Below, piece after piece: positions 1 to 43,102 of a stretch of DNA of 43,102 bases (the first letter of the stretch is position 1; the number at the start of each line of letters is the position of its first letter). The translations under genes were made by a program, and so were the position numbers. Source of the stretch: a virus; IMG/VR virus record IMGVR_UViG_3300042402_003359, positions 1 to 43,102 of that record; one strand, 5' to 3'. The notes beneath the pieces are model-generated. The model was not told the DNA's origin. It saw only the letters and a program-made list of their open reading frames with translations, and did not search any database.

Positions 1-117
1 TTAACTTATGCAAATTTATAACTTGATTGCTCAATCTACAAATTTCTTTTGATTTTAACACCTCTGTATCTAAATTCTTTTCAGATTCAATTTTCTTTAT
101 TTGCCCTAATAAGGCTT
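1..117. repeat. Left copy of 117-bp terminal direct repeat
   Basis: Bases 1-117 are identical to 42986-43102. A small leftward gene (start 136) runs off the left edge and continues in frame from 42985 down to a stop at 42918-42920, so the repeat is most simply the overlap of a circular or circularly permuted assembly, with a unit of 42985 bp. A genuine short direct terminal repeat of the virion DNA would look the same. Confidence 0.95.
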
Positions 118-136
118 TATTTAGTTCGTTTAACAT
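1..136 (-). CDS. Small phage protein, 5' part (gene crosses the circular junction)
   Basis: The start is the ATG at 136-134. Read leftward through position 1 and on into 42985-42918, the gene encodes about 67 residues, rich in Lys, Glu and Leu and probably helical, beginning MLNELNKALLGQIKK and ending LHEFFKK. This entry is the N-terminal 45 codons; the C-terminal part lies at the right end of the window. It overlaps the end of the upstream gene (117-380) by 20 bp, consistent with a shared leftward transcript. I do not recognise the family. Unbroken reading across the junction is the best evidence that the molecule is circular. Confidence 0.7.
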   Translation of the reverse strand, partial: MLNELNKALLGQIKKIESEKNLDTEVLKSKEICRLSNQVINLHKL

Positions 137-380
137 ATCTACTTAGTTTTATAATATTTCTTTGAATTTCGATAAGTTCTGGAGTTATTTCAGAGCGTTT
201 GTATCCTTTTCTATTCACTAGCACTTCCTTAATGTAAACATCATGTAATTCTTTTTGATATTTTGCTCTAAAATGAACTTTACTTGCATATACCAAGTCT
301 GGATTTTTAGCTCTCCATTCCCTTTGCTTTGCTTTTATTCGTTCTTTATTTGCTTGATAGTATAGTTGCCTCTTGTTCAT
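117..380 (-). CDS. Small basic phage protein, unknown function
   Basis: This 87-residue protein is strongly basic. Its N-terminal third is a Lys/Arg/Gln-rich helix (QANKERIKAKQREWRAKNP), and its C-terminal part carries KRSEITPELIEIQR, a pattern I associate with small proteins of Bacteroidota phages, without a known role. The charge suggests nucleic-acid binding; that is inference. It overlaps the DnaA-like gene upstream by 35 bp and the junction gene downstream by 20 bp, so it belongs to the leftward early unit. Confidence 0.6.
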   Translation of the reverse strand: MNKRQLYYQANKERIKAKQREWRAKNPDLVYASKVHFRAKYQKELHDVYIKEVLVNRKGYKRSEITPELIEIQRNIIKLSRYVKRTK

Positions 381-1014
381 TACTTATTTCTTTTATTAAA
401 GACAAAATTATATCACACGTACCTTTTTCAATTTTACTAGATTTTATTAATTCAGGGTCTACTGAAAATAATTGCTTATGTCTAATTTGATTTATTTTTT
501 CAACAAGCAAATGTATGTTAAAAGGTGGTTTTGGTGGCGTTAATTCTGTTACATTTATTGCCTTATTAGACGAGTTCATGTATTCAACAAGTCTCTCTTC
601 TACTAATGCAACCTTATCATAAAAAGCATCTTCAACATCAATTATATTTTGAATTGCATTTTTGCTATGAATAACTGTTGAATGGTCTCGACCTCCAAAC
701 ATTCTACCTATTTGCTCTAAAGTTCCAGCTCTATATTTGTCTAGCAAATACATACAAGTTTGTCTAGCTAATACCCTAGCTCTTTTCCTAGATGGACTAA
801 ATATTTCTTCTCTATCTTGTATGCCAAATACTGAACAAGATTCATTGATTAAATAATCAATAGTGCTTGTTTTTTCTAGTATTTCTGGGGTTACTTTACC
901 ATTAAATATATTGTGAATATCATAATTAGCATCTGTAATTGTGTATTGTATTTCGTTTCTAGTTCCTCTTATAACATCAGCTAAGATATTGTTTATTTTG
1001 CTTTGATATTGCAT
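346..1014 (-). CDS. Protein with DnaA domain IV (DNA-binding), no AAA+ domain
   Basis: Residues about 53-142 of 222 match the C-terminal DNA-binding domain of the initiator DnaA. The diagnostic signature GGRDHSTVIHS is at 107-117, preceded by a basic segment (SRKRARVLARQTCMYLLDKY). The AAA+ ATPase domain of full-length DnaA (about 450 residues) is absent; the N-terminal 50 residues and C-terminal 80 are unassigned. In full DnaA this domain recognises DnaA boxes, so the phage protein could mark the phage origin, titrate host boxes or act as a regulator. It lies in the leftward early unit with the DUF6291 replication protein and the helicase-methyltransferase. The domain call is firm; the role is inferred. 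Confidence 0.85.
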   Translation of the reverse strand: MQYQSKINNILADVIRGTRNEIQYTITDANYDIHNIFNGKVTPEILEKTSTIDYLINESCSVFGIQDREEIFSPSRKRARVLARQTCMYLLDKYRAGTLEQIGRMFGGRDHSTVIHSKNAIQNIIDVEDAFYDKVALVEERLVEYMNSSNKAINVTELTPPKPPFNIHLLVEKINQIRHKQLFSVDPELIKSSKIEKGTCDIILSLIKEISNEQEATILSSK

Positions 1015-1029
1015 AGTTTGTTTGTTTTA

Positions 1030-1086
1030 GTTTGTACCCTAAAGGGTGTTAATTATATGATTTAGTACGATTTTATACCCTATCGG
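1030..1086. promoter_or_regulatory. Possible operator upstream of the DnaA-like gene
   Basis: The 72-bp gap between the winged-helix gene and the DnaA-like gene contains the inverted repeat ACCCT-AA-AGGGT (1036-1047). TACCCTA recurs, at 1035-1041 and 1075-1081. In such AT-rich sequence these GC-containing repeats suggest a protein-binding site, perhaps for one of the adjacent DNA-binding proteins. No binding data. Confidence 0.3.
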
Positions 1087-1383
1087 TTATTTTTTAAAAT
1101 ATTTGATAATTTCTTTTTTTTCATTTCCTATAAGTTTATTATAGGTTTTTAAAGCATCTTTTCTTTTCATTAACTGATGTTGTACGTATGAATAAGCTCT
1201 ACCATGCTTATTTTTAGCCTTTACTTCTGTAGTATGTAAATCTATACCATACTTATTAATTAAGTCACTTATTCTTGAACGGAATCCCCACATATAAGGC
1301 AAATCTGCATTGCTTATAGCTTTCTTTGTGAGCAGTTCATAAAGCACCTCTGTTAGTGCAGTTGTTGGTTTTGATAGTTTCAT
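1087..1383 (-). CDS. Winged-helix DNA-binding protein (HTH_39-like)
   Basis: The 98-residue protein begins with a short helix pair (TEVLYELLTKKAISNADL). Next comes FRSRISDLINKYGIDLHTTE (34-53), the 'RISDLxxxGIxI' recognition-helix and wing pattern seen in small phage winged-helix proteins of the HTH_39 type. The C-terminus is Lys-rich. It probably binds DNA as a small regulator or replication accessory. Its neighbour downstream is the DnaA-like gene, 72 bp away across a region with inverted repeats. The fold is a moderate-confidence call; the target is unknown. Confidence 0.6.
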   Translation of the reverse strand: MKLSKPTTALTEVLYELLTKKAISNADLPYMWGFRSRISDLINKYGIDLHTTEVKAKNKHGRAYSYVQHQLMKRKDALKTYNKLIGNEKKEIIKYFKK

Positions 1384-1394
1384 TTTTATTTATT

Positions 1395-1613
1395 TTAAAA
1401 TGGTAAATTAATAATTTCAATTTTTTCTAATTTCTTAGTTTTATTTATTTTTTTAAAAGAATACCTTTTTTTACTTCCATTTTCTCTATAGTAAATTGAG
1501 CCTTGATGCACTTCTTTAATTAATCTTTTGCAATTTGTTAAATCATAGTATTCATAATTTTCAGTTACTCCTACTAATCCATCATAAGCTATCCACTTTG
1601 TATAAATTGTCAT
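1395..1613 (-). CDS. Small phage protein, unknown function
   Basis: I place the start at the ATG at 1613-1611 (72 residues), not at the in-frame ATG at 1688. The upstream stretch contains a promoter -10-like box (TATATTTG on the minus strand, 1642-1635) and encodes a hydrophobic, low-quality N-terminus. The protein starts MTIYTKWIAYDGLVG and ends in a Lys-rich segment. It contains a YDLTNCKRLIKEVHQG stretch but no motif I can name. It is the first gene after a regulatory cassette that is repeated at two other promoters. Confidence 0.6.
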   Translation of the reverse strand: MTIYTKWIAYDGLVGVTENYEYYDLTNCKRLIKEVHQGSIYYRENGSKKRYSFKKINKTKKLEKIEIINLPF

Positions 1614-1632
1614 ATTATTATTATCAATTATA

Positions 1633-1698
1633 TGCAAATATATAAATATTGTTTTATAAAACCATAGAAATTTTGTATAAATTTGCATTGATAATTAA
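1633..1698 (-). promoter_or_regulatory. Leftward promoter with repeated cassette (copy C)
   Basis: On the minus strand TATATTTG (1642-1635) matches the Bacteroidota -7 element TAnnTTTG, about 20 bases before the ATG at 1613. An ATTGATAATTAA element lies at 1687-1698. The same two elements, in the same order, occur at 6911-6990 and 37934-38024. There is no convincing -33 TTTG at the ideal spacing. Confidence 0.55.
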
Positions 1699-1744
1699 TG
1701 TTTTATTGTACAATTAATTTCTACAATATACTAGTTTTAGGCAA

Positions 1745-1948
1745 TTAAAGGCTTTTTAAATACTCATTTATCCAATCCCTATCTACACTATTTTCTGAGT
1801 TATCTTCCAACCAATCGAGAAAAGCCTTTAACTGTTCGGCTGAAGCCCCTACAACACTAAATAAAAGCAATAGCTGGCTTTGTGCTTCACCAATGCTTTG
1901 TTCTCCGTTTTGAACGGCTTGCAATAAATCATAAATTTGTTTTTCCAT
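1745..1948 (-). CDS. Small acidic helical protein, unknown function
   Basis: This 67-residue protein (MEKQIYDLLQAVQNGEQSIG... ending INEYLKSL) is acidic and predicted to be mostly helical, with Gln/Glu-rich stretches. No family is recognised. Together with the next gene it lies in a segment clearly richer in G+C than the rest of the window, which suggests separate acquisition. It is in the leftward early unit. Confidence 0.5.
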   Translation of the reverse strand: MEKQIYDLLQAVQNGEQSIGEAQSQLLLLFSVVGASAEQLKAFLDWLEDNSENSVDRDWINEYLKSL

Positions 1949-1985
1949 ATCGCTACTGCTTTTATTATTTTAAAGTTAGCAGAAA

Positions 1986-2189
1986 TCAATTGAACCGACA
2001 AGGATAAGCCGTAATTGTTCCGCATAAATAACCAGTTCGCCACCATATAGCAACGTGTCCGCATCTACATTCAACTCGTTCTTTTTCGGTATTTAGAATG
2101 AATTGTTTGTGAGTGCCAGCTTTGACTTCTGCTAACAGCACATTGCCAATATTGGCGGTTTCTCGGTTATTTGAAGTTTCGTGTTTCAT
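1986..2189 (-). CDS. Small cysteine-containing protein, unknown function
   Basis: The 67-residue protein contains ECRCGHVAIWWRTGYLCG and a further Cys near the end, so a small metal site is possible but unproven. Base composition is near 43-45% GC by eye, against about 30% around it. That fits a recent host-derived or prophage-derived insertion. It is followed upstream by a 66-bp gap containing the imperfect direct repeat ATCGCCA/ATCGGCA. Confidence 0.5.
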   Translation of the reverse strand: MKHETSNNRETANIGNVLLAEVKAGTHKQFILNTEKERVECRCGHVAIWWRTGYLCGTITAYPCRFN

Positions 2190-2255
2190 ATAAAGTGTAT
2201 TTTTAAGTTGAAAGTTTAGTGTTCCAAATCGCCAACATCGGCAATCTGCAAACCG

Positions 2256-2996
2256 TTATTTAGTTTTTAAAAAAGTTTCTAGTTTATTAATATTTTCATC
2301 TGTGCAAAAAGTTAATTCCATAAAATGAACCTTTGAGTGGTAAGTTAATTCAATTACATCATATTTTAATTCTTTTGTCAAATCTAATGATTTTTTTATT
2401 TCATTATATAAATCCTTTAAATTATTATGTTGTGCGAAATTTGAGCGTTTGTGTAGTTCTTTTTTGTATTTTTCAGCTCCTTCCGTTTCATATTGTTTCC
2501 ATCTATCTAATTTTATTGCTGATTTTTGTTCGAGAAAATCATACCATACGTTCAAATCTGCATCTGTATAATTCTTTGATTTTAACTTGCTTATCATTGC
2601 ATCAATTACTATTTCATCTTTGCCACTTTCTGTATGTTGTTCTATTGCTTCTAATACTGGCAATGGGTTTTTAAGTAAATATTGTTTTCTATAATAACTA
2701 TTTTCGTTTTTACTATAAGCGTGTTCAAATTGCTTAAACGTGATTAAATTAATCCCAAAGTAATCCCCAAACACTTTAGACAGTCCTAAATCAATAAAAT
2801 AAAATATCTCATTCAAATTCCAGATTTCATTTTCTTGACCTTTGTTTGTAATTCTTATGTGTCTTTTCCAGTTCGTTTCAACCTCTCTACAAAATAGATT
2901 TATTAAAAGTGCTGCGTCCTCACTATTTGAATTTTGCCCTGCACTTGCATAGCATCTTAAAATAAATTCTTTGATTTCTTTAATTTGATATTTCAT
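2256..2996 (-). CDS. Phage protein of unknown function (246 aa)
   Basis: This soluble protein of 246 residues is probably largely alpha-helical, with charged and aromatic-rich stretches and no membrane segment. The start at 2996 lies only 1 bp from the stop of the YopX gene upstream, so the two are probably co-translated. Sequence near the C-terminus (VIELTYHSKVHFMELTFCTD) looks like a small beta-rich unit. I cannot assign a family. Its position between YopX and replication genes suggests an early function. Confidence 0.6.
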   Translation of the reverse strand: MKYQIKEIKEFILRCYASAGQNSNSEDAALLINLFCREVETNWKRHIRITNKGQENEIWNLNEIFYFIDLGLSKVFGDYFGINLITFKQFEHAYSKNENSYYRKQYLLKNPLPVLEAIEQHTESGKDEIVIDAMISKLKSKNYTDADLNVWYDFLEQKSAIKLDRWKQYETEGAEKYKKELHKRSNFAQHNNLKDLYNEIKKSLDLTKELKYDVIELTYHSKVHFMELTFCTDENINKLETFLKTK

Positions 2997-2997
2997 A

Positions 2998-3354
2998 TTA
3001 TTTAATTAATTCTGGATTTTCAAATATGTTTCCAATTATTTCAATGTCATTAGATTCATTTAAAGGATATGCTTCTTCTTTATTTTCTAAACAAAATCCA
3101 CAATATGGTTGAAACCATTTTATTTGCCACTTTTGAGATTTTTTATTCACAATACAAATATCACCCTCATAAATATCTGTTCCGTTTTTATCGGTAAGTC
3201 CTGAGAATTGAGATATTTTATTCACATCACCTAACCAAGAAGATATATTATCAAAAAAACATGATAATCCAACATTATCGCTAAATATCATCTGTTGATT
3301 GCTATTATTTTTTGAATCAGATAACCATGCTCTAAATTTTATTACTCTATTCAT
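2998..3354 (-). CDS. YopX family protein
   Basis: The 118-residue protein has the YopX layout: N-terminal IKFRAWLSDSKN, the central QFSGLTDKNGTDIYEGDI block, and the C-terminal IEIIGNIFENPEL. These are the three most conserved blocks of the family (named for a B. subtilis SPbeta protein). YopX proteins are very common in phages of Firmicutes and Bacteroidota; their biochemical role is not established. It sits 5 bp downstream of the DUF6291 replication gene. Confidence 0.88.
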   Translation of the reverse strand: MNRVIKFRAWLSDSKNNSNQQMIFSDNVGLSCFFDNISSWLGDVNKISQFSGLTDKNGTDIYEGDICIVNKKSQKWQIKWFQPYCGFCLENKEEAYPLNESNDIEIIGNIFENPELIK

Positions 3355-3359
3355 TTTGT

Positions 3360-4145
3360 TTATTTTAATTGATTATTTTGGTTAATTCCTAATCTTATGT
3401 CTAGTTCGTCTGAAACTGATTTTAGTTGGCTAATTTTACTTTCTTTTTTTTCGGAACTTTTTTCTTTGTTTTTAAAATCATTTTTATACCAAGTTTGTAA
3501 TCTGCGTTCAATTCCCCAAGTTTTTTGAAGTTCTTGTCTAAATTTATTATTTAATTTTGTTGGTTCAGTCCAATATAAATAAAAATCATTTAACATTTCT
3601 TTACCATAAGTATCTAAAAAAGGTTTGAGTGTGGAAGCAAATTTTAATTTGCGCTCCTCTATATTATTTTTTTTTATTTCAGTAACAATTACATTTTCAG
3701 TAACACTAGCATTAACACTATCATTAACACTATCACTTACATTAACACTTACACTTAGGCTTTTTTGGCTTTCTAAATTAAGGCTTGGGTTTTTTGGGTT
3801 TTTTTCGCTTTCTTCTATTTTAAGAATATCATATTGTTTATCAATACTTTCATGTAAATTTTTAGCATCTGTTAAGTGATTATTTTTTAGTGGTCTACCG
3901 CCTTTTTTACCATTTTCAGATTGCTTAAATCTAAATTGCTCCCACCTTTGCAAATCACGTTTTAGAGTTTGTTTAATAGGCTCAAATAAAACTTCAAGTA
4001 ATAAATCATCTTCAATAGTTGGATTATTGTCATTTACATATTCTAATATTACTTTAAATAATCTACCTGCAACATCATCTGGAACTTTTGCCAAAGTATG
4101 ATTTAAGTCTGCATAAAGAATAAATGATTTTTTATTTTCTGCCAT
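3360..4145 (-). CDS. DUF6291-domain protein, probable replication initiator
   Basis: Residues 1-70 fit DUF6291 (KKSFILYADLNHTLAKVPDD, then GRLFKVILEYVND). They are followed by the basic ENGKKGGRP motif (77-85) often found in phage replication proteins. Residues 129-156 are a Ser/Val/Asn repeat linker encoded by 12-bp tandem repeats. The C-terminal part (KPFLDTYGKEMLNDFYLYWTE) resembles the DnaD-like/primosomal module used to load helicase in phage replication. Role in replication initiation is inferred from this layout. A structured leader with possible alternative folds lies immediately upstream (4146-4296). Confidence 0.75.
   Translation of the reverse strand: MAENKKSFILYADLNHTLAKVPDDVAGRLFKVILEYVNDNNPTIEDDLLLEVLFEPIKQTLKRDLQRWEQFRFKQSENGKKGGRPLKNNHLTDAKNLHESIDKQYDILKIEESEKNPKNPSLNLESQKSLSVSVNVSDSVNDSVNASVTENVIVTEIKKNNIEERKLKFASTLKPFLDTYGKEMLNDFYLYWTEPTKLNNKFRQELQKTWGIERRLQTWYKNDFKNKEKSSEKKESKISQLKSVSDELDIRLGINQNNQLK
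3701..3759. repeat. 12-bp tandem repeat inside the DUF6291 gene
   Basis: About 4.9 units of a 12-bp repeat (TAACACTAGCAT, TAACACTATCAT, TAACACTATCAC and two diverged units) encode a Ser/Val/Asn/Asp linker. The unit is a multiple of three, so copy-number changes keep the reading frame. Similar low-complexity linkers are common between the two halves of phage replication proteins. Confidence 0.85.
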
Positions 4146-4296
4146 TATGTCGATTTTTTAAAAAGAAAAGCACCCTCTGGAAAATCGACTAACCCACATA
4201 CGAAATATGTGTTTTCAGGTGCTATATTGTTAATAAAATTATACATTGATTTGTCGATTTACTGCAAAAGTAATAAATAATATTTGATTTTGCAAA
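4146..4296 (-). promoter_or_regulatory. Structured intercistronic leader with competing pairings (possible RNA switch)
   Basis: Read as minus-strand RNA, the order is: AAATCGAC (4260-4253); AGCACC (4223-4218); GAAAA (4216-4212); hairpin CACATA-loop-TATGTG (4211-4195); GTCGATTTT (4189-4181), whose end overlaps TTTTC (4184-4180); GGTGCT (4174-4169) followed by a U-rich run; AAAAAATCGAC (4159-4149); then ATG at 4145. AGCACC/GGTGCT plus GAAAA/TTTTC form a long terminator-like stem. GTCGATTTT can instead pair upstream, crossing AGCACC/GGTGCT as a pseudoknot, or downstream, next to the start codon. It matches no riboswitch class I recognise. The DNA repeats could also be protein-binding sites. Confidence 0.5.
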
Positions 4297-6477
4297 TTAA
4301 AATAAAGTTAAAGTACTATTTTTTTCTTCTACAAATGCTTTATGGTTATTTTTATTTAATTCAAAATAACTTTCTTTTAACTCAATACTAATAGACTTTC
4401 TATTTAATTTAATTGCACAACATCCCTCGCTACCTATGCCACCAAAAGGGCTGAATATAGTTTCATTTTCATTTGAGTATAAGTGTATAATACGTTCAAT
4501 AGTATCTAATTGTAAAGGGCATATATGTTTTTCATCGTTTCCATCACGTCCGCTTCTATATTGCAAAGTTCTTGAATAGTCAATATCATACCAAACTGGA
4601 CTTGCATACTTTTGCCATAAATCAACTGGTAAATAATCTAATCTTGCAGGGTCTTTATCTTGGTGTGTAATTGGTATTAAATTATCACCCGAATTTCTAA
4701 AGAATAATATATAATCAGGTATTCCTACCCTAGTCATTGCGCTATCCTTTTTGATTGTTTTATGAAGCAAACCTAGTGCCTTTGTTCTTTGCATTTCAGT
4801 AACTGGATTCTTCCATATAGTAGTTCTTGAATGATAAATAAATCCATTTTCTTGAAACCAATCTATAAGCATACCGCTAAAATCACGTAATCCAATATAT
4901 CCTTCTTTGCCTTTTTGTATAGGCAAATCCATGCAATGAATAGCGCATATTCTACCATCTTTTAAAATTCGTTTTAATTCAGGTATTAAATATTTAAAAT
5001 GATTTTCAAACTGCTCATAATTTGCTACATTCCCCATGTCTTCTTCTTTGTCTGAATAAACATACAACTCTGCAAAAGGTGGAGAAAAAACAATTAAATC
5101 AGCTGAATTATCAGATATTTTCTTACTTTCTTGAACACAATCGCCATTGATTAAATGATATTCGTTCGTTTTAATTTCTTTGTGCATAATTTTTACTTTT
5201 GATTTATTTGTTTTATAATTTGTTTCTGCTGAATACTTAGCCATTTCAGTAATTCTCTCTTTATGTTGTTTTTCTTTTTCTAGTATTGAATGTCTGACAT
5301 TTATTTGACTTTCTGGAATAAGTATGTGTACATAAACCTTTTCTTTTTGACCGAATCTATAACATCGTCTTACAGCTTGATAAAATGCTTCAAATTTAAA
5401 ATCATAAGACATAAATACCATTTGATTGCATTGTTGGTAATTCATACCAAATGAAGCAATAGAAGTTTTTGTGATTAGCGTTTTGAATTGTTTTTTAGCA
5501 AATCCATTTAAGTATTTAGCTTTATATTCTGGAGTATTTGAACCTTGTACATTAACACTATCATTTAATAATTTACTTAATGTATCAGTTTCATTATTTT
5601 TTAATCCCCAAACAATCCATTGTTTATCATTTGAGTTTACTAATTCAAGGGTTTTTTTAATACGTAAATCAAAACTTCTATTTAAATCTTGGTGTAAATC
5701 AGTAGCTGAAACTGCTACATCACCAAATAAAGATTGAGTATTATTTTCAACTTTGATAATATGCTCTATGTATTCAATTTCAGGCAAATAATATCCATCA
5801 CTATCAAATCCTAAAGTTTCAGGATTGTCAATTGCAATACTCCAACTAGATACATACTTCCAAAAAGGGTCTTTAGCGTGTTTACGTAAACGCCATTTAG
5901 ATGTTTCGCCACCATCATGCACAAAGAACATAGCCAACATTTCTAAATAACTCATGCCACCTAAAAACTCTGAATGTTGCCCTAATTCCATATGGTCATT
6001 TGGGCTTGGAGTTGCAGTACAGCATAATTTATAAGGAGTTTGTTTAAATTCAGTTAGTAAAAAATTAGATAATGCACCATCACGACCTTTTAAAATACTA
6101 CTTTCATCTAATACAATACCTGAATAGATTGAAGTATCAATGTTTTTTAACTGTTCATAATTTGAAATGTCAAATACATCTAACTCAATACCAAACTTAA
6201 TAGCTTCATCTTTGGTTTGTTCTACTATTGCTAATGGTGCTAAAATTAAAACTTTTTTACATGTTTTAATACATACTTGCTTTGCCCATTCTAATTGGCT
6301 AAATGTCTTACCTAATCCACAATCAAAGAAAAATGCAAATTTTCCCTTTCTTAAAGCTATTTTAATAGCATACTTTTGAAAGTCTTTTAATAATGGATTG
6401 AGTTCAGCTTCTTTAATTTCAAATCCGCTTTCAGTAAAAGTCTTTTTTTTCTGTTCTAAAAATTTTTGATAGTCCAT
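4297..6477 (-). CDS. SNF2-like helicase fused to a beta-class DNA methyltransferase
   Basis: The 726-residue protein has two parts. Residues about 30-400 are a superfamily 2 helicase/translocase: Walker A in DCGLGKT (52-58), DESS (124-127) as motif II, TATP (154-157) as motif III, and YQAVRRCYRFGQ (366-377) as motif VI. Residues about 440-726 are an amino-methyltransferase: catalytic SPPF (465-468) comes before the AdoMet-binding FGGIGS (678-683), the class-beta order typical of N4-cytosine or N6-adenine enzymes. No nuclease motif is visible. The likely role is modification of phage DNA, perhaps coupled to translocation, for anti-restriction or replication control. The methylated base cannot be told from sequence alone. 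Confidence 0.88.
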   Translation of the reverse strand: MDYQKFLEQKKKTFTESGFEIKEAELNPLLKDFQKYAIKIALRKGKFAFFFDCGLGKTFSQLEWAKQVCIKTCKKVLILAPLAIVEQTKDEAIKFGIELDVFDISNYEQLKNIDTSIYSGIVLDESSILKGRDGALSNFLLTEFKQTPYKLCCTATPSPNDHMELGQHSEFLGGMSYLEMLAMFFVHDGGETSKWRLRKHAKDPFWKYVSSWSIAIDNPETLGFDSDGYYLPEIEYIEHIIKVENNTQSLFGDVAVSATDLHQDLNRSFDLRIKKTLELVNSNDKQWIVWGLKNNETDTLSKLLNDSVNVQGSNTPEYKAKYLNGFAKKQFKTLITKTSIASFGMNYQQCNQMVFMSYDFKFEAFYQAVRRCYRFGQKEKVYVHILIPESQINVRHSILEKEKQHKERITEMAKYSAETNYKTNKSKVKIMHKEIKTNEYHLINGDCVQESKKISDNSADLIVFSPPFAELYVYSDKEEDMGNVANYEQFENHFKYLIPELKRILKDGRICAIHCMDLPIQKGKEGYIGLRDFSGMLIDWFQENGFIYHSRTTIWKNPVTEMQRTKALGLLHKTIKKDSAMTRVGIPDYILFFRNSGDNLIPITHQDKDPARLDYLPVDLWQKYASPVWYDIDYSRTLQYRSGRDGNDEKHICPLQLDTIERIIHLYSNENETIFSPFGGIGSEGCCAIKLNRKSISIELKESYFELNKNNHKAFVEEKNSTLTLF

Positions 6478-6480
6478 ATT

Positions 6481-6690
6481 TTAATTATTGTTTAGTTTAT
6501 TTTTTTTAGCTTCTAAAACTCTACCTAATAGCTCATAATCAATATGAGGTAATCTAACACAATCTGAATTGCTAAGATTATAAGGTTTTAAAGGTTCAAA
6601 TGAGCCTTTAAATATTCCTGTGCTACTTATATTTCTAACTCCAATATTTGAAGTAGTGGGATAATATTCTAGTGTGTAGTATGTTAGCAT
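6481..6690 (-). CDS. Small phage protein, unknown function
   Basis: The 69-residue protein begins MLTYYTLEYYPTTSNIG and ends in a Lys/Asn-rich tail. No motif is recognised. It lies 3 bp before the helicase-methyltransferase gene and 15 bp after the small gene at 6706-6876, so it is in the first part of the leftward early transcript. Confidence 0.55.
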   Translation of the reverse strand: MLTYYTLEYYPTTSNIGVRNISSTGIFKGSFEPLKPYNLSNSDCVRLPHIDYELLGRVLEAKKNKLNNN

Positions 6691-6705
6691 GATGTTTAAT
6701 TTTGA

Positions 6706-6876
6706 TTATTTAATAATTCGACATGAAACGAAATCTATGTGGCATGATGATAATTGTATTGAGGTTCTTTTAACTTTCTCGCCTTTAGATGCACATTTAT
6801 TATATGCCAATTGTCTAGTATAAGCCTCAGTTGCAATCATTTCGTTATTTTTTGTAAATAATAAGTAAGTTTTCAT
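6706..6876 (-). CDS. Small phage protein, first gene of leftward early unit
   Basis: The ATG at 6876-6874 opens a 56-codon frame (MKTYLLFTKNNEMIATEAYT ... SCRIIK) ending TAA at 6706. It is preceded, about 35 bases upstream, by a good minus-strand -7 box (6918-6911). Two Cys residues lie near the C-terminus. The function is unknown; being promoter-proximal, it may be an early host-interaction protein, but that is inference. Confidence 0.6.
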   Translation of the reverse strand: MKTYLLFTKNNEMIATEAYTRQLAYNKCASKGEKVKRTSIQLSSCHIDFVSCRIIK

Positions 6877-6904
6877 TTTGTTTTGATTTTTGTTTGTTTT
6901 AAAT

Positions 6905-6990
6905 TATATGCAAATATACAACCTTTTTACGAAAATAAAAATTTATTTTTACAAATATGCAAAATAAAGTGTAATACATTGATAATTAAG
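6905..6990 (-). promoter_or_regulatory. Leftward early promoter cassette (copy A)
   Basis: The minus strand reads GTAAAAAGGTTGTATATTTG (6930-6911), with TATATTTG as the -7 box; the -33 position holds TTTT, not TTTG. ATTGATAATTAAG lies at 6978-6990. The GTAAAAAGGTTGTATATTTG block is repeated exactly at 37953-37934. It drives the leftward early unit, while a rightward promoter starts 40 bp further on. Confidence 0.7.
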
Positions 6991-7027
6991 GCAATAAAAT
7001 TTAGTTTAAATAATTCATATAATTTAA

Positions 7028-7058
7028 TTTGTAAATTAATAAAAAAGTACTATTTTTG
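7028..7058 (+). promoter_or_regulatory. Rightward early promoter (leaderless)
   Basis: TTTG (7028-7031), a 19-base spacer and TATTTTTG (7051-7058) match the Bacteroidota consensus exactly. The ATG at 7063 follows after only 4 bases, so the transcript should start at or very near the start codon. Confidence 0.8.
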
Positions 7059-7062
7059 CATT

Positions 7063-7431
7063 ATGCAATATCATTTAGAGGTCTTACAGATTATAAATAC
7101 TAGAAAAACTGCATTTTGTAGAGTGTATGCAATCTATGATAATAAAATAAGACAGTTTATAAATTGCCCTGTAAATTACTTTCACACAGGTAAAAATCTA
7201 GTGTTTGAGAATAACGAAATAGGTGCTTCACTTGTAATAGATGGTAGTTTATTGACAATTAAAGGCATGACAATAGATGACATAAAATTAGAGTTAATAG
7301 GTTGCAGGAGTGGAAAATATGAAAACGAATCACATAATACAAGTTGCATTATCAATTCAAACCTACCAGACCATCTACTAAACATAATAAAAATAGACAA
7401 TATTAAATTAAAAGAACGATTAAACAATTAA
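7063..7431 (+). CDS. Phage protein of unknown function, first gene of rightward unit
   Basis: I chose the ATG at 7063, not the in-frame TTG at 6883. The upstream part is AT-rich non-coding sequence containing two promoters, and the -7 box ends 4 bases before this ATG. The 122-residue product (MQYHLEVLQIINTRKTAFCR...) looks like a mixed alpha/beta soluble protein, with a beta-rich middle (GASLVIDGSLLTIKGMTIDD). No family is recognised. It is 4 bp upstream of the SSB-like gene. Confidence 0.65.
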   Translation: MQYHLEVLQIINTRKTAFCRVYAIYDNKIRQFINCPVNYFHTGKNLVFENNEIGASLVIDGSLLTIKGMTIDDIKLELIGCRSGKYENESHNTSCIINSNLPDHLLNIIKIDNIKLKERLNN

Positions 7432-7435
7432 AACA

Positions 7436-7672
7436 ATGGCAAACGAAAAAGTATATGGCAAAGGATTTTATGGTAAGCTTCCAAGACAAGGCGCACCAGA
7501 TTATGTATTAGGCACTCTAAATATAAAAGTTGAGGATGCTATTAAATTTTTAAAAGAAAATGCAAATAGTAGCGGATATGTAAATTTTGATATATTGAAG
7601 CAAAAGAAAGATGAAAATGCTTTGAGCTTAGTATTAAATACATTTGAGCCGAAAAGTAATGGTAGCAACTGA
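7436..7672 (+). CDS. SSB-like small protein, truncated by in-frame UGA before its acidic tail
   Basis: The 78-residue frame (MANEKVYGKGFYGKLPRQGA, then PDYVLGTLNIKVEDAIKFLK, YVNFDILKQKKD, LSLVLNTFEPK) resembles small phage single-stranded-DNA-binding-like proteins. The key point lies after the TGA at 7670-7672. The same frame continues with TAKAPAEPTKSEIEDGLPF and a TAA at 7730-7732. An acidic tail ending in DGLPF is the hallmark of SSB C-termini, which recruit replication partners. So the intact gene was, or with readthrough is, about 98 residues. A frameshift does not explain it; it is a clean stop codon. Confidence 0.65.
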   Translation: MANEKVYGKGFYGKLPRQGAPDYVLGTLNIKVEDAIKFLKENANSSGYVNFDILKQKKDENALSLVLNTFEPKSNGSN

Positions 7673-7732
7673 ACTGCCAAAGCACCAGCTGAACCAACTA
7701 AAAGTGAAATAGAGGATGGATTGCCATTTTAA
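7673..7732 (+). other. In-frame SSB-type acidic tail after a UGA stop
   Basis: These 19 sense codons are in the same frame as the gene at 7436-7672 and encode a Pro/Ala/Lys linker followed by EIEDGLPF. The end of this segment overlaps the start of the next gene (ATG at 7716). It is a nonsense mutation, a sequencing error or a readthrough extension. TGA is a normal stop elsewhere in this genome, so reassignment of the codon is unlikely. Confidence 0.7.
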
Positions 7733-7985
7733 AAGAAATATTGAAGTAGTATTAATTAAAGAATCATTATTAGATATTGATGATTTAGAATATGAATATT
7801 ACAATGAACCTATAGCTATATGTTATTCAATAGATAGTGCTGATGATTTTATAAAAGAAAAGTTTAAAGGACTTGAAATTATATCACACAATGAAACTGA
7901 TGGAACAATAAATATAAAATCATTTGATATTAAAAAAGGCAATCGAATACATAGAATATTTTATCAATTATTTAACGTAATATAA
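7716..7985 (+). CDS. Small acidic phage protein, unknown function
   Basis: The 89-residue protein (MDCHFKRNIEVVLIKESLLD ... HRIFYQLFNVI) is acidic, with a beta-alpha-beta look (VVLIKES, PIAICYSIDSADDFIKEKF, IISHN..GTINIKSF). No family is recognised. The only in-frame start is the ATG at 7716, inside the acidic-tail codons of the SSB-like gene, so translation may be coupled to readthrough of the upstream stop. It is followed by A-rich sequence and a 33-codon gene. Confidence 0.55.
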   Translation: MDCHFKRNIEVVLIKESLLDIDDLEYEYYNEPIAICYSIDSADDFIKEKFKGLEIISHNETDGTINIKSFDIKKGNRIHRIFYQLFNVI

Positions 7986-8009
7986 ACAAACAAACTAAAA
8001 ACAAACAAA

Positions 8010-8111
8010 ATGCAAACAACAAAATTTAAAGTAGGTGATGAAGTTTATTTTGATAATGATTCTATATTGATTAGTGACATCAAAAACGGATTATACAGAA
8101 TAATAGACTAA
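8010..8111 (+). CDS. 33-residue peptide, unknown function
   Basis: The ATG at 8010 follows an A-rich tract typical of Bacteroidota translation starts. The peptide MQTTKFKVGDEVYFDNDSIL then continues to RIID. KVGDEVYF resembles a small SH3-like beta barrel start. It sits between the 89-residue gene and the ParB-like gene. Confidence 0.5.
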   Translation: MQTTKFKVGDEVYFDNDSILISDIKNGLYRIID

Positions 8112-8126
8112 AAAGTACTATATTTG
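8112..8126 (+). promoter_or_regulatory. Promoter -7 box before the ParB-like gene
   Basis: TATATTTG (8119-8126) ends 3 bases before the ATG at 8130. The block AAAAGTACTATATTTG closely matches the promoter at 7043-7058, including the distance to the ATG. No TTTG is present at the -33 position, so it may be weak or need an activator. Confidence 0.5.
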
Positions 8127-8129
8127 ATT

Positions 8130-8675
8130 ATGGCAAAAATAAAACTAAAAGATATAAAACCTGATAGCAGGAATACAAACAAGCACACCGAGTATGGTAT
8201 GCACACATTAGATAATTCACTAGAACAAGTAGGAATAATTGAAAGCGTTACAATTAGTAATGATAATGTAATTATAAGCGGAAATGCAAGGCACGAAAAA
8301 ATAGGGCAAAAATTCACAAATGATGCTATAATAGTAGAAACTGATGGTACTACTCCAGTTGTAATAAAAAGAACAGATATTGAAAGCGGTACAAAAGAAT
8401 TTCATAAGGCTTCGATACTTGCAAACACAGTAGCACAAAAAAATCAAAATATTGATGTTGAATTAGTAGAAGTACTTGCAGACGAGTTTGAGTTTGAAGT
8501 TAGTGAGGTTTTTGTTGATGTAAATAGTGATGAAATGCCAAATTCAGCAAAAGAAAATGAAAGCGGTTTTGATAATGATATTTACTTAAACGTAAAAATG
8601 GAAAATGAAAAGGAAGCAGAAAAATTATTTAATGATTTACAAAATAAAGGCTACGAATGCAAGATAATATCATAA
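8130..8675 (+). CDS. ParB/Srx-like nuclease-fold protein (partner of ABC-GNAT)
   Basis: The ATG at 8130 is preferred to the TTG at 8124, which lies in the promoter box. Residues 1-105 of 181 are a ParB N-terminal-like domain: IKLKDIKPDSRNTNKHT, then LEQVGIIESVTI, then IISGNARHEKIGQ with the diagnostic GNxR loop (51-54), and ILANTVAQKNQNID. ParB-like domains bind or hydrolyse nucleotides and, in phages, are commonly linked to DNA modification genes. The C-terminal 30 residues form a separate small unit (IYLNVKMENEKEAEKLFNDL). Its stop overlaps the ABC-GNAT gene by 19 bp, so the two are made together. Confidence 0.82.
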   Translation: MAKIKLKDIKPDSRNTNKHTEYGMHTLDNSLEQVGIIESVTISNDNVIISGNARHEKIGQKFTNDAIIVETDGTTPVVIKRTDIESGTKEFHKASILANTVAQKNQNIDVELVEVLADEFEFEVSEVFVDVNSDEMPNSAKENESGFDNDIYLNVKMENEKEAEKLFNDLQNKGYECKIIS

Positions 8676-9799
8676 TACCTAAGCAAATTGATTTTACCTT
8701 AAAAAGCGAAGTATCGAATAGTTTCCGTTGTAAAATGGCTGCTAATTCTTTAGATATTGATGTAAATAAAAAATCTACTCATAACTTAAAAATAGAAAAT
8801 ATCAATATTCCGAATGATTGGAATATTGGGTTAGTCTATGGAGCAAGTGGAAGCGGTAAAACAACCTTAGCAAAACATCTATTTGGTAATGAAATATTTA
8901 AAACTGTACTGGATGAAGACAAAAGTATTTTAGACCAAATGCCAGAAGAGCTAGATTACAAAGAATGTGCTTCTTTGCTTACAGGCATTGGTTTAAATTC
9001 TGTGCCTTGTTGGATTAGACCAATAAAAACACTATCCAATGGACAAAAAGCAAGAGCGGAAGCAGTTTTATTAATGTGCCAAAATAATGGAATTATATGT
9101 ATAGACGAATGGACAAGCGTAGTAGATAGAACAGTTGCAAAAGCGATGAGCCACTGCATTCAAAAGTTCGCTAAAAAACAAAACAAACAAATCATATTAT
9201 TAAGTTGTCATTATGATATTTTAGAATGGGTTAAGCCTGATTGGCTTATTGATTGTAATAAACAAAGTTTTGAATTGCCAAAGTCGCAAGATTTTTTTTT
9301 TACAAAACGTGAACAACTCGAATTTACAATTAGAAAAGTTGACAGAAGTACATGGAAATATTTTAGCAAGTATCATTATTTAAGCGAAAAATTGCCAGGA
9401 GGTAAAATACATACATACGGTTTGTTTTTAGGTGAAAATCAAATAGGATTTCAATGTTTTGCAAATTATGTTCCAAATGTAAAAGGTAGAAAAGAAATAT
9501 TTCACTCAAATAGAACAGTCGTACATCCTGATTATGCTGGGTTAGGAATGGGAATTATTTTAATAAATAAAACAAGTGAATTAATTAGTAATGAATTCGA
9601 TTATAAAATAATGGCAAAATTTAGCAGTTTACCAGTTTATAATGCAATGATTAAACAAAAAGAATGGATTTTTCTTGGAGCAAAAACATTAATGGGTAAA
9701 ATGAAAACAGGGGGTTCTATGGATAGAAAGGCAGGCTTTCGTGAATATGGTGTTAAAACGTATCATTTTGAATATAAAATAAATAAAAATGATAACTAA
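8657..9799 (+). CDS. ABC-ATPase fused to Mom-like GNAT domain, candidate DNA hypermodification enzyme
   Basis: Residues 30-205 are an ABC ATPase: Walker A GASGSGKTT (62-70), signature LSNGQKAR (126-133), Walker B IICIDEW (146-152) and switch His in SCHYD (185). No transmembrane segment is present, so it is not a transporter. Residues about 215-375 are a GNAT-like domain with YFSKYHYLSEKLPGG (235-249), YGLFLGENQIGFQCFANY (254-271) and the acyl-CoA-type loop VVHPDYAGLGMG (288-299). The KYHYL..YGL pattern recalls the Mu Mom clade, which makes carbamoylmethyl-adenine. Co-occurrence of ParB, ABC-ATPase and Mom-like GNAT domains has been predicted to mark base-modification systems. Activity is inferred. 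Confidence 0.8.
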   Translation: MQDNIIIPKQIDFTLKSEVSNSFRCKMAANSLDIDVNKKSTHNLKIENINIPNDWNIGLVYGASGSGKTTLAKHLFGNEIFKTVLDEDKSILDQMPEELDYKECASLLTGIGLNSVPCWIRPIKTLSNGQKARAEAVLLMCQNNGIICIDEWTSVVDRTVAKAMSHCIQKFAKKQNKQIILLSCHYDILEWVKPDWLIDCNKQSFELPKSQDFFFTKREQLEFTIRKVDRSTWKYFSKYHYLSEKLPGGKIHTYGLFLGENQIGFQCFANYVPNVKGRKEIFHSNRTVVHPDYAGLGMGIILINKTSELISNEFDYKIMAKFSSLPVYNAMIKQKEWIFLGAKTLMGKMKTGGSMDRKAGFREYGVKTYHFEYKINKNDN

Positions 9800-10436
9800 T
9801 AACAAACATCAAATATTTGCAGATGAGTATATACTCACAAATGATGCTATAAAAAGCTATCAAAATGATATAGATATAATAATTTCAAAAATACAAAAAT
9901 CTAATGCAAATTTTGATAAATCTATACCACAAAGAGGTTATTATATTTATGGCATATTTAAAAATAATAAAATATGGTATATAGGTAAAGGAAAAAAAAA
10001 TAGAGTATTAACACATTTTTATAAAAGTTCAAATAATAGCATAAATAATGAATTAGCTCAAAATGAAAATATAATAACTTATTCAATTCTTTATACTACT
10101 AATAATGAATTACAAGCATATAAAATTGAAAAGGAATTAATAATTAGATGCAATAGTTTGAATTTTAAATTATGTAATGTTATTTATAATAAAGGAGTTA
10201 GTGAATATCCAATTTACAAGTTAATTAATATGTTTAAAAATTTTCCTAAAATAGGGAATATACATCCAGCTAATATTTTAGGAATAACAGAACGTGTTAA
10301 TATGGTTCTTAATGTAATTAGAAAATTCGCAGTAAATCCTATAATGATAAATGGAATTGATATTACAAAAATTGAAGCTAAAAGAATAATATGTGAAAAT
10401 TATGAAACTTATAAGTTTAAATATATTGTATCATAA
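9789..10436 (+). CDS. GIY-YIG endonuclease
   Basis: The 215-residue protein has the GIY-YIG nuclease core at residues 50-130: YYIYGIF (51-57), WYIGKGKKNRV (63-73) with the conserved Arg72, and a candidate metal-binding Glu115 in YKIEKEL, then LCN (128-130). Spacing resembles the LEM-3-like subgroup. The C-terminal 80 residues may give DNA specificity. It overlaps the ABC-GNAT gene by 11 bp and is even more AT-rich than its neighbours, which fits a mobile homing-type nuclease. A functional link with the modification genes cannot be excluded. Confidence 0.85.
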   Translation: MITNNKHQIFADEYILTNDAIKSYQNDIDIIISKIQKSNANFDKSIPQRGYYIYGIFKNNKIWYIGKGKKNRVLTHFYKSSNNSINNELAQNENIITYSILYTTNNELQAYKIEKELIIRCNSLNFKLCNVIYNKGVSEYPIYKLINMFKNFPKIGNIHPANILGITERVNMVLNVIRKFAVNPIMINGIDITKIEAKRIICENYETYKFKYIVS

Positions 10437-10459
10437 AAACCATGTAAAAACGATATAAA

Positions 10460-10783
10460 ATGCCAAAAGGAGAGAATTTAAAAGGTAAGGGGGGTAAGTT
10501 ATTCAGTAGCACAAATCAACCACCAAATGAAGCTAAAAGAGTTCCTAAAAGAATAACTAGGTTTAAAGATGCTTTAAATCACTTTGGAGAAGTGGTCAAA
10601 AGTAATGTTGGAGGTACTGAATTAACACTAGAAAGCAATATCGCTTATGTATTAATGGATAAGGCAAATAAAGGCGACTTACAAGCAATAAAACTACTAA
10701 TTGATGTATTCGGGTGGAATGCTTCTACAAAACAAGATATCACAATATTAAAAGGTGCAGATGATTTATTCATTGAGGAATAA
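10460..10783 (+). CDS. terS: Putative small terminase subunit
   Basis: The 107-residue protein begins with a basic Gly-rich segment (MPKGENLKGKGGKLF). A helical region follows (RFKDALNHFGEVVKSNVGG, then KANKGDLQAIKLLIDVFG) like the DNA-binding small terminase proteins of Bacteroidota phages. Its stop overlaps the ATG of the large terminase (TAATG). The assignment relies on position and general layout more than on a diagnostic motif. Confidence 0.7.
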   Translation: MPKGENLKGKGGKLFSSTNQPPNEAKRVPKRITRFKDALNHFGEVVKSNVGGTELTLESNIAYVLMDKANKGDLQAIKLLIDVFGWNASTKQDITILKGADDLFIEE

Positions 10784-12072
10784 TGCAAAAATTCAAGATA
10801 AAACGAGAATGGTATAGTTTACACTTCAAATCTTTTTTAGCTTCTAAAAATAGGTATCAAATATTGTGGGGCGGTCGAGGTGGTGGTAAAACACATAACA
10901 TTATACTTAAACTAATATCAATATCATTTCTACAGGAGTATAATCATATAGTATATGTCAATAAGGTATTTGGTGACATTCGTAAAAATCAATTCAAAGA
11001 TATAATTAAGGTATTAAAAGCACTTGGATTGACTAAGTACTTTAGTATTAATAAAACCAATTACGGATTTAAAAACTTAATTACAGGCACAGAGTTTACA
11101 GCACTCGGAATGGATAATGCAGAAAATACAAAAGGACTTTCAGACCCTACTATTATATGGTGGGATGAGATAAACAAAGGTAGTCAAGATGATTTTACTA
11201 CATTAAATGCACTACTTAGAACTCCATTAAATAAGAATCATCAATTTATAATTAGCTTTAATCCAGTTGATGTCAATAGCTGGTTAAGGACTTATTTCTT
11301 TGATGAAAATAATGATAGTAAAATAAAAGTTGATTTCTTAGATTCTTATGTTAATCATTCTACATTTGCCAATAACGAATTTATAGATAGAGAAAAATAT
11401 GAAGAAACATTAAGGCTCAATTATTCACATAATCAAAATTTACTCGATGTCAATTTATATGGTAAATGGGGTAAAGCCGAAGTAGACAAACCATTTATCC
11501 CTACATTCAGAAAAGAAAAACACGTACAAGATTGTGAATATAATAATGGAACTATTTACCTTAGCTTTGACTTTAACGTCAATCCTATGACTTGTATAGC
11601 AGGGCAATTACAAGGCAATAAGATTGTAGTAATTGAAGAATTTGTATTAAGAGATAGTGATATTTACGAACTATGCGACCATATAAGAATGAAATTGCCA
11701 AAATCTAATAATATAATGGTAACAGGTGATGCCACAGGCAAAAATAGACAAGCAATTAGTAAGGGTGGAATAACTTATTATCAAGTAATTGCAGACAAAT
11801 TAAAGCTATCTGGCTATCAATTTGTAATACCTAGTGTCAATCATTCTAATTTGAATAGCAGGGAGTTAATTAGCAGGGCGTTCCATACTGATTTGTGTTA
11901 TATCAATCCGAATTGTAAACTTATGATAAATGACTTGACTTATTGCGAGGTTGGTAGTGATGGCAAGTTATTAAAGAAAACTACAGGCACAGGCTCTGAA
12001 TTATCACACTTAATGGATTGCTTGAAGTATCTTTTAATCAATAATTTTAAAGATAAGTTAGATTTTAATTAA
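10783..12072 (+). CDS. terL: Large terminase subunit
   Basis: The 429-residue protein has the terminase ATPase motifs, Walker A GGRGGGKT (30-37) and Walker B TIIWWDE (123-129), followed by coupling motif FIISFNP. The C-terminal RNase H-like nuclease has acidic residues in LSFDFNVNP (D263) and MVTGDATGK (D316), and a late Asp in SHLMDCLKYLL. It is of the PBSX/Terminase_3 type. It cuts and packages concatemeric DNA through the portal encoded at 20268. Confidence 0.95.
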   Translation: MQKFKIKREWYSLHFKSFLASKNRYQILWGGRGGGKTHNIILKLISISFLQEYNHIVYVNKVFGDIRKNQFKDIIKVLKALGLTKYFSINKTNYGFKNLITGTEFTALGMDNAENTKGLSDPTIIWWDEINKGSQDDFTTLNALLRTPLNKNHQFIISFNPVDVNSWLRTYFFDENNDSKIKVDFLDSYVNHSTFANNEFIDREKYEETLRLNYSHNQNLLDVNLYGKWGKAEVDKPFIPTFRKEKHVQDCEYNNGTIYLSFDFNVNPMTCIAGQLQGNKIVVIEEFVLRDSDIYELCDHIRMKLPKSNNIMVTGDATGKNRQAISKGGITYYQVIADKLKLSGYQFVIPSVNHSNLNSRELISRAFHTDLCYINPNCKLMINDLTYCEVGSDGKLLKKTTGTGSELSHLMDCLKYLLINNFKDKLDFN

Positions 12073-12084
12073 TAGACTTTAAAA

Positions 12085-12115
12085 TTTGCATAAATCAAAT
12101 AATTTACTATATTTA
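12085..12115 (+). promoter_or_regulatory. Promoter of the tail operon (leaderless)
   Basis: TTTG (12085-12088), exactly 19 bases and TATATTTA (12108-12115). The ATG at 12121 follows after AAAGT. The string TATATTTAAAAGTATG is repeated at 19410-19425, before the next transcription unit. Confidence 0.75.
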
Positions 12116-12120
12116 AAAGT

Positions 12121-15084
12121 ATGGCAAATGAGAATGTAGTATTAAAAGTTTTATTTGATACATCGGAAGCAGTATCAAGTGCAAAGAATCTTGATAAGGT
12201 TATGCAGACCACTAGCAAGGCTACTGATGACCTTAACGTATCACTTAACACAACACAAAAAGAACTATCTGAATTTGATAAGAATGTTAAAGGTGGAGCG
12301 GATGGTTTAAAAAACTTAGCACAGGCTAAAAAACAATTTAATGATATATCTATTGCATCAAGTACAAAGGAGGTAAAAGAATTAGCAAATGAGCTTCAAA
12401 ACGTCTTAATGAAAGATAAGGAGTTTATGAAAGTAGCAGGTGAGGTGGCAGAAGCAGTTGAAAAGGGTGCAATAAGTAATGCACAGGCTTTTGAAATCTT
12501 AGAACATGCAATTAATAAAGGAGTTAATAGTGTTAAGGAGTTAAGTAATCGTACTGAAGACATGACTAAAAAAACCATGTCATTCAAACAAGAAATGCGA
12601 CAGCTTACCGAATTAATTAATAGTGGTAAGTTAAAAGGTGATGAGCTAGTTATAGCAAAACAAAGACTTGCTGATATGAAAGACAAAGCAAGTGATTTAT
12701 CTGTACAAACAAAAATATTAGGTAGTGATACCAGAGCATTAGATACTGCAATGCAAGGCTTATCTTTGGGTGTTGGGATATTTGCATCATTACGAGGGGC
12801 ATCTGCTTTATTTGGTGGAGAAAATGAAAAGGTACAACAAGCATTATTAAAAGTTAATGGTGCAATGGCAGTACTTCAAGGATTGCAACAAATACAAAAT
12901 ACTTTAGATAAGGAAAGTGGATTTGTAATAAGTGCTAAAACTTATGCTTTACAGGCTTATGGAGTTGCAAGTACAGTAGTAGCTAATATATCGAGAATTA
13001 CAGGTTTAACTATTGCTCAAAGTTGGGCGGTTGCAACATTAGGATTAAGCGTATTGGTTGCAGGAATTATATATTTAGCTTTTAATTACGAAGAACTTGG
13101 CAAATCTGTTAGTAAATATTTAGGACTTTCAAGAGAATTAACCGAACAAGAAAAACAACAAGAAAGAATAACGTCAAGTTTAAATAAAATTAGAGAAGAA
13201 TCGGTTGAAAATTCTAGTAAAGAATTAGCTAATGTTATACGTTTGGGGATTGCAATAAACGACCAAAATTTATCTTATGAAGAAAGACTAAAAGCCGTTA
13301 GAGAATATAATAAATTAGCAGATGAAAGCAATAAAATAGATGAAAACCAAATTGATAATTCTAATTTAGTTACACAAGCTATTGAAAGACAAACTAATGC
13401 TATTATAAGAATGTATGCAATAAAAGCATCTGAATTAGAAATAGAAAAAATTATACAATCTACATTAAAAGATAGATTATTGTTAGCTAAGCAAGTTGGA
13501 GCAATAGAAGCTAAAAATGCAGACGATTACAATAAGATTATGCAAGAAAGAATGCAAAATCTTACAAAAGATGGTGGTAGTTTTATTAGGGATGCAGAAA
13601 ATAGAGTAAAAAATGCAGATGCACAGATTAAGGCACTTATAGAAGCATTTGGATTAGCAGATACTAAAATAGAAGGTAAAGTCGGTGGTGGTATCAAAAC
13701 TAAAACACTAAAAGTAAAACCTGAAAAAATAGAAGTAGATACAAGTGCAGGTTCATTATTAAATTTAAGTGCTGGATTTACAAAAGAAATAGAATTTTTA
13801 CAAGAAACTTTAAAAGAAATTGATTTAAGCGTTCCATTAAGATTAGAAGATGTGAATATTGATGATGTATTAGATTATACAGAAAGACTTAAAAGCGCAT
13901 TTTTAAGCGCTACAGGAAGTATAGGCGGAGATTTTAGCGGTGTAACTAGTGGCTTAGGTGGATTAACTACAAGTTTATTTGACTTAAATGCAACTAAAAA
14001 AGCTATTCAAGAACAAAGATTAGTTGTAGAATTTGCATACAAACAATTAGAATCTACAAAAATAGATTTTAATAATAAGATGAAAGAAGCTAATAAACAA
14101 TTAGCAGACGCTGAAAAAGATGGCAATGAAGAAAGGATAAAAGAAGCTAAAAGAACTAGGGATAAATTAACACAAGATTATGATAAGAGTGTACAAGAAC
14201 AACAAAGCAATATAAAGAAACAAGAAAGTACGTTATTATCTTTAGAAGATGGATTAAAAAAAGCATCTGGACAAATAGCAAAATATGTTGGTGATATATT
14301 TTTAGGATTCACTCAAATAATATCTAACTCAATAGATAGGAATATTGCAAACCTAGATAAGCTAATTGAAAAACAAAAAGTAAATGTAGCAGAAGCTAAA
14401 CAAATAGCAGATAAAGGTAATTCACAGTTATATGATGCTGAATTAAAAAAAGAAGCTAAGTTACAGGAATTAAGACGTGAACAAGCACGTAAAAAGAAAG
14501 CTATTGCAATAGCTGAAATACTTATTAATAATGCGGTTGGTATAGCTAATATATGGGCTCAATGGGGTTCACAAGCTCCTGCTGGACCAATAATAGCTGG
14601 AGTACTAACTGGACTTTTAGCGGCGCTTACTGCGGTGCAAATTGGAGTGGTTGCAAGTCAACAATTCAGAAAAGGTGGTAAAGTACCAACAGGAATGATG
14701 AAAGGTGCATCACATGAGCAAGGCGGTATTAAGTTTGGTGTGCAAGGTAGAAATGAGTTGTACGAAATGGAAGGAGATGAGTTTATTTTCAATCGTGAAA
14801 CTTCATTAAAGAATCAAAAATGGTTTGATAAAATTAATAACGAAAAAATTGATTTGGATAATTTATTAGCTAGTGTAAGATTAGATTCAATGCAATTAAA
14901 TCCGATATTATCCACTACATTTGTAAATCAAAACGGACAATTAGAAGATAGATTAAAACAAGTTGAAAAGGCTATAATTGATTTACCTAATAGGATGCCA
15001 CAGGCTTCATTCAATGCAGATAGTAGAGGTTTAAGTTTTAGAATGAAACAAATAATTGACAAAGAAAACGCTTGGAAAAGATAA
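12121..15084 (+). CDS. Tail tape measure protein
   Basis: At 987 residues this is the longest protein in the window. It opens MANENVVLKVLFDTSEAVSS, followed by long coiled-coil-rich helices. Hydrophobic segments lie near residues 213-232, 297-323 (SWAVATLGLSVLVAGIIYLA) and about 797-850. The C-terminal block with ASHEQGGI, NELYEMEGDEFIFNRETS (about 862-895) is typical of Bacteroidota phage tape measures. It sets tail length and helps DNA entry. In siphoviruses it normally follows tail chaperones, but here it comes directly after the terminase. It abuts the next tail gene (TAAATG). Confidence 0.88.
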   Translation: MANENVVLKVLFDTSEAVSSAKNLDKVMQTTSKATDDLNVSLNTTQKELSEFDKNVKGGADGLKNLAQAKKQFNDISIASSTKEVKELANELQNVLMKDKEFMKVAGEVAEAVEKGAISNAQAFEILEHAINKGVNSVKELSNRTEDMTKKTMSFKQEMRQLTELINSGKLKGDELVIAKQRLADMKDKASDLSVQTKILGSDTRALDTAMQGLSLGVGIFASLRGASALFGGENEKVQQALLKVNGAMAVLQGLQQIQNTLDKESGFVISAKTYALQAYGVASTVVANISRITGLTIAQSWAVATLGLSVLVAGIIYLAFNYEELGKSVSKYLGLSRELTEQEKQQERITSSLNKIREESVENSSKELANVIRLGIAINDQNLSYEERLKAVREYNKLADESNKIDENQIDNSNLVTQAIERQTNAIIRMYAIKASELEIEKIIQSTLKDRLLLAKQVGAIEAKNADDYNKIMQERMQNLTKDGGSFIRDAENRVKNADAQIKALIEAFGLADTKIEGKVGGGIKTKTLKVKPEKIEVDTSAGSLLNLSAGFTKEIEFLQETLKEIDLSVPLRLEDVNIDDVLDYTERLKSAFLSATGSIGGDFSGVTSGLGGLTTSLFDLNATKKAIQEQRLVVEFAYKQLESTKIDFNNKMKEANKQLADAEKDGNEERIKEAKRTRDKLTQDYDKSVQEQQSNIKKQESTLLSLEDGLKKASGQIAKYVGDIFLGFTQIISNSIDRNIANLDKLIEKQKVNVAEAKQIADKGNSQLYDAELKKEAKLQELRREQARKKKAIAIAEILINNAVGIANIWAQWGSQAPAGPIIAGVLTGLLAALTAVQIGVVASQQFRKGGKVPTGMMKGASHEQGGIKFGVQGRNELYEMEGDEFIFNRETSLKNQKWFDKINNEKIDLDNLLASVRLDSMQLNPILSTTFVNQNGQLEDRLKQVEKAIIDLPNRMPQASFNADSRGLSFRMKQIIDKENAWKR

Positions 15085-16752
15085 ATGAAGTTACAATTAG
15101 CATATCAATCAGTACAACCAGTAACATCAAAGCCAGTTTATAACTTAGCTTCATTGCCAGTTACATGGTTTGATGTTCCAGAGCAGGATGTTGAAGGGCT
15201 TGAAGAGCTTACATTAAATTGTGAGCGTCAAGATGGAAATCAAGTAATGCGAAAAATGAGTGGCGATATTAAGTTTTATAATGGAACTAAAGACTTACTA
15301 CTTACTAATTTCTACGATAATAACGCTCAATATATGTGGGTTAGGTTTTATGATTGTGAATGCGGAGTATGGATATTCAAAGGACAAATTACAAGGGATA
15401 AAATAGAATGGTGTACAGATGAGTGTTATATATTAGCTAGAGCAACAGAATATGATGAGGTTACTGATGCTTATTTTAGTTTAAATAATGTTTTAGATTA
15501 TGATGCTTATAAGGTAATTGGTGAAAAGTTTTTAAATTTTCCTATAAAATTAGGACTTCTAGCCACTAGATATAAATATCAAGAGGGTGCTAGAATAGGT
15601 GGTTTATTAAGTGCTACAATAGCCAACCAACCAAATTTTATATTTGCATCTGGAATATTAAATAGTACAAATTCATTAAATGGATGGACAGGAGATAATT
15701 ACAATTACACTCCTGCTGGACATAGCTATCAAAGTAATTTAAACCCTTATTATCATGCTTATTTATTAAACAACGATGTATCAAAACCATTAAAGGAAGC
15801 TGAAATAGGAAATAAAATAAGGTTAGAACATAGATATGTAAAAACTACAAAGCAATTTTTAGAACAATTAAAACCTATTTTCAATGCAGATTATTTATTA
15901 AAAAGTGTAGGCGGTGTAGTTCAATTTATATTTGAAAGAAAAGATTATTTTTATTATAATTCTGTAATATGGAAAGATTGTACAGATTATCAATTATGTT
16001 TTGAAATAGATAATAGAAATATGTTTGCCTATGCAAATATGCAATGGCAAATGTTGTCAGCAGGTGAAGATGATTTAGATACTGCTACATTTAAAGAATT
16101 ATACAATGATATTGTAGAATGGAATAATCCAATCAATCCAATTCAAAAAGATGAATATGGAGCTTATTGTTCTTTTGGTTGGATGCCTTTATATGGACAT
16201 TCGGATTATACAACTAGTAATAATCTATATGATTGCTTAGCATTAAAAGGTAAAAGTGTAATAGCTCCACCAAGTATATGTATTGCAGGATATAATACTA
16301 TTGATTTTAGTAATGAATTTAATCCAATAAATTTAGGGCAATATGATTCTACATTATACGCTAGTGCAGTTCACAAAGCTAATAGTGCAATGTGGTTTAA
16401 TGGCAATTATAGACAAGCAGTCACAGATGTAGGAAAAGATAATCTATGGGCAAATATATCAATATATAGCGGTAACGGATTATCAAACTATGAAGATTGT
16501 AATTTGTATGATAATTTTCATTTTATTGAGAATCCTAGAAATTTACCAAACCACAGAGGAGTGTATGGCAAGTATCAAAGAAAATGGTTAAAATACTCAC
16601 TAACTATTGATTTTAGTTGTGCAGAATATTTATCATATCAAAATGATAGTGCAATAATGATTAATGTATTTGGCACTCCAACAAAAGCAATAATAGAAAG
16701 TATAGAATTTAATTTTAAAGATAGAACAGCTAGAATAACAGGAATAATATAA
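15085..16752 (+). CDS. Tail/baseplate protein, probable distal tail type
   Basis: A 555-residue protein directly after the tape measure, where siphoviruses encode distal tail and tail-associated proteins. The N-terminal 130 residues (EELTLNCERQDGN, MSGDIKFYNGTKDLLL, VWIFKGQITRDKIEW) look like a beta-sandwich of the distal-tail sort. The rest is rich in Tyr, Asn and Trp, as in baseplate proteins. No specific family name can be supported. Its TAA overlaps the next ATG (TAATG). Confidence 0.65.
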   Translation: MKLQLAYQSVQPVTSKPVYNLASLPVTWFDVPEQDVEGLEELTLNCERQDGNQVMRKMSGDIKFYNGTKDLLLTNFYDNNAQYMWVRFYDCECGVWIFKGQITRDKIEWCTDECYILARATEYDEVTDAYFSLNNVLDYDAYKVIGEKFLNFPIKLGLLATRYKYQEGARIGGLLSATIANQPNFIFASGILNSTNSLNGWTGDNYNYTPAGHSYQSNLNPYYHAYLLNNDVSKPLKEAEIGNKIRLEHRYVKTTKQFLEQLKPIFNADYLLKSVGGVVQFIFERKDYFYYNSVIWKDCTDYQLCFEIDNRNMFAYANMQWQMLSAGEDDLDTATFKELYNDIVEWNNPINPIQKDEYGAYCSFGWMPLYGHSDYTTSNNLYDCLALKGKSVIAPPSICIAGYNTIDFSNEFNPINLGQYDSTLYASAVHKANSAMWFNGNYRQAVTDVGKDNLWANISIYSGNGLSNYEDCNLYDNFHFIENPRNLPNHRGVYGKYQRKWLKYSLTIDFSCAEYLSYQNDSAIMINVFGTPTKAIIESIEFNFKDRTARITGII

Positions 16753-18494
16753 TGAAAAGAATAAGCATAGCATATACTGATGATATAAGCGGATTAACTT
16801 CAAGTACTCATTTAATTTGTGCAATAGGTGAGTTTAAGCAAATGGAAGCACAATATGGTTGTGATACTTGTTTAGATAATGTCATTGTCAAATATAATAG
16901 TGCATTTGCTTTAGATGTACCAATAGAACCTACAACAGATAATAGCTGGAAAATATCAACTAGTAATCTTACTACAGGAGTTGAATATCCCATGAGCTTA
17001 GAAGTTGATGGCAGTTCGCAAGATAGCAATTACTATCAAGGAAAAAATTATGAAGTCTATTTTACAAAAGATAGTTTAAATACTTTCACAATTAGGCATA
17101 AGTTTTATGTAACTGATGATACAAATACTTTCATAGGTCAAAATGGTGCTAATAGTTTTAGTAATTGGTTGCAAAATAAATCTACAAGTGCTAATAATAA
17201 CAATCAAACAAGCGTATATGATAGTACTAAATATTTTACTAAGTTTCTTAGTATTGACGGAATAAACACAAATGCAAATGAAAGGTATTTAGATTATGAT
17301 ATTGCCTATGCTAAGTTTTATGAAAACGAATCAACTACATTTATAACAGATGGATGGACTTTAACTACACCTCAACAATTAATAATTAATACACCAGTTA
17401 CAACTACTATAACATTTGATAGTGGTGCTACTACTCCGAGTAGTGCAAAAATAATGTTAATAAATAAGAATGGTGAAAGTACAGGAAGTTTTAACGATTC
17501 GATAATTGAAGATTCACAGATTGCCACAATGTCAAATGTTGGAAGTAGTTACACATTAGAAGCTGATTTAACTGCATTAACTCCATCTACAAAAGATATA
17601 TTAGCAATAGTTTATGATGATGCAGGTTCACTTGTTTATAGTGCAAAATTGAATGCACCAGAAGTAATATATGGATGTTATCCAACTATTAAACCTAGAT
17701 ATGGTGATTACAATAATCCTTATATAGGTGATTGTTTAGAATCTACAATGAGTGAAAGGGTTTTATATGGTTTCAGAGTAAGTAGAACAGATTTTAATAA
17801 GATAGATGTATTAACTCCAGATTGTTTTCCTTTAGGATATGAAAATTATGATAAAGTAGCAAGATTAAAATTAAGTATTCAAAGTACAGGTGTAGTAGTC
17901 CATGAATCAACAGCAGTTTATAGTTTAGGAGCTTGGACGGCAGTACCAGTTTTTGGCACAGGTTCAATGACTGTAAACACAACGACTTCATGGTATCAAT
18001 TCTTATTTACAATGCGAAATGAATGGTTAGGTGAGTATATATTAGCAGAGTTTGAACTTGATATAATTTATTCAACTACTCATACTGAAACAATACAATG
18101 TAGTTCGTTAAATCATATATTAAATTATGATATGGCTTTAGCAGTTCCAAAAATTCATAGCATCGAATTAATTAATCCAGATACGGGCGATGTAATAACT
18201 TCAATAATTGACAATATAGTAACTTTAAATTCAACTTGTTTAGATTATTTTAAAGTAACAATATGTAAATTAGATACAGATGAGTTTAATATAATACCCG
18301 TGCTAAAACAAGGGGTGAATACATTTGAATATGACCCGTATAGTACTGCAGTTATGCCACAATTAACAAATAGTTATTTTGTAGGAGTTCCTGCTACATT
18401 TGCAGGTTCTGATTGTGCAGTGTTCTATCTGGATACAAGCGGACTAGATAAGACTTTATCATGGAGTTTAGAAGTAATAATTAAAAAAGTATAA
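16752..18494 (+). CDS. Tail-associated structural protein
   Basis: A 580-residue, beta-rich, Thr/Ser/Asn-rich protein without membrane segments. The N-terminal part has a run of cysteines (YGCDTCLDN). Middle and C-terminal parts contain likely Ig-like strands (TTTITFDSGATTPSSAKIML). Position between two tail genes with overlapping or 1-bp-spaced starts supports a baseplate or tail tip role; no catalytic motif is seen. Confidence 0.6.
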   Translation: MKRISIAYTDDISGLTSSTHLICAIGEFKQMEAQYGCDTCLDNVIVKYNSAFALDVPIEPTTDNSWKISTSNLTTGVEYPMSLEVDGSSQDSNYYQGKNYEVYFTKDSLNTFTIRHKFYVTDDTNTFIGQNGANSFSNWLQNKSTSANNNNQTSVYDSTKYFTKFLSIDGINTNANERYLDYDIAYAKFYENESTTFITDGWTLTTPQQLIINTPVTTTITFDSGATTPSSAKIMLINKNGESTGSFNDSIIEDSQIATMSNVGSSYTLEADLTALTPSTKDILAIVYDDAGSLVYSAKLNAPEVIYGCYPTIKPRYGDYNNPYIGDCLESTMSERVLYGFRVSRTDFNKIDVLTPDCFPLGYENYDKVARLKLSIQSTGVVVHESTAVYSLGAWTAVPVFGTGSMTVNTTTSWYQFLFTMRNEWLGEYILAEFELDIIYSTTHTETIQCSSLNHILNYDMALAVPKIHSIELINPDTGDVITSIIDNIVTLNSTCLDYFKVTICKLDTDEFNIIPVLKQGVNTFEYDPYSTAVMPQLTNSYFVGVPATFAGSDCAVFYLDTSGLDKTLSWSLEVIIKKV

Positions 18495-18495
18495 G

Positions 18496-19365
18496 ATGAT
18501 AATATATACATATCCTTTATGTTTAGTAGGAACGGAAACAAGCAATGATTCAAGAACTGAAAGATTGCAATTAATCTTTGGTGATTGTGCCAGAGTATTA
18601 GGGTTTAATGAAGTAGATGAGTGTGGTGCTTGTTATTGCCAACCATTTATTGATGGTGATAAATTTATATTTCAAATACCATTAGAAAGCTATGATGTTG
18701 TTAAAAGTGTAGATTTATATACACTCGATGAAGTATTTATTGCAAACGTCCCATTATTTGATGCAACTTCATTACTAACAGAGTTTGGAGCTTTTACGAA
18801 TTTAGAATTTGATATGAGTACATATAGCACTTTGGCAGGTGTAGATTGTTTCAAAGTACAAGTAACTTATAAAACTATAACTTATATGAGTGGTGGTTTT
18901 TGTAAAGTACAATGTGAAGAACCAACATTGTTATTTTGTAGTGATTACACTAAAAAAGATTGTAATGGAACTATATATAATTATTCAGTAATTCACAATA
19001 CAAGTACATTACCTGCGGTTGTTTACTCTAATTGTATGAGATTAAAGGCAGTAATAGAACGTAAAGGAATAGCAGAAGAAAATACTTATGATGAAGTAAA
19101 TACAAGTCTATCAACTAGAATAGTACACACTAAAAGCAAAACAATAGACCAATATGAATTGAGAATATGGGGTATTCCAGAGTGGCAAGTTGATAGAATT
19201 AAGGCAGTTTTAGCTGGTAAAAACTTGACTATTACAGCTCCAAATGGTAGAATTTATACACTACAAGTTAAGAGTGGATTTGAAAAGGGCAATGAAAAGG
19301 GTTCGCTTTGGTTTCCGATTGTTAAACTTGAAAAAAGTTGCGAGATTATTAATAAAAATTGTTAA
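18496..19365 (+). CDS. Tail-associated structural protein, Cys-rich N-terminus
   Basis: The 289-residue protein starts 1 bp after the preceding stop. It contains DECGACYCQPFIDGDKFIFQ near residue 50 and further cysteines around residues 135-160 (FCKVQCEEPTLLFCSD). The C-terminal region (SLWFPIVKLEKSCEIINKNC) ends in a Cys. The many Cys residues suggest disulfides or a metal site in the virion. It is the last gene of the promoter-12085 unit; a new promoter follows. Confidence 0.6.
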   Translation: MIIYTYPLCLVGTETSNDSRTERLQLIFGDCARVLGFNEVDECGACYCQPFIDGDKFIFQIPLESYDVVKSVDLYTLDEVFIANVPLFDATSLLTEFGAFTNLEFDMSTYSTLAGVDCFKVQVTYKTITYMSGGFCKVQCEEPTLLFCSDYTKKDCNGTIYNYSVIHNTSTLPAVVYSNCMRLKAVIERKGIAEENTYDEVNTSLSTRIVHTKSKTIDQYELRIWGIPEWQVDRIKAVLAGKNLTITAPNGRIYTLQVKSGFEKGNEKGSLWFPIVKLEKSCEIINKNC

Positions 19366-19386
19366 TCAAATTTATTTTAAATATTA

Positions 19387-19417
19387 TTTGCATTTATAAA
19401 AATAAATATTATATTTA
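19387..19417 (+). promoter_or_regulatory. Promoter of the tail tube/portal unit (leaderless)
   Basis: TTTG (19387-19390), 19 bases, TATATTTA (19410-19417), then AAAGT and the ATG at 19423. It has the same spacing and the same 16-base -7-to-ATG string as the promoter at 12085. Confidence 0.75.
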
Positions 19418-19422
19418 AAAGT

Positions 19423-19674
19423 ATGGTACAATTAAAGCATAATATTACTGGTAAAGTTCACAACATGAACGAAAAGCAGTATAATAAAATGATTAGTTTA
19501 GGTCAAACATTCCCTAAATATACTAGGGTTGTAGATACTAAGAAATTAGTTACTGAACTTGAAGATGAACTAAAAGAAAAATTAAATGGCGATTATGAAA
19601 CGCCTGAAGATACTATAAACAAAACAGACGAGCCATTAATTAACACTAAAAAAAAGAAAAAAGATGATTTGTAA
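19423..19674 (+). CDS. Small phage protein, unknown function
   Basis: The 83-residue protein has a basic N-terminus (MVQLKHNITGKVHNMNEKQY), an acidic middle and a Lys-rich end (NTKKKKKDDL). It overlaps the putative tail tube gene by 11 bp. In many phages a small protein of this type accompanies head-tail genes; no family is recognised. Confidence 0.6.
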   Translation: MVQLKHNITGKVHNMNEKQYNKMISLGQTFPKYTRVVDTKKLVTELEDELKEKLNGDYETPEDTINKTDEPLINTKKKKKDDL

Positions 19675-20266
19675 TTCATTGTGCGCTCCAGATATGCCAA
19701 CTCCATTTACTTCATGTAAAAATGAAACTAGAAGTGCAGGTATAAAAAGTTATGGATTTTTTCCATGTAACGAAAATATAGATTTAACAGATGTTGCAGA
19801 CGTTACTACTGCTGTAGCAAATGGAATAATCCAAATGTTGCCTATAGGTATTGGTGCAAAACCAGTTCCATCAAGCGAGAATAAAAAATTAGCTTCATGT
19901 CTTCCAGATATGCCAATAGGCGTATGGACACATACTGCTACTTTTGAAAGTTCATTTGTAGATAAAACATTAAATACAGATTTTGAATACTACAATAAAA
20001 TATTAAAAAATCCATTAGGCTATAGATGGTTTTATGTAGATTGTAATGGTTTGATATACTATAACAATCACTATACAACAGGGTCAACTACTATTCAAAG
20101 TGGTTTGCAAATGGTGGTAAGTGGTGGTTTAGATATTACAACAGATGCAATCAAAGAACTACAAACATATAAACTTGCTTTTACATTTGTATATGATGAG
20201 CCAGTAATAATTGGACGTTATGTAGCAGGTATGGATTCAGCATTATTTGACACAGTAGTATCTTAA
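19664..20266 (+). CDS. Putative major tail (tube) protein
   Basis: The 200-residue protein opens MICNSLCAPDMPTPFTSCKN and has a compact beta-rich body (PIGVWTHTATFESSFVDKTL, YRWFYVDCNGLIYYNNH, LQTYKLAFTFVYDEPVIIG). Length, predicted beta content and position just before the portal fit a tail tube protein, but no diagnostic motif is visible. It could also be another neck protein. TAA is followed after 1 bp by the portal ATG. Confidence 0.45.
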   Translation: MICNSLCAPDMPTPFTSCKNETRSAGIKSYGFFPCNENIDLTDVADVTTAVANGIIQMLPIGIGAKPVPSSENKKLASCLPDMPIGVWTHTATFESSFVDKTLNTDFEYYNKILKNPLGYRWFYVDCNGLIYYNNHYTTGSTTIQSGLQMVVSGGLDITTDAIKELQTYKLAFTFVYDEPVIIGRYVAGMDSALFDTVVS

Positions 20267-20267
20267 T

Positions 20268-21971
20268 ATGCTAGTTGAGGAACTATTAAAATATACAAAT
20301 TTAGAGATAGACCCACAATTGAGAAAGTTGTGGGTTTCTATCTATAATAGCATGATAGTTCACACTAGAGGTGAGCAACCAAAAGAACTACTAGAAATCA
20401 ATAGACCAAACGAGCCAAAAGAAATAATCAAGTATCGAGTTGATACTTATTTTCCTATCACAAAAGACCCTATTTTAAAGGCTTTAAATTCAACTTATCA
20501 CTTAATTAAACAAAGTGATTATAAGTTAATTTGTAGCGATAACATCAAAGAATATCTAAAAGAAAAGAAATTTGAAAGCGTTGTATCAATCAATAAATTA
20601 AATATTTATGATTTGATATTCAAGTCATTTTTGCAATTAAATACGGAAGACCCAAACGCTGTAATATTTGTTGAAGCTCAACACCCAACAGATAAAAATG
20701 ACATCCCTAATAATAGACTTAAAACTGAAGAAGTAGATATTGAAATCAAATATATACCAAGCAAAAATATTCGATACATAGATGAAAATATCTTAGTCTA
20801 TAATTATAAAACAACTTATGTAGATGAAGTAGAATGTATAATTTACAAAATAGTAAACGATACAGATATTTGGATATACCACCCTACAAAATTTAATGAT
20901 AAAAATGAATTAATCTATGAGTTAAGACCATACTATAATCATAACTTTGGATTTATACCATTTAGAGTTTTAGGCGGTTTAGACACAATTAAAAGTGCAG
21001 AAGTAAAAGAAAAAAATAAAAAAGTAAATAAAGAATATAGATTATTTGATACTTACTTTACAGCATATAATTCATGGGCAAATAAGGCTATAATCGCATC
21101 AAGTGAAACAGATGCAGTTAAAGTTAGATATGGATTCCCAGTTACAGAAAGATTAGCAACAGTATGTAATACTTGTAAAGGTAGAAAAGAAATACCAGAG
21201 CCAAATTGTAATAATAACGATTGCAAAGACATAAGATGTCCTAATTGCAATGGCTTAGGGGTTGAGATAGCATTATCACCTTATAGTGAAATATTAAAAT
21301 CACCACCAAATCCTATCAATGGAGAAGTGGCAACCGATATACCAACAATAAGATACTATTCACCGCCAATGGATGCAATAGCTATCAATAAAGAATATTG
21401 GTATGAAATGATGGATAAAGCAGAACAATCAATATCTATTTATCAGTCATTTGATAATCAAAGTGGAGTTGCAAAAGAAATTGATAGAGAACAAAAACGT
21501 GATTTTATTTCTGTAATAGGTAATAATTTATTTAGCTTATTAGAGTTTTCAGTTAAATGTATATCTAAATATAAATTTGATGATACTGAAGTAAGAGTAA
21601 TTGAGCCTATACGTTACGAAATACGAAACAAAGAAAGTGTAGTAAAAGAAATAACTGAATTAAATGCAGTAAATAAAAGCCTTGCAAAGCCATTATCACT
21701 GGAGTATGTAGAAATGGAGTATGATGGTAATGAAAAAAGAATATTAGAAATACTTATCGAGAATGATATTTACTATGATTATTCATTACAAGATTTATCT
21801 ACACTACAGGCTATGCAAAGATTAGATAATAATGCTTTTGAATTTCACATGAACGGCTACAAATGGTTAAGTGAATTACTAGAAGTTGAAAGTAATATGA
21901 GCAAAACAAATTCAGAACTTGTAACTTTGGCTTATGAAAAAATTATTCCAAGAGAGCCAACAAGAATCTAG
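20268..21971 (+). CDS. Portal protein with a zinc-ribbon insertion
   Basis: The 567-residue protein is placed and sized like a portal. It has the C-terminal helical signature FDNQSGVAKEIDREQKRD followed by ISVIGNNLFSLLE, typical of SPP1/HK97-like portals. Residues about 300-331 contain CNTCKG and CPNCNG pairs with further Cys between them, a DnaJ-like zinc ribbon inserted before the stem region. It ends with TAG and overlaps the head morphogenesis gene by 38 bp. The portal call rests on architecture and context, the zinc ribbon on the spacing of cysteines. Confidence 0.75.
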   Translation: MLVEELLKYTNLEIDPQLRKLWVSIYNSMIVHTRGEQPKELLEINRPNEPKEIIKYRVDTYFPITKDPILKALNSTYHLIKQSDYKLICSDNIKEYLKEKKFESVVSINKLNIYDLIFKSFLQLNTEDPNAVIFVEAQHPTDKNDIPNNRLKTEEVDIEIKYIPSKNIRYIDENILVYNYKTTYVDEVECIIYKIVNDTDIWIYHPTKFNDKNELIYELRPYYNHNFGFIPFRVLGGLDTIKSAEVKEKNKKVNKEYRLFDTYFTAYNSWANKAIIASSETDAVKVRYGFPVTERLATVCNTCKGRKEIPEPNCNNNDCKDIRCPNCNGLGVEIALSPYSEILKSPPNPINGEVATDIPTIRYYSPPMDAIAINKEYWYEMMDKAEQSISIYQSFDNQSGVAKEIDREQKRDFISVIGNNLFSLLEFSVKCISKYKFDDTEVRVIEPIRYEIRNKESVVKEITELNAVNKSLAKPLSLEYVEMEYDGNEKRILEILIENDIYYDYSLQDLSTLQAMQRLDNNAFEFHMNGYKWLSELLEVESNMSKTNSELVTLAYEKIIPREPTRI

Positions 21972-22764
21972 TGATGTAATCAAAGACTTTTTAAAATCAA
22001 TAGTAGGGGATTTTAACGAGGTTTATGATGAAGTTTACAAAAAGATATTAGGTAAAATCGATGTAAAAGATGGACAAGTTCAATACAATGATAACTTAGT
22101 TAATCTTATACGTGAATACGTTATACAAGCAACAATTAAAACAAACTACAAAGCAAATGTTTTAAAGTTTGTAGATAATAGCAAAGGAGTAGCAGGTAAG
22201 GATATTACAATCAATAAGGAGCTTGGCAATAAAGTTGCATCCAATGTAACGAATAAACTACTAAACAATACAGGAATATTTTATGAGGGTTTAACAGCTG
22301 GTGGTTATGAAGTAAATGTAGTTAATCGAGTGCAAAGTTTAATTTATAATTCTTTAAAAAATAATGTATCCGTATTAGAGTTAAAAGCTAATTTAGAAAA
22401 GTATTTTGATGCTACAGATGATACAGGCGACTTATACAAATACACTAAACAAGTTGCACAGGATAGTTTATATCAATACACTGGTGAGTTAAACGCAGGT
22501 ATTTACGATGAATTAGGATTAAATGGAATTATATACACTCCAAACATTTTAATTGAGCGTTCAAGACCTATATGCACAAAAATAATAGACACTTACAAAG
22601 CTGAAATAAGCAATGAAGAGTTATTGTTATTACTAAATAAAGCAGATAAAGACCCCAAAGGATTTGGGCAAGGTATGATAGTACCAACTAAAACAGTAAG
22701 CGAATTTATCCGTAATAGAGGCGGTTATAATTGCATTCATAAGGCTTATGGCACTTTGATATAA
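21934..22764 (+). CDS. Minor head protein (SPP1 gp7 / Mu F-like head morphogenesis)
   Basis: The 276-residue protein shares the features of phage Mu gpF-like proteins. It has an N-terminal helical half and a C-terminal motif with SRPICTKI (about 210-217) and, further on, NRGGYNCIHKAYGTL (260-274). These Cys/His pairs are the conserved part of the family. It overlaps the portal gene by 38 bp, the usual portal-minor head order. Confidence 0.8.
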   Translation: MKKLFQESQQESSDVIKDFLKSIVGDFNEVYDEVYKKILGKIDVKDGQVQYNDNLVNLIREYVIQATIKTNYKANVLKFVDNSKGVAGKDITINKELGNKVASNVTNKLLNNTGIFYEGLTAGGYEVNVVNRVQSLIYNSLKNNVSVLELKANLEKYFDATDDTGDLYKYTKQVAQDSLYQYTGELNAGIYDELGLNGIIYTPNILIERSRPICTKIIDTYKAEISNEELLLLLNKADKDPKGFGQGMIVPTKTVSEFIRNRGGYNCIHKAYGTLI

Positions 22765-22785
22765 TTTTATAAACTATAAAAAATA

Positions 22786-22816
22786 TTTGCATTTTGTTTT
22801 TAAAATGTTATATTTA
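22786..22816 (+). promoter_or_regulatory. Promoter upstream of scaffold region
   Basis: TTTG (22786-22789), 19 bases, TATATTTA (22809-22816). The ATG of the next gene is at 22839, so this transcript has a short leader (about 15-20 bases), unlike the two earlier rightward promoters. Confidence 0.75.
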
Positions 22817-22838
22817 AAAAACTCATAAATAAAACACA

Positions 22839-23276
22839 ATGATAGAACTATTAAGAAAATTAAAGACACTTGAAAATCCGAATCAAGTTGATGAAATCAA
22901 AGGAAACGAAAAGGTATTATTTGACAAGCGTAAAAACATAATAGCTATTGTAGGCTATCCAAAAACAATTCAATTTGATAAGGTTGTAAAATTCAATACA
23001 AATGATTGGGAGTACTTAGATGAGCAAGGAGTAAGAGAATATTTAGCTACTAAAGGCATCAATTTAGATGAAGTAGAATCACATATTGAAACTACAGAAG
23101 AACCTATTAATGATATTTTAGAAGAGTTGGAAAAAAGAGAACCTATTGGTTTTGACAACCATTTTAAAGGTACACGAGGCATAGACAGAAACCAATCGAT
23201 AGAAGATGCAATAAAAGAATCCAAAGAAGAAACAATAACACCTAAAAAGAAAAGTGGCAGACCAGCTAAAAAATAA
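22839..23276 (+). CDS. Phage protein with AT-hook-like C-terminus
   Basis: The 145-residue protein has a beta-rich N-terminal half (KGNEKVLFDKRKNIIAIVGY), an acidic middle and a basic end, TPKKKSGRPAKK. The GRP core flanked by Lys is like an AT-hook, which could contact the minor groove of this AT-rich genome. It lies just before the putative scaffold gene. The family is unknown. Confidence 0.6.
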   Translation: MIELLRKLKTLENPNQVDEIKGNEKVLFDKRKNIIAIVGYPKTIQFDKVVKFNTNDWEYLDEQGVREYLATKGINLDEVESHIETTEEPINDILEELEKREPIGFDNHFKGTRGIDRNQSIEDAIKESKEETITPKKKSGRPAKK

Positions 23277-23303
23277 TTTTTTAATCATAAACAAAAAAAA
23301 CAA

Positions 23304-24089
23304 ATGGAATTTTTAAAACTACTAGGTCTAAGTGAAGACCAAATTACAAAGGCAACAAGTGGAACGGCTGAAGAACAACAAGAAATTGCAGACACTTACA
23401 AAGATTCAATAAAAGAATCCGTAATAAATAATCCTGCAAATTACAAAGCAATAGCAGATAAAGAAAAATTAGGAGCTATAAAAGTAGCTGAAAAGAAAAT
23501 AGCTAAGATACTTGGAGTAACTATTGAAGATACTGACAATGTAGATAGTTTACTTGAAAAAGGCAGAAAGCAATTAATAAGTAATAGTGAATTAACTGCT
23601 CAAGAATTACAAACAAAACTAGCAGATGCAGAGGGCAAATTAATCCAATTTGAAAAGGAAATAATCCCTGCAATAAGAGTTGAAGAGCAAAGCAAAGTAA
23701 ATCAAGTTTACATAGATTTGGCTTTAAATACTAGTGCATCTAAATTAGAAAAATCTATATTACCAATAGAAGATAGAATATTAATTGGTAAAAGTAAACT
23801 GCAGTCAATGGGTTTGGAATTAGGATATGATGGTGAAAAGAAATCTGTAATAGTAAAGCAAAAAGAAACAGGATTATTACCACAAATAGGTGATAAAACA
23901 TATCAATTAAATGATTTAGATGGAGTGTTTTCGGCAGTACTAGAACCATATAATCAAAAGTCAAATGGGGGCGGACAAAATCCACCTGCAAACAATGGAC
24001 AACCATTTACACCACCAGCAGGAGCAGTAAAACTTAATCCTATTGCTGAAGCTAGAATAAAAGAATTAGAAGCTAAAACAAATCAATAA
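23304..24089 (+). CDS. Putative capsid scaffold protein
   Basis: This 261-residue acidic, highly helical protein has a coiled-coil middle (ELQTKLADAEGKLIQFEKEI, about 112-131) and a C-terminal Gly/Pro/Asn-rich flexible segment (NGGGQNPPANNGQPFTPPAG), ending in a short helix. That layout is typical of GP20-like scaffold proteins. It follows portal and minor head genes as expected. Unusually, the capsid gene is not next but some 5 kb downstream, beyond an oppositely oriented block. Confidence 0.6.
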   Translation: MEFLKLLGLSEDQITKATSGTAEEQQEIADTYKDSIKESVINNPANYKAIADKEKLGAIKVAEKKIAKILGVTIEDTDNVDSLLEKGRKQLISNSELTAQELQTKLADAEGKLIQFEKEIIPAIRVEEQSKVNQVYIDLALNTSASKLEKSILPIEDRILIGKSKLQSMGLELGYDGEKKSVIVKQKETGLLPQIGDKTYQLNDLDGVFSAVLEPYNQKSNGGGQNPPANNGQPFTPPAGAVKLNPIAEARIKELEAKTNQ

Positions 24090-24091
24090 CT

Positions 24092-24205
24092 ATGGGATGT
24101 TGTGGAACGAATAAAAATGTAGTAAGCACACCTAAGCAAATTAAAACAAATAGCTTAGGAGTGGTAAAACCTAATGCAAATACTATTGTAATAAGTATCA
24201 AATGA
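24092..24205 (+). CDS. 37-residue Cys-rich peptide
   Basis: MGCCGTNKNVVSTPKQIKTN is followed by a basic/aliphatic tail, ending with TGA that overlaps the next ATG (ATGA). The position between scaffold and connector genes, with translational coupling, supports a real small virion or assembly protein. The function is unknown. Confidence 0.6.
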   Translation: MGCCGTNKNVVSTPKQIKTNSLGVVKPNANTIVISIK

Positions 24206-24675
24206 AACCAGATGATGTAATTGAATATCTTAATAAAATGGCAAAGTTCATTCAAGAAAGCCAACAAGAAATGCAAGTTCTTGTGAGTGGTGCAATGCTT
24301 GGAACTATGACAAAAAGAATATTCAATAATCAACAAGGTAGTGAAAATAGCTTTGGTGCTAATTTAGGAACTTATACACCAGCTTATGCAAAGGCAAAAG
24401 AAAAAAAGTATGGAGCTAAATTAGCATCAAAAGTAAATTTATATGCAAGTGGTACATTATTCGGAAGCACAAAACAAGTACAAGATAAAGGTAATATATA
24501 TATAGCAGTTTCAGATGTTAAATATCCAAAAGGAGAAAATACAGTTAAAGTATCTGAATACTTAGATAAACAATATGGAGAAACATTTGCACCTAAAGAA
24601 AGCGAAAAACAAAAAGCAATTGAGATTGGTACAAAATTCATCAATAGAAAAGTTGCAGAATTTACTAGCAAATAA
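24202..24675 (+). CDS. Head-tail connector / tail completion-like protein
   Basis: The 157-residue protein has the general layout of HK97 gp10-like/virion morphogenesis proteins: an N-terminal helix (EYLNKMAKFIQESQQEM), a basic middle (YAKAKEKKYGAKLASKVNLY) followed by ASGTLFGSTK (about 82-91), and a C-terminal beta segment. Those proteins form the neck that joins head to tail. It starts by ATGA overlap with the preceding 37-codon gene. Confidence 0.6.
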   Translation: MKPDDVIEYLNKMAKFIQESQQEMQVLVSGAMLGTMTKRIFNNQQGSENSFGANLGTYTPAYAKAKEKKYGAKLASKVNLYASGTLFGSTKQVQDKGNIYIAVSDVKYPKGENTVKVSEYLDKQYGETFAPKESEKQKAIEIGTKFINRKVAEFTSK

Positions 24676-24687
24676 AATTATAGAATC

Positions 24688-25113
24688 ATGTTTGGAGAAA
24701 TTATTGATAAAATAGTAATTGAGGACTTTGATAATTACGGAGTAGTATTTGAAAAGGATGGAAAATACTACAAAGAAAAGTCACTCGATGAAGTAGGAAT
24801 TGAGGATGGCAAAGGGAACTATTTTTTTGCTATTAAAAGTGATGCAGAATTTGAGCAGATAAGTTGTGATATAAATAAAATAAATCAAAATTATACTTTT
24901 AAATTTATTACTCAATGTTCTTATACAGCTTGGTTGCTACGTGCATTCTTAGATACTAAACTACAAGATACTGGAAGTATAAGCAATGCTAAATTTACTA
25001 TAACTAATTTTACAGAGGAATATATTAGAACAAATCTAATAGTAAATACTTTTGAATTTAATATGTTTGGGCATTTCAATAATTGTGAAATTGAAAAACC
25101 TTGTTGTTGTTAA
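24688..25113 (+). CDS. Putative neck/tail terminator-type protein
   Basis: The 141-residue protein is acidic and beta-rich and ends in IEKPCCC, an unusual triple-cysteine terminus. Context (after the connector gene) and length fit a tail terminator, but no motif proves it. It is the last structural gene before a promoterless gap and a lipoprotein gene. Confidence 0.5.
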   Translation: MFGEIIDKIVIEDFDNYGVVFEKDGKYYKEKSLDEVGIEDGKGNYFFAIKSDAEFEQISCDINKINQNYTFKFITQCSYTAWLLRAFLDTKLQDTGSISNAKFTITNFTEEYIRTNLIVNTFEFNMFGHFNNCEIEKPCCC

Positions 25114-25150
25114 TTAAAATATTTACATATTTGTAAAAATATTAAACAAT

Positions 25151-25390
25151 ATGAAACGATTATTTATTACTTTGGTTATTCATTTTTTATTCTTATTTAC
25201 TTTGATAGTTTATTTATGTTCATGCTCAAAAGATTGTGATGAGTGTACATATAAAAATATGAAAGATAACGGATTGTATAAAATTACATATCCATACACA
25301 GAAACATTCACAGATAATAATGGAGTGGTTGTAATTAAAAAGACTTATTACACTCCAAAGCAATTATGCAAGGCTTATAAATGTCCTTAA
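25151..25390 (+). CDS. Small lipoprotein
   Basis: The 79-residue product has a lipoprotein signal: basic MKR, hydrophobic stretch (LVIHFLFLFTLIVYL) and lipobox LCSC at about residues 22-25, followed by SKDCDEC. It should be lipidated and exposed at an envelope membrane. In phages such proteins serve in superinfection exclusion or as outer-membrane spanin subunits; neither can be assigned. It overlaps the oppositely oriented methyltransferase at the shared TTAA (25387-25390). Confidence 0.7.
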   Translation: MKRLFITLVIHFLFLFTLIVYLCSCSKDCDECTYKNMKDNGLYKITYPYTETFTDNNGVVVIKKTYYTPKQLCKAYKCP

Positions 25391-26469
25391 AATTTACTTA
25401 ACCATTGTTCATAAACTTGTTTTGCTATTTGTGCAGTCATTACAGGGGGAACACTCATTCCTATTAAATAATTTGGTTTAAGTCCTAAAAAGTTATAATC
25501 TTGAGGATAGCTTCCTATTTTTTTTGCTTCTGTGTCGCTCGTATATCTTGGCTCGTCAAATAAACAATAACAGTCTTTTTTTGTCGTTAAAGTGCCACAA
25601 ACATTATCATCATATAAAAAATTAGTTCCAAAACCTGTATTCTCTTTTCCTCTTTCTCTACCATTTATGTTAGCAAAAGAAGCATCTCCTTTTTGTCTTT
25701 TTTCCCAGAGAGTTTTATAAAAATCACTTATTGGATAGTCATTATTGTTTTTGTCTTTTACTTTTTTAAATGGAATTTCTTTTTCATTAAAAGAAATTTC
25801 TATTTTAGGTAATTCTGTAAACATATCTGCAAAATGTAAAAACGGTTGTGCTAAATTCTGTCTTAATGCTATAAAAAAAACACGTTCTCTTTTTTGTGGC
25901 ACACCCATTTTTGAAGCATCTAACAAAAAATGTTGACAATAATAACCAGCTTTATCAAATGCATCATAAATTTTAATAACATATTGTTTAGCTTCTCCCA
26001 TTAATAAACCTTTTACATTTTCAGCTACTACTACTTTCGGTTGTAATTCTTTTGCTAAATCAATAAAATCAAAAAATAAAGTATCTAAAACTTGTTCAGC
26101 TTGTCCTTCTCTAAACACTTTTTCTTTTCCCCAGTCTTTTTCTCTATTTCCAGCCATTGAAAAACTGCTACAAGGTGGCGAACCATCTAAAATATCCAAA
26201 TTGTATAATTCATCAGGCAAATCAGTTCTTAATTTAAAGGTCTGTATTGGCTCTAAATAAGCATATTTTGGATTGTGGTTCACTTTGTATGCTTCAATCA
26301 TTTTAGGGTCAATTTCATTGCATCCTAATACATCAAATCCAGCTAATTTATAACCCATTGTTGAACCACCACCACAAGCAAAGCAAGAAAATACTTTGCC
26401 TTTGTCTTTGGTAAATACTGCATCTTTTAAAGTCCACCTGTAAGGGAAATTATGTTTATTGTTTTTCAT
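25387..26469 (-). CDS. C5-cytosine DNA methyltransferase
   Basis: All main motifs of the Dcm/DNMT family can be seen in 360 residues: AdoMet-binding motif I VFSCFACGGGSTMG (26-39), catalytic motif IV GSPPCSSFS (96-104, Cys100), ENV (150-152), QKRERVF (192-198), a variable target region (about 200-320) and the C-terminal motif near LIGMSVPPVM (about 335-345). It methylates cytosine C5 at an unknown sequence. No restriction endonuclease lies beside it, so it is probably an orphan used to evade restriction. It is the last gene in the leftward block and may have its own promoter. Confidence 0.95.
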   Translation of the reverse strand: MKNNKHNFPYRWTLKDAVFTKDKGKVFSCFACGGGSTMGYKLAGFDVLGCNEIDPKMIEAYKVNHNPKYAYLEPIQTFKLRTDLPDELYNLDILDGSPPCSSFSMAGNREKDWGKEKVFREGQAEQVLDTLFFDFIDLAKELQPKVVVAENVKGLLMGEAKQYVIKIYDAFDKAGYYCQHFLLDASKMGVPQKRERVFFIALRQNLAQPFLHFADMFTELPKIEISFNEKEIPFKKVKDKNNNDYPISDFYKTLWEKRQKGDASFANINGRERGKENTGFGTNFLYDDNVCGTLTTKKDCYCLFDEPRYTSDTEAKKIGSYPQDYNFLGLKPNYLIGMSVPPVMTAQIAKQVYEQWLSKF

Positions 26470-26478
26470 AAATATATT

Positions 26479-26500
26479 TAATGCAAAAATATATATAATT
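26479..26500 (-). promoter_or_regulatory. Possible promoter of the C5-methyltransferase
   Basis: The minus strand contains TATTTTTG just upstream of the ATG at 26469, matching TAnnTTTG. No TTTG lies at the -33 position (TTTT instead), so this is a weak or moderate candidate. Confidence 0.35.
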
Positions 26501-26530
26501 ACATAAATATAAAAATAAAATTAAATAAAT

Positions 26531-26842
26531 CTAAAATTTGATAGTAAGATAATTACTGAATACTAATATAGGTAGTATATAAAACGGCTCGATATAGCCA
26601 AATAAACAAGCGAATAAGCATATAAAGAAAGTTAGCCAAATATTCGTGCAAATTTTACAAAATCCAATCGGATAAATAAACCATTTTGCACTTATAACAT
26701 TGCCTAACTCATCATTTACTACATTACCTATTTTAGTAAGCCATGTATAATACCAATTCAATATCATGTTTGGATTCATAAATTCATCAATGATAGTAGA
26801 TAAACAATAAGTAAATAGTATAAGGATTAAACTATTAAACAT
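26531..26842 (-). CDS. Small membrane protein with CxxC
   Basis: I start it at the ATG at 26842 (103 residues), because the longer frame from 26881 would overlap the upstream gene deeply. It has an N-terminal transmembrane helix (MFNSLILILFTYCLSTII) and a hydrophobic C-terminal half with two more helices. Between them is GFCKICTNIWL, a CxxC pattern like that in small membrane proteins of the DUF1360 type. The function is unknown. It overlaps the upstream gene by 8 bp. Confidence 0.6.
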   Translation of the reverse strand: MFNSLILILFTYCLSTIIDEFMNPNMILNWYYTWLTKIGNVVNDELGNVISAKWFIYPIGFCKICTNIWLTFFICLFACLFGYIEPFYILPILVFSNYLTIKF

Positions 26843-27098
26843 ATATTTTAGTTTTAAATTTATAACAAACAAAATCACCATCAGGGTCTATTAATTTTGC
26901 AGTATAAAAGTAGCTTTCATTTAATTTTACATCAAATTCTAATTGCTCACCAGTCAAAACATCAAGCTCATAGAAACTTACAGCATCATTATATTCTAAA
27001 AGCAAAGTATATACACCATCCATAGTAGCTAATCCAAAATCCAATGGAGCGCAACCATTAAGGCATCCTAAATTTATATATGTATCACAACAAATCAT
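26835..27098 (-). CDS. Small Cys-rich phage protein, probably structural
   Basis: The 87-residue protein begins MICCDTYINLGCLNGCAPLD and continues as a short beta-rich domain (YTLLLEYNDAVSFYELDVLT). The N-terminal cysteine cluster resembles those of virion proteins in this genome. It lies 3 bp after the 275-residue gene. A structural role is inferred only from this similarity. Confidence 0.55.
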   Translation of the reverse strand: MICCDTYINLGCLNGCAPLDFGLATMDGVYTLLLEYNDAVSFYELDVLTGEQLEFDVKLNESYFYTAKLIDPDGDFVCYKFKTKIYV

Positions 27099-27101
27099 TT
27101 A

Positions 27102-27929
27102 TTAAGGTTTAGCGTATGAATAATTAATATCAGTACATTTCAAACATCCACAACTATTAGGAATTGAATTTTTTATTTTTTCAATAGCAGATGTTAAATA
27201 TTTTTTAGCCATTGCATCACATCGAGTATAATTGTCACTAGCCAATTCTTTATTTGTAAAAGTAACTAAGTTGTATCTATCACTATTTATTACTTCGGCA
27301 AAGAACATCGAACCAGCTAAATACTTTATAGGCATAGCTAATTCTTTTTTATACATACACCAAAACTTATCCTCACTACATCTTTTTTGTATGATGCCAT
27401 TAAAGAATGATGTATTTGTATATATGTTAGTTCCTGTTATTTGAATAGTTAAACTATCATAATACTCTTTGTTTACTTGCAAAACATAATCAGTATTTGC
27501 AACTAATGTAAGATTTTGATTAACTCCATTTATTGTGAGTATTGCAGTTTGACTATCTGAGCTTTTAAATACTAAAGTATCTATGTAATAACATGAATAA
27601 AGATTATAGCTATCGAATGGGAACAATAAAGCAGGTGGGTTGGTTGTAACTACTCCGTTATTCAAATAAGTATAGTTATCAAGTATTGTATTAAATTGAA
27701 AGTACCTACTTAGTTTTTCACTTGCTTGTAAAATAATTTCAGTAGATGCTTTTTTTATACATCCTTTTAATAGGTCATGTCCAGTTATAGTTTCACTATC
27801 TGCACTTAGTGAAGCCGTTTTAATACTAATACCTTCGATTCCTTCCGTTCCATTCAAATAAAGTCCACTAGTAGATTCAGCTCCTTTGCATCCAATGACA
27901 CCAATAATATTTTCAAAGCAATTTATCAT
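27102..27929 (-). CDS. Phage protein, probably virion-associated
   Basis: The 275-residue protein starts MINCFENIIGVIGCKGAEST. It has a Ser/Thr/Asn-rich middle resembling a beta-sandwich (QTAILTINGVNQNLTLVANT) and a C-terminal helical part ending near SCGCLKCTD. The mixed domain layout and cysteines suggest a structural or tail-associated protein, but no family is recognised. Confidence 0.5.
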   Translation of the reverse strand: MINCFENIIGVIGCKGAESTSGLYLNGTEGIEGISIKTASLSADSETITGHDLLKGCIKKASTEIILQASEKLSRYFQFNTILDNYTYLNNGVVTTNPPALLFPFDSYNLYSCYYIDTLVFKSSDSQTAILTINGVNQNLTLVANTDYVLQVNKEYYDSLTIQITGTNIYTNTSFFNGIIQKRCSEDKFWCMYKKELAMPIKYLAGSMFFAEVINSDRYNLVTFTNKELASDNYTRCDAMAKKYLTSAIEKIKNSIPNSCGCLKCTDINYSYAKP

Positions 27930-27965
27930 AGTATTAAATATAATAAACTTTTTGAAAAAACAAAA

Positions 27966-28121
27966 TTATAATTTATTATTTTGTTCCTCTATAGCCTTAT
28001 TTTGTAATTCGACTTTATGTATTATACTATTCCATAAGCTAAACAACTCTAAAGTAGTAACATTATATGTCAAATCACTTATACTCATATTTGAGTGTTC
28101 ACTTATAGATAATAAGCTCAT
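27966..28121 (-). CDS. Small ORF in the -1 frame of the upstream gene
   Basis: From the ATG at 28121-28119 this encodes 51 residues (MSLLSISEHSNMSISDLTYN ... EEQNNKL). The frame is open much further upstream: it runs without stop back into the gene at 28136-28711, in its -1 frame, to about 28280, near a run of nine T (28274-28266 on the minus strand). It may therefore be the downstream part of a frameshift product, or a separately started protein. Confidence 0.5.
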   Translation of the reverse strand: MSLLSISEHSNMSISDLTYNVTTLELFSLWNSIIHKVELQNKAIEEQNNKL

Positions 28122-28135
28122 ATTTACTTCATCTA

Positions 28136-28711
28136 CTACTCTATTGAAGTATTCGATATAAGATAATTCAATCTTTCTATAATTGGAAGTGTCTTTTGTA
28201 AATATTCTACTACCTGCAAGTCCGAGTTGTTTTTGTAGCCTTGTAAGGTTTGGTAAGCAATGGGCAAAAAAAAAGCCATTGCATCTGCATCATTGCGCAT
28301 TATTTCAATCTTTTGTGCTTCTATTTGCTCATTTAAACTATTTGCACGTTCATCATTTATCAAGAACATTGAACTTGCTAATTTTAATAACGTGTTCTTT
28401 TCACAAAACAACTGCTCTGCTACTTTAATCTCATTAATCAATATCATTGCATCTTGATTGCGACCCTCTTTTAATGCTTCCATGCAAGTATCTGCAATTT
28501 TAACAAGCCTTGAATTATCTAACTTTAATTCAGTATAGCGTGAATAGGTTTGTATTTGGTTAAGCCTTATAAATGGATAATCGCTAAGTTCTTCTGGTGC
28601 ATACCATTTGTTATTAAACACATCCGTATAAACTAGTTTAAGAATTACATCTTTATTCCCTATTAATTCTTTTCTATCTTTTTTGAAGTATTTTTTTATG
28701 AATTTAAACAT
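28136..28711 (-). CDS. Phage protein of unknown function (191 aa), possible frameshift donor
   Basis: A mostly helical 191-residue protein (MFKFIKKYFKKDRKELIGNK ... ERLNYLISNTSIE). Near residue 148 the codons GCT TTT TTT TTG contain the slippery heptamer T TTT TTT. A -1 slip there gives about 100 further residues ending at 27966. Two-protein products of this kind are known from tail assembly chaperones, but this gene lies far from the tape measure. It heads the leftward block, and a TATATTTG box (28721-28714, minus) precedes it. Confidence 0.5.
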   Translation of the reverse strand: MFKFIKKYFKKDRKELIGNKDVILKLVYTDVFNNKWYAPEELSDYPFIRLNQIQTYSRYTELKLDNSRLVKIADTCMEALKEGRNQDAMILINEIKVAEQLFCEKNTLLKLASSMFLINDERANSLNEQIEAQKIEIMRNDADAMAFFLPIAYQTLQGYKNNSDLQVVEYLQKTLPIIERLNYLISNTSIE

Positions 28712-28713
28712 AT

Positions 28714-28721
28714 TGCAAATA
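28714..28721 (-). promoter_or_regulatory. Leftward promoter box for block 28711-25387
   Basis: TATATTTG on the minus strand ends 2 bases before the ATG at 28711, suggesting a leaderless transcript. The -33 region has no clear TTTG. Confidence 0.45.
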
Positions 28722-28762
28722 TATTAATAAATATTTAAAAAATAAAAATATTTTAAATAAAA

Positions 28763-28793
28763 CTTGCAAATTAAAAAAAAACAATTATATTTA
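28763..28793 (+). promoter_or_regulatory. Promoter of the major capsid gene
   Basis: CTTG (28763-28766), 19 bases and TATATTTA (28786-28793) match the pattern of the other late promoters. The ATG at 28912 is over 100 bases away, so this is the one late transcript with a long leader (about 110 bases, 28800-28911), perhaps for stability or regulation. Confidence 0.65.
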
Positions 28794-28911
28794 TTTTTAT
28801 CATAGAAATATGGAATCTTTTTGAGGTTTGGTTATCCTTTCTAAAATAACTTTTGAGCGCAACTCTATAAGGCAAACAAAATTATTATTCAAATTTTTAA
28901 ATATAAAAACA

Positions 28912-30003
28912 ATGGCTGTAACACCAGTAGCAACACTTTGCAATAGTCTAATATATGACTTAAATGCAAAACCAAGTATGCCTGAAAATTATGTAGATGC
29001 TTCAGGCGCATATTTCGCTTTAATAAGTAATCAAAACAGAAATGGTTACGAAGATATTTTGATGAAAATGGAGCAAGAACTTAGAGATAAGGCACTTCCT
29101 AATACTTCATTCCCAAAAATAAGAGTAAATATACCAAAATCATTTTGTACAGATACTACAAGTGATTCATATACTAACCCATGTACACCAGTAGCAGAGG
29201 GTGGAGCGCAATATGAACAAATAGATGTAACTGTAACAGGATATATAGCTAAGAAATTTACTTTAAGTAATGCTCAATTTGAGGACGTTTGTTATAATAA
29301 AGACCCTTATTTAGCAAAAGAACTTGAAAGAGCTAGTAAGGCAGTTTTAAGAGATATGGACAAAGAATTAATATCAAGAGCGAACGCTTTGATGGGTAAT
29401 TACACAGATGGAACTTCATCTTTGACAAGTCCTAAAACATTGAACTTAGTAAATAGTTCTGGAGCTGTCAATGTAGCAACATTTCCACTTGTAGATGCTG
29501 AATACGATGGTATCGGTGCAAATGATGGCTATATGGTAGTAGGTGGTCGTTGGTTAAAAATGTACAATCAATTATTGAAATTATCAATCGGGAATACTGC
29601 AATAGGATTAGATGCAACACAATTACCAGACTTACAATATTACTATGATTCAAATAGTGATGCAGTTTTAAATGAATGTGCGGCGCTTACATGGGCAAAA
29701 GGAGCTATCCAAATTATAGAGCCTTACAGATATACAGGTAATTGGGAGTGGTTCAAAGAAAATTCAGTAAGAACTACAATGGTAATCAATGGAATTAAAT
29801 ATGATTATGCAATGGAGTTTGATACGTGTGTAGATGGTGGACAATGGACTGTAACCTTATCTAAACATTTTGATTTGTTCTACATACCTACTGCTAAGTA
29901 TACTTGTACAGGTGGTGAGGGTAATTTCAAATTAAAATACCTTTTAGGTTGTGGCGATATTAGTTGTTCAGATTTCAATTTCTGTCCAGCAGTAGTATCA
30001 TAA
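28912..30003 (+). CDS. Putative major capsid protein
   Basis: The ATG at 28912 after an A-rich tract (AAAAACAATGG) is preferred to the in-frame GTG at 28828, because the intervening codons look like untranslated leader. The 363-residue protein has a helical N-arm, a region with EQIDVTVTGYIAKKFTLSNA and FEDVCYNKDPYLAKELERAS (E-loop/spine-helix-like), and a compact C-terminal domain ending CSDFNFCPAVVS. Its own strong promoter and terminator fit the most abundant virion protein. A gp32-like or other capsid family assignment cannot be made from sequence alone. Confidence 0.72.
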   Translation: MAVTPVATLCNSLIYDLNAKPSMPENYVDASGAYFALISNQNRNGYEDILMKMEQELRDKALPNTSFPKIRVNIPKSFCTDTTSDSYTNPCTPVAEGGAQYEQIDVTVTGYIAKKFTLSNAQFEDVCYNKDPYLAKELERASKAVLRDMDKELISRANALMGNYTDGTSSLTSPKTLNLVNSSGAVNVATFPLVDAEYDGIGANDGYMVVGGRWLKMYNQLLKLSIGNTAIGLDATQLPDLQYYYDSNSDAVLNECAALTWAKGAIQIIEPYRYTGNWEWFKENSVRTTMVINGIKYDYAMEFDTCVDGGQWTVTLSKHFDLFYIPTAKYTCTGGEGNFKLKYLLGCGDISCSDFNFCPAVVS

Positions 30004-30032
30004 TAAAAAGAGTTCGTTTGTTTTGTTTATAT

Positions 30033-30062
30033 ATAGGCTGGGTTTATCTCAGCCTATTTTTT
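30033..30062 (+). terminator. Rho-independent terminator after the capsid gene
   Basis: A perfect 8-bp stem ATAGGCTG/CAGCCTAT (30033-30040, 30050-30057) with a 9-base loop is followed by a run of T to 30062. It lies 30 bp after the capsid stop, so it should separate high capsid expression from the downstream genes. Confidence 0.85.
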
Positions 30063-30078
30063 AAAATCAATATTAAAT

Positions 30079-30249
30079 ATGTCAGGTTGTAACATAATAA
30101 CAGATATATCAGTAGATAATTGCAGATTGACATTAACTAATCAAGATAGTGAAATAGTTGCTCAATTTTTACTTGGTAATACTACTTACACTTTATTTTC
30201 AGATAGGATATTTATACGAGATACGGAAACTAGTTGGTATAAACTTTAA
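30079..30249 (+). CDS. Small protein related to the tail-fibre N-terminus
   Basis: The 56-residue product MSGCNIITDISVDNCRLTLT... parallels the first 55 residues of the tail fibre at 31061 (MCIVTDISKSDCLLVLKDSN): C-(I)-I/V-TDIS-x3-C-L/R-L, then E/S and IVAQF/VIAEF. It therefore looks like a free copy of the fibre's virion-attachment module. It lies directly after the capsid terminator. Confidence 0.65.
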   Translation: MSGCNIITDISVDNCRLTLTNQDSEIVAQFLLGNTTYTLFSDRIFIRDTETSWYKL

Positions 30250-30265
30250 AGCCATAAAATATTTT

Positions 30266-30273
30266 TAATTTTG
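30266..30273 (+). promoter_or_regulatory. Possible promoter box before lysis-type genes
   Basis: TAATTTTG matches TAnnTTTG and ends 1 base before the ATG at 30275. The -33 position lacks TTTG. It is a candidate only. Confidence 0.35.
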
Positions 30274-30274
30274 T

Positions 30275-30544
30275 ATGAAAAACCAAGATTTTTTTTATAA
30301 GACAATAACAGGAATAATGTTTACTATTGTTTGCTTTTTTACAAGTCAAACTTATTTCAAAATTGACAAATATGTAGAAAAGACAAATAAGCTAGAAAGT
30401 CAAGTTGCAGTAATAAATAATAAACTTGGCATTGCAAAAGATGACATTAATCCAATTAATTTTTTTAGCTATCTTTTCATAAATAAAAGTGAAGAACCTG
30501 AATTAAAAGAAGAAAAAAAATGTGGCAATCAATTATTGAATTAA
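30275..30544 (+). CDS. Membrane-anchored coiled-coil protein (possible spanin/holin accessory)
   Basis: The 89-residue protein has one N-terminal transmembrane helix (TGIMFTIVCFFTSQTYF) followed by a short coiled coil (DKYVEKTNKLESQVAVINNK) and a charged C-terminus. That is the layout of inner-membrane spanins or lysis accessories. It overlaps the next gene by 25 bp and is near a holin-like gene. The function is inferred from layout. Confidence 0.55.
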   Translation: MKNQDFFYKTITGIMFTIVCFFTSQTYFKIDKYVEKTNKLESQVAVINNKLGIAKDDINPINFFSYLFINKSEEPELKEEKKCGNQLLN

Positions 30545-30888
30545 TAATTCAGTTTTTTAAGTCAATTTCTAGCGTTTCAGACACGACTAAGGAATTAGTG
30601 CCAGTTATAGAAAAAAAACAAGAAATTCGTACTCCAGTTCAAATTGTAGAAGCAAAAAAAGATGCAACTAGAAAAGAAATAAAAAAAGATAATTTAATAA
30701 GAAAAAATATAAGAACTGATTTAAAAAAATATTCTCAAAAAGATGTAATTAATCAATATATATTAATATTAAAAGATGATTACAATGCTGAACAAGTTGA
30801 ACAAATTGTAAATAGTGAATTTGAAAATTTAAAACAAAATAAAAAAAGGTTAAAATCATTTAATAACATTAAAAAAAATAAATTATGA
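30520..30888 (+). CDS. Basic helical phage protein, unknown function
   Basis: The 122-residue protein has a hydrophobic N-terminal helix (MWQSIIELIIQFFKSISS) and a long Lys-rich helical remainder. Its TGA stop overlaps the ATG of the holin-like gene (ATGA). It may be membrane-associated. No family is recognised. Confidence 0.55.
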   Translation: MWQSIIELIIQFFKSISSVSDTTKELVPVIEKKQEIRTPVQIVEAKKDATRKEIKKDNLIRKNIRTDLKKYSQKDVINQYILILKDDYNAEQVEQIVNSEFENLKQNKKRLKSFNNIKKNKL

Positions 30889-31061
30889 AAAATTGGAAAA
30901 CGACATTAATAGGTGCAATAGCATCAGGCTTATTAGTAGCTCAAACATTTATTTCGGAAGGATTTACAGGAAGTAAAGAGCAGATAGGTCAATTAATTAT
31001 AGCTGTAGCTATAGCTGTATTAGGAGCAGTTGCAAAAGATTTTAATGTTTCTGGAAAATAA
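30885..31061 (+). CDS. Holin-like small membrane protein
   Basis: The 58-residue protein MKNWKTTLIGAIASGLLVAQ ... GAVAKDFNVSGK has two hydrophobic segments and a short charged tail. It resembles small phage membrane proteins of Bacteroidota that start MKNWKTTLIG and end near KDFNVxG, widely suspected to be holins. It overlaps the genes on both sides (ATGA upstream, TAATG downstream). The endolysin is encoded elsewhere (41221). Confidence 0.6.
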   Translation: MKNWKTTLIGAIASGLLVAQTFISEGFTGSKEQIGQLIIAVAIAVLGAVAKDFNVSGK

Positions 31062-32767
31062 TGTGTATAGTAACCGACATAAGTAAATCGGATTGTCTTT
31101 TAGTTTTAAAAGACAGTAATGGTAATGTAATTGCTGAATTTAATGCAACTGAAACAACATTTGCATATAGTGAATATACTTTTACTATTAAGGATTATAG
31201 AAATACCTATGAAATAAAATTAGATGATGTTACTTTGATTAATGGTGGTACTTACACTACATTTGATTTATTATATACTTATTTAGTTGGGTTGCGTACA
31301 GCGTGTATATGCGATTGTTCAGGCGGTGGTGGTGGTGGTGGTACTGGATTAGGATATTATGGTGCTTGGCAAACAGATACTACACAAACTGCTTCTGCTT
31401 CGAATACAGGTTATGCGATGAGATTTGAAGTTGCTGATGTTACACCAAATGGCATATCAATAGCTAACGATTTAAGTAGTAATCCAACAAGAATTACATT
31501 TGCAAATACTGGGATTTATAATATTCAATTTAGTTCACAATTTCAAAATTCAGATACTCAATTAAATGATGTAACAATATGGTTACGATTAAATGGAGTA
31601 GATGTATTAGGTTCTGCTGGTTTTGTTTCAGTACCTAATAAACATGGTGGTATTGATGGTCATGCAATAGTTGCTTGGAATTATGTTATTGAAGTCATTG
31701 CAGGTCAATATTATGAATTAATATGGAGTACTACTAACCATACAAATGTTAAGATGCAATTCTATGCTGCTGGAAGTCCACCACCATCGGCTGCTTCTGT
31801 AATTCTTACAGTTACTCAACAATCAGGTATTATGAGTGGAAGTGGTATAACTGCTATTAATTCGCTTACTGGTTCTGTTCAAACACTTGCAACTGGAACA
31901 AGTGGCACAAATTTTAACATTGCATCATTAGGTACTACTCATACATTTAACTTACCAACTGCATCAGCTACTAATAGAGGTGCATTGAGTTCGGCAGATT
32001 GGAGTACATTTAATGGCAAACAAACTGCATTAGGTTATACACCAGCTAATAAAGCAGGAGATACTTTTACAGGTTCAATTACTGCCACTAATCTAAGTGG
32101 GACTAATACTGGAAACGAAACAGCATCAACAATAGGTTCTTTAATAAATGGTTCTACTAGTGCAACTCCAAACAATACAGATTTAGTTGCAACTGCTGAA
32201 AGTTCAGTATTAAAGAAAATTACTTGGACTAATATAAAGGCTTTTTTAAAGACTTATTTTGATACGATATATCAAAGCACATCATTATCTGCTTACTCAT
32301 TTAGAGCTAATAATACAAATACAACTGCAAACGCTACAGATAATACATTTAAAGATATTGCAGAACAAGTATATAGTGGTTCAATAACATGGACTGCAAC
32401 AACAGCTCCATCTGGTGCAACTAATCATTCTTATAGATGGTCGCAAGTAGGTAAATTAGTTACTTTAAGACTTACATTAATTTATGCAAATGCAGGAGTA
32501 TCTGTAACATCAGTTACTTGTGGATTGCCACCAGATTGTCCTGTTCCAGAGATACCTTCTGCTTCAACTGCAAATGGGTCTGCTTTATATAACGGAAGTG
32601 GTACATTAGCAACAGCAGTAGTAGGTGATGGAATGTCGCCTAGTGTGAATGGTGGTATATCAGAATTAAAAATAAATAGTGGAGGTACTGGTTATGAAAT
32701 TAGGATTTATAGAGGTTCATCAGGTTATAGGTCAGCTAGAGCAGTTATACAATATTATTCAGTTTAA
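31061..32767 (+). CDS. Tail fibre / receptor-binding protein with C1q-like domain
   Basis: Domain order in 568 residues: Cys-containing attachment module (1-60), CICDCS followed by a seven-Gly hinge (82-94), a C1q/TNF-like jelly roll (about 100-253; WQTDTTQTASASNTGYAMRF and ITFANTGIYNIQFSSQFQ are typical), then collar-like repeats (ALSSADWSTFNGKQTALGYT; SITATNLSGTNTGNET), and a C-terminal beta-rich tip (407-568). C1q-like domains trimerise and often bind host glycans. It ends in a 4-bp convergent overlap with the glycosyltransferase gene. Confidence 0.85.
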   Translation: MCIVTDISKSDCLLVLKDSNGNVIAEFNATETTFAYSEYTFTIKDYRNTYEIKLDDVTLINGGTYTTFDLLYTYLVGLRTACICDCSGGGGGGGTGLGYYGAWQTDTTQTASASNTGYAMRFEVADVTPNGISIANDLSSNPTRITFANTGIYNIQFSSQFQNSDTQLNDVTIWLRLNGVDVLGSAGFVSVPNKHGGIDGHAIVAWNYVIEVIAGQYYELIWSTTNHTNVKMQFYAAGSPPPSAASVILTVTQQSGIMSGSGITAINSLTGSVQTLATGTSGTNFNIASLGTTHTFNLPTASATNRGALSSADWSTFNGKQTALGYTPANKAGDTFTGSITATNLSGTNTGNETASTIGSLINGSTSATPNNTDLVATAESSVLKKITWTNIKAFLKTYFDTIYQSTSLSAYSFRANNTNTTANATDNTFKDIAEQVYSGSITWTATTAPSGATNHSYRWSQVGKLVTLRLTLIYANAGVSVTSVTCGLPPDCPVPEIPSASTANGSALYNGSGTLATAVVGDGMSPSVNGGISELKINSGGTGYEIRIYRGSSGYRSARAVIQYYSV

Positions 32768-33390
32768 TAGCTAAGAATTTCATCTGCTAGACTATTTTGA
32801 ATTGAGCAGTCTTTGACTTCCATACCATATATAGTATTTTCTAGTGGAATATTTTGGACTTTAATCCAATTTGCATCGTGCTTACCTAATAATATTTTTT
32901 TGCCTTGTTTTTTAGCTTCTAAACTAAATACCAAATCAAACATTCTTTTGTATTCACTTTTATAAAGTTCTATTGGATTAAAATAATCAGTTCTAAAAGC
33001 AGTTACTCCAGTTCCTGCTATATCAATATATCTATTTACATAATTAGCACCTTTGCAATGGAACGCTTGATGTCCTTTGTAATAGTTCAATCCTTTACCT
33101 TTTAATATTCTGCCATGATAAGTTATGATACATTTATACTCTTCTATTAATTCAATAGTTTTACTTATATAATTTTTGGGATAAATTATGTCATCATCAC
33201 ATGAAAAAAAATAAATCGGTTCATTGTATCTTTGTAGGCTTTCAAACTTAGCATTATCTGTATAATCTATTGGTTCTATTCCGTTGTGGTAAATGTTTAT
33301 TTCATCTACATAAGGGCAAAGACTTTCAAAAGTTTCTTTTAATTGCTCTTCACGTCCGTTCATTGTGGCAATGCCTACTATTATTTTCAT
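32764..33390 (-). CDS. Glycosyltransferase, GT-A/family 2-like, with DDD motif
   Basis: The 208-residue protein begins MKIIVGIATMNGREEQLKET, a GT2-type nucleotide-sugar binding start, and has FFSCDDDIIYP (61-71), the DxD metal/UDP-sugar site. Later comes a GTGVTAFRTDYF acceptor-side loop. It should transfer a sugar to an unknown acceptor: modified DNA, virion protein or host surface. Its start overlaps the preceding small gene by ATGA. It is the last gene of the recombination operon and meets the tail fibre gene head-on at TTAA. Confidence 0.75.
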   Translation of the reverse strand: MKIIVGIATMNGREEQLKETFESLCPYVDEINIYHNGIEPIDYTDNAKFESLQRYNEPIYFFSCDDDIIYPKNYISKTIELIEEYKCIITYHGRILKGKGLNYYKGHQAFHCKGANYVNRYIDIAGTGVTAFRTDYFNPIELYKSEYKRMFDLVFSLEAKKQGKKILLGKHDANWIKVQNIPLENTIYGMEVKDCSIQNSLADEILSY

Positions 33391-33629
33391 TGATTAAACA
33401 TTTTATTTATCTTTTCGTTATTATTTTTTAACCAAGTGATATATCCTTGCATCCCAGTTTCTTTATTTCTAGTATATGCTTTTTTTAATCTATCATAATG
33501 GTTTATATCAACAAGCATATATTTAGGTTGTTTTATTCCTTTTATAATTGGATAATGCAAATGAAGTTCTTTACTAGGTGGTAAATTATCAGCAAGTTTT
33601 TTTATTTCTTTTAAATCTCTTTTTTTCAT
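33387..33629 (-). CDS. Small basic protein between the two glycosyltransferase-like genes
   Basis: The 80-residue protein (MKKRDLKEIKKLADNLPPSK ... NNNEKINKMFNQ) has a helical basic N-terminus and a KQPKYMLVDINHYDRLKKAY segment. It overlaps both neighbours by 4 bp (ATGA at each end), so it is translationally coupled to the glycosyltransferases and may be an accessory to them. The family is unknown. Confidence 0.6.
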   Translation of the reverse strand: MKKRDLKEIKKLADNLPPSKELHLHYPIIKGIKQPKYMLVDINHYDRLKKAYTRNKETGMQGYITWLKNNNEKINKMFNQ

Positions 33630-34255
33630 CTACTTATTAATGGTGTTTTAATTCGTTCTTCTGGGTGCATTAAACTTTCATGCTCACCATGAAAAGCTAA
33701 TGAGCTTATAGGAGTGTATATCTTTACATTTTTTTTATTAAATATATAAGTTAAGTATTGACCTACTCCACTTGATATATTAGTTCTATTAAATCTACTT
33801 TTTGGTACTGCCTTAATGTGAAAATCTATTTTTTCGAGTGCTAATCTATTACAGAAAAATCCGCAATCAGTAAAGAAAACTCTATTTAATTCGCTATTGT
33901 ATTTCATAGGATGGTACGACCCCCAGCAAGATTTACGATTATCATTTATAATATTACAAACAAAAGATTCATGCCTTAATTGATTGTAGTAATCATAAAT
34001 TCTATATAAGTCAATATTACTAAAATCACTAGGTAAAAATATAAAAAAATCATCATTGCTTTTTTGTGCTTCACTAAATGCAAATTGCCAAAGTTTATAG
34101 AAATTTTCTTTACCACCATGCTCAAATTGATGAAAGTTTGATGATTCTAATTTAAAATCACTACCATCATCTAATATAATAGGTTCATATTTTTCTAACT
34201 CACTAAGTAAATTAGTAAGCATTTCTTTACGTTGGTATGAAAATATTGTTATCAT
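33626..34255 (-). CDS. Glycosyltransferase-like protein (GT-A fold), degenerate metal site
   Basis: I start it at the ATG at 34255, which overlaps the NinB stop (ATGA); the longer frame from 34306 lies inside NinB. The 209-residue protein has PIILDDGSD (25-33), the first nucleotide-binding loop of family 2 glycosyltransferases, and FFIFLPSDFSN (70-80) where a DxD would be. The classical second DxD is thus changed to PSD. It may use a different metal geometry or be a non-catalytic partner of the enzyme at 32764. Confidence 0.6.
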   Translation of the reverse strand: MITIFSYQRKEMLTNLLSELEKYEPIILDDGSDFKLESSNFHQFEHGGKENFYKLWQFAFSEAQKSNDDFFIFLPSDFSNIDLYRIYDYYNQLRHESFVCNIINDNRKSCWGSYHPMKYNSELNRVFFTDCGFFCNRLALEKIDFHIKAVPKSRFNRTNISSGVGQYLTYIFNKKNVKIYTPISSLAFHGEHESLMHPEERIKTPLISR

Positions 34256-34683
34256 AATTCTATTGTCATTTGTTCTCCTGCATCTGGTATATAAATATTG
34301 CACCATTCAGCACTCCATATTTTAACACGTTCAATCATTTCACTAAACTCTGATTTGTTTAATTGAGTTGTACTATTAGGCAACTTTTTTACTTCGCCAG
34401 TCGTTTCATTTACAATTTCTTTATAGTTAAATTCAGACTTTATAAAATCATGTGTACTTTCTAAACTAACTACATTGCCTAATTCTGTAAGACCTTGTTT
34501 TACTAATGGAACTACTACACCCCAATAATATCTATTCTGTTCATTGCTTCGTTTACTTCGTTTCTTTTCCAAAGTAAATGTAAACTCCTTACAATTCAAA
34601 GATAATGCAAATTTAAGCATTTCAGCTTTGTTTACGAGTTTTAAAACTCCGTTATCTAATCTTATAGTTGATGTGTATTTCAA
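34252..34683 (-). CDS. NinB-like recombination protein
   Basis: The start is the TTG at 34683, overlapping the exonuclease's stop (TTGA); no upstream ATG is available. The 143-residue protein carries KKRSKRSNEQNRYYWGVVVP (about 40-59), the signature of NinB/Orf-like recombination mediators of phage, and a C-terminal helix with MIERVKIWSAEWCNIYIPDAG. Such proteins bind single-stranded DNA and help load annealing proteins. It sits directly after the YqaJ exonuclease, as in other recombination modules. Confidence 0.82.
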   Translation of the reverse strand: MKYTSTIRLDNGVLKLVNKAEMLKFALSLNCKEFTFTLEKKRSKRSNEQNRYYWGVVVPLVKQGLTELGNVVSLESTHDFIKSEFNYKEIVNETTGEVKKLPNSTTQLNKSEFSEMIERVKIWSAEWCNIYIPDAGEQMTIEL

Positions 34684-35297
34684 ATTATCAATTCATTCAA
34701 ATTATCAATAGCTATCTTAAGCCTATCTAGTATCAATTCTATGTGTTCTTGGTCTTTTGGTATCTCTAGTATGAATAATTGCTTTTCATCTTGAAATCTC
34801 CAATCATAGCTTACAAAGTGTCCTACTTCCGAGCCTGTGCAATGGATGTTAAATTGTATTTGAGTGTAATATTCTTTATGTAACTTTTTAAACTCATCTA
34901 CATTTCTTAGTAGTAAGTTGTCTAAGTGATTAACACTATCGTATGGACATTTTACTTCACCAACTATTAAAGGATTTATGAAATCAGGACTTCCACCAGC
35001 GTAATTTTCAAATTCAGGACAAGTAAAAAACTTAGGGTTTGTACTTCCAAAGTATTCAACATCTACAAAATAAAATCTATTGTATTCTTGAACGGCTTTA
35101 TATTCATATTCATTGCCCCAATCTGTAGCACGTGATGAAAAACTTTCTTTTCGTCTTTGTGTAAGTATTTCTACTGCCTTTTCTTTGATGTAAGTTTTAG
35201 CAGTTTCACCAAATATATCACCTTTATTTTTACCACTAACTAACAGCTTCCATATTTCAGATGCAGTAAATTTTCCAAATCTTTGTTCTGCTAACAT
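34680..35297 (-). CDS. YqaJ-type recombination exonuclease
   Basis: The 205-residue protein matches lambda-exonuclease/YqaJ enzymes: TASEIWKLL near the N-terminus, WGNEYEYKAVQEY (60-72), GGSPDF (101-106, Asp105), GEVKCP (113-118, Glu114 and Lys116) and YYTQIQFNI (143-151). These are the PD-(D/E)xK nuclease motifs. It degrades one strand of duplex DNA to produce substrate for the ERF annealing protein just upstream, whose stop overlaps its start (TAATG). Confidence 0.9.
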   Translation of the reverse strand: MLAEQRFGKFTASEIWKLLVSGKNKGDIFGETAKTYIKEKAVEILTQRRKESFSSRATDWGNEYEYKAVQEYNRFYFVDVEYFGSTNPKFFTCPEFENYAGGSPDFINPLIVGEVKCPYDSVNHLDNLLLRNVDEFKKLHKEYYTQIQFNIHCTGSEVGHFVSYDWRFQDEKQLFILEIPKDQEHIELILDRLKIAIDNLNELII

Positions 35298-35830
35298 TAT
35301 TTGATAGATTTTAGAGCAGTTTCTACTTCAATACTTAGTGTGTAAAATTCTTTCACTTTTGCAATAGTAACTATACCAGCTAATATCTTTTCATACGTTT
35401 GTTTGTATTGCGGAGTTTCAAATTTTAATTCAGGAAGTTTTTTAGTTGGCTCAATAGGTTTTTGACTATCTGCATCCGATTCAGTTTCATCTATTAAGAA
35501 TAAACCATTAAGAGCGTATTTTCTTGAATAACTAGATGCAGTTCCAGTTGTTTGTTCTGCACTCATTCCTTTATGCTCACTAGTTTCAGCAAATCCGTTA
35601 CATAATACACTTTCACTATCTAGCATTAGTGTAGCAGTAGCTTTACAGAATATTTTATTACCTATACTTACTATGTCATCAGTAAGTGTTAATGTAGCAC
35701 CATATTTTAATAAAATAGGTTTTACTGCTTCAAGTATATCCTCTGCGCTTCTATACTTATAATTACCAAATTTGTTTAGATTCCCTTTGGGTACTTTCAG
35801 TTCGTTTTGAATGTTTACTAGGTTTTTCAT
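35297..35830 (-). CDS. erf: ERF-family single-strand annealing protein
   Basis: The 177-residue protein carries the ERF pattern: NKFGNYKYRSAEDILEAVKP (19-38), a beta-rich middle, and SAEQTTGTASSYSRKYAL (90-107) followed by NGLFLIDE. It is a phage recombinase that anneals complementary single strands. Next to the exonuclease and NinB it forms a complete recombination module. The start is preceded by an A/C-rich tract (AACAAACAAATG), the usual Bacteroidota form. Confidence 0.9.
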   Translation of the reverse strand: MKNLVNIQNELKVPKGNLNKFGNYKYRSAEDILEAVKPILLKYGATLTLTDDIVSIGNKIFCKATATLMLDSESVLCNGFAETSEHKGMSAEQTTGTASSYSRKYALNGLFLIDETESDADSQKPIEPTKKLPELKFETPQYKQTYEKILAGIVTIAKVKEFYTLSIEVETALKSIK

Positions 35831-35853
35831 TTGTTTGTTCGTTTGTTTTTTGT

Positions 35854-35973
35854 TTAGTTAAATAATTTATATAATACTATTAATGCACCTATTGTAAATG
35901 CACTATAAATAAATAATTTGTAAAAATCTAAAGACTTTATAAAGTCTATTAGTAAGTTAATTGTTTGCTTCAT
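35854..35973 (-). CDS. 39-residue single-span membrane peptide
   Basis: The ATG at 35973-35971 opens MKQTINLLIDFIKSLDFYKL followed by the hydrophobic FIYSAFTIGALIVLYKLFN. It has one predicted transmembrane helix. It overlaps the end of the 35957-36154 gene by 17 bp and lies within the recombination operon. The function is unknown; it is real coding sequence only with moderate confidence because of its size. Confidence 0.5.
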   Translation of the reverse strand: MKQTINLLIDFIKSLDFYKLFIYSAFTIGALIVLYKLFN

Positions 35974-36154
35974 GTGGTACGAGTTTTAAGATTTCTAATT
36001 TAATAGATTCTACCTTTTCTTTTTGCAATAAAGCAGATGCAATGTGTTCGTCATAGAACTGCCATTGCTCCATTCTTTTTGCATTTTCAGCCATATCCTC
36101 ATATCCTTGTTGAAGTTTAGCATATTGTACTAATAAGTCTAATAGTTGATTCAT
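35957..36154 (-). CDS. Small coiled-coil protein
   Basis: The 65-residue protein (MNQLLDLLVQYAKLQQGYED ... LVPHEANN) is almost entirely helical with heptad-like Leu spacing. No named family. It lies between two small genes in the leftward recombination operon, 3 bp from its upstream neighbour. Confidence 0.6.
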   Translation of the reverse strand: MNQLLDLLVQYAKLQQGYEDMAENAKRMEQWQFYDEHIASALLQKEKVESIKLEILKLVPHEANN

Positions 36155-36157
36155 TTT

Positions 36158-36442
36158 TTAATGTTTTATTTCAATTATTTTATAAAGTTCTTCATCAGTA
36201 GGCTCATATTCAGATAGTATTTGCCAACATTCATCTTGACTATGTGAGCCATTGAATTTATCAATTACTGAACCATCCGTAAACTCAATTTCATCAAACC
36301 TATTTCTAGTTTCATACCCTAGTTCTTCAATTATTTCTTGTTTACTTATATGTATACTTTGTTCTTCGCTATCCTCTGTATTTAGGTAGTATGTAAGCAA
36401 TTCCTCGACTGCATCATACTCGATTTGTACAAATTTATTCAT
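36158..36442 (-). CDS. Small acidic phage protein
   Basis: I use the ATG at 36442, which overlaps the upstream stop (TAATG); an earlier in-frame ATG at 36478 lies inside the upstream gene. The 94-residue product is very acidic (many Glu/Asp), with HISKQEIIEELGYETRNRFD. Acidic early proteins can mimic DNA or inhibit host enzymes, but nothing specific points to that here. Confidence 0.6.
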   Translation of the reverse strand: MNKFVQIEYDAVEELLTYYLNTEDSEEQSIHISKQEIIEELGYETRNRFDEIEFTDGSVIDKFNGSHSQDECWQILSEYEPTDEELYKIIEIKH

Positions 36443-36657
36443 TATTCTACTCCTTCTGGATGTTGTACAGTTTCCCACACATCATTAATAATATTTAATT
36501 CTATATCATCACACAATCCAGTTTCAACTATTTGATTTTGTTTGTAAATGCTTATACCTTTACGTTTTAGGGTATTACCTAGCTTTAATTTATTCCTCAT
36601 GTGAACAAATATTGCTAATTTTTCTTTGTCTAGTTTACTTAATTCTTTTCTTATCAT
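36442..36657 (-). CDS. Small basic phage protein
   Basis: The 71-residue protein begins MIRKELSKLDKEKLAIFVHM and has a Lys/Arg-rich middle (RNKLKLGNTLKRKG), then an acidic end. It is preceded by a minus-strand TATATTTG box in the 36658-36708 gap. The function is unknown. Confidence 0.55.
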   Translation of the reverse strand: MIRKELSKLDKEKLAIFVHMRNKLKLGNTLKRKGISIYKQNQIVETGLCDDIELNIINDVWETVQHPEGVE

Positions 36658-36674
36658 TGTAATTTTATTTTAAT

Positions 36675-36695
36675 GCAAATATAATTAATTTTATT
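36675..36695 (-). promoter_or_regulatory. Leftward promoter box within the recombination operon
   Basis: TATATTTG is present on the minus strand in the 51-bp gap upstream of the gene starting at 36657, followed by GCATTAAA as at other promoters here. No TTTG at -33. Confidence 0.4.
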
Positions 36696-36708
36696 TAATT
36701 ATTGAAAT

Positions 36709-37350
36709 TTATAACCAAAGTTTTTTAGCTATTTCAAGTTTCTTTGTTAATTCATTTACTTCTTTTTTTGCGTAAGTAATTGAAAAAGAATGCTCTTGAT
36801 TACGTTTGCCATTTTTATATTCTGCGTGTTTTTCGATAGCATTTTCTAGTTTATATTCTAAATATTCTAAACTTTCTGGCATTGATAAATCTATTTTATT
36901 TTCGAGTTTTGCCCAATATTCTGCTCTTGATTCGTATTCTTTTGACTTATTACTTTCTTCTACACACTTTTTCATTCGATTATGGTTACGTTCGATTAAA
37001 GACCTATGTTTTTTTTCGCTGTGATGTCCTATTTTTATAGGTTCAGCTAATACTAAAAAATCTTTGCCTTCTTGTGATGCTTCCCAATATGATGTACTTC
37101 TTTTTTCTGCATTATTAGCCCAATTTTGTAATTTTTTTGCTTTTTGTTTTGCTCTTTCTTTAGAGTTTAAACCATCTACTCTAGTAATTGAATAATAAAA
37201 AAAACCATCTTTTTCAAATAAAAGATTATGCACATAACACTCATTTTCTTTACCATATTTTGTTGTTAATATAATTATATCATCTTTTTGATGTTTTTGT
37301 GTGCATTTTGCAACCCATACATTTGGGCAATATTTAGTGTAAGTATTCAT
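36709..37350 (-). CDS. DUF3560-domain protein
   Basis: The 213-residue protein has the DUF3560 core: NAEKRSTSYWEASQEGKDFL, LAEPIKIGHHSEKKHRSLIE, RNHNRMKKCVEESNKSKEYE, then SRAEYWAKLENKI (about residues 78-150). The family is found in phages, plasmids and conjugative elements, and its function is unknown; the invariant HHSE..HR suggests a catalytic or metal site. The N-terminal 75 residues and C-terminal coiled coil are less conserved. Confidence 0.88.
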   Translation of the reverse strand: MNTYTKYCPNVWVAKCTQKHQKDDIIILTTKYGKENECYVHNLLFEKDGFFYYSITRVDGLNSKERAKQKAKKLQNWANNAEKRSTSYWEASQEGKDFLVLAEPIKIGHHSEKKHRSLIERNHNRMKKCVEESNKSKEYESRAEYWAKLENKIDLSMPESLEYLEYKLENAIEKHAEYKNGKRNQEHSFSITYAKKEVNELTKKLEIAKKLWL

Positions 37351-37395
37351 TTTTTTTGTTTTGTTTGTTTAATTATTGAAATTTAAGTGTGAGTA

Positions 37396-37614
37396 TTACC
37401 AATTATGTGTGCAACTATATTTTGCTATCTTTTTTAATAAATTTAAGTCTTTTATTTTCGCACTATCTGAATTAAATGTAGCGTCTATTAAACTACTGTC
37501 TGTGGTTCTTGATGTGTATTCTTTGCCTGTAGTTGGACTAATATATGTTACATTATATTGTCCATAACCTACTCTTTTTAAATTAAAATCTGATATACTT
37601 ATTGAATTTTTCAT
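37396..37614 (-). CDS. Small phage protein, unknown function
   Basis: The 72-residue protein (MKNSISISDFNLKRVGYGQY) contains NVTYISPTTGKEYTSRTTDS, a likely beta hairpin, and ends LLKKIAKYSCTHNW. No family is recognised. It is the second gene of the leftward unit. Confidence 0.55.
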   Translation of the reverse strand: MKNSISISDFNLKRVGYGQYNVTYISPTTGKEYTSRTTDSSLIDATFNSDSAKIKDLNLLKKIAKYSCTHNW

Positions 37615-37638
37615 TTTTTATTTCTTTTATTTAATTGG

Positions 37639-37652
37639 TGTATTATAATACA
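37639..37652. promoter_or_regulatory. Perfect 14-bp palindrome
   Basis: TGTATTATAATACA is a perfect palindrome in the 44-bp gap between two leftward genes. It may be an operator, but AT-rich palindromes of this length can arise by chance in this genome. Confidence 0.25.
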
Positions 37653-37658
37653 ATTATT

Positions 37659-37904
37659 TTATTCAGCAACAATTATTGGATTACGAGTTCCGTTGTCTGT
37701 AGTGTCATTCATATTCATTTCATTAATTGCTAGATTTTTGCTTCCAAAATCATAAGCCTCATCAATATTATCTGTCCAAAATGGAAAATCATTAATATCA
37801 GGGCTACCTTCATCTTGCGCATTCGATAAAAAACCTTTAGGATTAGCTTCACATCCTACTGCGTAATACTGATTTGTGTTTGTGTCTTTAATTAGAATTT
37901 TCAT
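37659..37904 (-). CDS. Small acidic phage protein, first gene of recombination unit
   Basis: The 81-residue protein (MKILIKDTNTNQYYAVGCEA ... RNPIIVAE) is acidic, with a likely beta-hairpin start and NDFPFWTDNIDEAYDFGSKN in the middle. Its ATG lies about 30 bases downstream of a strong minus-strand promoter. The function is unknown. Confidence 0.6.
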   Translation of the reverse strand: MKILIKDTNTNQYYAVGCEANPKGFLSNAQDEGSPDINDFPFWTDNIDEAYDFGSKNLAINEMNMNDTTDNGTRNPIIVAE

Positions 37905-37933
37905 TTTTTTTATTTTTTGTTTAATTGATGATG

Positions 37934-37964
37934 CAAATATACAACCTTTTTACAACTATGCAAA
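37934..37964 (-). promoter_or_regulatory. Leftward promoter of the recombination unit (copy B of the cassette)
   Basis: On the minus strand TTTG, 19 bases and TATATTTG (-7 at 37941-37934) match the consensus perfectly. The GTAAAAAGGTTGTATATTTG block is identical to that at 6930-6911, and ATTGATAATCAAG follows at 38012-38024, as in copy A. Confidence 0.85.
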
Positions 37965-38059
37965 TTTATTTGTACAAAAATGCAAATAAAAAAGCATTAT
38001 TTTTATAAAGTATTGATAATCAAGCCTAAAAAATTGCATAAAAAGTGATAATTTTATAG

Positions 38060-38067
38060 TAAATTTG
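38060..38067 (+). promoter_or_regulatory. Rightward promoter box for ninG
   Basis: TAAATTTG matches TAnnTTTG 17 bases before the ATG at 38085. The nearest upstream TTG (38034-38036) is 23 bases away, longer than ideal. It is divergent from the leftward promoter at 37934. Confidence 0.45.
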
Positions 38068-38084
38068 TAAAATAAACATACAAT

Positions 38085-38636
38085 ATGCCTAAATGTAAGC
38101 AATGCAAAGTAAAATTCACACCTAAATACTTTAATCAAAAGTATTGCATGGATGAAATAGAGTGCATTAAAGCATTTAATGAATCTGTCAAAGAATTACG
38201 TTCAAAACAAATACAAAAGGCTAAAGTCAAAGAAAAAAAAGAGCTTAAAGAAAAGATAATGACTTTAAGTGAATGGCTTAATATTTTTCAGAAAGTGTTT
38301 AATACTTATATTCGATTACGTGATAAAAATTTGCCTTGTATAACCTGCAATACTTTAAAGGATAATGTGCAATATCATGCTGGACACTTTTATTCAGTTG
38401 GCTCAAATCCTAGTTTACGATTTAACGAAGATAATGTCCACAAACAATGTAGTTCATGCAACTGCAAGAAACATGGAAATATAAGCGAATATGCAATAAA
38501 TTTACCTAAAAGAATAGGAACTGAAAGGTTTGAAATATTAACGAGTAATAGAGCAAATGTATTAAGGCTAACCATTCCAGAAATACAAGATTTAATAAAA
38601 ACTTATAAGGCTAAAATAAAAGAATTGGAAAAATAA
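38085..38636 (+). CDS. ninG: NinG/Rap Holliday-junction endonuclease-like protein
   Basis: The 183-residue protein has an N-terminal zinc-knuckle-like segment (MPKCKQCKVKFTPKYFNQKY then C), a long charged helix, and the nuclease part with LPCITCNTL (about 85-93), YHAGHFYSVGSNPSLRFNED and QCSSCNCKKHG. This order is that of lambda NinG, which resolves recombination intermediates. It is encoded alone, divergently from the recombination operon. A strong bidirectional terminator follows. Confidence 0.92.
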   Translation: MPKCKQCKVKFTPKYFNQKYCMDEIECIKAFNESVKELRSKQIQKAKVKEKKELKEKIMTLSEWLNIFQKVFNTYIRLRDKNLPCITCNTLKDNVQYHAGHFYSVGSNPSLRFNEDNVHKQCSSCNCKKHGNISEYAINLPKRIGTERFEILTSNRANVLRLTIPEIQDLIKTYKAKIKELEK

Positions 38637-38637
38637 A

Positions 38638-38662
38638 AAAGGTGCTAATTATTAGCACCTTT
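38638..38662. terminator. Bidirectional terminator
   Basis: GGTGCTAAT-T-ATTAGCACC (38641-38659) is a 9-bp-arm inverted repeat flanked by A-run on the left and T-run on the right, so it works in either direction. It lies between convergent ninG (+) and the leftward gene ending at 38753. Confidence 0.85.
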
Positions 38663-38752
38663 AAACCAAACAATAAAATGAAAACTCTCCCAGAATTACC
38701 CAAAAACTGGTGAATAATATTGCAAATATATACAAATATTATTAAATTAAAA

Positions 38753-39115
38753 TTAAAATATTCTATAAGTAAAATTACTCGCTACTCGCACGTACTTAAA
38801 TAATTTATTGTCACGTATTATATACATTGATGCTTCTTTTTGATATTCGCTATTTTCATACTGTATGTGCAATTCTTTAAGTCCTAAATCTTGCATAGCT
38901 TTCCATACTTGCTTCCAACTTCTACTTAAATCAATATCGCCATACCACACTACTCTACCTTTGGGAGTGTAAATAAATGAGTTAAATATAACTTCATTGT
39001 TTGGGTATGCTTTTCTATATCCACTCTTTGAAAATGAAATTATCCTACCTGCGAATAATTTATGCTTCCTAAAAGCATTTAATTCTTTTTCTTTTGTTTT
39101 AGCTTTCTGTTCCAT
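38753..39115 (-). CDS. Phage protein of unknown function (120 aa)
   Basis: The 120-residue protein has a basic N-terminal helix (MEQKAKTKEKELNAFRKHKL) and a beta-rich remainder with SFIYTPKGRVVWYGDIDLSR and SWKQVWKAMQDLGLKELHI. No family is recognised. It overlaps the upstream small membrane gene by 17 bp and is last in the leftward 40405-38753 operon. Confidence 0.6.
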   Translation of the reverse strand: MEQKAKTKEKELNAFRKHKLFAGRIISFSKSGYRKAYPNNEVIFNSFIYTPKGRVVWYGDIDLSRSWKQVWKAMQDLGLKELHIQYENSEYQKEASMYIIRDNKLFKYVRVASNFTYRIF

Positions 39116-39431
39116 TTTCTTCTGTTTTTTCTACATAAAAAGTTTCATCATAAATCTCATCTACGTATCTTTTTGCAATCTTTTTACACTTCTTAATAGT
39201 GCGTTCCTTAGTAGATTGTTGGCTTTTAATCATGGGGTCGCTTTGCTCAAATAATTCATGTGCAAGTGATATTACTTGCATATTTTCAGCTCTAGTAGGA
39301 GCTTCAAATTCAAAATCTATATCTTCTTCCAACTCTTCGTCAATAACCTCGTCATCTTGATATTTTCTAGTAAATATAAAGTAAGTTAGCCCTAACACCC
39401 AAATAGATAATATTATTAATGATAGTATCAT
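39099..39431 (-). CDS. Membrane-anchored acidic phage protein
   Basis: The N-terminus is one transmembrane helix (MILSLIILSIWVLGLTYFIF), followed by a very acidic segment (DDEVIDEELEEDIDFEFEAP) and a basic C-terminal half. It probably exposes the charged part to the cytoplasm. Its ATG overlaps the phosphoesterase stop at 39431. The function is unknown. Confidence 0.6.
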   Translation of the reverse strand: MILSLIILSIWVLGLTYFIFTRKYQDDEVIDEELEEDIDFEFEAPTRAENMQVISLAHELFEQSDPMIKSQQSTKERTIKKCKKIAKRYVDEIYDETFYVEKTEENGTES

Positions 39432-40405
39432 TATAGTACTTTACCTTTTAATATTCTTTTGTTTTGAACTTCAAAATTGCCTTTAGCATCTATATCTACT
39501 ATTGCAAAACCATGATTCCATTTGTTTATAGGCATATATTCAGGATTCAATTCACATAAACATCCTAAACTAAATGTTGTAGTCAATTTGCCCTCTAAAT
39601 TGCTCTCTGAATGTTCACTTGTTTGGTGGTTGTGTCCTTGCATAGCTGATGCCTTAGCTTTTAAAAATAAACCCCTTGCAATGTTTACAGGACTAAATAC
39701 ACCACCAGCAAATTCGTGTCCATGCAACACGTTCAAATGTCCTAATTTTATAATTCTTTTTTCACCAATTATTGTAACATTTTTGGCTCTTTTTTTAATT
39801 ATTTCTTCAAGTTGAAACTCCTCCACATCAGCTATTTCTCCTGCTTTTTGCCAAAGGAAATGATTATATCTTTCTTCATGGTTTCCAATTTTTAAGTAAA
39901 TTTTGCATTTATAGATATTGTTAAGTATATCCATAAATTCTTCAAATGCTTTTAATTCCTCTGCAAAATTTCTTTTCTTAGGGTCTTTGCAATATCTACT
40001 TAATCCAAAAAAATCTAGGACATCACCATTAAGTAAAATAGCATCTATTTTCATTTTCTTTGTATAATCAAATACAGCAGTTAATGCACTAATGGAATGA
40101 TAAGGTATGTGAATATCAGAAAGTACTAATACTTTACTAGCTTTAATAACAAATTGAGTAAAACTTGTTTCATCGGACGCAGGAAGTTTATATGGATTCA
40201 TTGGTTTTGGTGGAGTTTTATTTTCAGCATCTATTTTTACAACTCGCTTACCAATATTACCTGTTATTCCTCTAATTATGCTTCTAGTGGCTTCTACACT
40301 CTCAAACATTAACGGATTATCTTTGACTATAATCCTCGCCAATTTAGCGTTTGGAAAATTTGGAAATTTCTTTAAATAAGTTCTACATATATCTGTTTTT
40401 GTCAT
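39431..40405 (-). CDS. Calcineurin-like metallophosphoesterase
   Basis: I start it at the ATG at 40405 (324 residues), not 40438: the longer N-terminus would include the promoter -7 box. All motifs of the family are present: SDIH (96-99), NGDV (126-129), GNHE (174-177), LHGHE (227-231) and GHNH (257-260). It hydrolyses phosphodiesters or monoesters using two metal ions; similar phage enzymes process DNA ends or nucleotides. The N-terminal 60 residues (RTYLKKFPNFPNAKLARIIV) look like a small DNA-binding helical unit. Confidence 0.88.
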   Translation of the reverse strand: MTKTDICRTYLKKFPNFPNAKLARIIVKDNPLMFESVEATRSIIRGITGNIGKRVVKIDAENKTPPKPMNPYKLPASDETSFTQFVIKASKVLVLSDIHIPYHSISALTAVFDYTKKMKIDAILLNGDVLDFFGLSRYCKDPKKRNFAEELKAFEEFMDILNNIYKCKIYLKIGNHEERYNHFLWQKAGEIADVEEFQLEEIIKKRAKNVTIIGEKRIIKLGHLNVLHGHEFAGGVFSPVNIARGLFLKAKASAMQGHNHQTSEHSESNLEGKLTTTFSLGCLCELNPEYMPINKWNHGFAIVDIDAKGNFEVQNKRILKGKVL

Positions 40406-40423
40406 TTTTTTGACTATTGGTTT

Positions 40424-40453
40424 CGCAAATATAAACATTATTTATTAAAAACA
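40424..40453 (-). promoter_or_regulatory. Promoter of the phosphoesterase operon
   Basis: TTTG, 18 bases and TATATTTG (-7 at 40431-40424) on the minus strand, 19 bases before the ATG at 40405. It supports that start choice. Confidence 0.65.
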
Positions 40454-40458
40454 AAATA

Positions 40459-40476
40459 GGGAGTATAAATACTCCC
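40459..40476. promoter_or_regulatory. Hairpin between two divergent promoters
   Basis: GGGAGTA-TAAA-TACTCCC forms a 7-bp stem. Leftward it is followed by a T-rich stretch, like a terminator, but both flanking genes point away from it, so it cannot end their transcription. It could insulate the two promoters or be an operator. Confidence 0.45.
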
Positions 40477-40523
40477 CAAACCAAAACAATAAAAATGAAC
40501 GTGTAAATATAATAATTAATATT

Positions 40524-40531
40524 TATATTTG
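40524..40531 (+). promoter_or_regulatory. Rightward promoter box (leaderless GTG start)
   Basis: TATATTTG lies 4 bases before the GTG at 40536. Same geometry as the leaderless promoters at 7051 and 8119. The -33 region lacks TTTG. Confidence 0.45.
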
Positions 40532-40535
40532 CTTT

Positions 40536-40805
40536 GTGAAAATTATAAAAATAAAATATTTCAAAACTGGGATGCTTAACAAAGTAGATTCAGTTGAATT
40601 ATTTAACGGAATAAGCACTATCTATGACTCATACGATAGGATTTATTTGAATTTGAATAATAGTCAATGCAGTATTGAATTTATAAAGTACTTGTATCAC
40701 TACTTATGGAGCGAATATGGGATAGATGAGGTTATGAATAAGATAATAGTAGAAGATAGCAAAGTAATGAGTAAAATAGAAGTAATCGGTAGTATTTACG
40801 CTTAA
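40536..40805 (+). CDS. Small phage protein, GTG start
   Basis: The 89-residue frame starts with GTG at 40536 (VKIIKIKYFKTGMLNKVDSV, initiated as Met); a later ATG at 40572 is the alternative. The body looks alpha/beta, with LNLNNSQCSIEFIKYLYHYL. No family is recognised. It leads the rightward lysis-end operon. Confidence 0.55.
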   Translation: MKIIKIKYFKTGMLNKVDSVELFNGISTIYDSYDRIYLNLNNSQCSIEFIKYLYHYLWSEYGIDEVMNKIIVEDSKVMSKIEVIGSIYA

Positions 40806-40815
40806 ATTATATAAA

Positions 40816-41022
40816 ATGAAAACATATAAAATTTACTTTGAAATTTTTGGCAAAAAGATGAAGTACGAAGTAGAAGCTGAAAGCAAAAATGACGCTATCA
40901 ATAAATTGAAAAACAATATAAACATTATCAAAATAGATGAGGGAATAAATGGGGGAATAAATGAGGGAATAAATGATGATGATGTACTTGAGAATTTAAA
41001 GAATATGTTTGGAATGAAGTAA
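40816..41022 (+). CDS. Small phage protein with C-terminal tandem repeat
   Basis: The 68-residue protein has a beta-alpha N-terminal unit (MKTYKIYFEIFGKKMKYEVE, ESKNDAINKLKNN) seen in small Bacteroidota phage proteins, then three near-identical (E/G)GIN repeats and an acidic tail ending NLKNMFGMK. The function is unknown. Confidence 0.6.
   Translation: MKTYKIYFEIFGKKMKYEVEAESKNDAINKLKNNINIIKIDEGINGGINEGINDDDVLENLKNMFGMK
40939..40974. repeat. Three 12-bp tandem repeats in a small gene
   Basis: GAGGGAATAAAT, GGGGGAATAAAT, GAGGGAATAAAT are followed by GATGATGATG. They encode EGIN-GGIN-EGIN-DDD. The unit keeps the reading frame. Confidence 0.85.
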
Positions 41023-41025
41023 AAT

Positions 41026-41181
41026 ATGAAAAAAAGAACTAAAAAAGAAATTGAAAAGGATATTGCAACCTATAAGCAATTAATAGCAATGTTTGAAGAA
41101 AAGAATGACTATGAAGCTATGGAGCGTTCTAAATTAAACTTAGAAAAATGCCTACTAGAATTGAAAAATATTAAAAATTAG
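41026..41181 (+). CDS. 51-residue helical peptide
   Basis: MKKRTKKEIEKDIATYKQLI... ends ELKNIKN (TAG). It is a continuous charged helix. It lies 3 bp after the preceding gene, so it is probably co-translated. The stop codon overlaps the left arm of the inverted repeat in the endolysin promoter. Confidence 0.55.
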   Translation: MKKRTKKEIEKDIATYKQLIAMFEEKNDYEAMERSKLNLEKCLLELKNIKN

Positions 41182-41207
41182 TAACAAATATGTGCTAAAT
41201 TTGTTAC
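41181..41207 (+). promoter_or_regulatory. Endolysin promoter with overlapping inverted repeat (putative operator)
   Basis: GTAACAAAT (41181-41189) and ATTTGTTAC (41199-41207) form a perfect 9-bp inverted repeat with a 9-bp centre. The -7 box TAAATTTG (41196-41203) lies within its right half, so a protein bound here would block the promoter. The ATG of the endolysin is at 41221. Confidence 0.55.
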
Positions 41208-41220
41208 AAAATAAAATCAA

Positions 41221-41640
41221 ATGGAAATATCTAAATATATATCATACAACGAAGCAACTAAAAGCCAAACGGCAATAAGACACGGGATTAAAAACGAGCC
41301 TAATGATGAGCAGTTACAAAATATGAAAATAGTTGGTACTAAATGTTTCGACCCAATTAGAGAATTTTATGGCAAACCATTAAGAGTTAGTAGTTTTTTT
41401 AGGTCTTTAGAATTAAATAGAAAAGTAGGTGGTGCTAAAAATTCGCAACATTTGAAAGGTCAAGCTATTGATATTGATGCTGGAAGTAAGATTGAAAATA
41501 AAAAATTATTTGATTTTGCTAAGGATAATTTAGAATTTGACCAACTAATTTTTGAATATGGGGATAATAGTGGTCCTGAATGGGTACATATAAGTTATAA
41601 TCATGGCAAAAACAGAAAGCAAGTATTAAGGATAAAATAA
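41221..41640 (+). CDS. Peptidase M15-type endolysin
   Basis: The 139-residue protein has the zinc site of M15A carboxypeptidases: SQHLKGQAIDID (75-86; His77 and Asp84) and WVHISYN (121-127; His123), plus SFFRSLELNRKVGGAKNSQH around the active site. It cleaves D-Ala-containing peptide cross-links of peptidoglycan. There is no signal peptide, so it needs a holin; the holin-like gene is at 30885. Its own promoter carries a possible operator. Confidence 0.93.
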   Translation: MEISKYISYNEATKSQTAIRHGIKNEPNDEQLQNMKIVGTKCFDPIREFYGKPLRVSSFFRSLELNRKVGGAKNSQHLKGQAIDIDAGSKIENKKLFDFAKDNLEFDQLIFEYGDNSGPEWVHISYNHGKNRKQVLRIK

Positions 41641-41664
41641 TCTATATATTAATATTTAATTTAT

Positions 41665-41672
41665 TATATTTG
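41665..41672 (+). promoter_or_regulatory. Promoter box before the HNH gene
   Basis: TATATTTG matches the -7 consensus 23 bases before the ATG at 41696. There is no TTTG at -33. An independent promoter is usual for homing endonuclease genes. Confidence 0.4.
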
Positions 41673-41695
41673 TGGTCGTAATCAAGTAAAATAAA

Positions 41696-42217
41696 ATGAA
41701 TATTTTTAAACAAATTACTGGATATAAGGGATTATATTCAGCATGTTCAAATGGAGATATTATTAGTTTACCTAAAAAAACAAGAAAAGGCACTAGGATA
41801 TTAAAACCTATAAAAGTAACTTTTGGTTATTATGCTGTTGATTTAGTAAAAGATAAAAAAGTTAAACGATTTTTAGTGCATAGATTGATTGCTAATACAT
41901 TTATAGATAATAAATCATCAAAGCCACAAGTAAACCATATTAACGGATTAAAGAGTGATAATAGACTTGAAAATTTAGAATGGAATACTCAAAGTGAAAA
42001 TCAAAAACATGCTATAAAAATAGGACTTAGGTCAGCAAAAGGAGAAAAAAATAGTCAATCTAAATTAACGAATAACAAAGTGTTGGAAATATTTAAAGAT
42101 AATTCAAAATATAGTATAATTGCTAAAAAATATAATATATCTATTCCTACTATATCAGATATAAAAAGAGGTTATAGCTGGTGTAGTGTTACTGGAATGG
42201 AAAGCAAAAAAATATAA
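41696..42217 (+). CDS. NUMOD4-HNH homing endonuclease
   Basis: Domain order in 173 residues: NUMOD4 (1-50; IFKQITGYKGLYSACSNGDI), HNH nuclease (FLVHRLIANTFI at 59-70 with His62; VNHINGLKSDNRLENLEW at 79-96), then a helix-turn-helix DNA-binding tail (IIAKKYNISIPTISDIKRGY). This is a free-standing homing endonuclease of phage type. It sits between the endolysin and oppositely oriented genes, and is intact. Confidence 0.93.
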   Translation: MNIFKQITGYKGLYSACSNGDIISLPKKTRKGTRILKPIKVTFGYYAVDLVKDKKVKRFLVHRLIANTFIDNKSSKPQVNHINGLKSDNRLENLEWNTQSENQKHAIKIGLRSAKGEKNSQSKLTNNKVLEIFKDNSKYSIIAKKYNISIPTISDIKRGYSWCSVTGMESKKI

Positions 42218-42232
42218 ATTAGTAAAACTGAA

Positions 42233-42254
42233 AAGATATTTATTACTATATCTT
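42233..42254. terminator. Weak inverted repeat between convergent genes
   Basis: AAGATAT (42233-42239) and ATATCTT (42248-42254) form a 7-bp stem with an 8-base loop. The stem has few G/C, so it is at best a weak bidirectional terminator for the genes ending at 42217 and 42253. Confidence 0.3.
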
Positions 42255-42654
42255 AACCTAGCTTAATAGTATCTATACACTTATCACACATTTGTACAAA
42301 TTCAGTATTGGATGTATTGCACTTGCATTTTTTGTATGTTAAATTGTATTTTTTAAAAATTAATTCAGCTTGTTTTATTGACACTTTGATGTTTAAATAT
42401 ATACTAGTATTACACAGACCAAACTCCCAATGCTCGAAATCCCAATCGGTTCTAGCTTCTCTGTATATTATTGTTATATGTTTAAATTTTTCTTTTGAAA
42501 ACATATCTAAAAATTCTTTAAATCCTATATCTGATGGACTTCTGTTGTAGTGTTTTTTGGGGTCGAATATATCTATATGATGACTATAAGAATTTAAGAT
42601 AGCATCACTATATATCTTTTTTACATCTTCTTTTTTAATATTATTTATTTGCAT
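42253..42654 (-). CDS. Phage protein with C-terminal Cys cluster
   Basis: The 133-residue protein ends with KKCKCNTSNTEFVQMCDKCI, whose CxC and CxxC pairs suggest a zinc ribbon. The N-terminal part is alpha/beta (HITIIYREARTDWDFEHWEF). No family is recognised. It is the last gene in the leftward early unit. Confidence 0.6.
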   Translation of the reverse strand: MQINNIKKEDVKKIYSDAILNSYSHHIDIFDPKKHYNRSPSDIGFKEFLDMFSKEKFKHITIIYREARTDWDFEHWEFGLCNTSIYLNIKVSIKQAELIFKKYNLTYKKCKCNTSNTEFVQMCDKCIDTIKLG

Positions 42655-42657
42655 ATT

Positions 42658-42786
42658 TTATTTTTGATGTTTTTCGCAGAATTTAATAGCCTTTGCAAAA
42701 CTTTCGGCAGTTAGTTTTTTATTGTCTTTTCCTGCATATAAGTAAAAAGCTATTTTTGTGATGATGTAATTATATAGTTGTTTCAT
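42658..42786 (-). CDS. 42-residue small protein
   Basis: ATG at 42786; MKQLYNYIITKIAFYLYAGK ... KHQK, TAA at 42658. It has an amphipathic aromatic N-terminus and a basic helical C-terminus. It lies 3 bp before the 133-residue gene. The function is unknown. Confidence 0.5.
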   Translation of the reverse strand: MKQLYNYIITKIAFYLYAGKDNKKLTAESFAKAIKFCEKHQK

Positions 42787-42892
42787 TTTATTTTTTAGAA
42801 ATTTGTTGATTATTACTTACTATATTTACCTTTATGTAGATATTAAGCATCATTGTAGAATTTATAACCTATCTATGAGTATTTTATCCTAC

Positions 42893-42918
42893 AATTCGCA
42901 ATTCGCGAATCACGAATT
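42893..42918. promoter_or_regulatory. 26-bp palindrome with CG core
   Basis: AATTCGCAATTCG and CGAATCACGAATT form an imperfect palindrome pairing 24 of 26 bases, centred on a perfect ATTCGCGAAT (42901-42910). It contains four CG dinucleotides, rare in this genome. It is in the 131-bp gap between the junction gene and the 42-codon gene (42787-42917), overlapping the former's stop by one base. The rest of the gap shows no ORF or clear promoter. Operator or replication-origin element are both possible. Confidence 0.5.
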
Positions 42919-43102
42919 TACTTTTTAAAAAATTCATGCAATACTTTAACATCTCCCAAATTTTCCAGCTTATGAGCTTCTAAATTTAACTTATGCAAAT
43001 TTATAACTTGATTGCTCAATCTACAAATTTCTTTTGATTTTAACACCTCTGTATCTAAATTCTTTTCAGATTCAATTTTCTTTATTTGCCCTAATAAGGC
43101 TT
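42918..43102 (-). CDS. Small phage protein, 3' part (gene crosses the circular junction)
   Basis: This is the right-hand part of the gene that starts at 136. Through the terminal repeat (42986-43102) it has the same codons as 1-117, and it then continues with NLEAHKLENLGDVKVLHEFF and KK to TAA at 42918-42920. Total length is about 67 residues. The family is unknown. Confidence 0.7.
   Translation of the reverse strand, partial: ALLGQIKKIESEKNLDTEVLKSKEICRLSNQVINLHKLNLEAHKLENLGDVKVLHEFFKK
42986..43102. repeat. Right copy of 117-bp terminal direct repeat
   Basis: Identical to 1-117. See the left copy: it indicates a circular or circularly permuted molecule of 42985 bp, or a short direct terminal repeat. 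Confidence 0.95.

Follow-up and report, generated by a model that had tools for sequence, protein, structure and literature searches.

We regard it as probable, at roughly 70%, that the window, by which we mean the whole 43-kb virus record analysed here (43,102 nucleotides), carries one form of an exchangeable DNA-modification cassette made up of a ParB platform, a docking tail and an ATP-gated base acyltransferase. That a ParB partner and an ABC-ATPase/GNAT protein form a DNA-modification system had been proposed from the sequence alone, and the proposal is strongly supported, because the ABC-GNAT gene is replaced in related phages by other modification enzymes at the same slot and the C-terminal tail of ParB changes with the enzyme.

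The gene pair and its surroundings

The features of the window are collected in Table 1. Both reading frames of the pair are open and overlap by 19 bp, as had been read from the letters. The window ParB matched the PHROG ParB family phrog_498 (2e-9); it did not match Pfam PF02195 at E up to 1, although its relatives do (e.g. L173, 2e-7). No match to phrog_1384 was found anywhere in the window.

Table 1. Positions of the ParB/ABC-GNAT pair, its parts and other genes in the window
Feature	Position	Strand	Basis or remark
ParB-like reading frame	8130-8675	+	ATG start; TTG at 8124 is an alternative start
ABC-ATPase/GNAT fusion reading frame, 380 aa, soluble	8657-9799	+	open reading frame
ParB N-terminal domain, common to terminase siblings with other enzymes	8130..8522	+	DNA and protein identity, PHROG
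C-terminal tail of ParB, ABC-GNAT type; proposed to dock the enzyme	8523..8675	+	tail matches
Soluble ABC ATPase domain, fusion residues 1-213	8657..9295	+	PF00005, conserved motifs, model
GNAT domain, fusion residues 214-380	9296..9799	+	model, PDB matches, conservation
Exchangeable segment (ParB tail and enzyme)	8523..9788	+	junctions versus siblings
GIY-YIG nuclease-like reading frame	9789..10436	+	PF22945 5e-5, bits under its cut-off; starts at right junction
Terminase small-subunit-like reading frame	10460-10783	+	by position; PF18932 0.0086, under its cut-off, in terminase region
Terminase large subunit	10783-12072	+	PF04466 3e-31
Helicase-like protein with N6_N4 methylase domain	4297-6477	-	PF01555, 1e-20
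C5 cytosine methylase	25387-26469	-	PF00145, 1.5e-45

The GIY-YIG-like frame also gave a weak PADLOC match to PD-T4-3 (1e-4); lying at the right junction, it may drive exchange of the cassette. With the two methylase-domain genes encoded on the other strand, the phage seems to carry three DNA-modification systems.

The ABC-GNAT protein

The fusion protein matched PF00005 (ABC ATPase) with 7e-8 and the phage family phrog_11143 with 1.4e-78 over residues 14-358, spanning both domains. A complete soluble ABC ATPase had been recognized in its first part, and this was borne out: Walker A and B, the signature and the switch His are all present and are conserved across 63 aligned sequences (the window among them, with reading frames of 340-410 aa). 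The checked Walker A residues, S127, G129 and the Walker B residues D150 and E151 are invariant in 63/63, N128 and H185 are kept in 62/63 and Q130 in 61/63. In the second domain, H240, Y241, H283, R286 and the three glycines of the GxGxG loop (G295, G297, G299) are likewise invariant in 63/63.

The second domain had been called GNAT-like, and a GNAT fold was indeed predicted for residues 214-380 (pLDDT 84), placing it in the GNAT superfamily. This domain was folded alone; for the full-length protein the listed Foldseek matches were ABC chains, and the VIA matches were a mixture of ABC and GNAT. The best PDB match of the GNAT model was 1y9k (Z 13.9, rmsd 3.3 A, 139 aligned), with RimI, Ard1 and SpeG chains less than 1 Z below it, and the 50 best PDB matches listed were ordinary GNATs within a spread of 1.2 Z (12.7-13.9). 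The canonical acyl-CoA loop of the GNAT and the conserved ABC motifs speak for the proposed modification cassette. A seemingly single-chain ParB-ABC-GNAT fusion in L050 was rejected, as its long N-terminal part looks read out of frame.

Relationship of the GNAT domain to Mom

The sequence-only reading had singled out two blocks as recalling phage Mu Mom. One of them, KYHYL...YGL, does have a Mom counterpart, KHYS...LGV; the other, HPDYAGLGMG, turned out to be the acyl-CoA loop of ordinary GNATs, a feature missing from Mom. Against PF25680, genuine Mom proteins gave values of 2e-46 to 3e-50, and this family was absent from the 22 Pfam families matched by window proteins at E up to 1. HY, E-L-x-R and S-x-A-D do not vary among the eight Mom sequences compared. 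The ABC-GNAT family keeps the HY and the Arg, R286 falling on the Mom Arg by profile alignment; by the same alignment the position of Mom Glu98 is His283 in the window GNAT, and no counterpart of SxAD is kept in ABC-GNAT, where KFSS is found by eye.

Profile comparisons were made with hhalign in local mode beside seven unrelated controls, which gave E 0.04 to 0.7. The first Mom profile gave E 1.3e-5, but with HY one residue out of register, and the second gave E 0.066, like the controls, with HY in register. The PHROG Mom family was matched by 32/46 GNAT domains at E up to 1, the best at 5e-4. The Mom structure 8bv8 lies outside the 50 best PDB matches listed, and a phage Mom model ranks 7 in the viral library.

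Membership of the Mom family was rejected on the missing PF25680 match, the differing key residues and the canonical acyl-CoA loop. Because PF25680 is unmatched, the residues differ and the profile E values are weak, the window GNAT appears by sequence to be a distant cousin of Mom at most, with an ordinary acyl-CoA loop. What stands of the Mom-like assignment is thus one of two profile comparisons above the controls, while PF25680, Glu98 and SxAD speak against it. A structure resembling ordinary acetyltransferases and lacking a Mom-like site had been named beforehand as the result that would count against the idea; such a result was obtained in part with regard to Mom, and was not obtained with regard to DNA modification. 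In Aeromonas phage PX29 (two records, L128 and L131), an ABC-GNAT relative (31% identity) occurs together with a Mom-like protein, the two lying at distant places in the genome.

Distribution of ABC-GNAT and its ParB neighbour

Relatives of the ABC-GNAT protein were found in 80 viral contigs, retained out of 81 and including a near copy of the window, and in 79 phage records, 21 of which cover at least 80% of the query at one place; the listed matches in nickie and a Rhizobium phage are to the ABC part alone. A scan of genome contigs yielded 2 relatives only. The hosts range from Pasteurella and Leptospira through to Gordonia, Lactococcus and Streptococcus. In phages P335 and MismyG, a ParB is followed by ABC and GNAT as two individual genes, and in MismyG, a Streptococcus phage, an ASCH-domain protein (L121:6105-6473) is encoded directly 3' of the GNAT gene. 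The ASCH domain is a predicted reader of modified bases.

For the family statistics the window itself (L001) and its near copy (L002) were excluded, and 12 further loci were too near a contig end to be counted. At 67 of the 69 places with room, a reading frame of at least 100 aa has its end in the interval from 150 nt upstream of the ABC-GNAT start to 60 nt downstream of it, with an overlap of exactly 19 bp in 29 places and of 4 bp in 25. The ParB profile was matched at E up to 1e-3 by 58 of 64 such upstream frames (L002, L041 and L042 left out, the last two also from the ParB alignment). Since relatives occur in 80 viral contigs and a frame recurs in the ParB position, the pairing is not a matter of chance. 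ABC-GNAT was seen without an annotated ParB, in the stretch examined, in Nonlabens P12024S and Enterococcus 9184, and no terminase is annotated in the stretch examined around the ABC-GNAT of pT24 and PX29.

Replacement of ABC-GNAT by other modification enzymes

A terminase large subunit (TerL) 98-100% identical to that of the window was found in eight contigs, one of which, the near copy L002, has the same cassette. All of the other seven (7/7) lack ABC-GNAT, and each has another modification enzyme after, or fused to, the same ParB: a TAGT glycosyltransferase with TET/JBP in L158, an N6_N4 methylase in L159 and L164 (ParB-methylase), and a C5 methylase in the near-identical contigs L160-L163. 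These seven siblings represent four distinct arrangements, L160, L161 and L162 having identical DNA where compared. Seven more loci, with TerL 35-40% identical, have neither ParB nor ABC-GNAT.

A second lineage, that of L004, has 56 relatives, and its TerL shares 23% identity with that of the window in the region aligned by BLAST. ParB was recognized in 14/56, several of them near-duplicates, and in 14/14 it was paired with a modification-type partner, namely TAGT, FkbM with TET/JBP, PAPS reductase (L176), Mom (PF25680 6e-50) or N6_N4 methylase; the other 42/56, some of which are short contigs, gave no ParB match. A PAPS reductase, a TAGT alone or an FkbM in the slot is not by itself proof of DNA modification. 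Among Lactococcus phages, P335 has ParB-ABC-GNAT and LT996078 a ParB-N6_N4 methylase fusion, and TP901-1 has no gene annotated between ALT and TerS. The P335 module comes after ALT, whose TP901-1 counterpart is annotated as activator of late transcription; P335 and TP901-1, with and without the module, form a harmless pair for bench work. The environmental terminase lineage of L039 comprised 2 loci only, one of them the L039 contig itself. Replacement at the slot was encountered in three lineages, those of the window, of L004 and of the Lactococcus phages. It provides genetic evidence, independent of homology, for DNA modification by the ABC-GNAT family.

A sequence junction inside parB

As far as 8522-8534, a point inside parB, the DNA of the window is 86-89% identical to that of its seven siblings, and no DNA match to the ParB tail region was found in any of the seven (L203-L206 were kept out of the junction comparison). 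The match resumes at 9789 in L158, L159 (84 bp) and L164, and at 10436 in L160-L163. At the protein level, 120-130 of 131 residues of the ParB N-domain are identical between the window and its siblings, against 10-14 of 35-48 aligned residues in the tail. The L004 lineage behaves alike: in all ten siblings compared, the match to L004 breaks off at its positions 5856-5871, again inside parB, and the N-domain shares 95-114 of 118-120 residues in nine siblings and 69 of 119 in the tenth, L185. Because the same N-domain is found in siblings with other enzymes, it belongs to the phage backbone. We had considered from its fast divergence at 22 loci that ParB might be a sequence-specificity domain, and rejected this since siblings share the N-domain.

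The ParB tail follows the class of the enzyme

Among 45 ParBs, pairs with an N-domain score of at least 0.9 had a median tail score of 0.11 when the partner types differed (31 pairs) and a tail score of 0.84 when they were the same (5 pairs). A larger test used 105 ParBs of 150-215 aa, divided into N-domain and tail by a motif pattern, with L242 and L004 (same contig as L172) excluded. The nearest tail was of the same class for 104 of them with no limit on the N-domain score and for 103, 91 and 79 when that score was below 0.8, 0.7 and 0.6; the maxima after shuffling were 69, 70, 68 and 69, respectively. ABC-GNAT partners account for 72/105 and were always assigned rightly, and the other 33 tails, among which a single PAPS tail can never score right, were right in 32, 31, 19 and 7 cases at the same four settings. 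The test weakens among distant ParBs, for which the set may lack partners of the same class.

Three tails from the window lineage, whose N-domains are unrelated to the others in the set (scores of at most 0.13 among the best matches), were divided by hand at residue 126 and assigned rightly in 3/3 cases. The window tail went to ABC-GNAT (108 at best, against 41 or less for any other class), that of L158 to TET (300 vs 64) and that of L160 to C5 (128 vs 50). The eight best matches of the window tail all have ABC-GNAT partners, at N-domain scores of 0.07-0.13. Some ParB tails have a CxxC zinc-ribbon-like end (L132:1969-2502, L295:4001-4534, L299:1244-1693), and in Microbacterium phage Blett a different, zinc-ribbon-like tail is found beside a Mom. 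Mu Com, the activator of mom translation, is also described as a zinc-finger protein in the part of the source consulted (PMC6483171).

Partners of ParB in general

We also surveyed loci from the ParB side, seeding with the ParBs of modification-enzyme loci and taking the best 80 of at least 588. These comprised 33 fused N6_N4 methylases (with low-scoring calls such as L282, 37, and L244, 44), 13 Mom, 12 ABC-GNAT, 9 TAGT, 3 C5 methylases, 1 FkbM and 9 others. A DNA-modification-type partner was thus present at 59/68 of the loci without ABC-GNAT among these best 80 of at least 588. The other nine were L266 and L302 (HTH_8), L299 (DUF5681), L295 (a small GNAT), L260 (contig end), L270, which the final scan, covering 11 unassigned partners, did not include, and L236, L268 and L307. 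The partners in these last three (L236:2428-3156, L268:1063-1854, L307:4590-5384) are 243-265 aa long, have no Pfam match and are candidate DNA-modification enzymes.

In Blett, ParB lies directly beside a true Mom (PF25680 2e-46). By tblastn, Mu Mom matched 290 phage records, and among five examined (L130-L134) ParB stands directly before Mom in Blett and Phonegingi.

Proposed mechanism and alternatives

We propose that the cassette, which lies shortly before the terminase genes, would work as follows. The ParB N-domain would be a fixed platform of the phage backbone that brings the partner enzyme to phage DNA, and ParB may track that DNA. The short C-terminal tail, inherited with the enzyme, would dock it. 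The ABC part, as had been suggested before, may act as a gate, dimerising on DNA in an ATP-driven manner to control acyl transfer. A short time before packaging, the GNAT would then move an acyl group from acyl-CoA to an exocyclic base amine, and packaged DNA bearing this mark would resist host nucleases. A wider version, to which we give slightly better than even odds, holds that ParB is a universal socket, that the enzyme and its docking tail are swapped by recombination inside parB, and that the plugs include TET/JBP, methylases, Mom and an ATP-gated acyltransferase making an undescribed base. If so, the tail would predict the class of partners such as L236, L268 and L307.

Two other readings keep the GNAT at the centre. 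It might perform true Mom chemistry and convert adenine to the methylcarbamoyl derivative, ABC and ParB then having accessory roles; the HY and NR motifs are ordered as in Mom, one Mom profile aligned at 1.3e-5, and Mom fills the same slot in relatives. We consider this improbable, given that PF25680 is unmatched at E up to 1, that Glu98 is replaced by His283 and SxAD is absent (KFSS by eye), that the second profile at 0.066 behaved like a control and that the acyl-CoA loop is canonical, unlike that of Mom. Alternatively the GNAT might acylate a host or phage protein and share the slot by chance. Its fold resembles those of RimI, Ard1, SpeG and other ordinary GNATs among the 50 best listed (Z 12.7-13.9), and ordinary protein and polyamine GNATs match it as well as anything listed. 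Yet TET/JBP, Mom and the C5 and N6/N4 methylases occupy the same slot beside the same ParB, and the tail differs according to the enzyme, so that this reading is very unlikely.

The last alternative makes ParB a nuclease and its partner the protector of self DNA, the two forming a small restriction-modification pair aimed at competing phages or at the host. Nucleases of the ParB/Srx kind are known (Maindola 2014, as cited in PMC10853773, seen in part), and fusions of Mom to a restriction endonuclease in jumbo phages are mentioned in the portion of PMC7824862 consulted. However, one ParB domain is kept while unlike modifications are swapped, and therefore a single nuclease would presumably need to be blocked by all of them; we hold this explanation, too, to be unlikely. 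For the ABC-GNAT pair we accordingly prefer the exchangeable modification cassette. A constant ParB domain with an enzyme-linked tail would give a direct, testable answer on the role of ParB, and new modification enzymes could be sought by position together with the ParB tail.

Comparison with known systems

In 2013 Iyer and Aravind reportedly described a GNAT coupled to an ABC ATPase as a predicted DNA acyl-modification system. ABC-GNAT is given as such a prediction by Iyer and Aravind, with Tenacibaculum phage pT24 named, in the portion of PMC7824862 consulted, which makes no mention of ParB as a platform, of replacement at the slot or of matched tails. The pT24 protein is of the same family as that of the window (37.4% identity, E 5e-48). 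A paper of December 2025 on phage cytosine hypermodification gives the function of the ParB domain there as unknown (PMC12783734, in part), and in a cryoconite Mu-like phage the packaging module varies in its methylases, with an acetyltransferase in one variant and ParB in a figure legend (PMC7468147, in part). In the sources available to us, which took in few of the subscription papers and some of which were consulted in part, we came across no description of a constant ParB domain whose tails match the enzyme, or of a plug-and-socket arrangement. By title and abstract, none of the literature on COG2401 concerned the ABC-GNAT family, the main text of the MetaGPA paper (PMC8670742) contains no whole-word Mom, ABC or ParB, and the parts consulted of PMC7761591 and PMC12707154 contain nothing on ABC-GNAT.

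The Mom family (PF25680; phage Mu Mom, PDB 8bv8) shares with the window GNAT the fold and the HY and NR motifs, and in relatives it stands at this slot beside a ParB of the same kind; it differs in family and in key residues, and the window protein has an additional ABC domain and an ordinary acyl-CoA loop. The ParB-DNA methyltransferase fusions (phrog_498) have the same ParB N-domain and, in siblings, the same slot, but there the enzyme is fused to ParB, whereas in the window it would be docked by the tail, and the group transferred is methyl rather than, as we suppose, acyl.

SSU5-type phage-plasmids and Pseudomonas phage nickie have the order ParB-ABC-small reading frame-phrog_886, with TerL downstream where the record shows it. 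The ABC proteins of nickie and of an Acinetobacter plasmid matched phrog_11143 at 1e-23 and 6e-30. Unlike in the window, the GNAT-like part (phrog_886) is separate and longer, with E 7e-4 and 1e-3 against the window GNAT; SSU5, Cyrano and ST13-OXA48phi12.3 have two ParBs, and Cyrano lacks the small frame. Members of phrog_886, a family named ABC transporter subunit, show HYKAE, R-x-V, YRGxG and KFN (L125:2718-3671, L124:5434-6315, and SSU5, L156), and to judge by sequence the family, found in phage-plasmids and related phages as part of ParB-ABC clusters, resembles a GNAT that has diverged.

Dnd phosphorothioation likewise combines a ParB-superfamily protein (DndB), an ABC protein (DndD) and a modifying enzyme, and a PAPS reductase is found in the slot of L176. 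DndC is PAPS-reductase-like. The enzymes and chemistry are different, and DndD derives from an ABC with a coiled-coil insert (PMC10853773, in part), for which the 213-residue ABC domain of the window would have no room. With these differences, Dnd is the nearest working analogy for a set of ParB, ABC and enzyme (PMC10853773, in the part consulted).
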